Shown in pieces: positions 1 through 34,336 of a DNA stretch of 34,336 nt (positions are counted from its first letter, which is position 1; every line of letters begins with the position of its first letter). Source of the stretch: Solirubrobacterales bacterium (GTDB lineage Bacteria; Actinomycetota; Thermoleophilia; Solirubrobacterales; Solirubrobacteraceae); assembly GCA_019244745.1 (NCBI GenBank), contig JAFASF010000034.1, positions 1 to 34,336 of the forward strand, in the 5' to 3' direction. Made by a program: the position numbers and the translations under genes. The notes under the pieces were generated by a model, which saw only the letters and a list, made by a program, of their open reading frames with translations, was not told where the DNA came from and did not search any database.

Positions 1-1
1 C

Positions 2-472
2 GCGCGGGCGCCTTCGGTTGGAGCCGGGGCGCTGAACTTGATCTACGCCGTCCTCACTGAGACGGAACTCGATCCCCGGCTGCGCGAGATCGTCATTCTC
101 CGCGTCGCTCAGCGCAGCGGCGCCGCCTACGCCTTTGCGCAGCACGCCGCTATCGCCGCGTCGGTGGGCGTCGCTCCCGCGCAGGTGTCCGCTTTGAAAC
201 AAGGCCGCTTGGTGGGCCATGCGTTCAGCCGCGCCGAGCGAGTAGCGCTCGCGTTTGCCGACGAAGCCGTGGAGGCGCCAACCGTCTCGGAGGAGACGTT
301 CGCCCAGCTCAGCGAGCACTTCCCGCCGCGCCAGATACTCGAGCTCCTTCTCACCGCGGGTTGTTTTCGGATGATGTGCCGGCTCGTAACGGTCCTCGAC
401 CTCGAGCAGGAGCCCGCGTTCGGAGTGGACACATTGCGCCGGGCCGGCGAACCCGCGCTCGAGCGCTGCTGA
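2..472 (+). CDS. Carboxymuconolactone decarboxylase (CMD) family protein, 5' end outside window
   Basis: The reading frame is open to the left edge, so the true start lies upstream; the first in-window start-like codon is TTG at 38. The visible part carries the CMD-family core: ELDPRLREIVILRVAQ followed by AYAFAQHAAIAASVGV, then a helical C-terminal half. The cysteine pair of peroxidase-active AhpD proteins is not seen at the expected place before the conserved His (RSGAAYAFAQH), so an AhpD-type peroxidase activity is unlikely. Substrate is unknown. The gene converges on the sigma-factor gene. The family call is firm; the function is not. Confidence 0.75.
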   Translation, partial: ARAPSVGAGALNLIYAVLTETELDPRLREIVILRVAQRSGAAYAFAQHAAIAASVGVAPAQVSALKQGRLVGHAFSRAERVALAFADEAVEAPTVSEETFAQLSEHFPPRQILELLLTAGCFRMMCRLVTVLDLEQEPAFGVDTLRRAGEPALERC

Positions 473-520
473 CGCTCACCTGATCGGGTCGCTTACAGCG
501 ATGCTCGGGAGTTGTTAGGA

Positions 521-534
521 CCCGCCGCGGCGGG
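521..534. terminator. Possible shared hairpin between convergent genes
   Basis: A perfect 14-bp palindrome (CCCGCCGCGGCGGG) lies between the convergent stops at 472 (+) and 539 (-). There is no T-tract on either side, so this is only a candidate U-less terminator. Confidence 0.3.
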
Positions 535-538
535 CGTC

Positions 539-2593
539 TTACGAGGCGGAGGCGTTCGGGGCGGCGTTGGTTCCCGCCGGCGCTGCCGCGGCGCTGTTCG
601 ACCCGCCGCCGCCGGCGGCGCCCGCGGACGGGCTCGGGCCGTCTCCGGCCGAGGCGGTAGTGGCGTCGGTGTTGGCGCCGGTCGCGGCTGCGGACGGGCC
701 CGAGCCCGCGCCGTTGCCCGAACTCGTGGTCAAGTCGGGCGCAACGCTCGAACCGGACGGCGTGGCAGCTGTACCAGTGGCGGAGCCGGAGCCCGGGGAG
801 GCAGCCGGCGAGCCCGACGGCGCTGCACCGGTGGGGGAGCTGGAGCCCGGGGAGGCGGGCGTCGTCCTGGCTGTGCCCCCCGGGGTGTTTGTGGATCCCG
901 TTGCCGGGGTCGACGCAGCGGCGCCGTTCGAGCCGGCCGCCGGGTTGCCGGGAGCGCTGGACGCGTCGGATCCGAGCGGGACGGTCGGAGGCAGGTCTGG
1001 CGCTGCGGCCGACGACGGTTTCGCCGCGGCCGGGGAAACCGGGCCCGCGGAGGGATCCGAGCTGGTCGAGGTCGTCTGCGAGGACGCGCAGCTCGACGGG
1101 GTCGGCGCCACCGATCCGGTCGACGCGCCGGCGGCCGAAGAAGCGCACGTTGCTGAGGCGCCGGAGTTCGAGCCGGCGGAGCCCGCGCTGGGCGCGGTGG
1201 TGGATGTCGCCGCGCCCGCGCCCCCCGACTCGGTCGCGGTGGTGCTCGTCTGAGTCGTGCTTGTCGCGACAGAATTGGTAGTCGCGGTCGCGCTCGTCGC
1301 GGCGGAGCTCGGGGTCGCGGCTGCCTTCGCGCCAGATGGCTTGGCCGGCGGCGCCGGGGCCGGTGCGTTCTGGATCACGAACACGCTGGAGGTGATCGCC
1401 GGCGGCGTGGTGGTCAGTGACAGTGCATGGCTCGGAGCGACGACCCCGGTGGCGATTGCGACTGCGGTGACGATCTTCGACACGAGCGCTGTCGGGCTTG
1501 CCCGGGTCAGACCGCCGACAACGGCGAGCATGGTGCCTCCGGCGGTGAGGCCGGTGGCCACGGCGGCAGCCGGCGCGGCTGCAGCCACCCCGATGCCACA
1601 GGCACCTGTTCCGGCGCCGGCGAGGCCCCCGATCGCCCCGGCACTCGCCGCGACCGCGCCTCCGCCTCCGACGGCCGTTCCGCCGGCCACCGCACCGCCA
1701 CCGGCAAGCGCGGCGCCACCGCCGCTCGTGCCCGCCCCCGCGGCGACGATTCCTCCACCGCCCGCGATGCCTCCGCCGCTGGCGATCCCACCGGCGCCGG
1801 CGATCCCACCGCCAGCCGCAATTCCGCTTCCACCCGCGTGCGCCGCTGCGAGCACCCATGGCTTGAGCTCGGCGACCAGCGGGACAGGAAGGATGAGCGC
1901 GAGCGCCGCTCGCTGGCGGTGCACCTGTCTCTCGAAGGCTGCGCAGCTCGGACAGCGGTCGATGTGCGCCCGGGTCATGCTGCGCGGCAGGATCTTGCCC
2001 CGGACCGTCGCCAGCAGCTCCTGGGTCTCGGTGCAGGAACTGGTCCGGGCCCGCTGGCCGCGCAGGAGCGCCTCGCGCGCTTGGAAGATGAGCGCCTTTA
2101 CCTTCTCGCGCCGCACCCCCAGGACCGAAGCGATCTCGGTGTGCGAGTGATCGCCGAGCTCAAACAGGACGAGGGCGGCCCGCTGGTCGTACGGAAGCCG
2201 CCGGATGTCCTCGAGCAGTTCGCGCAGCTGCTCGCGCTGTTGGACCAGGTCCGCCGGCCCATCCGGGCATGACCGATCTTCGACCGGACCATCGACGCAC
2301 ACCGCATCGGGGCGGCCCCGTAGCTCCGATAGGCAACGGTTGCGAGCGATCGTGTACAGCCAGGGGCGCAGCGAGATACCACTGTCCCCACCACGCAACG
2401 CCCGGTACGCGGAGACGAACGTCTGCTGTAAGGCGTCCTCGGCCTCCTCGCGACTTCGAAGCATGTGCACGCAGAATGCGAGCACGCCCCGGGCATATCG
2501 ATCGTAGATCGCTTCGAAGGCACAATCGTCGCCGGCGCGTACCTGCGCAACGAGCTCGTCGTCGGTCAGCCCTAGGAAAAGTCTGCGGTCCAT
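539..2593 (-). CDS. ECF-type RNA polymerase sigma factor with zinc-finger domain and very long low-complexity C-terminal tail
   Basis: Numbering from the upstream ATG at 2680, residues 55-120 form sigma region 2 (AFEAIYDRYARGVLAFC, LRPWLYTIARNRCLSEL) and 150-205 region 4 (RLPYDQRAALVLFELG, HTEIASVLGVRREKVK). Next is an HxxxCxxC zinc-binding motif (H239, C243, C246) as in ZAS anti-sigma factors. A Gly/Ala/Ile-rich stretch of short repeats (about 282-345) and a hydrophobic stretch (about 345-415) follow, then about 290 residues rich in Ala, Ser, Thr, Pro and Gly to the stop. ECF factors are normally near 200 residues. The product could be a membrane-tethered sigma factor with its own inhibitory domain. 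Start is uncertain: ATG at 2593 fits family length, but ATGs at 2632 and 2680 are in frame and none has a clear SD. Confidence 0.85.
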   Translation of the reverse strand: MDRRLFLGLTDDELVAQVRAGDDCAFEAIYDRYARGVLAFCVHMLRSREEAEDALQQTFVSAYRALRGGDSGISLRPWLYTIARNRCLSELRGRPDAVCVDGPVEDRSCPDGPADLVQQREQLRELLEDIRRLPYDQRAALVLFELGDHSHTEIASVLGVRREKVKALIFQAREALLRGQRARTSSCTETQELLATVRGKILPRSMTRAHIDRCPSCAAFERQVHRQRAALALILPVPLVAELKPWVLAAAHAGGSGIAAGGGIAGAGGIASGGGIAGGGGIVAAGAGTSGGGAALAGGGAVAGGTAVGGGGAVAASAGAIGGLAGAGTGACGIGVAAAAPAAAVATGLTAGGTMLAVVGGLTRASPTALVSKIVTAVAIATGVVAPSHALSLTTTPPAITSSVFVIQNAPAPAPPAKPSGAKAAATPSSAATSATATTNSVATSTTQTSTTATESGGAGAATSTTAPSAGSAGSNSGASATCASSAAGASTGSVAPTPSSCASSQTTSTSSDPSAGPVSPAAAKPSSAAAPDLPPTVPLGSDASSAPGNPAAGSNGAAASTPATGSTNTPGGTARTTPASPGSSSPTGAAPSGSPAASPGSGSATGTAATPSGSSVAPDLTTSSGNGAGSGPSAAATGANTDATTASAGDGPSPSAGAAGGGGSNSAAAAPAGTNAAPNASAS

Positions 2594-2693
2594 CGCCGGA
2601 CGGCATCCCACAAGTACGGTGGTTGCCCCCATACGTGCAAAGTATGCGCCTTCATCGCGCCGGGGGTCGAGCTGAGACATTCGAGATCTTGAT

Positions 2694-2713
2694 GGGTGTC
2701 ATGCCGGACACCC
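2694..2713. promoter_or_regulatory. Inverted repeat upstream of the sigma-factor gene
   Basis: Perfect 7-bp arms GGGTGTC / GACACCC are separated by 6 bases. The repeat lies 13 bp upstream of the ATG at 2680 and about 100 bp upstream of the ATG at 2593. It could be an operator, or a small repeat element, since its ends resemble those of the repeat at 7979-8027. Confidence 0.35.
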
Positions 2714-3079
2714 AACTTGTGCCCCTCGGCGATTGTCGAGACCGACCCAATGGCCTAGACTCGGCGGAACCGGCTGCCCGAGATGCGTCGCGTTACGCGT
2801 CCACCGGTCCGGGCAAGACGGCGCCCCCCAGACAGCGCCCCGGGGAACCGGTGCCCCGGGGCGCCGTCACTGCCTCGACGGTCAGGTGTTGCCCCCATAC
2901 TGCGCGCCGTTTCCGTCATCGGCTGCTTCACCTGTATGAACGCGAGCGCGGTTCAAAGGTTGGTTTGCCATCGAGAAAGTTGTTCGCCCGCCTCACTTCG
3001 CCGCCTCCCTCGCGTCCTGCGCCGGTCCCTCGCGTCCGGCCGGACGCGAAACGTGCGACCGACAGACAGGCCCTTCGGC
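2714..3079. other. Gene-free region of about 370 bp with a strong GC hairpin
   Basis: No convincing coding sequence is seen on either strand. The region holds the hairpin at 2835-2864 and a 13-base sequence (GTTGCCCCCATAC, 2888-2900) that is an exact repeat of 2622-2634 at the sigma-gene 5' end. It probably contains the sigma-gene promoter and the 3' end of the XRE/membrane-protein transcript. Confidence 0.5.
2835..2864. terminator. Strong GC hairpin, possible terminator
   Basis: Eleven-bp perfect arms GCGCCCCGGGG / CCCCGGGGCGC flank an 8-base loop. An alternative pairing exists: GACGGCGCC at 2817-2825 is the exact complement of GGCGCCGTC at 2860-2868, which shares bases with the main stem. 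It lies downstream of the 4-TM protein gene, which stops at 3080, but has no T-tract. Confidence 0.35.
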
Positions 3080-3463
3080 TCAGCCGCGGATTCTGAAGAC
3101 GACGATCGAGACGACGTAGGTGAGGCCGCCGATCGCGCCAAGCCACGAGTACGGCGAGCCGCTGTGTCCGCGCGCGAGCTCGATCACGAACGCGACGATG
3201 ACCGCGGCGATCACCGCGAGCCCGGCGATCGCGGTCGCGTCGAGGTCGATCTGGCGGAAGCGCTCATCGCTCCCGTCGCCGCGCAGCCCACGGATCGTCT
3301 CGCTGCGCCCACCGAACAGAAACAGCGCGCCGACGGCGGTCATGATCGCCAGGGAGACGAGACCGCCGCCTGGATCCCCGCCGATCCACTGGGCGGCGAA
3401 GACCAGGATCCCCAACGCAGTGGCGAACAGCGGCAGGAACCATTTGGATTTAGTCATGGGCAT
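3080..3463 (-). CDS. Small four-helix membrane protein paired with XRE regulator
   Basis: The 127-residue product has four likely membrane helices (about residues 8-28, 34-52, 77-98, 104-125), with a charged loop GRSETIRGLRGDGSDERFRQIDL between helices 2 and 3. I do not recognise a precise family; small helical membrane proteins encoded directly after an XRE regulator are a common arrangement (DUF2178-like proteins are one example). Its start overlaps the end of the upstream XRE gene by 14 bp, so the two are almost certainly co-translated. The start at 3463 is preferred over ATG 3457 because a GGAG lies about 10 bases upstream. Function unknown; a sensory or stress-related partner of the regulator is plausible but unproven. 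Confidence 0.7.
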   Translation of the reverse strand: MPMTKSKWFLPLFATALGILVFAAQWIGGDPGGGLVSLAIMTAVGALFLFGGRSETIRGLRGDGSDERFRQIDLDATAIAGLAVIAAVIVAFVIELARGHSGSPYSWLGAIGGLTYVVSIVVFRIRG

Positions 3464-3644
3464 TGAACATCGTCTCCACGGTGGTCTCGAAGAATCGTGC
3501 CAGCGCGAGCGCTAGCGCGAGCGAGGGCGTGTACCGCTCCTGCTCGATCGAGTTGATCGTCTGCCGGGAGACACCCATCGCGGACGCGAGCTGTCCTTGG
3601 GACATCCCTCGAGCCGATCGCATCTCTCGGACAAGATTTTGCAT
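3450..3644 (-). CDS. XRE-family helix-turn-helix transcriptional regulator (small)
   Basis: This 64-residue protein is essentially one Cro/C1-type DNA-binding domain: RSARGMSQGQLASAMGVSRQ contains the first helices and TINSIEQERYTPSLALALAL the recognition helix and following helices. Very small XRE proteins of this kind usually act as dimeric repressors or activators of their own operon. The gene is first in a two-gene operon with the membrane protein that it overlaps. Two palindromes built from TTGACA/TGTCAA half-sites lie 8-60 bp upstream of its ATG and are strong candidates for its operators. Confidence 0.85.
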   Translation of the reverse strand: MQNLVREMRSARGMSQGQLASAMGVSRQTINSIEQERYTPSLALALALARFFETTVETMFNAHD

Positions 3645-3651
3645 CCGGTGT

Positions 3652-3669
3652 TGTCAAATCTGCTTGACA
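3652..3669. promoter_or_regulatory. Candidate operator 1 for the XRE regulator
   Basis: TGTCAA and TTGACA half-sites in inverted orientation are separated by six bases, 7 bp upstream of the XRE start codon. The same half-sites occur in the larger palindrome at 3682-3703. Confidence 0.45.
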
Positions 3670-3681
3670 GTGGAAAGGTAG

Positions 3682-3703
3682 CTTGACATCCGCGGATGTC
3701 AAG
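3682..3703. promoter_or_regulatory. Candidate operator 2: perfect 22-bp palindrome overlapping -35-like TTGACA on both strands
   Basis: Each half is CTTGACATCCG, and the halves are exact reverse complements with no spacer. It contains TTGACA on both strands, so a bound regulator could cover promoter -35 elements in either direction. On the minus strand, TTGACA at 3702-3697 is followed after 16 bp by TACCTT, a weak -10 candidate for the XRE gene. Confidence 0.5.
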
Positions 3704-3834
3704 GGTGCTTTACATGCAGGCGAACACTGCACTGCTGCCGATCCTCAGACGAAGCGACCAAGGCTCGATCGCCTGGAATCGATCGGGCACGGTGGGCTAA
3801 CGTTCCCGACGTCCACCGACGAGAGGAGCCGCGC

Positions 3835-4188
3835 ATGGCAAATCCGGTCGTTCATTTCGAGGTAGTCGGCAAGGACGCCGCGGGGCTGCAGAAGTTCTAC
3901 GGGGAGGCCTTTGGCTGGCAGCTACAAGACGTGATGGATGGCGCCTACTACATGGTCAACACCGGTGGCGAGGGAGACGTTGCGGGCGGCGTCGGCGCCG
4001 CGCCCGGCGGGGGCTCCGGACACGTCACGTTCTACGTCCAGGTCGACGATCCTGCGGCCGCGCTCGAGAAGATCAAGTCGCTCGGCGGCAGCACCGTGTC
4101 CGAGCCTATGGAGGTCCCGGACGGGCCCACGATCGCCATGTTCGCCGATCCCGAAGGCCACGTCGTCGGGCTCGTGAAGGCCCAGTAG
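3835..4188 (+). CDS. VOC (glyoxalase/bleomycin-resistance fold) family protein
   Basis: The 117-residue product has the paired beta-alpha-beta-beta-beta modules of the vicinal oxygen chelate fold: VVHFEVVGKDAAGLQKFYGEAFGW in the first half and HVTFYVQVDDPAAALEKI followed by FADPEGHVVGLV in the second. The ending DPEGHVVGLV with its Glu-Gly-His is typical of the family. A GAGGAG Shine-Dalgarno precedes the ATG. Members include glyoxalase I, dioxygenases and drug-binding proteins; the substrate here cannot be deduced. It stands alone, followed by a strong hairpin. Confidence 0.85.
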   Translation: MANPVVHFEVVGKDAAGLQKFYGEAFGWQLQDVMDGAYYMVNTGGEGDVAGGVGAAPGGGSGHVTFYVQVDDPAAALEKIKSLGGSTVSEPMEVPDGPTIAMFADPEGHVVGLVKAQ

Positions 4189-4208
4189 GCGCGAGCCACA
4201 GAGGGGCT

Positions 4209-4235
4209 GGCGGCGCCGTTCAACGCGGCGCCGCC
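4209..4235 (+). terminator. Hairpin terminator after the VOC gene
   Basis: Ten-bp arms GGCGGCGCCG / CGGCGCCGCC enclose a 7-base loop, 21 bp after the VOC stop. No T-tract follows. Confidence 0.5.
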
Positions 4236-4249
4236 TAGGCAAACGTGGT

Positions 4250-4279
4250 TTGACACTGCCGAACGGAGTCTGGTAATCT
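4250..4279 (+). promoter_or_regulatory. Probable glpF promoter
   Basis: TTGACA (4250-4255) is followed after 18 bp by TAATCT (4274-4279), a good match to a housekeeping sigma promoter. It would give a leader of about 280 nt before glpF. Confidence 0.5.
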
Positions 4280-4285
4280 CGGCCA

Positions 4286-4551
4286 CGCCCGTGGTGCTTG
4301 TGGGCGGCGTAGCGGTCGGCCACGCCGAGGTCGAGGGTGGTTTCGTTGAGCGCAGTCAGACTCGCAGCCGACGTCTCGATGGAGCGCCAAACTTGTGGCG
4401 CTTAGCCAGCGGCAGATCTATCGCAACCGTGGGCGATCTCCTCGAGCTAGCAGGAAGCACCGGGGGCGCGCCGAATCCTCGGGCCGAAGAGCGGTCATAG
4501 CGATGAATGCGGAGCTCGAGAGAGAGGTCGTTTCCTTGTACCCAACGTCTT
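4286..4551 (+). other. Long 5' leader of glpF
   Basis: About 270 bp lie between the promoter-like sequence and the glpF ribosome-binding site. It contains a 7-bp hairpin at 4383-4402 (AGCGCCA, 6-base loop, TGGCGCT). An open frame at 4291-4500 could encode 69 residues but has no recognisable family and no clear SD. I recognise no known riboswitch class. Confidence 0.35.
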
Positions 4552-4564
4552 GGGAGGAGGGCAT

Positions 4565-5557
4565 GTGGCAGTAGCTGATGCATCAGCGCGTCGATTGGGC
4601 TGGCGCGCGGGACTGGGCGGCGAGTTGTGGGCCGAGTTCTTCGGAACGTTCATCCTGATCTGCTTCGGCGATGGCGTGGTGGCGATGCTATGGGCCCTGA
4701 ACGGGTCCGGGCGCTCGATCCCGACCGTCTTCACACCGGCGGCTGGGATCTTCTCTTCGCACGCGCCGCTCCTGGGCAGTGGTGACTGGCTCCTGATCAC
4801 GTTTGGATGGGCGTTCGCGGTCACCTTCGCCATCTACACCGTGGGCGGCGTCACCGGCGCCCACATCAACCCGGCGATCACGTTGGGTGCGGCGATGCGC
4901 AAGGCATTGCCGTGGAACAAGGTCGCGCCCTACTGGGCGGTCCAGGTGGCCGGCGCGTTCGTCGGCGCCGCGCTCGTGTTCCTGGTCTACAACAACGCGA
5001 TCAACCACTTCGACCAGGTGAACCACCTCGTCAAGGGCAGGACGCCACCGGCCATGGGTAACTCACTCGCGACGTACAGTACGTTCGCCACGTTCCCGGC
5101 GCCGTACTTCCACAACGTCTTAGGACCGATAGTGGACCAGGTCGTGGGTACGTTCTTCCTGGCTCTGTTCGTGTTCGCGGTGACCGACGAGCTCGCGCTT
5201 GCACCGGGCTCGAACTTGGGGCCGCTGATCGTCGGGTTTATCGTGCTGGCGATCGGTATCTCGTTCGGCGCGAACGCCGGTTATGCGATCAACCCGGCCC
5301 GTGACTTCGGCCCGCGGTTGTTTGCGTGGATCGCGGGCTGGGGGAGGTTGGCGATGCCTGGCGACTACGGATGGATAAACACCTACTTCTGGGTGCCGAT
5401 CGTCGCACCTCTGATAGGGGCGGCGCTGGCCGTCCCTGCGTACGACATCGGGATGCGGAAGATCCTCATAGCGCGGCAAGCGGCAGCAGAGCCCACACCG
5501 GAACCCGGCGGAGAGGTGCCGCCGACGGCGGGGCCGCCGGGAGGACTGCCGGCGTAG
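4565..5557 (+). CDS. glpF: Glycerol uptake facilitator (aquaglyceroporin, MIP family)
   Basis: The product is an inner-membrane channel for passive glycerol entry, about 330 residues. Both MIP signature loops are present: GAHINPAITLG (NPA at 102-104) and INPARDFGPR (NPA at 243-245). The Asp after the second NPAR (D247) is the usual mark of glycerol-conducting channels rather than strict water channels. Six membrane helices are visible, and the Pro/Gly-rich C-terminus is poorly conserved. The frame is open back to TTG 4550, but GTG at 4565 sits just after a strong GGAGGAGG (4553-4560), so I take GTG, with a short spacing. At about 330 residues it is longer than E. coli GlpF (about 280), mainly through inserted loops. 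The glycerol operon lies on the opposite strand immediately downstream. Confidence 0.92.
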   Translation: MAVADASARRLGWRAGLGGELWAEFFGTFILICFGDGVVAMLWALNGSGRSIPTVFTPAAGIFSSHAPLLGSGDWLLITFGWAFAVTFAIYTVGGVTGAHINPAITLGAAMRKALPWNKVAPYWAVQVAGAFVGAALVFLVYNNAINHFDQVNHLVKGRTPPAMGNSLATYSTFATFPAPYFHNVLGPIVDQVVGTFFLALFVFAVTDELALAPGSNLGPLIVGFIVLAIGISFGANAGYAINPARDFGPRLFAWIAGWGRLAMPGDYGWINTYFWVPIVAPLIGAALAVPAYDIGMRKILIARQAAAEPTPEPGGEVPPTAGPPGGLPA

Positions 5558-5584
5558 ACGCAACCTGGCAAGACACGGGCAACC

Positions 5585-5613
5585 GGGCGGTGGCGCTACT
5601 GGCGCCGCCGCCC
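5585..5613. terminator. Bidirectional hairpin terminator between glpF and pgsA
   Basis: A 12-bp stem (GGGCGGTGGCGC with GCGCCGCCGCCC, one G-T pair) and a 5-base loop lie between the convergent glpF and pgsA stops. There is no T-tract, but position and stability suit a shared terminator. Confidence 0.55.
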
Positions 5614-5675
5614 GCGCTCGTTAACCGGAGGCGGCAGAACGGTGACGTCCCCGGGACACGTCACGAAGACGCGAT

Positions 5676-6254
5676 TCATCCATCGGCGCGCAGAGCAGAG
5701 GAGAAGCGAACGAAATAGTCGACGCCGGACCAGACGGTCACCAGCGCCGCCACGCCGAGCAGCCACTGATCGAGGTATGCGCCGGCGAACGTGACCTCGG
5801 GCCGAAGCATGATGAGCGTGAGGGCGACGAACTGCGCCGTGGCCTTCCACTTGCCGAGCATCGAGGCTTCGAGATGGAGGCCCTGGGCGGCCACGGCGGC
5901 GCGCAAGCCGAGCACGATGAGCTCGCGGCCGATGATCGCCAGCGAGAGCCAGGGGGAGGCGCGCCCGGTCGCGACCAGCGCGATGAGCACGCCGGTGACC
6001 AGCAGCTTGTCGGCCGTCGTGTCGAGAAACGAGCCCAGGCGAGAGCTCACGTTCCAGCGGCGTGCGAGGCGTCCGTCGAACCAATCCGTGCTCGACACCG
6101 CCAGGAAGACGATCGCCGCAGCCGTCCAGGAGTGGCCGAGGATCAGGCCCATCACCACCGGGGTGGCCACGATCCGGATGCTCGTGCCGGCCAGGATCAA
6201 AGCGCCGGCTCGGGTGCTGCCTCTTCTCGCTGGTCTCAGCGCGCCAGCATCCAT
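5676..6254 (-). CDS. pgsA: CDP-alcohol phosphatidyltransferase, probably phosphatidylglycerophosphate synthase
   Basis: This integral membrane enzyme would transfer the phosphatidyl group of CDP-diacylglycerol to glycerol-3-phosphate, the first step to phosphatidylglycerol. The full family signature DX2DGX2ARX8GX3DX3D is present, with D57, D60, G61, A64, R65, G74, D78 and D82. Several hydrophobic helices follow. ATG 6254 is chosen because it lies 7 bp after the dhaM stop; an upstream in-frame start at 6314 would overlap dhaM. It is last in the glycerol operon, where its substrate is produced. Another CDP-alcohol substrate such as inositol phosphate cannot be excluded from sequence alone. Confidence 0.85.
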   Translation of the reverse strand: MDAGALRPARRGSTRAGALILAGTSIRIVATPVVMGLILGHSWTAAAIVFLAVSSTDWFDGRLARRWNVSSRLGSFLDTTADKLLVTGVLIALVATGRASPWLSLAIIGRELIVLGLRAAVAAQGLHLEASMLGKWKATAQFVALTLIMLRPEVTFAGAYLDQWLLGVAALVTVWSGVDYFVRFSSALRADG

Positions 6255-6261
6255 CGTGAAC

Positions 6262-8844
6262 CTATGACAGCAGATCGGCGCCGTACCGGCGGGCCTCAGC
6301 CGAGTCACGAGCATCCAGTGCCCGCCGCGCCGCCTCAGCGGCGCCGGTCAGCGCCACCGACCTCAGCGCTTCCTTGACCTCCGGTATGAGCGGCCGAGCC
6401 ATGCTCAGCTCCCGGACTCCAAGGCCCACAAGGAGGACAGCGGCGGCGGGGTCTCCCGCGAGCTCACCGCACACCCCGACCCAGCGCCCGTGGGCCCGGG
6501 CGCCTTCGACCGTCGCCTGCACGAGGCGCAGGACCGCGGGTTGCGGCCCGGCGAGCAGGGTTCCAACGTGCTCGTTTCCGCGCTCGGCGGCCATCGTGTA
6601 CTGGGTGAGGTCGTTGGTGCCGAGCGAGAAGAAGTCCGCCGAGGCGGCGAGCTGCTCGGCTTGCAGTGCCGCCGAGGGCACCTCGACCATGATCCCGACC
6701 TCGAGCGGCGCATCCACTCCGGTGGCCTCCCGCGCCGAAGCGACCGCGGCCAGCCCCGCCTCGAGCTCGGACGGCGTGGCCACCATCGGGAACATCACCT
6801 TGACCGGATGCTCGGCTGCGACCCGAAGCACGGCGCGCAGCTGAACCGCAAACAGGTCGGGGTGCTCGAGCGAGAGCCGGATTCCGCGCTGGCCCAGGAA
6901 CGGATTCTGCTCGGTCTCCATCGGCAACGCCGGCAGGGGCTTGTCCGCGCCCACGTCGAGCGTGCGCACGATCAAGGGACGGCCGTCGAGTGCCTTTGCG
7001 ATCCGCGTGAGCGTCTCGACCTGCTCCTCCTCGTCGGGAATCTGGGGGCGGTCGAGGAACAGGAACTCGCTCCGCAGCAGGCCGACGCCGTCGGCTCCGA
7101 GCTCGACGGCCGCGGCCGCCTCGTCGGCGGCGCCCAGGTTCGCCGCCACCTCAACCGCAACCCCGTCCCGCGTCACCGCCGGCTCGCCGGCCCGGCGCCT
7201 CGCCGCGGCCCGGCGCTCGGCCGCGATCTCATTCGCCCGCCGAGCGCGCTCGCCCTCCTCCTCGCTCGGAGCGACCAGCACGGTCCCTTCGCCGCCGTCG
7301 ACGAGCACCGGCGTGCCTTCGTCCACCGCCAGTATGGAAGGCCCCAGGCCCACCACCGCCGGGATCCCGAACGCCCGCGCGAGGATCGCCGCGTGCGCGG
7401 TCGCCGTGCCGCGCGCGGCCGCGATCCCGCGAACGAGCTCCGCATCGAGCGAGGCCGCGTCGGCGGGCGTGAGCTCTGAGACGACCAGCACGCCCGCGCC
7501 GCTGACCGTCGCACGCGCCTCGCCTCCGGAGAGTGCCGCCAGCACGCGCCGTCCCACGTCCTCGACGTCCGCCGCCCGCTCCCGCAGAAGCTCGTCGTCG
7601 AGCTCCCTCCAGGCCGCGGCGGTCCCGCGGCTCGCCTCCCCCCACGCGGTCTCCGCCGCCGCCCCCGCTTCGATCCGCTCGCGCGCCGCCTCGGCGAGCG
7701 CGTCGTCGTCGAGCAGCGCTAGATGCGCGGCGAAGATCGCCGCCTCGGTGGCGCTGCTCCGGCGCGCCACGTCGTCGCGATCGTGCTCGATCGCCGTCCT
7801 GGCGGCTGCCCGCGCCGACTCGAGCCGTCCCCACTCGGCCTCGGATCCCTGCGATGGCCGCTCGGCCAGCGGGCCGAGCGGCTCGTCCAGAAGGCGGACC
7901 GGCCCAAGGGCGATCCCCGCGGATGCCGGAAGCCCGTGCAGCACGGTCCCCGGCTCGGGTGTGGCCGGGCGCTCGCCCGGGGTGTCCGAGATTTGCCTCC
8001 CGTACGGCGGCTTATCTCGGACACCCCCCTCAGCTTCGGCGGGGCGATCGGTGGCGCGCGCCGCCTTGTTGGCCTGGGCCGCCGGAGTGAGGGACCCAGC
8101 CGCCGCGTCGCCCGCCACTCCCTCTCCGAATCCCTCGCGCGCGAGATCCTGGAGCGCGGTCAGCGCCTCGTCGGCCTGAGGGCCGCTCGCCGTCGCCACC
8201 AGCTCATCGCCCTTGCGCGCGAGGAGCGTCATCAAGCCGGTCAGGCTGCGTGCGCTCACCGGACCGGCCGCGCCCGCCTTGGCGAGCCGCAGGTCGGCGT
8301 CGTAGCGGCCCGCGAGCTCGACCACCAACGCGGCCGGACGGGCGTGCAGGCCGATCTCGTTGAGCACCGGGATCCGTACCTCGGGTCCGGACGGAGCGTC
8401 GCCGGCGTCCGAAGCGCCCGCGTCCTCCGAGCCGGAGCCCCCGGTCTCGCCAACGAGCTGTGCGACCTTCATCCCGATCGCCTGCCGGGCCTCGGCGCCG
8501 ACTTCGTCCAGCGAGGCGCCACCGCGCGCCGCTGCGGCCGCCGCGACCGCGCCCTCGACCAGCGGCGCCTCGCTCAGCGAAACGCGACCGTCGGATCCCA
8601 GCAGCTCGACCGCCATCTCCGCACTCATCAGCGCGCTGCCCAGATCCATCAGCACGAGCACGCCGTCGTCGCTCATCGCCCGCTCGATCGCAGCGCGCAC
8701 GCGCTCCGCGTCGGTGCCGATCGACCCGTCCTCGAGTCCGCCCGCGGCCTGCACCGAAACCTCCTCGCCTCCCATCTGCCGCGCCAGCTCGACCACGCCC
8801 TCCGCGAGCGCCGCGCTGTGCGAGACGACCACGATCCCGACCAT
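6262..8844 (-). CDS. dhaM: DHA kinase phosphoryl donor DhaM fused to HPr and full-length PTS Enzyme I
   Basis: This 860-residue cytoplasmic protein carries a whole PEP-to-DhaL phosphorelay. Residues 1-135 are the EIIA-mannose-type DhaM domain with active H9 (VVVSHS). Residues 155-240 are HPr with H167 (GLHARPA) and a Ser region SARSLTGLM. After a roughly 60-residue linker, 298-860 is Enzyme I: phospho-His H484 (TATAHAAILAR), PEP-domain motifs (RTLDVGADKPL, FFSLGTNDLTQYTMA) and active C792 (GVCGELAGDP). E. coli DhaM has only a truncated EI part and depends on general PtsI; here EI looks complete. The gene starts 13 bp after glpC. The linker contains an in-frame inverted repeat (7979-8027). It is not a fructose FPr protein, because the first domain is EIIA-Man type. 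Confidence 0.93.
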   Translation of the reverse strand: MVGIVVVSHSAALAEGVVELARQMGGEEVSVQAAGGLEDGSIGTDAERVRAAIERAMSDDGVLVLMDLGSALMSAEMAVELLGSDGRVSLSEAPLVEGAVAAAAAARGGASLDEVGAEARQAIGMKVAQLVGETGGSGSEDAGASDAGDAPSGPEVRIPVLNEIGLHARPAALVVELAGRYDADLRLAKAGAAGPVSARSLTGLMTLLARKGDELVATASGPQADEALTALQDLAREGFGEGVAGDAAAGSLTPAAQANKAARATDRPAEAEGGVRDKPPYGRQISDTPGERPATPEPGTVLHGLPASAGIALGPVRLLDEPLGPLAERPSQGSEAEWGRLESARAAARTAIEHDRDDVARRSSATEAAIFAAHLALLDDDALAEAARERIEAGAAAETAWGEASRGTAAAWRELDDELLRERAADVEDVGRRVLAALSGGEARATVSGAGVLVVSELTPADAASLDAELVRGIAAARGTATAHAAILARAFGIPAVVGLGPSILAVDEGTPVLVDGGEGTVLVAPSEEEGERARRANEIAAERRAAARRRAGEPAVTRDGVAVEVAANLGAADEAAAAVELGADGVGLLRSEFLFLDRPQIPDEEEQVETLTRIAKALDGRPLIVRTLDVGADKPLPALPMETEQNPFLGQRGIRLSLEHPDLFAVQLRAVLRVAAEHPVKVMFPMVATPSELEAGLAAVASAREATGVDAPLEVGIMVEVPSAALQAEQLAASADFFSLGTNDLTQYTMAAERGNEHVGTLLAGPQPAVLRLVQATVEGARAHGRWVGVCGELAGDPAAAVLLVGLGVRELSMARPLIPEVKEALRSVALTGAAEAARRALDARDSAEARRYGADLLS
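7979..8027. repeat. In-frame inverted-repeat element inside the HPr-EI linker of dhaM
   Basis: Perfect 14-bp arms GGGGTGTCCGAGAT / ATCTCGGACACCCC are separated by 21 bases. The element encodes roughly RDKPPYGRQISDTP in the linker and keeps the frame open. The encoded segment differs in composition from the Ala/Gly/Glu-rich linker around it. Confidence 0.6.
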
Positions 8845-8857
8845 GTCCGGCGGTCCC

Positions 8858-10081
8858 CTAGAGCCGGTAGGCCTGGTGCAACAACTCGACGGGGTGCACG
8901 GACCGGCGGTGCGTGCCGTGCTCGATCATCCAGCGGCAGGTCTCGCTGTCGCACGCCACGAGCCCGGCCCCCGACGCCGCAACCTGATTGAACAAATCAG
9001 CCCCGACGTCCATGGCGATCTGGTACTTCTCGCGCTTGAGGCCGTAGGTGCCCGCGATGCCGCAACAGCGAGCGTCGAGCTCGTGGACGACGAGTCCCGG
9101 AATCAACGCCAGCAGGTCGAGCGCCGGCTTGCCGATCCAGTGGCCCTGCTGCTGGCACGGCGCGTGGTAGGCGACGACCTCCTCCACCGGCTGGAAGTCG
9201 GTCTTGAGCTCGCCCCGGTCGTGGAGCTCGAGCAGCAGCTCGCATACGTCGTACGTCTGGCGGCTCACCAGCGCCAGGTCCGGATCGTCCTCGAGGCCCA
9301 GGATCTCTCGCGCCTCGCGCTTGAGCATCACCGTGCAGCTGGTGGCGTTACCGACGATCAGCGTGCCGTCGCGGGCGTGCGGGGCCAACGCACGCGCGAG
9401 CCGGAGCACGTACTTTCGCGCGTCCTCGAACAAGCCGTTGGACTGAAGGGGCAGCCCGCAGCAGTCCTGCTTCGGCACCTCGACGCGGTAGCCGTTGTGC
9501 TCGAGCACCGCGACCACCTTCTCGCCCACGTCGGGCTCGTAGTACTCGGTGCCGCAGTTGTGGAAGTAGACGATCTTGGTGCCGGTGGCCGGGCCCTCGT
9601 GTTTCCGGGCCCAGCCCTGGAACGTGCGGCCGGCGAAGGCCGGGAGCGGCGCGTCGCGATGGATGCCGAGCAGCCGCTCGGTCAGCACCCGCGTCGCCCG
9701 CGCGCGCAAGGCCGCGTTCGCCAGCGGCGCCACGGGCGTGCCCAGCCGGCCGAGCACGGTGGGCCGCGCGATGAGTCGATCGCGCAGCGGTACGCCGCCC
9801 CGTTGCTTGACCGCGTACCGCGCGTGGGCGTTGAGCTCGGCAATCTTCACTCCCTGCGGGCAATGCATCGTGCACAGCCCGCAGCCCGAGCAGTAGTCGA
9901 CCGACCACTCGTCGACCGGCTCGCCCTGTTCGCGGTAGCGCTCCGCCTGCGGACCCGCGTACTTGGGTCCGGGAAACAGCGGCGTGACGTTCGAGACCGG
10001 GCACACGGTCTCGCAGATCGTGCACTTCACGCAGTGATCGAGCGAGTTGCGCAGCGGTTCGTGCAGGAGGTCTTCGATCAT
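8858..10081 (-). CDS. glpC: Glycerol-3-phosphate dehydrogenase Fe-S subunit C
   Basis: GlpC links the GlpAB dehydrogenase to the membrane and passes electrons to quinone. The 407-residue product has two ferredoxin-type [4Fe-4S] motifs (C17, C20, C23, C27 and C64, C67, C70, C74) and two CCG domains: one with QDCCGLPLQSNGLF and one with HAPCQQQGHW and ARCCGIAGTYGLKREKY. The frame runs further upstream, but ATG 10081 overlaps the glpB stop in an ATGA arrangement and places the first Cys cluster at the expected position. It is followed 13 bp later by dhaM. Length and motif order match GlpC of enteric bacteria. Confidence 0.92.
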   Translation of the reverse strand: MIEDLLHEPLRNSLDHCVKCTICETVCPVSNVTPLFPGPKYAGPQAERYREQGEPVDEWSVDYCSGCGLCTMHCPQGVKIAELNAHARYAVKQRGGVPLRDRLIARPTVLGRLGTPVAPLANAALRARATRVLTERLLGIHRDAPLPAFAGRTFQGWARKHEGPATGTKIVYFHNCGTEYYEPDVGEKVVAVLEHNGYRVEVPKQDCCGLPLQSNGLFEDARKYVLRLARALAPHARDGTLIVGNATSCTVMLKREAREILGLEDDPDLALVSRQTYDVCELLLELHDRGELKTDFQPVEEVVAYHAPCQQQGHWIGKPALDLLALIPGLVVHELDARCCGIAGTYGLKREKYQIAMDVGADLFNQVAASGAGLVACDSETCRWMIEHGTHRRSVHPVELLHQAYRL

Positions 10082-11337
10082 GCCGCGGCCGCCGCTCCCT
10101 CCCGTTCCCGCACCGACTGCGCGACGCAGTGCCCGCTCGCGAGCGCGATGCCCTCGCCCGAGCCCTCGCGCCAGGGCACGGCCCCGGGGAGCGCGGCGCC
10201 GGCGACGAACACGTTCTCGGTTCCCTCCGCGAGCAGTCCCGAGTCGACCGCCACTCCCACGTTCGACATGGGCTGCGGGCCGAAGTAGTCGCCGGCGAAG
10301 CGCGGCTCCCCGGGAGCCGGCATCCCGCGCAGCGCCAGACCCACGATGGTCTCGTGCGGCTGCCAATCGGAGCCCAGCGTGATCGCGCCCGAGGCGAAGC
10401 CGCCCGTCGCGAGCACGACCCATCGCGCGCTAAACAAAGTGTCATGGCCGCTGGTGTGCGCTCGCACCGCGGTCACGCGCTCGCCCTCGCGCTCCACGCC
10501 GAGCGCCTCGGCTCCGACGATCAGCCGGCCGCCCGCGGCGCGGAGCGCGGCCACGAGGGCGTTGTACACGCGGATCCCGGGAACCGAGGGCGGGAGGGTC
10601 GGCACTTCGAACACCGGCCCTCCCAGCCGGCGCTGGATGTCGGACCATGCGCCGTGGGGGTCACGGAGGCCCAGGATCGCCGGCATCGCCACCCGCTCTC
10701 CGGGACGCAGCAGCAGCGCCAGCCGACCGGCGAAGGCGGCGCGAAACGCGGGGTCGTCAAAGCGCCGCGCGAGACCCAGCGCGTTGGCCTCGACGCGCCC
10801 CACCTCCACCTCGATCTCCACGGCGCGGGCCTCGATCCCGCCCCGCCGGAGGTTGCCGGCGCACAAGGAGGCATAGAAGTCCCTCAGCACCGGCAGGCCG
10901 ACCACGCACACCGGGGCGTTCGTGTCGCCGGCGGCCATCGTCTCGGGGACGAGCGCGGAGGGGCGAAGCGCGCCGACGGCCGTGGGGAGGAAGTGGTTTC
11001 GCTCGAGGCCTCCCGTGTATCTATATCCGGGCTGAGGTCCGGCCTCGACGCGGTCCGCGAACCACTCCAGCGCCGGCGCGACTGCGTCCGCGCCGAACAG
11101 CGCGTAGGGGTGATCCGGATGGGCGGCAATGAAGCCGGGCAGCGCGTCCGCCGGTTTCTCTACGCGCTCGGGGTCGTACCCGAGCACGCCGATGGTCCCG
11201 GGAGCCAGGTGCGTGGAGCCGACCCCCTTGGCGAGCACGCACACGCGGGCACCGCCCTCGGCCAGCCGAGCCGCGGCGGTGAGGCCGGCCACGCCGGCGC
11301 CGAGGACCACCGCGTCATAGTGAAGCGTTGGGCTCAT
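10078..11337 (-). CDS. glpB: Anaerobic-type glycerol-3-phosphate dehydrogenase subunit B
   Basis: The 419-residue flavoprotein (the same length as E. coli GlpB) begins with a dinucleotide-binding fold, YDAVVLGAGVAGLTAAARLAEGG, followed by LAKGVGSTHLAPGTIGVLGY, characteristic of GlpB. The C-terminal part contains WVVLATGGFASGAITLGSDW and a second flavin-contact region ENVFVAGAALPG. Its ATG overlaps the glpA stop (ATGA) and its stop overlaps the glpC start (ATGA), so the three subunits are translationally coupled. The frame continues upstream to 11646, inside glpA; that extension is rejected. Confidence 0.9.
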   Translation of the reverse strand: MSPTLHYDAVVLGAGVAGLTAAARLAEGGARVCVLAKGVGSTHLAPGTIGVLGYDPERVEKPADALPGFIAAHPDHPYALFGADAVAPALEWFADRVEAGPQPGYRYTGGLERNHFLPTAVGALRPSALVPETMAAGDTNAPVCVVGLPVLRDFYASLCAGNLRRGGIEARAVEIEVEVGRVEANALGLARRFDDPAFRAAFAGRLALLLRPGERVAMPAILGLRDPHGAWSDIQRRLGGPVFEVPTLPPSVPGIRVYNALVAALRAAGGRLIVGAEALGVEREGERVTAVRAHTSGHDTLFSARWVVLATGGFASGAITLGSDWQPHETIVGLALRGMPAPGEPRFAGDYFGPQPMSNVGVAVDSGLLAEGTENVFVAGAALPGAVPWREGSGEGIALASGHCVAQSVREREGAAAAA

Positions 11338-12893
11338 GGCAGATGCTCGATGTCGAGCACGCCCTGGAAGATCCAGTCGTCGAGCCTGGCCTGGCGGAGC
11401 TGATCGCCGTAGAGAATCGGCCACACGCCCTTCCAGCGCTCCAGGACGTAGTCGACCAGCGCCCGGTTGGCCTGCGAGGTGTCGATGCCGTCGTGTCCGT
11501 GGAGGATTCCCGCGGCCCGGTAGATGCAGAACCCTCCCTGGCAGGGGCCCATCCCCAGCCGGAGCAGTCGCCGGACGTCGTCGAGGTCGGTGGTGCCTCG
11601 CTGCCGGATGGTGTCCTCGATCCGCCGTCGCGGGATCAGCTCGCATTCGCAGATCAGTTGGTCGTCGCGCAAGTGGCGCTCTCGCCGGCCCAGCCGATCC
11701 TCAACCCTTATGTACTCGCCGTCGTGTGAGCCAGGAAGCCGCTCGGTCGCGGTTGTGCACGGTCGCGGATCGCCGAGCTGGCGGCACACCGCGTCGACGG
11801 TGTCCTGCGCCATCAGCCGGTAGGTGGTCAGCTTGCCGCCGGTGATCGTAAAGAAGCCGCTTACCCCGTCGCGATCCATGTGGTCCAGCAGCGCGTGGGC
11901 GCGGGTGACGTCACGCGAGGAGCCGCCGTCGCCGTTGCCCTTGGTGTCCTCGAACAGCGGACGCACACCGGTCCACACGCGAAGCGCGCGCGCGTCCTTG
12001 AACCCGGGCACCAGGCGCTCGCCATAGGCGAGCATCGCGTCGACCTCGTCCTGGATCACCGAGTGATCGTCCGGATCCTCGGTGTCGACGTCGGTCGTAC
12101 CCACCACGCAGACGGTGCGGATCGGGACGATGATGTCGCCGTCGGTCGGCATCTGGCATCGGTTGACCACGGTGTTGACCAGGCGGTGGTTCATCGCGAT
12201 CATGATCCCCCGGCCCGGGCGGACCTGGACGCCCTCGATTCCGGCCAGACCGGCGATCTTGCCGGCCCAGGCACCGGACGCGCTGACCGTGATCCGAGCT
12301 TCTACGTCGAGCTCGTCTCCGGTGCGCGAGTTACGCACGCGCGCACCCTTGATCTCGTCGCCGTCGCGGTGCACGGCCACGGCTTCGTGGTAGGGCAATA
12401 CGCGCGCGCCGCGCTCCTGGGCTCCGCGCGCAAGCGCCCACACGAGCCTCCAGACGTCGATGCTGGCATCCGGGACGCGGAAGGCGCGGGAGACCCGCGG
12501 GTTCAGCCTCGGTTCCTCGCGCAGCGCCTGCGCCGGCTCGATCTCCTCGCATGGCACACCGGTGTTGCGGCATCCCAGGGCGAACCGATCGGCGTAGGCG
12601 GGATCGTCGAACGGGGTGGTGACAAAGAAGCCGCCGGTGTCCTCGATGGCGTCGGGCGCGATGTGCCGGACGATGAGGTTCTCGCGCGCGCATTCGTCGG
12701 CCGCCGATGGGTCCTTGACGGCGTAGCGGCCGCCGGAGTGCAGCAGGCCGTGGAAGCGCCCGCTCGTTCCGGTGCCGAGATCGCCCCGCTCGACGAGCAC
12801 CACGTCGAGCCCGCGCAGCGCCGCGTCCCAGGCCACCCCCGCGCCGGTCGCACCCCCGCCGATCACCAGGACGTCGGTGCTGAGCTTTTCCAC
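11334..12893 (-). CDS. glpA: Anaerobic-type glycerol-3-phosphate dehydrogenase catalytic subunit A
   Basis: This FAD enzyme oxidises glycerol-3-phosphate to dihydroxyacetone phosphate. The 519-residue product shows the FAD motif GGGATGAG (12-19), the DAO-fold sequence GRFHGLLHSGGRYAVKDP, the substrate region RVWTGVRPLFEDT, and GFFTITGGKLTTYRLMAQ. A C-terminal BFD-like [2Fe-2S] domain has C415, C417, C451 and C456 (CEC and GPCQGGFC), which separates GlpA from the single-subunit GlpD. The start is GTG, with AGGAG 12 bases upstream, somewhat far. The gene lies 85 bp after glpK, with a hairpin in the gap, and overlaps glpB by 4 bp. Confidence 0.93.
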   Translation of the reverse strand: MEKLSTDVLVIGGGATGAGVAWDAALRGLDVVLVERGDLGTGTSGRFHGLLHSGGRYAVKDPSAADECARENLIVRHIAPDAIEDTGGFFVTTPFDDPAYADRFALGCRNTGVPCEEIEPAQALREEPRLNPRVSRAFRVPDASIDVWRLVWALARGAQERGARVLPYHEAVAVHRDGDEIKGARVRNSRTGDELDVEARITVSASGAWAGKIAGLAGIEGVQVRPGRGIMIAMNHRLVNTVVNRCQMPTDGDIIVPIRTVCVVGTTDVDTEDPDDHSVIQDEVDAMLAYGERLVPGFKDARALRVWTGVRPLFEDTKGNGDGGSSRDVTRAHALLDHMDRDGVSGFFTITGGKLTTYRLMAQDTVDAVCRQLGDPRPCTTATERLPGSHDGEYIRVEDRLGRRERHLRDDQLICECELIPRRRIEDTIRQRGTTDLDDVRRLLRLGMGPCQGGFCIYRAAGILHGHDGIDTSQANRALVDYVLERWKGVWPILYGDQLRQARLDDWIFQGVLDIEHLP

Positions 12894-12925
12894 GGCGTGA
12901 GCTTACTCCTGCAACGGCGATGCCG

Positions 12926-12960
12926 CCGGAGCGCCGGCTTGGCGATTGCCGGCGCCCCGG
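12926..12960 (-). terminator. Intra-operon hairpin between glpK and glpA
   Basis: A stem of 13 bp with one mismatch (core GCGCCGGC / GCCGGCGC, 9-base loop) fills most of the 85-bp gap. It could attenuate transcription, mark an RNA-processing point or stabilise upstream dhaKL-glpK mRNA; no T-tract follows. Confidence 0.4.
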
Positions 12961-12978
12961 AACGACGGCGTCGGCGTC

Positions 12979-14478
12979 CTACTCCAGCCAGTCGAACGTC
13001 CGCTCGACCGCCTTCTTCCAGTAGCGGTAGAGGTTTTCGCGGTCGGATTCGTCCATCTTCGGCTCCCACCGCTTGTCCTCGACCCAGTTCTCCCGGAGCT
13101 CGTCCTCGGTGTTCCAGAACTCGGTCGCGAGTCCCGCGGCATAGGCCGCGCCGAGCGCGGTCGTCTCGGCCACCTTCGGCCGGATCACGGGCACGCCCAG
13201 GATGTCGGCCTGGAACTGCATCAGGAGCTCGTTGACGACCATCCCGCCGTCGACCTTGAGCGACTCGAGATGCACGCCCGAGTCGGCTTCCATCGCGTCC
13301 GCGACCTCGCGGCTCTGGAACGCGGTGGCCTCGAGCGCGGCACGGGCGATGTGCCCGTTGTTGACGAAGCGCGTCAGCCCCGCGAACACGCCGCGAGCGT
13401 TGCCCTTCCAGTAGGGCGCGAACAGGCCGGAGAACGCCGGCACGATGTAACAGCCGCCGTTGTTCTCGACGGTCTTCGCGAGCTCCTCGACCTCCGGCGA
13501 GGTCTTGATCATCTTGAGGTTGTCGCGCAGCCACTGCACGAGCGCGCCGGTGATCGCGATCGAGCCCTCGAGGCAGTAGACGGCCTTCTGGTCACCGATC
13601 TTGTAGCCGACGGTCGTGATCAGCCCGTTCTTGGACTGGACCGCCTCGTTGCCCGTGTTGAGCAGGAGGAAGTTGCCGGTCCCGTAGGTGTTCTTCGCCT
13701 CGCCGACCGAGAACGCGGTCTGACCGAACGTCGCCGCCTGCTGGTCACCGAGGTCGCCCGCGACCTGGATCCCGTTGAAGGCGCCGTTCTTGATCTCCCC
13801 GTAGGGATCGGCCGACGGGCGGATCTCGGGCAGCACCGAGCGCGGGACTCCGATCGCGCTCAGCAGCTCATCGTCCCAATCGAGCGTCTCGAGGTTCATC
13901 AACATCGTGCGGCTCGCGTTCGACACGTCCGTGATGTGCAACCCGCCGTTGGTGCCGCCGGTGAGGTTCCAGATGCACCAGGTGTCGATGTTGCCGAAGC
14001 AAAGCTCGCCGGCCTCCGCCCGGTCCCGCGCGCCGTCGACGTTCTCGAGGACCCAGCGGACCTTGGGACCCGAGAAGTAGGTGGCGATCGGGAGCCCGTT
14101 CTTGGCCCGGAAGCGATCCTGCCCGCCGTCCTTCTCGAGCTCGGCACAGATCTTGTCCGTGCGCGTGTCCTGCCAGACGATCGCGTTGTAGACCGGGTCG
14201 CCGGTGTTGCGGTCCCACACCACGGTCGTCTCCCGCTGGTTCGTGATACCGACCGCGGCCACGTTGCCCGCTCCGCCCTCGACCTTGCCGGCGGCGGCAT
14301 CCATCACCTCCTGCGAGCGCTGCCAGATCTCCTTGGGATCGTGCTCGACCCACCCGGGCTGGGGGTAGATCTGCTCGTGCTCGCGCTGGTCGACTGCCAC
14401 GACGTTGCCGCCGTGGTCGAAGATCATGCACCGCGTGCTGGTTGTGCCCTGATCCAGTGCTGCGACGTAATCAGCCAT
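12979..14478 (-). CDS. glpK: Glycerol kinase, operon copy
   Basis: This cytoplasmic ATP-dependent kinase makes glycerol-3-phosphate. The 499-residue length is standard. FGGY-family features include [15 protein letters not shown] at the N-terminus, [12 protein letters not shown] and [14 protein letters not shown] for glycerol binding, [10 protein letters not shown] and [15 protein letters not shown] for ATP, and [20 protein letters not shown] near the C-terminus. The segment that carries the PTS-phosphorylated His in Firmicutes GlpK (HFYG before the VPIAG-type motif) reads [10 protein letters not shown] here, so that control is absent. A strong AAAGGAG Shine-Dalgarno precedes ATG 14478. A vestigial copy of the dhaL end lies just upstream of the SD. 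Confidence 0.95.
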
Positions 14479-14493
14479 CCGAGTTTTCTCCTT

Positions 14494-14520
14494 TCAACTT
14501 GCCAGCGTCTCGGCGGCGGT
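14494..14520 (-). repeat. Vestigial second copy of the dhaL 3' end
   Basis: Twenty-four of 27 bases match 14547-14573, the true end of dhaL. On the minus strand the remnant reads TAAETLAS-stop, against TAAEALAG-stop in dhaL. Its stop runs directly into the glpK ribosome-binding site. A short tandem duplication is the simplest origin. Confidence 0.6.
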
Positions 14521-14546
14521 AGTCATCCGTCCACGTGTGTCTTGAG

Positions 14547-15167
14547 TCAACCTGCCAGGGCCTCGGCGGCGGTCTGGAACAGGTAGTAGGAGGAGGTCGC
14601 ACCCGGGTCCTGGTGATCCCGGCTGCGGTCTCCCAGATAGCTCGCCCGTCCCTTCCGGGCGACCAGCGGGATCGTGTCCCGCATCCCCTGCTCGGCCGCG
14701 CTCACCGCGCCCTGCAAGGCGGAATCGAGATCGGCTGCCCCCTCGAGCGCCTCCACCGCCGGCAAGAGGGCATCGACCATCGTCTTGTCCCCGGGTTCGG
14801 CCTTGCCGCGCGCCTCCACTCCCTGGACTCCCTTCCGCCAGGCGGCGGCGTACTCCTCGAGGTCCACCTCCGCCTTGCCTGTGAGCGCGGTTCCCATCTG
14901 CAGAAACAGGGTCCCGTACAGCGGTCCCGCCGCGCCGCCCACGCTTGAGACGAGCGCCATGGCCACGGTCTTGAGGACTCCCCCGACATCTGCCTGCGGC
15001 TGGGTGCCGAGCTGCTCGAGCGCCTTGCGCATCCCGCGGTCCATGTTGGTGCCGTGATCGCCGTCGCCGATCGCGGTGTCGAGCCGCACGAGCTCCTCGC
15101 GGTGCTCCTGCATGGAGGCCGCGAACTGGTTCATCCAGTCGCCGACCGTGTCAGTCGTGACCGCCAA
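14547..15167 (-). CDS. dhaL: Dihydroxyacetone kinase ADP-binding subunit DhaL (PTS type)
   Basis: DhaL carries a permanently bound ADP that is phosphorylated by DhaM, and transfers the phosphate to DHA held on DhaK. The 206-residue, all-helical product has the Mg/ADP-binding Asp triad D30, D35 and D37 in DTAIGDGDHG, numbered as in E. coli DhaL. It also has the nucleotide-loop motifs SSVGGAAGPLYG and GDKTMVDALLP and the signature KGRASYLGDRSRDHQDPGA. The start is TTG 15167, 3 bp after the dhaK stop, and gives the family-standard spacing to the Asp triad. ATG 15134 is a weaker alternative. The short length with no fused DhaK indicates the PTS-dependent form. Confidence 0.93.
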   Translation of the reverse strand: MAVTTDTVGDWMNQFAASMQEHREELVRLDTAIGDGDHGTNMDRGMRKALEQLGTQPQADVGGVLKTVAMALVSSVGGAAGPLYGTLFLQMGTALTGKAEVDLEEYAAAWRKGVQGVEARGKAEPGDKTMVDALLPAVEALEGAADLDSALQGAVSAAEQGMRDTIPLVARKGRASYLGDRSRDHQDPGATSSYYLFQTAAEALAG

Positions 15168-15170
15168 CGG

Positions 15171-16172
15171 TCAGACGCCCCAGCGCAGCCCGGGGGTGTT
15201 CACGGGCGCGTCCCAGTAACGAGTCATCTCCTCGTCGAGCTTGAGCAGCGTGATCGAGCAACCCTGCATCTCGAGCGAGGTGATGTAGCTCCCGATCAGG
15301 TTGCGCTCGATCTGGACTCCGCGTTCGTGCAGGAGCTTCCCCACCTCGTTGTAGAGCACGTACAGCTCGATCTCCGGAGTGCCGCCCATGCCGTTGACGA
15401 ACGCCAGCACGCGGTCGCCTGAGGAGAACGGCAGGTCCTCGACGATCGGGGTCAACAGGCGCTCGGCGATCTGGGAGGCGGGGCCGATCTTCTCCCGGAA
15501 GCGACCGGGCTCGCCGTGGATCCCGATCCCGATCTCCACCTCGTCGTCGGCGAGCTCGAAGCTCGGCTGGCCGGAGCCGGGAGTGATGCACGGGGTCAAG
15601 GCCATTCCCATCGACCGGCCGTTGGCGTTCACCCGGCGCCCCAGCTCGGCGACCTCCTGGAGCGAGCGGCGGTCCTCGGCAGCGCCGCCGCAGATCTTCT
15701 CGAGGATGACCGTGATCCCAACTCCTCGCCGTCCCGCGGTATAAAGGGAGTCCTCGACCGCGACGTCGTCGTTGGTGACCACCGACTCGACCTCGACCCC
15801 GTCGGCTCGCGTCAGGTCCGCGGCCATGTCGAAGTTCATGACGTCGCCGGTGTAGTTCTTGACGATGTGCAGCACGCCGGCACCGCCGCTCACGGCTTGG
15901 GTGGCGGCCTGCATCTGGTCCGGCGTCGGTGAGGTGAACACCTCCCCGGGACAGGCCGCGTCGAGCATGCCGGGGCCGACAAACCCGCCGTGCATCGGCT
16001 CGTGGCCGGAGCCGCCTCCGGACACCAGCCCGACTTTGCCGCTCACCGGGGCATCGGCGCGAACTACATACCGTGGTTCGTAATTGACCCGCACGCGGTC
16101 GGGGTACGCGGCCTGGACGCCCTGAAGCGCGTCCAGGACGACATCGTCAGGGGCGTTGATCAGCTTCTTCAT
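15171..16172 (-). CDS. dhaK: Dihydroxyacetone kinase substrate-binding subunit DhaK (PTS type)
   Basis: DhaK binds DHA covalently through a His hemiaminal bond. The 333-residue product has [16 protein letters not shown] (H57 in SGGGSGHEP) and the covalent His at 219 ([10 protein letters not shown]), with the TPCITPGSG and [14 protein letters not shown] regions. No ATP-binding DhaL-like domain is fused, as in single-chain ATP-dependent kinases, so DhaL and DhaM are needed. GGAGG precedes the ATG at good spacing. It is the first gene of the long operon; a promoter-like sequence lies about 200 bp upstream. Confidence 0.95.
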
Positions 16173-16369
16173 GTGGCCTCCAGCAGCGCAGCGCAGTTAG
16201 GAACGAGACGCCCACGTGGACGGGGCCACTTAGATCGCGCACGGTCCCGAGCGGCATGGTGGGACGGAGGACGCGCACCTCGCTTTGAGCGGTTCCTTCA
16301 GCACAGAAAATGCCGAACAAGCACCCTCCTTCGAGCCGATCGCTCTCCACCCACGAGCGTCCGTTTGCG

Positions 16370-16399
16370 ACAATAGCGGAAATCGTTCGCCAATGTCAA
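16370..16399 (-). promoter_or_regulatory. Probable promoter of the dhaK-glp operon
   Basis: On the minus strand TTGACA (16399-16394) is followed after 18 bp by TATTGT (16375-16370). It is the best promoter-like match in the gap and would give a leader of about 190 nt. Confidence 0.55.
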
Positions 16400-16409
16400 A
16401 CATCGTTCG
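16382..16409. promoter_or_regulatory. Candidate IclR/GylR binding repeats
   Basis: ATCGTTCG occurs twice (16382-16389 and 16402-16409), exactly 20 bp apart, i.e. about two helical turns. One lies in the -35/-10 spacer of the dhaK promoter and one just upstream of its -35. An ATGT/ACAT inverted repeat lies between them. Confidence 0.4.
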
Positions 16410-16503
16410 GGGAGGCTCCTAGCGAAAGCGGGTGGTCCTAAGCGGAACGCGCGCGACCCACGGACGGCGAGCGACGGGAGGCGGGTGATCTGAGGAGGAG
16501 TAG

Positions 16504-17268
16504 GTGTCCGGACCGATCCAATCCATCGAGCGCGCTGCAGCGATCCTGCGGCTGCTGTCCGGACGGTCCCGGCGTCTCGGCGTGGTTGAGATGGCGGGAC
16601 AGCTCGGGTTGCCGAAGGGTACCGTGCACGGGATCCTCCGGACGCTTCAGTCGGTCGGCTTCGTGGAGCAGGATCGAGACTCGGGCAAGTATCAGCTGGG
16701 GGCGGCCCTGCTTCACATCGGATCGAGCTACCTCGACGCCAACGAGCTGCGCACGCGCGCCCTGAACTGGGCGGATGCGCTCGCCACGCAGAGCGGCGAG
16801 AGCGTGCGGATCGGCACGCTGCATGAGAAGCAGGTGCTGATCGTCCACCACGTGTTCCGGCCCGACGACAGCCGCCAGGCGCTCGAAGTGGGGAGCCTCG
16901 TCCCGGTCCACGCGAGTGCACTGGGGAAGGCGCTGCTCGCCCATCACAGGTATCTGCTGGCGGACCTGGGTTCGGGTCCGCTGCCAAGCTACACGCCGGC
17001 CACGATCACCGATGTGAAGCGGCTCGGCCACGAGTTGGAGGAGATCTCCGGCCGGGGTTGGGCGAGCGAGGTGGGGGATCTGTTTCCCGGAGTGGCGTCG
17101 ATCGCGGCCCCGATCGAGGACCGGCGCGGCGTGATCGCGGGGGCCATCAGCATCTCGGGTCCGATCGAGCGGCTGTGCGAGAGCACCGTCCCGAGAGGCG
17201 AGCTCGTGGGCTACGTCATGGAGACCGCACGAACAGTTTCTCGCGAACTGGGGGCGATTCCGTGGTAG
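16504..17268 (+). CDS. IclR-family transcriptional regulator, GylR-like
   Basis: The 254-residue protein has an N-terminal winged HTH (about 1-65: SIERAAAILRLLSGRSRRLG, VEMAGQLGLPKGTVHGILRTLQ, GKYQLG) and a C-terminal IclR ligand-binding domain (about 80-250: VPVHASALGKALLAH, IAAPIEDRRGVIAGAISISGP). This is the family of Streptomyces GylR, which controls glycerol catabolism and responds to glycerol-3-phosphate; that ligand is inferred here. Start GTG 16504 is preceded by AGGAGGAG. It is transcribed away from the dhaK operon and directly into glpK2 (15 bp gap), so it is well placed to control both units. Confidence 0.92.
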   Translation: MSGPIQSIERAAAILRLLSGRSRRLGVVEMAGQLGLPKGTVHGILRTLQSVGFVEQDRDSGKYQLGAALLHIGSSYLDANELRTRALNWADALATQSGESVRIGTLHEKQVLIVHHVFRPDDSRQALEVGSLVPVHASALGKALLAHHRYLLADLGSGPLPSYTPATITDVKRLGHELEEISGRGWASEVGDLFPGVASIAAPIEDRRGVIAGAISISGPIERLCESTVPRGELVGYVMETARTVSRELGAIPW

Positions 17269-17283
17269 GAATTCACCTTCGAG

Positions 17284-18816
17284 ATGAGTGGTCGGTATGT
17301 AGTCTCCATCGATCAGGGCACGGCATCCTCGAGATGCCTGGTGTTCGATCACCGCGCGCGGCTCGTGTCGGTGGCCCAGAAGGAGCATCGCCATATTTAC
17401 CCGATGCCCGGGTGGGTCGAGCACGATCCCGACGAGATCTGGCGCAACGTCCTCACGGTCGTCTCCCAGGCGCTTGAGAAGGCGAAGCTCTCGCCGACCG
17501 AGCTGAGCGCCCTGGGGATCGCCAATCAGCGCGAGACGACGGTCCTGTGGGACCGTCGCACCGGACGGCCGGTCCACAACGCGATCAACTGGGAGGACAC
17601 CCGCACCGACCGGCTCTGCCAACAGCTGGCCGAGGAGTACGGGCAGGAGCGCTTCCGCGAGAAGACCGGTCTGCCGTTGAGCACCTACTTCTCGGGTCCC
17701 AAGCTGCGCTGGTTGCTGGACCACGTTGCCGGTGTGCGAGAACGCGCCGAGGCGGGGGAGGTTCTGTTCGGCACGATGGACTCGTGGCTGCTCTGGAATC
17801 TCTGCGGGCGCCACGTGACCGACGTGACCAACGCCAGCCGAACGCTTTTGATGAACATCCACACGCTCGACTGGGACGACGATCTGCTCTCGATGATCGG
17901 CGTGCCGCGGGCGATGCTTCCCGAGATCCGGCCATCGTCGGAGATCTATGGCGAGGCCGGCGTCGCGCTCGCGGGCGTTCCGGTGGCATCCGTGCTCGGC
18001 GATCAGCACGCCGCGCTCGTCGGGCAGACGTGCTTTCACCCGGGAGAGGTGAAGTGCACGTACGGAACCGGGAGCTTCCTTTTGTTGAACACCGGCGACC
18101 GCCCGATCGCGTCCGAGCGCGGGCTGCTCACGACGCTCGGCTATCAGCTCGGCTCGAGCCGCCCGACGTATGCGCTCGAGGGGTCGATCGCGATCACCGG
18201 CGCCCTCGTCCAGTGGTTTCGGGACAACATCGGTTTGATCGGCAGCGCGCCGGAGATTGAGACGCTCGCGCTGACCGTGGAGGACAACGGCGGGTGCTAC
18301 TTCGTGCCGGCGTTCTCAGGCCTGTTCGCGCCACACTGGCGCAGCGACGCCCGCGGGGTGATCGCCGGCCTCACGGGCTACATCAACAAGGGGCACCTGG
18401 CTCGCGCGGTGCTCGAAGCCACCGCGTGGCAGACGCGGGAGGTCGTGGAGGCCATGCACGCCGACTACGGCGGCGCGCTGCTCGAGCTTCGGGTGGACGG
18501 CGGGATGACCGCGAACAACCTGTTGATGCAGTTCCTCGCCGACGTCCTCGACGCCCCGGTGATGCGCCCGATCGTCGCCGAAACCGTCTCCCTCGGCGCG
18601 GCCTACGCCGCCGGGCTGGCGGTCGGGTTCTGGCCGGACCTGGACAGCCTCAAGCGCAACTGGCACAAGGCGGCCGAGTGGCTCCCGAAACTCGATCCCG
18701 AGGTGCGCGAGAAGGGCTATCGGAAGTGGAAGAAGGCGGTGGCGCGAACCATCGAATGGCTCGACGAGGACGACTGGCTGGCGGCGGATCTTGTGTCACT
18801 CAGCGGCACGCAGTAA
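17284..18816 (+). CDS. glpK: Glycerol kinase, second copy adjacent to the regulator
   Basis: This 510-residue FGGY kinase is a diverged paralogue of the operon glycerol kinase. It has [81 protein letters not shown], and [20 protein letters not shown]. The catalytic and glycerol-binding signatures are retained, so it should be active. It also lacks the Firmicutes-type regulatory His segment. The C-terminus has an extra tail of about 10 residues ([15 protein letters not shown]). It follows the IclR gene by 15 bp, so regulator and kinase are likely co-transcribed. A 22-bp tandem duplication covers its stop codon. Confidence 0.94.
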
Positions 18817-18853
18817 ACGCATCCAGCTCCGCCAGTAAACGCATCCAGCTCCG
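18811..18853. repeat. 22-bp tandem duplication at the glpK2 stop codon
   Basis: A 21-base identical block beginning CAGTAAACGCATCC occurs at 18811-18831 and 18833-18853. The first copy includes the TAA stop of glpK2. It nearly fills the 41-bp gap between the convergent glpK2 and acyltransferase genes. Confidence 0.75.
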
Positions 18854-18857
18854 GCCT

Positions 18858-19685
18858 TTAGGCGCTCTCGAAGAACCGCTGCACGGTGTCGATCGTCGCG
18901 GACACGTCTTCCGTCGGCTTGATCGGCTCGCCGAAGGAGACGCTCACGGCGTGGCGCTTGGACCCGTTGTGACTCCGGATCCGCGACGGCCAGAAGCGCC
19001 CCGGCGGCATCGCGTCGCGTGTGCCGGTGATCCGGATCGGCACGATCAACAGCTCGTGGCGGGCGGCGAGCACGGCCGCACCCCGCCGGAGGCGTCCGGG
19101 TCCACCGCTGCGCGACCGGGTCCCTTCTGGATACAGCAGTAGGTTCCAGCCCTTGTCGAGCAACCGGTCGACGTGGCTGGCGGCGTGCCTTTTGAGTCCG
19201 CCGCCGCCGCGATCCATGGGGACGGTGTTGAAGATCAGCGAGACGACAAACGCGACCACTCGGTTGCGGTAGAAGTAGTCCGTGGCCGCGGCCACTATCG
19301 TGCGCTTGCGCACCCGGCGCGGGAGCGCCGCCAGGATCACCGGCGTATCGAGATGGCTCACGTGGTTGGCCACCAGGATCACCGGTGGTCGAACGCGCGA
19401 GAGCTTGTCGCGTCCGCTCGTGCGCCGGCGCGTGTAGAAGGTCAGGAGGGGGTTCAGCACAAAGCGCAGCACGGCCTCGCGCGTGGCAATGGCCGGGCGC
19501 GATCGCGCGACCGGAACGTCGAGCTGCGGAGCCGTCGGGATCAGCTCCCGCGCCCGCCGCTTGAACCGCTCCGGTGCCGATGACTTGCGGCGAACGGGAA
19601 GCCATTTCGGTGCCGCCGCCCCCAGCTGTCGCGCGCCGCGCTTCACGCGCGCGGGCAGCGACGTATCACGCCGGACGGGGAGCAC
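18858..19685 (-). CDS. 1-acyl-glycerol-3-phosphate acyltransferase (PlsC-like)
   Basis: The product probably acylates lysophosphatidic acid or a related lysolipid at the membrane. Using GTG 19685 as start (275 residues), the catalytic HX4D motif is NHVSHLD (H108, D113). The acceptor-binding block is YPEGTRSRSGG, followed by FRNRV-like and IVPIRITGT conserved blocks. The frame runs upstream to 19847, but that would overlap the aldo/keto reductase end, so a later start is more likely; no strong SD is seen. The N-terminus before the catalytic domain contains two imperfect basic repeats (LPVRRDTSLPARVKRGARQL and LPVRRKSSAPERFKRRAREL, residues 2-21 and 29-48), not part of the family core. Acyl specificity is unknown. 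Confidence 0.85.
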   Translation of the reverse strand: MLPVRRDTSLPARVKRGARQLGAAAPKWLPVRRKSSAPERFKRRARELIPTAPQLDVPVARSRPAIATREAVLRFVLNPLLTFYTRRRTSGRDKLSRVRPPVILVANHVSHLDTPVILAALPRRVRKRTIVAAATDYFYRNRVVAFVVSLIFNTVPMDRGGGGLKRHAASHVDRLLDKGWNLLLYPEGTRSRSGGPGRLRRGAAVLAARHELLIVPIRITGTRDAMPPGRFWPSRIRSHNGSKRHAVSVSFGEPIKPTEDVSATIDTVQRFFESA

Positions 19686-19701
19686 GCCCCAACAACCCCG
19701 C

Positions 19702-19721
19702 CCTGTAACAAACGTTACAGG
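19702..19721. promoter_or_regulatory. Perfect inverted repeat between reductase and acyltransferase genes
   Basis: Arms CCTGTAAC / GTTACAGG are 8 bp with a 4-base centre. It sits 16 bp upstream of the proposed acyltransferase start and resembles a dimeric repressor operator; a small terminator hairpin is the alternative. Confidence 0.4.
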
Positions 19722-19740
19722 AGTCAGCTCGAGCGGCCAT

Positions 19741-20715
19741 TCAAGTCCAAGGCAGGCTCGAGCGCGTCGTCCAATAGCTCTCCGGCGCCTCGGTGATTGG
19801 GGCGAGCTCGTCCTCCAGGGCCGGGCCCCACTCGACCTCGAATGCACTCAGATTGCTCTCGAGCTGGGCCACCGTGCTGGCGCCGCTCAGCACGGTGTCG
19901 ACCCACGGTTGGGCCAGGACGCCGGCGAGCGCGAGCGCGTCCTCGCTCACGCCGATCCGCCGCGCCGCCCGGGCGAGCGGCTCGATGCCACCGCGCGGGC
20001 TCAGCCGACCGTTGGCCAGTGCCTCCTTGACAATGACTCCCAGACCCGCCTCGTGCGCGGACTGCAGCACCTCGCCGGCCGAGCGCTCGAGGAGGTTCCA
20101 GGTGGCCTGCACGGTCTCGAATCCTCCGATGTCCACGGCGTGCTCGATGGTGGCGGCCTGCTCTGTCCCGGTGACGCTCATGCCGACGGCCACCCCTTCC
20201 GCCCTGAGCGCCTCGAGCTCCCTGCGAACGTCGGGGTCGTCGAGCACGCCGCTCGACACCGTCGCTGAGTGGATCTGGTAGAGCGACAGGTACGGTCCGA
20301 GCAGCTCGCGGGTTTCGCCGAGCTGGCGGCGAAGGGTGTCGGCGCTCAGATCCTTGACCTCGGGCGGATCGGCGTCCACGCGCCAGCCGGCGGTGTACGT
20401 GTAGCCCCACTTGGAGCTGACCGTGACCTCACCGGGCCGGAGCGATCGCGAGCGCAACCACGAGCCGAGGAACTCCTCCGCTCGCCCGTAGGAGCGAGCC
20501 GCGTCAAAGTGCCGCACGCCCGCCCGGTACGCCGCGTCGAGGACGGCATGGCTGCGATCGGCGAGCCCCTGGACGGAGCGGTCCTCGAAATCCTCGCCGT
20601 GACCCAGGTTCAGATACCCCGGACGTCCCAGCGCCGCGAGCCCGAGCGAGATCGCGCTCGTGGAGATTCCCGTCCGGCCGAGCTCCCTCAGCCACCCTCG
20701 CGCAGGCGCGACCAC
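19741..20715 (-). CDS. Aldo/keto reductase family oxidoreductase
   Basis: The 324-residue NAD(P)H-dependent TIM-barrel enzyme starts with the typical ELGRTGISTSAISLGLAALG. The AKR catalytic tetrad is complete: D71 and Y76 (HFDAARSYG), K102 (VSSKWGY) and H149 (SLYQIHS). A C-terminal cofactor region reads TVLSGASTVAQLESNLSAF. Start GTG 20715 lies 7 bp after the patatin stop, so the two are probably co-transcribed. The natural substrate is not evident; a carbonyl or sugar aldehyde reductase is possible, and a role in glycerol or DHA interconversion would be speculation. Confidence 0.88.
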   Translation of the reverse strand: MVAPARGWLRELGRTGISTSAISLGLAALGRPGYLNLGHGEDFEDRSVQGLADRSHAVLDAAYRAGVRHFDAARSYGRAEEFLGSWLRSRSLRPGEVTVSSKWGYTYTAGWRVDADPPEVKDLSADTLRRQLGETRELLGPYLSLYQIHSATVSSGVLDDPDVRRELEALRAEGVAVGMSVTGTEQAATIEHAVDIGGFETVQATWNLLERSAGEVLQSAHEAGLGVIVKEALANGRLSPRGGIEPLARAARRIGVSEDALALAGVLAQPWVDTVLSGASTVAQLESNLSAFEVEWGPALEDELAPITEAPESYWTTRSSLPWT

Positions 20716-20722
20716 GGAGCGG

Positions 20723-21805
20723 TTATATCGGTCGCGCGACCATCCGTGGTTCCCGCGTCGCGGTGTGACCGGTCGGATAGGCCCGCAAGACCGCGAGCAG
20801 CTCCGGATCCTCGCCGATCAGCGCCATCCATGCGGCGCGCAGCCCCTCGCACGCCGCGGTTCGAAGGACCGGCGCGCGATGCTCGAGGTGCCCGGGCACC
20901 ACCGAATCCGCCGGCGGGCGGATGACGCACACCGCAGGGGCGTGATCCGGATCTTCCATCTGCACGGCAAGCTCGGCGGCGAGCGTGTCGTAGCGAAGCG
21001 AGCGCGTGCGGCGTAACTCGACGAGAGCGGGGTTGATCTTGCTCAGATAAGCATCGGTGAGCCGCGCGACCAGCGACGAAAGCGGTGCATGCCGTACCCC
21101 GTGGGGCCGGGTCTGGAGGACGAGCAGGTCCGTGGCGGCCGCGCCGGCCGCTCGTACCGGGATTGCCTCGGCCAGCGTCGCGTCGAGAAGCCTCATCCCT
21201 CGGAAGCTCACCGGCGCGCCCGCGAGCCAGGGGAGCCGGCCCGACGCGCGCAGCGCTGAGCGGATCTCCTCGTCGGTGGCCAGGTCATGTAGGTCGATGA
21301 CCGATGCGCTGTCCGCGTCCGTTGCGGTGCAGTGCAGTTCGATCCCGCACGACCGGATCTCCTCGAAGCGAAGCGGCCGCTGCCGTGTCCACACGTGGTC
21401 GATGACGTAGTCCATGTCCAGGAAAGGGCCGCCCCGCAGGGCGCGCCTGACGCTCGCGAAGCGAGGATCGCCGAAGCCATGCTGATAGAGAGCCGTCAGG
21501 TAGGCCGCCTGGCCGGCGAGAAAGAAGGCCGCGTTGAACGCCCCCGCCGAGGCGCCGTGCACCTCGTCGAAGGAGTCGCGTAAACCGAGTTGCTCGATCG
21601 CCGCGGTCATCGCAGCCGAGACCACGCCCCGCATTCCGCCGCCCTCGATCACCAGAGCCACGCGCCGGCCGTCGCTCCGGGCTCCCGGGCGCGAGCCTTC
21701 GCTCCGGCGGCGCAGCAGGATCTGCACCACCGGGTGGCCGCGCAGGTCCGCGGTCATGGGGACGTGAGGTCGATACGGATCGGGAGCCAGCCGGCGCAGG
21801 AGCAT
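20723..21805 (-). CDS. Patatin-like phospholipase
   Basis: This is a predicted serine lipid acyl hydrolase. With ATG 21805 (360 residues) the oxyanion hole is EGGGMRG (54-60), the nucleophile elbow is GASAG (S86), and the catalytic Asp is D208 in LLDATLAEAIP. The last is a D-A variant of the usual D-G/A dyad. The C-terminal 130 residues resemble those of other bacterial patatins with no extra domain recognised. No signal peptide is seen, so it probably acts inside the cell or at the membrane face. The frame extends to GTG 21844, overlapping marR by 31 bp; neither start has a clear SD. It may supply free fatty acids and lysolipids or glycerophosphodiesters. Confidence 0.88.
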   Translation of the reverse strand: MLLRRLAPDPYRPHVPMTADLRGHPVVQILLRRRSEGSRPGARSDGRRVALVIEGGGMRGVVSAAMTAAIEQLGLRDSFDEVHGASAGAFNAAFFLAGQAAYLTALYQHGFGDPRFASVRRALRGGPFLDMDYVIDHVWTRQRPLRFEEIRSCGIELHCTATDADSASVIDLHDLATDEEIRSALRASGRLPWLAGAPVSFRGMRLLDATLAEAIPVRAAGAAATDLLVLQTRPHGVRHAPLSSLVARLTDAYLSKINPALVELRRTRSLRYDTLAAELAVQMEDPDHAPAVCVIRPPADSVVPGHLEHRAPVLRTAACEGLRAAWMALIGEDPELLAVLRAYPTGHTATREPRMVARPI

Positions 21806-21813
21806 CGCCGGCG

Positions 21814-22341
21814 TCAGCAGCTGTCCGCTGGCTCGGTCTCGCACAGCCGATCGACCGCGCCGGCGCCCCTCTCCTCCTCGGCGGCGGGCTGAATGTGAAC
21901 CAGCAACTGCGCCAACTGCTCACGTTGGTCAAGGTCGAGGTTGACCAGCAGCTTGTCCTCGGCGTCGGCCACGGCGCGTTGCCCTTCCCCCAGGCGCTCG
22001 AATCCGCGGTCGGTGATGGCCACGATGTGGCGGCGGCGGTCGGAGATGTCGCGCTGGCGGGACGCGAGCCCCTCCGCCTCGAGCTGATTCAGAAGGACGA
22101 CGAGGACGCTCGGGTCGACGGCGAGCTCGTCACCGAGCGCCTGCTGACTCATCGGGCCGTGGTCGTGGAGGAGGGCGAGGACGTACAACGAGCGTGGCTT
22201 GAGCCCCACGGCGGCGACCGCCTCGCTTGCCGATCTCGCAGCGGCCCGGCCCACGAGCCCCAGCCGAAGCGCTGGGCTGGCAAACAGCCAGGCAACGAGG
22301 TCGAGATCATCAGTCGCCACGCCAACATGGTAATCATCCAT
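21814..22341 (-). CDS. MarR-family transcriptional regulator
   Basis: The 175-residue protein has the MarR winged-helix layout: a dimerisation helix at the N-terminus, VAAVGLKPRSLYVLALLHDHGPMSQQALGD leading to the recognition helix VDPSVLVVLLNQLEAEG, and the wing RQRDISDRRRHIVAITDRG. C-terminal helices complete the dimer interface. The perfect palindrome at 22351-22370, 9 bp upstream of its ATG, is likely its own operator. It precedes patatin and the aldo/keto reductase on the same strand, so these are the likely targets; the ligand is unknown. Confidence 0.88.
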   Translation of the reverse strand: MDDYHVGVATDDLDLVAWLFASPALRLGLVGRAAARSASEAVAAVGLKPRSLYVLALLHDHGPMSQQALGDELAVDPSVLVVLLNQLEAEGLASRQRDISDRRRHIVAITDRGFERLGEGQRAVADAEDKLLVNLDLDQREQLAQLLVHIQPAAEEERGAGAVDRLCETEPADSC

Positions 22342-22350
22342 TCGCCTCGA

Positions 22351-22370
22351 TCCTTGACTGGTGTCAAGGA
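22351..22370. promoter_or_regulatory. Candidate MarR operator
   Basis: Perfect arms TCCTTGAC / GTCAAGGA are separated by 4 bases, immediately upstream of the marR start. Size and symmetry suit a MarR dimer. A minus-strand TTGACA lies inside it. Confidence 0.5.
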
Positions 22371-22389
22371 TCTGGCGAACTGCGACGGG

Positions 22390-24372
22390 TTACTGGGGCG
22401 GGGTCGATGGCGGGCCGGGAGCCGGGTGCACCGGCAGAATCTCCGGGGGTCGCGGAGGCTGGGTGAAGTCGAAGTCGGAGCTCAGGTCTCCGAGAGCCGG
22501 ACTGGCCTCGCGCACGTCCGGTCGCGGGTCGGGGCGGCCGTCGGTGGTCGGGTCGAGCCGCTGGCCGCCGAGGAAGTCATCCTCGATGAACTTGGTGAAG
22601 TTGTCGTGGCTCAGCAGCTGGTGATCGATGTAGCCGCGCCGGGCGTAGGGGCTGATCACGATGCCCGGCACGCGTAGGCCCAGGCCGTTCTCGTCGATGA
22701 CCGGCGGCACCACATGGTCATAGAAACCTCCCCAGTCATCCCAGGAGAGGAAGATCGCCGTGCTGTTCCAGTCGGGGCTCGCCATGATCGCGTTGATGAG
22801 CCCGGTCACGTAGGTCTGACCCGCGCTCACCAGCGCCGGCGGGTGTTCGGACACCGTCCCGTTGGGATCGATCCACGATACGGCCGGGAGGGCCCCGGCC
22901 TGGGCCGCCAAGAAGAAGTCCGTCAGCGACTGCACGTTGCCGAGCTGCCCGTCCTGCTGGACGTCGGTGAAGTGCGGCAGCGGATTCCAGATTCCCGGAG
23001 TCTGCGGGCCCTGCTGTACGGGTTTGCACGTCATCGCGCTGTCGTTCTCACAGTCAGGCTCGGTGCCCTTGAACACGTAGTAGGCCCACGGCACCCCGTA
23101 CTCGTGCAGCAGGTAGGTGATGTCCGTCCAGGCGTACAGCGGGGTGGTGTCGAGGGGCGCCCCCGGTGGGTTGGGGCTCTGCAGGGCGTTCGTGCATGAC
23201 GACGGCTGGAGTGGATCGGTGCAGAACGCCGACCACTCCGAGACCTGGTAGAGGTGCTCGGGCAGGCTCCAAGAGGCGTTGGGCTGGAACATGTTGTCCT
23301 GGAGCACGAAGTCCTGGGCGTAGCGCCAGTAGTTCGGGATTTCCCGGGCGTCGTGGTAACCCATCACATCTACGCACTTGCTCGTCGACGACGTCGTGCA
23401 CGGGCTGCAGTTCGGGTTCGTGCTCGTGCACCCCTGCCCCTTCTCGGCCTGGCCGACGAAGCCGTCCATCTTCCCACCGTCGACGTCCGCCGTGGCGTTG
23501 CTCTGGCCGTGCGGCCCGCCGTAATTCAGATCGGCCGAGTCGTGGAAGGGCTTGACGCAGCCGCCGTTGACCGGATCGGGTACACAGACCCCGGGTGGGA
23601 TTCCGTTGGCGCCCGGGAAGGTGCCGAAGTAACTGTCAAACGAGCGGTTCTCCTGCATGATGATCACGATGTGGCGGATCTTGTGGATGCCCATGTACTC
23701 GGCCGTCACTGTCACCGCGGGTGAGCTCGAGAGCACGTTGCGCGAGTCGCCATTCAGTACGGCACGGAACGTGAACGTGCCCTCGCTGGCCAGCTGCGTG
23801 CTCGCCGCGTAGTCAGAGAAGGCATCCAGCGGAGCGGTGGTCAGCAGCATCCAGCTGCCGTCCGGCTGCTCCTCTTCGATCAGCACCGACTCGCCCGCAT
23901 GGTTTGGCGTCACGTGACCGGAGAGGGTGAAGCTCTGCCCGGGGCTCACGATCGTCGAGGACGCGCTGACTGACACCACCGCCTCCACGGCCTGCGCAAT
24001 CGTCCGGCTGCGGCGCTGGCGCGCGATCACGTAGAAGCGCCGGTTCGTGTAGACCACGCCGGGAGTGCGGCGGAACACGTAGGCGCCGTGACGGTTGGTG
24101 GTCGTCACGGCGACGCGGACGAAGCGGCCGCCCGTGGGAAGCTGACGGTACAGCGACACCGCGGTCCCGCGCCGGGCGCCGGGCACGTGCCCCGACACGA
24201 GCACGCGTTCGCCGGCCACAGACGGATTGGGAGCCGTGGAGATCGACGGTCTGGGCGGCGGCTTGTGACGATGGTGCGCCCGGCTTGCCAGCGAGGTGCT
24301 GGCCAGGAACGCGGCCAGGCCCCCCGCCACGACCACCAGCAACATCAACCTGGTCAGCAGTCGACCACGCAC
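22390..24372 (-). CDS. Secreted phospholipase C/acid phosphatase-type phosphoesterase with N-terminal Ig-like region
   Basis: The 660-residue exported protein has a signal peptide or anchor at residues 5-30 and a basic Pro/His linker. A beta-rich region at about 45-225 looks like two Ig-like modules ([33 protein letters not shown]). The catalytic domain of the phosphoesterase family (phospholipase C, AcpA) follows. It contains [19 protein letters not shown] (E241, N242) and the metal-binding [15 protein letters not shown] (543-557), with several Cys pairs. GTG 24372 is chosen because GGGAGG lies 5 bases upstream; TTG 24399 is also in frame. It probably releases phosphate or phosphorylated head groups from lipids outside the cell, near glycerol and polyphosphate genes. 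Confidence 0.9.
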
Positions 24373-24451
24373 CGGCACCTCCCGATCTCGACCTCGCAAT
24401 GGGAATCCGAGCGCCTGCTAGAACCCCTAAGCGGGGCGAGAGTTGCGATCG

Positions 24452-25333
24452 TCAGTACCGCTCAGGTACGAATGTCTGCTCTTCGATCGGCGGGCGGACG
24501 TATGGGTCCTCGGTGCGCGGTGGCAGCTCGAGCGGCGGGGGAGTGAGATCCTCGTAATCGATCAGCGAGAGCAAGTGTGCGATGCAGTTCAGGCGCGCGC
24601 GGCGCTTGTCGTCGGCTTGCACGACGTACCACGGGGCGACCTTGAGGTCCGTGTAACGGAACATCTCGTCTTTCGCGCGCGAGTAAGCCACCCAGCGGGC
24701 GCGCGACTCGAGGTCCATTGGGCTCAGCTTCCACCGCCGCATGGGATCGTGCACACGGGCTTGGAAGCGGCGCTCCTGCACCTCGTCGGAGATCGAGAAC
24801 CAGTACTTGATCAGCTGGATCCCCGAGCGAACGAGCATGCGCTCGAACTCCGGACACGACCGCATGAACTCCTCGTATTCGCGCTCGGTGCAGAACCCCA
24901 TCACCCGCTCCACCCCGGCGCGGTTGTACCAGGAGCGATCGAAGAGCACGATCTCTCCCCCCGCCGGGAGGTGCTGCACATAGCGCTGGAAATACCACTC
25001 GGTCCGCTCGCGCTCGGTGGGCGCCGGCAGCGCCACCACGCGGCACACGCGCTGGTTGGTCCGCTCGGTGATTCGCTTGATCACCCCGCCCTTGCCGGCC
25101 GCATCGCGCCCCTCGAAGATCACCACGACCTTCAGGCCCTGGGCCCTTACGTACTCCTGCATGATCACCAGCTCGCGCTGGAGCTTGAGCAGCTCCTTCT
25201 CGAACTCCTTGCGCGCGAGTCGCTTGTGCTCACGCTCGCCGAGCGCGGCCGCCCCGTCAGGCGACGCCCGATTGGCGGTTGTCTTGCGCTTCGCCCGCTT
25301 CCCATCGCTGCCGGTAGACCTGGCCTTCGCCAT
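24452..25333 (-). CDS. ppk2: Polyphosphate kinase 2 family protein
   Basis: This 293-residue enzyme transfers phosphate between polyphosphate and nucleotides. Walker A is GRDAAGKGG (75-83) and Walker B-like DRSWYNRAGVERVMGF starts at D132. Lid-region motifs follow: ARVHDPMRRWKLSPMDLES and APWYVVQADDKRRARLN. It is a single-domain PPK2; the first 30 residues are a basic, disordered tail. Whether it acts on ADP/GDP (class I) or AMP cannot be decided by eye. An AGGAGAGG lies upstream of ATG 25333. It sits 79 bp before the phosphoesterase gene on the same strand, which suggests a phosphate-economy theme. Confidence 0.93.
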   Translation of the reverse strand: MAKARSTGSDGKRAKRKTTANRASPDGAAALGEREHKRLARKEFEKELLKLQRELVIMQEYVRAQGLKVVVIFEGRDAAGKGGVIKRITERTNQRVCRVVALPAPTERERTEWYFQRYVQHLPAGGEIVLFDRSWYNRAGVERVMGFCTEREYEEFMRSCPEFERMLVRSGIQLIKYWFSISDEVQERRFQARVHDPMRRWKLSPMDLESRARWVAYSRAKDEMFRYTDLKVAPWYVVQADDKRRARLNCIAHLLSLIDYEDLTPPPLELPPRTEDPYVRPPIEEQTFVPERY

Positions 25334-25452
25334 CCGCTCGTCCTCTCCTCGGGACGGTTAAGTCTACGGCGGCCGTCTAGCGCGAATCAGCCTCCGAACG
25401 CGGCAGACCCGTGGACCCCGGCGCCCCAAAGCCGACCAGCACTTTGGGCGGG

Positions 25453-26667
25453 TCACGCTTCCGGCACCGGCCCCCAGGACATTCCCCCCGGTGTGGCATT
25501 CGGCTCGCCTTGCACGGGAGACGGACCCCGAGCTCCGGGAGGCTGGCCGAACAGCTCGGCATGATTGATTGCGCGCCTCACATCGGAAGGGGTGAGGATG
25601 CCCACGATCCTCGCGCCCTCGACGACAACCGCTCGCCGATCAGGTGAGCCCTGCATCCGCACCGCAACCTGGGCCAGATTGTCGTTGGGACCGCACTGGA
25701 CGATCTCCGTGGGCCGGGCCGCGGCGGCGCCGACCGGGGTGGTGTGCCAGCGGTCGCGCGGGAGGCTTGCCATCCGCGTCACTGTGACCAGTCCGACCAG
25801 TCGGCGGTGTATGTCCACGACCGGGAACGAGGAGAATCGGTTCGGCCTGACATATCGCTCGATCACCTCGTCCACGGTCGCCTCGGTCGGCACCACGAGC
25901 GGGGCGCCCGTCATCGCGTCGGCGACGCGGAGGTCTCCCTCGCGGGATCGGTGGGCCACCTGCTGGTGCTGTTGGCCGGCGGCGACCGTGATGAACCAGC
26001 CGATCACGGCCAACCAGATACCTCCGAGCGCGCCGCCGGCGAGGAACTCAAGCGCGCCCACGGCGATGAGCCCGATGCCGCAAACCTTTCCGACTCTGGC
26101 GGCCACGGCCGTGGCGCGGATGCGGTCGTGCCAGTGCCGCCACAGCAGTGCTCGCAGGATCCTCCCGCCGTCCAATGGGAAAGCGGGCAGCATGTTGAAC
26201 AGCGCCAGCAGAGCGTTGATTCCGGCCAGCCAGGCGAGCGAACTCACCAGCAGAGCGCTCGTGCCGACGGCGCCCAGCACCACCGCCGCCAGCCCGCCAA
26301 CCGCGGCAAGTCCGAGGCTGGTAAGAGGACCTGCGCCGACGATCTCAAGCTCGGCGCGCGGATCGGGGCTATCGCCCTCTAGCTTGGCCACTCCGCCGAA
26401 GATCCACAGCACGATGCCCTTGACTCTGACCCCGCGCCGGCGAGCGACCAGGGCATGGGCGAGCTCGTGAGCCAGGAGGCTCGCGTAGAAGGCAGCGGCG
26501 GTCACGAGGGCAAAGACCCAATAGGCGGACGTCGTGTAACCAGGCGCCGCGGAGGGGAGCAGCGTGCCCGCGAGGCTCAGCGCGATCAGCAGAAAGATCG
26601 GCAGAAGGCTCCAGTTGATTCCGACGCGGACTCCGCGAATCTCGCCAAGGTGGAAGCTCTCGTTCAT
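25453..26667 (-). CDS. Site-2 protease-type M50 membrane peptidase with CBS-domain pair
   Basis: The 404-residue intramembrane zinc metalloprotease has the catalytic HELAH motif (H67, E68, H71) in a membrane helix and the third zinc ligand in FPLDGGRIL (D166). About six hydrophobic helices span residues 15-235. Two CBS repeats follow (about 245-310, VADAMTGAPLVVPTEATVDE and FPVVDIHRRLVGLVTVTRM; and about 315-375, AVVVEGARIVGILTPSDVRRAI), which normally bind adenine nucleotides and could gate the protease. A Pro/Gly-rich tail ends the protein. Its substrate is unknown; site-2 proteases often cleave membrane-bound anti-sigma factors. Confidence 0.92.
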   Translation of the reverse strand: MNESFHLGEIRGVRVGINWSLLPIFLLIALSLAGTLLPSAAPGYTTSAYWVFALVTAAAFYASLLAHELAHALVARRRGVRVKGIVLWIFGGVAKLEGDSPDPRAELEIVGAGPLTSLGLAAVGGLAAVVLGAVGTSALLVSSLAWLAGINALLALFNMLPAFPLDGGRILRALLWRHWHDRIRATAVAARVGKVCGIGLIAVGALEFLAGGALGGIWLAVIGWFITVAAGQQHQQVAHRSREGDLRVADAMTGAPLVVPTEATVDEVIERYVRPNRFSSFPVVDIHRRLVGLVTVTRMASLPRDRWHTTPVGAAAARPTEIVQCGPNDNLAQVAVRMQGSPDRRAVVVEGARIVGILTPSDVRRAINHAELFGQPPGARGPSPVQGEPNATPGGMSWGPVPEA

Positions 26668-26726
26668 GCACTCGAGTCTTCCCGAGGCGCTTATGAAGAC
26701 GATAAGAGGAGCCTATGAAAATGCTC

Positions 26727-26939
26727 TCAGCTGAGCACCCAGAGCACTCCGTGCTCCCGGGCGAACTCAAGGCACTCTCGACGGCCGCTGGTGCCGAGGC
26801 CGTGGAAGGCGAGCTCGCCGTTCGGGCTGACCAGCGACCAACCGTCCTCGGTAGGTAGGAGGATCAGACGGCGCCCAGCGGCCGGCTTGCCGCCCAACCG
26901 GACCTCGAATGCCGCTGGTTTGTGCGCGAGCGCGTTCAT
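26727..26939 (-). CDS. Small conserved-looking protein of unknown function
   Basis: The 70-residue product reads as a compact fold: FEVRLGGKPAAGRRLILLPT, then GWSLVSPNGELAFHGLGTSG, then RRECLEFAREHGVLWVLS. The pattern of beta-strands with Gly turns and a C-terminal helix suggests a real protein, but I do not recognise the family. Codon positions are G/C biased as in neighbouring genes. It lies 73 bp after the FAD/Fe-S dehydrogenase stop and 59 bp before the protease gene on the same strand. No SD is obvious before ATG 26939. Confidence 0.5.
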   Translation of the reverse strand: MNALAHKPAAFEVRLGGKPAAGRRLILLPTEDGWSLVSPNGELAFHGLGTSGRRECLEFAREHGVLWVLS

Positions 26940-27011
26940 GTCAGCGACATCATGGAACCCGCGCGTAAGGAAGATGTGGCTCTTACTTCGGAGTTCTCTA
27001 AGACTTCGTGG

Positions 27012-30000
27012 TCAACGGGTCCCGGCGAGGGTCGCGAGCCGCCCGCGCTGGGGCCGATGGCTATAACGCTGTTCCGGGCGCGGCGCGGCAGGGCCGTTGG
27101 GTCCCTCGTGCAGCGCCATCTGCAGCACTTGGGCGAGGTGGAGCGCACTCCGGTCCGATCCGTGTTCGATCTGCGAGCGGCAGCTGAATCCGTCGGTCAT
27201 CACGAGCGCGTGCGCCGAGGCCCCGCGCACCGCCGGAAGCAGCGTCCGCTCGGCGGCCTTGACCGACACCTCGTAGCGCTCGCCGCGCTCGTAGCCAAAC
27301 GAGCCGGCGAGACCGCAGCACCCCGTGTCGAGCACCTCGTAGTCGAGCCCGATCCGGTCGAAGACGGCCTGGTCGCAGTCCGTGTCGCTCGTCGCCCGCT
27401 GATGGCAGTGGAAGTGCACGAGCGCCTTTCGCTCGAGCCGCGGCAAATCCCTGTCCTTGGCCTGGGTGGCGAGGAATTCCCCCAGCGAGTGAGTCTGGCG
27501 CGCGAGGCGCTTGGCGTCCTCGTCGTGGGGGAGCATGTTGGTGAGCTCGTTGCGAAACACAGCTCGGCAGCTCGGCTCGAGCGCCACCACGGGGGTACCC
27601 GCGCGGATCTCGGCCCTGAGCCCGTCGAGCACCTGGTGCAGCAGCCGGCGAGCGAGCTTCAGCATGCCGTAGTCATAGAGCGGGCGCCCGCAACACAGCG
27701 ACCGCTCCGGGACGGCGACCTCGAACCCTGCCGCCTCTAGCACCTCGGTCGCGGCAACCGCGACCTCCGGGTGGAAGTGGTCGTTGAACGTGTCGGGCCA
27801 CAACAGCACCCGCCGGCGCCCGCCGCCAGTCGCCGCCTGCCGGCCGGCGAACCAGCTCTTGAAGGTGCGATGCGCGAACGGCGGCATGCTTCGTTCGGGA
27901 GCGATCCCCGTGATCCGCTTGCCGAGCGCGGCGAATGGCTGCCGCTGTGTCAGCATGTTCGCGAGCCGCGGCGCGCGAGCCGCGAGCTGCGCCTCCCAGC
28001 GGATCAGCCCGAGGGCATACGCCTGCCTCGGTCGCAGGCGACCGGCGTAGAAGTGCGAGAGGAACTCGGCCTTGTAGGTGGCCATGTCAACCCTGACGGG
28101 ACATTCGTGCAAGCACCCCTTGCACGCGAGGCACAGGTCGAGTGCCTCCTTGACCTCCTCGTTTCGCCACCCGTCTTCGAGCGGCGAGTCCGAACGCATC
28201 ATCTCGAACAGCAGTCGCGCCCGGCCTCGTGTCGAGTGCTTCTCCTCGAGCGTCACCTGATAGCTCGGACACATCACCGCGTTCTGGTCGCGACATGCCC
28301 CGACCCCGAAGCACCTCTCAGCGGCCGCGGCGAAGCTGCCATGGTCGCCGGGAAAGCCGAACTCCGTGCTCACCGGCCGGGTGCGGTAGGTGGGGTCCAT
28401 ACGCAGGTGGGTATCGAGCGGATAAGGGTCGACCACCTTGCCGGGGTTCATCTTCCAGTCCGGATCCCAGATCGCCTTGAACTCCCGGAAGGCCTCGACC
28501 AGCTCGGGACCGAACATCTTCGGCAGCAGCTCGGCGCGGGCGTGGCCGTCGCCGTGCTCCCCGGACAGCGAGCCGCGGTAGCTCGCGATCAGGTCGCCCG
28601 CGTCCTCCATGAACGCGCGGTAGTTGCGCACCCCGTCCGGCGTGAGGAAATCCCAGTCGATCCGCGAGTGCACGCAGCCGTGGCCCACGTGGCCGAACAG
28701 GCACGAGATGCGGCGACCGTGTTTGGCGCACAGCCCCTCGAGGTCGCGTAGGTAATCGCCGATCCGCTCGGGCGCGACCGCGGCATCCTCCCACGAAGGC
28801 CATCCGGGATGCTCGCCGGGAATCTTGCTGTGGCCGACGCCTCCTTCGCGGATCTCCCACACCTGCGCTATCTCATCGACGTCTTCGTAGAGCTTCACGC
28901 CTTTGTGACCGCCGGCCTTCCGGACCGCTTCGGTGAACCGCTCGCCCTGCTCGTCGGCGCCTTCCTTGGAGTCTCCACCGAACTCGACCAGGAGCCACGC
29001 CTCGCCGTCGGGCAGCAGGTCGGTCCGCCGCTTGCGACCCAGCGCGATCTCGTTTCGGACCAGGCGCCGGTCGAACGTCTCGAGGCCGATCGGACCGAAC
29101 TCCATGACCCACGGGACCTGATCGGACGCCTCGGGGCAGTCCTGATAGCCGACCAGTGCCAGCGATCGGTGCTGAGGGCTGTCGATCAACTGACAGCGCG
29201 CCTCGAGCACCAGCGCGCACGTCGCCTCGGTGCCCACCATTGCCGCCGCGAGGTTGAACCCGTGTTCGGGCAGGAGCCGATCGAGGTTGTAGCCGGAGAT
29301 CCGCCGCGGGATCCGCGGGTAGCGCTCCCGGATCAACTCGGCGTATCGGTCGCGCAGGTCGCGCAGCTGGGCATAGATCTCTCCGCTGCGCCCGCCGGCG
29401 GCGATTGTGTGCTCCAGTTCGCCCTCGTCGACCGAACTCGGCAGCGTCATCCGCGCCCCGTCGTAGAGCACGACATCGAGCGATTGGATGTTGTCGGCGG
29501 TAACGCCGGCGACGATCGAATGGGTGCCGCACGAGTTGTTGCCGATCATCCCGCCGAGCGTGCAGCGACTGTGGGTGGCAGGGTCGGGCCCGAACGTCAA
29601 CTGGTGCTCCTCCGCCTTGTCGCGCAGCCAGTCGAGGACGATCCCCGGCTGCACGCACGCGAAGCGCTGCTCGGGATCGAACTCGACGATCTTGTTCATG
29701 TACTTGGAGAAGTCGAAGATCACGGCCTCGTTGACCGTCTGGCCCGCGAGCCCGGTGCCGGTGCCGCGGGCGCCCACCGGGGCGCCGTGTTCCCTACAGA
29801 CCTCGACCGCGGTCACGACATCGGCCGCGTCGCGGGGGATCACCACCCCGATCGGAAGCTGCCGGTACACCGAGCCGTCGTTGGCGTACAAGGCGCGGCT
29901 CCCGGGAGAGAACCGCACCTCGCCGCGCACCTGCCGCGAGAGCTCCTGCGCCAGAGCGCGCGCATCGACCTCGCGCGCGGACCGTGGTGGCGTGGCAAGG

Positions 30001-30017
30001 GGGGCCGCCACCGCCAT
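27012..30017 (-). CDS. FAD- and Fe-S-containing D-lactate/glycolate-type dehydrogenase
   Basis: This 1001-residue fusion has an N-terminal FAD-binding PCMH domain (GARGTGTGLAGQ at 82-93; GGMIGNNSCGTHS at 155-167) and an FAD-oxidase C-terminal domain (CLFGHVGHGCVHSRID; SGEHGDGHARAELLPKMFG). A ferredoxin-like part follows with an incomplete first cluster (CFGVGACRDQNAVMCP) and a full CLACKGCLHECP (629-640). Two CCG domains like those of GlpC end the protein (RSLCCGRPLYDYG; DTGCCGLAGSFGYERGERY). Such proteins oxidise a 2-hydroxy acid and pass electrons to quinone. ATG 30017 lies 1 bp after the stop of the ThDP enzyme gene and is preceded by GGAG, so I prefer it to the longer frame at 30068. Confidence 0.9.
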   Translation of the reverse strand: MAVAAPLATPPRSAREVDARALAQELSRQVRGEVRFSPGSRALYANDGSVYRQLPIGVVIPRDAADVVTAVEVCREHGAPVGARGTGTGLAGQTVNEAVIFDFSKYMNKIVEFDPEQRFACVQPGIVLDWLRDKAEEHQLTFGPDPATHSRCTLGGMIGNNSCGTHSIVAGVTADNIQSLDVVLYDGARMTLPSSVDEGELEHTIAAGGRSGEIYAQLRDLRDRYAELIRERYPRIPRRISGYNLDRLLPEHGFNLAAAMVGTEATCALVLEARCQLIDSPQHRSLALVGYQDCPEASDQVPWVMEFGPIGLETFDRRLVRNEIALGRKRRTDLLPDGEAWLLVEFGGDSKEGADEQGERFTEAVRKAGGHKGVKLYEDVDEIAQVWEIREGGVGHSKIPGEHPGWPSWEDAAVAPERIGDYLRDLEGLCAKHGRRISCLFGHVGHGCVHSRIDWDFLTPDGVRNYRAFMEDAGDLIASYRGSLSGEHGDGHARAELLPKMFGPELVEAFREFKAIWDPDWKMNPGKVVDPYPLDTHLRMDPTYRTRPVSTEFGFPGDHGSFAAAAERCFGVGACRDQNAVMCPSYQVTLEEKHSTRGRARLLFEMMRSDSPLEDGWRNEEVKEALDLCLACKGCLHECPVRVDMATYKAEFLSHFYAGRLRPRQAYALGLIRWEAQLAARAPRLANMLTQRQPFAALGKRITGIAPERSMPPFAHRTFKSWFAGRQAATGGGRRRVLLWPDTFNDHFHPEVAVAATEVLEAAGFEVAVPERSLCCGRPLYDYGMLKLARRLLHQVLDGLRAEIRAGTPVVALEPSCRAVFRNELTNMLPHDEDAKRLARQTHSLGEFLATQAKDRDLPRLERKALVHFHCHQRATSDTDCDQAVFDRIGLDYEVLDTGCCGLAGSFGYERGERYEVSVKAAERTLLPAVRGASAHALVMTDGFSCRSQIEHGSDRSALHLAQVLQMALHEGPNGPAAPRPEQRYSHRPQRGRLATLAGTR

Positions 30018-30018
30018 G

Positions 30019-31866
30019 TCAATCTCCGTCTGTCCCGTGCCCGTCGCCTCCGGGAAGCTTGTCCGCAACGCGGTCCTTGGCCCGCGCTAACACCCCCGCC
30101 GGGCTGCTCGAGTACTCCATCTCTCGCGCGAGCACTCGCGACATCGTGAGCGCGATCTGTTCGCGGTTCGGCTCGCCTCGCGCGAGCCCCCACGCGAACC
30201 CCTTGGCGTGCTCGCGATTGATCGTCGGCGTCACTGGCACGTCGTGCGGATCGACCATCGCTTCGATCACCGCCGGTCCGTCGATGGCCAGAGCTTCCTG
30301 CAGCTGATCGCTCACCCGCGCCGGATCCTCGATTCTCACCCCCCTCAGCCCGCACGCCTCGGCCACCTTGACGAAGTCCACCGGGGAGAGCTCGACGCCG
30401 TACTGAGGATTGCCCAGAAACGCCATCTGCTCCCACTTGATCAGGCCCAGCACGTCGTTTCGCATCACCACCACCTTGACCGGGAGCGCGTGCTGGGCGA
30501 GCGTGGCGAGGTCGCCCATCATCATGGTCATCGACCCGTCGCCGGTGAGTGCGACGACCTGCCGGTCGGGGTAGGCGACCTGCGCGCCGATCGCGTACGG
30601 CAGTGCGGCCATCATCGAGCACATCGTTCCGCTGAACGAGAACAGCTGCCCGCGGCGCAGCTCGGTCCTCGCCGCCCAGGTGGTGACCGTCCCCGAGTCG
30701 CCGCAAAGGATCGCCCTGTCGGCGAGTGCCTTGCTCAGGTGAAACGGAATCGCGTCCGGTTTGATCGGCGGCTCGTGCGGCTCGGCGCGCTCGGCCTGCA
30801 GCGCCCGCCAGTCCTCCATCTGCGCCTGCGCGCGCTCCAGGAACGAACGGTCGGGCCGGTGCTGCACCAGTGGCTCGAGTTCACGCAAAGTGAGCTTGGC
30901 ATCGCCGCAGAGCCCGACCTCCACCGGATAGCGCAGCCCGATCCGCTCCGGGCGATCGTCGATCTGCACTCCGGCCGCCGAGCCCGGCTCCGGCAGGAAC
31001 TCGATATATGGACTCGAGCTCCCCACGATGAGGATCCCGTCACAGCTCTTGAGGGCATCTTGCGCCGGCCGCGTCCCGACCAGCGCGTACCCGCCCAAGC
31101 AATATGGGCTGTCATCGGGGACCGCGTCCTTGCCGAGCATCGCCTTGACGATCGGCGCCCCCAACTTCTCCGCGAGACGCTCTACCTCCTCACCTGCGCC
31201 GCGGGCGCCCGCGCCGATGAAGATCAACGGTCGCTCCGCGCCCGAGAGAATCTCTGCGGCCTGTTCGATCCGCTCGCGGGGAGGCAGCCGCCGGCCGTCG
31301 ATCGTGGTCACCGAGGAATGGCCCTCGATGTTCTTGGTCGAGCGGTCCCCGGTTACCGCGTCCCCGGACTGGATGTCGATCGGGATGGCGATCGCCGCCG
31401 GCCCCCGCTGCCCAATCGCCGAGCGGACGGCCATATCGACCACCGGGATGACGTGCGCCTCCCCCATGATCCGCTGGCTGTACACGCAGGCATCGTTCAG
31501 CGCGAAGTCGTGGTTGATGTCCTGTAGGTAGTGAGTGCCGATCACGTCGTGGTACGTCATGCCGGTGATCGCCACCACCGGCGACTGGTCGATGCGCGCG
31601 TCGTACAGGCCGTTCATCAGGTGCACCGCGCCGGGCGCGGCCGTCGACAGGCACGCCGAGGGCCGGCCGGTGAACTTTCCATAGGCGCAGGCGGCGAGCG
31701 CAGCGGTCTCCTCGTGCCGCACGTGGATGAAGCGAATCTGTTCCTGGTGGGTCCGAAGCGCCTCCATCACCCCGTTGATGCCGTCGCCCGGCAGCCCGAA
31801 GACGACATCGATTCCCCACTCGATAAGGCGCTCCACCAGCTGGTCAGACGCGGTCTTGTTGGCCAT
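30019..31866 (-). CDS. ThDP-dependent enzyme, pyruvate oxidase/pyruvate:quinone oxidoreductase type
   Basis: The 615-residue enzyme has three domains: PYR with catalytic Glu E52 (RHEETAALAACAYGKFTG), a central nucleotide-binding domain (LIFIGAGARGAGEE), and PP with the ThDP motif GDGSMTMMMGDLATLAQHALPVKVVVM ending in RND. Closest in style is the pyruvate oxidase/PoxB group; acetolactate synthase is less likely because no small subunit is nearby and the LPVK/NDVLGLIKWEQ region matches oxidases. AAGGGAG sits 5 bases before ATG 31866; GTG 31872 is excluded because the SD would abut it. Together with the downstream dehydrogenase it could convert lactate via pyruvate to acetate, with electrons to quinone (inference). 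Confidence 0.87.
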   Translation of the reverse strand: MANKTASDQLVERLIEWGIDVVFGLPGDGINGVMEALRTHQEQIRFIHVRHEETAALAACAYGKFTGRPSACLSTAAPGAVHLMNGLYDARIDQSPVVAITGMTYHDVIGTHYLQDINHDFALNDACVYSQRIMGEAHVIPVVDMAVRSAIGQRGPAAIAIPIDIQSGDAVTGDRSTKNIEGHSSVTTIDGRRLPPRERIEQAAEILSGAERPLIFIGAGARGAGEEVERLAEKLGAPIVKAMLGKDAVPDDSPYCLGGYALVGTRPAQDALKSCDGILIVGSSSPYIEFLPEPGSAAGVQIDDRPERIGLRYPVEVGLCGDAKLTLRELEPLVQHRPDRSFLERAQAQMEDWRALQAERAEPHEPPIKPDAIPFHLSKALADRAILCGDSGTVTTWAARTELRRGQLFSFSGTMCSMMAALPYAIGAQVAYPDRQVVALTGDGSMTMMMGDLATLAQHALPVKVVVMRNDVLGLIKWEQMAFLGNPQYGVELSPVDFVKVAEACGLRGVRIEDPARVSDQLQEALAIDGPAVIEAMVDPHDVPVTPTINREHAKGFAWGLARGEPNREQIALTMSRVLAREMEYSSSPAGVLARAKDRVADKLPGGDGHGTDGD

Positions 31867-31904
31867 GTTCACTCCCTTGCGATCCTCGTGCCGCTGCAGT
31901 GTCG

Positions 31905-31917
31905 TATCGCGATATCG
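31905..31917. promoter_or_regulatory. Overlapping palindromes upstream of the pyruvate-oxidase-type operon
   Basis: TATCGCGATA (31905-31914) and CGATATCG (31910-31917) overlap, about 40-50 bp upstream of the ThDP gene start. This A/T-richer spot could be part of a promoter or operator. Confidence 0.25.
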
Positions 31918-32071
31918 CTACCCGACCGGCGTCTGGCCGAATCGGGTGCGGTCACGAAGCAGACGGACTTGGAGCCACGGCTGGGGAGTGGGGCCTGTGC
32001 ACTTGGTCCTCGCACGGTCTGCGCGCGCGAGCGGTGAGTGATCCCCGCTGCCGGCTGGCTGAGGTCACCAA

Positions 32072-32980
32072 TTACGCCATCGCTCCGCCGAGGCTCGGGA
32101 TCCAAAACGCGATGGCGTGGTAGATGAGGACGGCGGCCGTCGCCGGCATCACGGGTGCGCCGTAGACAGTTAGCGCCCCGACCAGACCCCCTTCGAGCAC
32201 GCCGATCCCACCCGGTACCGGTAGCGAGTTGGCGGCGTACCCGATGACGTAGGCGAGGACCAGCACCGGGGCGCCGATCGGGTGGCCGACTGCGGCGCAG
32301 GTGAGTCCGAGCACGGCGATGTCGAAAGCGAGATACCCGAGCGCGCCGAGCAGCCGCCAGTGCGGCCGGAGGAGCTCATGCTCTGCCTGCGAGATCCCGT
32401 CGACCACCGAGCGCGACGCGCGGCTCCGCCACTTACCGTGCAGGCGCGAGCGCGAGACCGCCAGCACGAGCGCCGCTCCCGCGATCCCGACCGCGGCGGG
32501 GATGACTGTGAGAGCGAGCCCGTGCGGCCCACCACCCACGTCGAGCACAAGCAGCAGCGCCGCGCTCTCGAGCGCCAGGACGCTGGTGCCGCTTGTGAGG
32601 AAGAACAGCCTGCTTGACTTCTCGACGATCCGGCCGGTCGACATACCGCCGCGGCGAAGCAATACGCCACCGGCGGCCAGTGAGCCCAGGCCACCGCCCG
32701 GGAGCAGCGCGCCCGATCCCATCTCGATCCACGCAAGGCGTCGCGCCTCGGGCGCCGGAAGCTCGGCGAAGAAGCGCCGGAAGATGGCAATAAAGCTCAG
32801 GCACGAAGCGAGTTCCAGGGCGACGGCCCCGATCAACCAGCCAGGGCTGATCGAGGCCGCACGGTGCGCGGCGGCGCGGAGGTCAGGCACCGCCAGGAGG
32901 GCCGTCGCTCCCGCGAGCAGGAGCGCCCCGAGCACGATCAGACGGCACCGGAGCGCTCCGGACTGCGCGGAGTCACGCAC
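32072..32980 (-). CDS. Flippase-like integral membrane protein (LPG synthase TM-domain / UPF0104 family)
   Basis: The 302-residue protein has about eight hydrophobic helices and the family hallmark near the C-terminus: SLPVPGGIGVLEGGLVGAL followed by LIYHAIAFWIPSL. This domain is the flippase half of lysyl-phosphatidylglycerol synthase and of YbhN-type proteins; no lysyltransferase domain is attached. It is therefore likely to move or handle a lipid, with substrate unknown. Start GTG 32980 overlaps the stop of the broken SDR copy by 8 bp, suggesting it was once translationally coupled to it. No clear SD is visible. Confidence 0.8.
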   Translation of the reverse strand: MRDSAQSGALRCRLIVLGALLLAGATALLAVPDLRAAAHRAASISPGWLIGAVALELASCLSFIAIFRRFFAELPAPEARRLAWIEMGSGALLPGGGLGSLAAGGVLLRRGGMSTGRIVEKSSRLFFLTSGTSVLALESAALLLVLDVGGGPHGLALTVIPAAVGIAGAALVLAVSRSRLHGKWRSRASRSVVDGISQAEHELLRPHWRLLGALGYLAFDIAVLGLTCAAVGHPIGAPVLVLAYVIGYAANSLPVPGGIGVLEGGLVGALTVYGAPVMPATAAVLIYHAIAFWIPSLGGAMA

Positions 32981-33697
32981 CGGATCGGGTTCGGCTAGAC
33001 ACTACTGCCATCGAGGAGCGCTCCGGGTCGATGCCCGCCTGCGCCTCGCTGATCCTCCAGACCCTGGCGGCGAGCGCCTGATCGGCCGCGGCGCCCTTCA
33101 GCTTGAGCGCCTTGCGACGCATGAACAGGCCGCCGCCATCCCCGTTTAGCTCCGGCGCGATCGCCGCCCAGACGATCCCCTTGGCCGCCTCATCGGCCGG
33201 GCGGAACACCGGCGTGCGCCGCAGCACACCGGTCAGAAGGCCCATCACTCCGCCGGGTCCCTGACCGCCGAAGTTGGTCTTGGCCGCACCCGGGCTGACC
33301 GAGACCGCGGTCACACCCGCGCCATCGAGGCGCTCAGCGAGCTCGCGCGTGAACAGAACGTTCCCCAGCTTGGAGATCCGGTACGCGCCGAAGAAGCTGT
33401 ACTTCCGCTGCCCCTGGAGGTTGTCCAGGTCGAGCTTGCGGCTGTAGATCTCCGAGGTGACGTTGACGATCCGTCCCGCTGGTGCGGCCACCAGCAGCGG
33501 GAGCAGCAGATCGGTCAGCAGGAACGGTGCGAGGTGGTTCGTGGCCCACGTCAGCTCGATCCCGGTCGGCGCTTATCTGGCGCTGCGCGTATGCGCCTCC
33601 TGCGTTGTTGATCAGGATGTCCACTCGGTCAAAGCGGTTCTTGATCTCTTCCGCCACACGGCGCACCTCGCCTTGGAATGCGATGAAGGACGCGGGT
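32973..33697 (-). pseudogene. Short-chain dehydrogenase copy B, 5'-truncated and frameshifted
   Basis: The intact portion (from about 33491) reads GRIVNVTSEIYSRKLDLDNL, then YRISKLGN with catalytic Tyr/Lys, then to the natural C-terminus and stop at 32973. Upstream the homology continues in another frame as RFDRVDILINNAGGAYAQRQISAD. The break is one extra base at about 33564: compared with copy A, the minus strand reads GACCGGGATC where GACGGGATC would keep frame. The N-terminal Rossmann segment before the EVRRVAEE helix is missing. Thus it is a pseudogene unless the insertion is a sequencing error; even then it would lack its NAD(P)-binding start. Confidence 0.75.
33161..33470. repeat. 310-bp SDR direct repeat, unit 1
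   Basis: This unit matches 33712-34021 (offset 551 bp) with about eight mismatches, i.e. about 97% identity by hand comparison, covering the catalytic half of the SDR genes. Confidence 0.85.
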
Positions 33698-34336
33698 TTC
33701 GGTCGGCGCGGTCGCCGCCCAGACGATCCCTTTGGCCGCCTCATCGGCCGGGCGGAACACCGGCGTGCGCCGGAGCACACCGGTCAGAACGCCCATCACT
33801 CCGCCGGGTCCATCACCGCCGAAGTTGGTCTTGGCCGCACCCGGGCTGACCGAGACCGCGGTCACACCCGCGCCATCGAGGCGCTCAGCGAGCTCGCGCG
33901 TGAACATAACGTTCCCCAGCTTGGAGATCCGGTACGCGCCGAAGAAGCTGTACTTCCGCTCCCCCTGGAGGTTGTCCAGGTCGAGCTTGCGGCTGTAGAT
34001 CTCCGAGGTCACGTTGACGACCCGGCCGGCGTGGGCGGCGAGCACCGCGGGCAGCAGCAGATCGGTGAACAGGAACGGAGCGAGGTGATTGGTCGCCCAG
34101 GTCAGCTCGAGACCGTCAGCGCTCAGCTGACGCCGGTTGAAGGCACTCCCGGCGTTGTTGATCAAAACGTCCACCGCGGCATAGCGCTCCCTGACCTCCC
34201 GGGCCACGCGGCGGACCTCGGCCTGGACGGAAAGGTCGGCGATCAGCAGCACGGGCGGCCTTCCCGTGGCCACGTGCGCGACCAGCGATCGCGCCTGCCC
34301 GCCGCGGGCTTGGTCGCGGCAGATCATCACGATCTC
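33629..34336 (-). CDS. Short-chain dehydrogenase copy A (retinol-dehydrogenase-like), N-terminus outside window and C-terminus replaced
   Basis: The frame is open to the right edge, where it reads EIVMICRDQARG, so the TGxxxGxG start of the Rossmann fold is beyond the window. Visible SDR features are VLINNAG, the catalytic Ser region VNVTSEIYS, and YRISKLGN. The normal C-terminus is lost after KGIVWAATAP, where the sequence runs into the truncated copy B in a different frame and adds a roughly 23-residue foreign tail. It may be non-functional. The NVTSEIYSRKLDLDNL segment recalls retinol-dehydrogenase-type and protochlorophyllide-reductase-like SDRs. Confidence 0.7.
   Translation of the reverse strand, partial: EIVMICRDQARGGQARSLVAHVATGRPPVLLIADLSVQAEVRRVAREVRERYAAVDVLINNAGSAFNRRQLSADGLELTWATNHLAPFLFTDLLLPAVLAAHAGRVVNVTSEIYSRKLDLDNLQGERKYSFFGAYRISKLGNVMFTRELAERLDGAGVTAVSVSPGAAKTNFGGDGPGGVMGVLTGVLRRTPVFRPADEAAKGIVWAATAPTETRVLHRIPRRGAPCGGRDQEPL
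33712..34021. repeat. 310-bp SDR direct repeat, unit 2
   Basis: Partner of the 33161-33470 unit, in the same orientation. Homology extends a little further left, to about 33698, where copy A joins copy B. Confidence 0.85.

What the first reader, a model, noticed from the sequence alone, without database searches (positions are those of the whole stretch)
539..2593. ECF sigma factor fused to a zinc finger, a hydrophobic segment and a roughly 290-residue Ala/Ser/Thr/Pro tail
The sequence shows sigma regions 2 and 4, then an HxxxCxxC motif typical of zinc anti-sigma factors, then Gly/Ala repeats, a hydrophobic stretch and a long low-complexity tail. If the hydrophobic part spans the membrane, the tail would be outside, giving a one-protein sensor that holds its own sigma factor at the membrane. 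A site-2 protease is encoded 23 kb away, but no link is shown.
Basis: partly seen in the sequence, partly recalled or inferred. Interest (0 to 1): 0.65.

Follow-up and report, generated by a model that had tools for sequence, protein, structure and literature searches.

The report
Sigma factor with built-in membrane inhibitor
A soil-type actinobacterium makes a gene-switching protein (a sigma factor) that carries its own zinc-finger inhibitor, a probable weak membrane anchor and a long floppy tail in one chain; the layout is already known from other actinobacteria, but this branch has no recognisable sensor domain and I found no earlier description of it.

Summary
It encodes sigma regions 2 and 4, a zinc anti-sigma-like domain with four invariant ligands (C187, H210, C214, C217), a Gly/Ala linker, a hydrophobic segment (aa 368-386) and a 298-residue Ser/Thr/Ala/Pro tail. 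No frameshift is seen; homologues with the same layout occur throughout Solirubrobacterales. AlphaFold with the extension places sigma-2 and sigma-4 as in anti-sigma-bound SigW-RsiW and CnrH-CnrY; without it that arrangement is lost. The tail is probably outside: of 143 full-length homologues, 117 have a basic residue at the segment's N-edge and 2 an acidic one, and 13 of the 14 tails with cysteine hold exactly two. But the segment is only weakly hydrophobic, unlike the clear helices of Streptomyces ECF52, so membrane insertion is likely, not proven. The kind is known (ECF48/52/53: sigma fused to anti-sigma, proposed to be freed by proteolysis). This is a separate Thermoleophilia clade without a recognisable sensor domain. 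The site-2 protease 23 kb away is one of at least five M50 proteins in the genome, with no shown link.

The parts
539..2632 (-). whole gene, 697 aa from the conserved ATG at 2630-2632 (684 aa from the ATG at 2593)
   Evidence: open frame; conserved in-frame ATG in close relatives
2315..2509 (-). sigma region 2 (aa 29-93 of the 684-aa numbering)
   Evidence: Pfam PF04542 E 4.2e-15; AlphaFold pLDDT mostly above 90
2066..2224 (-). sigma region 4 (aa 124-176)
   Evidence: Pfam PF08281 E 7.8e-11; AlphaFold pLDDT above 90
1835..2035 (-). zinc anti-sigma-like domain plus following helix (aa 187-253); ligands C187, H210, C214, C217
   Evidence: four ligands invariant; profile's best PDB hit is RsiW, E 0.066, weak; zf-HC2 matches 9 of 13 relatives below cut-off; four helices in AlphaFold
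1493..1834 (-). Gly/Ala-rich, almost charge-free linker (aa 254-367)
   Evidence: translation; predicted disordered; 0.64 charged residues per 100 aa across family linkers
1436..1492 (-). hydrophobic segment, candidate weak transmembrane helix (aa 368-386, TALVSKIVTAVAIATGVVA)
   Evidence: Kyte-Doolittle 1.87; isolated helix in AlphaFold, pLDDT about 59; insertion score about +2 to +3
539..1435 (-). 298-residue low-complexity Ser/Thr/Ala/Pro/Gly tail (aa 387-684) with two cysteines, C483 and C502
   Evidence: translation, composition, cysteine pair
2641..2670 (-). promoter-like block (TCGACC-N18-CATACT) 8 bases before the conserved ATG; would give a leaderless transcript
   Evidence: partly conserved in the upstream alignment; inference only

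Best explanation
A self-contained ECF sigma factor that is held inactive by its own C-terminal zinc anti-sigma domain and anchored by a weak single-pass helix, with the sigma part inside and the disordered Ser/Thr/Ala/Pro tail outside in the cell wall. Envelope stress or damage to the tail would allow cleavage outside and then inside the membrane; trimming of the released piece would free the sigma domain for RNA polymerase. Shown here: sequence anatomy, conservation, absence of a partner gene. Predicted here: the inhibitor-bound fold. Inferred: membrane insertion, outside tail, proteolytic release, signal.
For: Zinc ligands invariant in all aligned homologues. AlphaFold with the extension matches whole sigma chains from anti-sigma complexes (SigW-RsiW 5wuq TM 0.78-0.79; CnrH-CnrY 4cxf TM 0.83, rmsd 2.9), while RNA-polymerase-bound sigmas match at 0.30-0.44. 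The same protein cut before the zinc domain falls to 0.50-0.51 against both. No conserved neighbour of the gene across eight relatives' loci, apart from two close genomes that share synteny with each other, so no separate anti-sigma. Basic residue at the N-edge of the segment in 117/143, acidic in 2/143; acidic at the C-edge in 115/143, against a linker with 0.64 charges per 100 aa. Tail cysteines: 0 in 129, exactly 2 in 13, 1 in one of 143; random placement gives about 22 odd tails and never under 11 in 20,000 trials; the sigma part shows no such parity. VKOR, the actinobacterial disulfide enzyme, is found in 34 of 41 genomes of the group. Streptomyces ECF52 relatives share sigma, zinc motif, Gly/Ala linker, helix and Pro-rich stalk, with an NPCBM domain at the end. 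M50 proteases are present.
Against: Many relatives have strongly basic tails, net charge up to +40, unusual for an exported stretch. Cysteine pairs occur in only 13 of 143 tails; the 14 cysteine-bearing proteins form seven groups at 70% identity, so independent cases are few, and two related proteins have a pair in the linker instead. VKOR was not found in this genome, 91% complete. AlphaFold was probably trained on the anti-sigma complexes it resembles. No signal or target genes known.
Confidence: 0.6

Rival explanations
1. A soluble self-inhibited sigma factor: the zinc domain inhibits it and responds to oxidation or zinc loss inside the cell, and the weak hydrophobic segment and tail stay in the cytoplasm, acting in assembly, partner binding or turnover.
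For: Weak insertion score across the clade; basic tails in many relatives; C-H-C-C ligand set as in redox-responsive zinc anti-sigma factors (family knowledge).
Against: Paired tail cysteines; K at the N-edge and D/E at the C-edge is the reverse of what soluble helices favour and fits N-inside insertion; related fused proteins have clear helices and outside-type domains.
Confidence: 0.22
2. Proteolysis is not the switch: the protein is membrane-held but activated by a conformational change of the zinc domain, for example by metal loss, with the tail only as a wall anchor.
For: Invariant zinc site; no linked protease found; the proposal for ECF52 cited in PMC5826349 allows conformational change as well as proteolysis.
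Against: The membrane-held fused sigma IutY is released by proteolysis (PMC8999054); a tethered sigma would have limited access to the chromosome.
Confidence: 0.1
3. The extension is degenerate and the sigma factor is controlled mainly by its own transcription.
For: Tail sequence is not conserved between orthologues at 74% sigma identity; promoter-like block upstream.
Against: Zinc ligands and the following helix are under strong constraint; a long tail is kept, median 193 aa.
Confidence: 0.05
4. The tail is an annotation artefact caused by a frameshift.
For: Antisense and other-frame open frames exist because GC is high; one relative (L061) does look frameshifted after the zinc domain.
Against: Same layout in 143 full-length homologues; steady codon usage.
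Confidence: 0.02

Closest known systems
ECF52 sigma factors (SCO4117 of Streptomyces coelicolor; PMC5826349)
   Same: Order of parts: sigma 2, sigma 4, zinc finger, Gly/Ala linker (seen in the Streptomyces-type relatives fetched here), membrane segment, Pro-rich or low-complexity stalk; single fused chain.
   Different: ECF52 ends in a carbohydrate-binding NPCBM domain (E 1.8e-29 in L219) and has a clearer helix (-0.3 to +0.7). The window protein has no such domain, a weaker helix, and lies in another clade.
ECF48 and ECF53 sigma factors of Actinobacteria (PMC8999054)
   Same: C-terminal fusion to a zinc anti-sigma domain and one to two membrane helices, extensions up to 400 residues, proposed activation by proteolysis.
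   Different: Group models were not available, so membership is untested. The mycobacterial relatives found here (possibly ECF48) form a separate clade with strong helices.
SigW-RsiW of Bacillus subtilis (two-protein sigma/anti-sigma pair)
   Same: Predicted sigma arrangement (TM 0.78-0.79); the zinc-domain profile's best PDB sequence hit is RsiW (E 0.066).
   Different: RsiW is a separate protein; here inhibitor and sigma are one chain.
IutY of Pseudomonas putida (ECF243; PMC8999054)
   Same: Sigma fused to a membrane-bound anti-sigma and freed by proteolysis (Prc, RseP).
   Different: Works in iron-siderophore cell-surface signalling of a Gram-negative; not described there as a zinc-finger fusion.

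Membership tests
ECF (group IV) sigma-70 factors | Regions 2 and 4 only, short linker | tested here: met
   Pfam r2 and r4_2 above cut-off; TIGR02937 above cut-off, 76 vs 42.9 bits; two helical domains
Zinc anti-sigma (ZAS) domain | HxxxCxxC plus an upstream Cys/His ligand | tested here: met
   C187, H210, C214, C217 invariant
Zinc anti-sigma (ZAS) domain | Match to a curated zinc anti-sigma family model | tested here: inconclusive
   zf-HC2 only below cut-off in 9 of 13 members; RsiW best PDB profile hit at E 0.066
Zinc anti-sigma (ZAS) domain | Inhibits the sigma factor | not testable with these tools
   only the predicted inhibitor-bound arrangement
ECF52 | C-terminal carbohydrate-binding module | tested here: not met
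   no family in the tail; NPCBM is found in the Streptomyces-type control L219
ECF52 | Phylogenetic placement with Streptomyces ECF52 | tested here: not met
   separate Thermoleophilia clade, though deep branches are weak
ECF48/ECF53 | Match to the group's own model in the ECF classification | not testable with these tools
   the ECF group models are not among the libraries
Membrane-held sigma/anti-sigma fusions | A transmembrane helix between zinc domain and tail | tested here: inconclusive
   hydrophobic segment with N-edge basic residue, but weak insertion score
Membrane-held sigma/anti-sigma fusions | Release by regulated proteolysis | not testable with these tools
   proteases present in the genome; no link shown

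The most novel reading that the evidence does not exclude
Solirubrobacterales use a family of one-protein envelope sensors without a folded sensor domain: the disordered, possibly glycosylated wall-spanning tail is itself the sensing element, and an unusually weak membrane helix is tuned so that tail damage or loss readily triggers release of the sigma factor.
Probability: 0.18. Interest if true: 0.65.

Novelty: new variant of a known kind. Interest (0 to 1): 0.42.

Why it matters
If right, a whole order of soil actinobacteria carries such sigma factors, three in this genome alone, each a complete signalling pathway in one polypeptide. The family lacks a recognisable sensor domain, which makes it a simple test case for how a disordered extracellular tail can control an anti-sigma switch, and for what intramembrane proteases require of a marginal helix. 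Otherwise it extends the ECF48/52/53 design to Thermoleophilia.

Tried and rejected
Partner by synteny: across eight relatives' loci the sigma gene has no shared neighbour except between two close genomes. Protease link: the M50 protein at 25453-26667 is one of at least five M50 proteins and carries CBS domains. Known domain in the tail: none; a second scan of the tail was accidentally out of frame and is not used; the fourth protein was typed with one wrong letter and is not used. O-mannosylation of the tail: weak PMT-family hits exist in the genome, but the same model also rings in E. coli and B. subtilis, so this stays a guess. Promoter: the conserved upstream block looks like a -35/-10 pair leading to a leaderless transcript, but it is less well kept in the window itself and could not be tied to autoregulation. 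Earlier description of this Thermoleophilia family: literature searches found none, but the library lacks most subscription papers and the ECF group models.

Full report
What is there. The window holds one long open frame on the minus strand, 539-2593, 684 aa. In the aligned upstream DNA of five relatives an in-frame ATG stands at the place of the window's ATG 2630-2632, so 697 aa is the likelier product. Pfam finds sigma region 2 and region 4 above cut-off and nothing above cut-off in the remaining 500 residues; NCBIfam's general ECF model is also above cut-off. After region 4 comes C187-x22-H210-x3-C214-x2-C217. All four are invariant among 18 close and 26 more distant proteins, including one from Mycolicibacterium and one from a Chloroflexi genome. 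A Gly/Ala linker, a hydrophobic 19-mer at aa 368-386 and a 298-residue tail of 86% S/T/P/A/G follow. Position-3 GC stays high throughout, so the frame does not break.

Who has it. The window is from a draft genome of 463 contigs, in a genus that also holds G011, whose single contig has the length of Conexibacter sp. S30A1 (L077). Named close relatives are nearly all Solirubrobacterales/Thermoleophilia. The 30 best relatives all have HxxxCxxC. I then collected 90 and finally 143 non-identical full-length homologues by sigma similarity plus the zinc motif; apart from L061, which looks frameshifted after the zinc domain and drops out of the later count, all have a tail. This genome has three such proteins: the window one, L031 and L032. 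Its other ECF factors have different extensions or none. A tree puts the Solirubrobacterales proteins in three subfamilies within one larger clade (support 94), separate from Streptomyces ECF52 and from a mycobacterial and other-actinobacterial group of fused sigmas; the deep branches are weak.

How the front half probably works. AlphaFold on residues 1-419 (697-aa numbering) gives confident sigma-2, sigma-4 and zinc domains, the last as three helices plus a fourth, then a disordered linker and an isolated helix at 380-394. Foldseek against the PDB matches whole sigma chains taken from anti-sigma complexes (SigW-RsiW TM 0.78-0.79, CnrH-CnrY 0.83), while RNA-polymerase-bound sigmas match only at 0.30-0.44. 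As a control I folded the sigma part alone with the same set of sequences: the match to the same two complexes falls to 0.50-0.51. So in the model the extension sets the inhibited arrangement. This is a prediction, and those complexes were probably in AlphaFold's training data. No separate anti-sigma gene or shared neighbour accompanies the gene.

Is the tail outside? For: a Lys or Arg lies at the N-edge of the segment in 117 of 143 proteins and an acidic residue in 2, although the linker has only 0.64 charged residues per 100; acidic residues lie at the C-edge in 115. That is positive-inside polarity, and the reverse of what soluble helices favour. Tails have no cysteine in 129 cases, exactly two in 13 and one in 1; placing the same 27 cysteines at random gives about 22 odd tails and never fewer than 11. 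The sigma part shows no such parity. Even cysteine numbers are common in exported mycobacterial proteins and are read as a sign of disulfides (PMC12421883). VKOR is found in 34 of 41 genomes of the group, though not in this assembly. In the other fused proteins every chain with cysteine after the helix has two as well. Relatives in the same class score 1.1 to 2.5; fused proteins outside the class score -2.4 to +0.7, save one (L230, 2.2). Some relatives have very basic tails. The 14 cysteine-bearing proteins form seven groups at 70% identity, so the parity rests on few independent cases. I rate an outside tail at about 70%.

Compared with what is known. ECF48, ECF52 and ECF53 are described as sigma factors with C-terminal fused zinc anti-sigma domains, one to two membrane helices and extensions up to 400 residues, expected to be activated by proteolysis (PMC8999054). 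SCO4117 (ECF52) adds a Pro-rich stalk and a carbohydrate-binding domain (PMC5826349). The Streptomyces-type relatives fetched here show the NPCBM domain and the same kind of Gly/Ala linker. The window protein shares the design but lacks any recognisable sensor domain, has a weaker helix and belongs to another clade. Membership in ECF52 fails on the sensor domain and placement; ECF48/53 membership could not be tested. It works like these groups; whether it already has an ECF group number is open.

The protease. The M50 protein at 25453-26667 has CBS domains. The genome has at least five M50 loci, one of which (C84) has a cytidylyltransferase-family gene beside it, as RseP/Rip1 genes usually do (family knowledge). 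Nothing ties the window copy to this sigma factor.

Verdict. The kind is already known; the lineage and the tail without a sensor domain make it a variant worth a topology experiment.

Noticed in passing
window 2641-2670, minus strand: Promoter-like block partly conserved in close orthologues (about TGGACT-N17-CATACT) that ends a few bases before the conserved ATG, suggesting a leaderless transcript.
   Followed up: partly
window 4550-14478: Glycerol/dihydroxyacetone gene cluster: GlpF-like channel, an 860-aa EIIA-Man/HPr/EI fusion (DhaM-like) at 6262-8844, an iron-sulfur CCG protein at 8858-10423, GlpD-like and GlpK-like proteins (GlpF, GlpD and GlpK named from sequence only).
   Followed up: partly
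window 25453-26667, minus strand: M50 site-2-protease-like protein with two CBS domains; at least five M50 loci in the genome.
   Followed up: partly
L225, L226, L227, L229, L231, L236, L238: Fused actinobacterial sigma-zinc-helix proteins whose C-terminal regions carry exactly two cysteines; an Ig-like/BACON domain was confirmed by Pfam in L226 only.
   Followed up: partly
L145 (protein positions 296, 302) and L158 (292, 299): Two related homologues carry a cysteine pair in the Gly/Ala linker rather than in the tail, which the simple topology does not explain.
   Followed up: no
own genome, L035, L037, L039, L041, L049: Several other ECF sigma factors with SnoaL-like C-terminal extensions (ECF41-like), judged by sequence only.
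   Followed up: no
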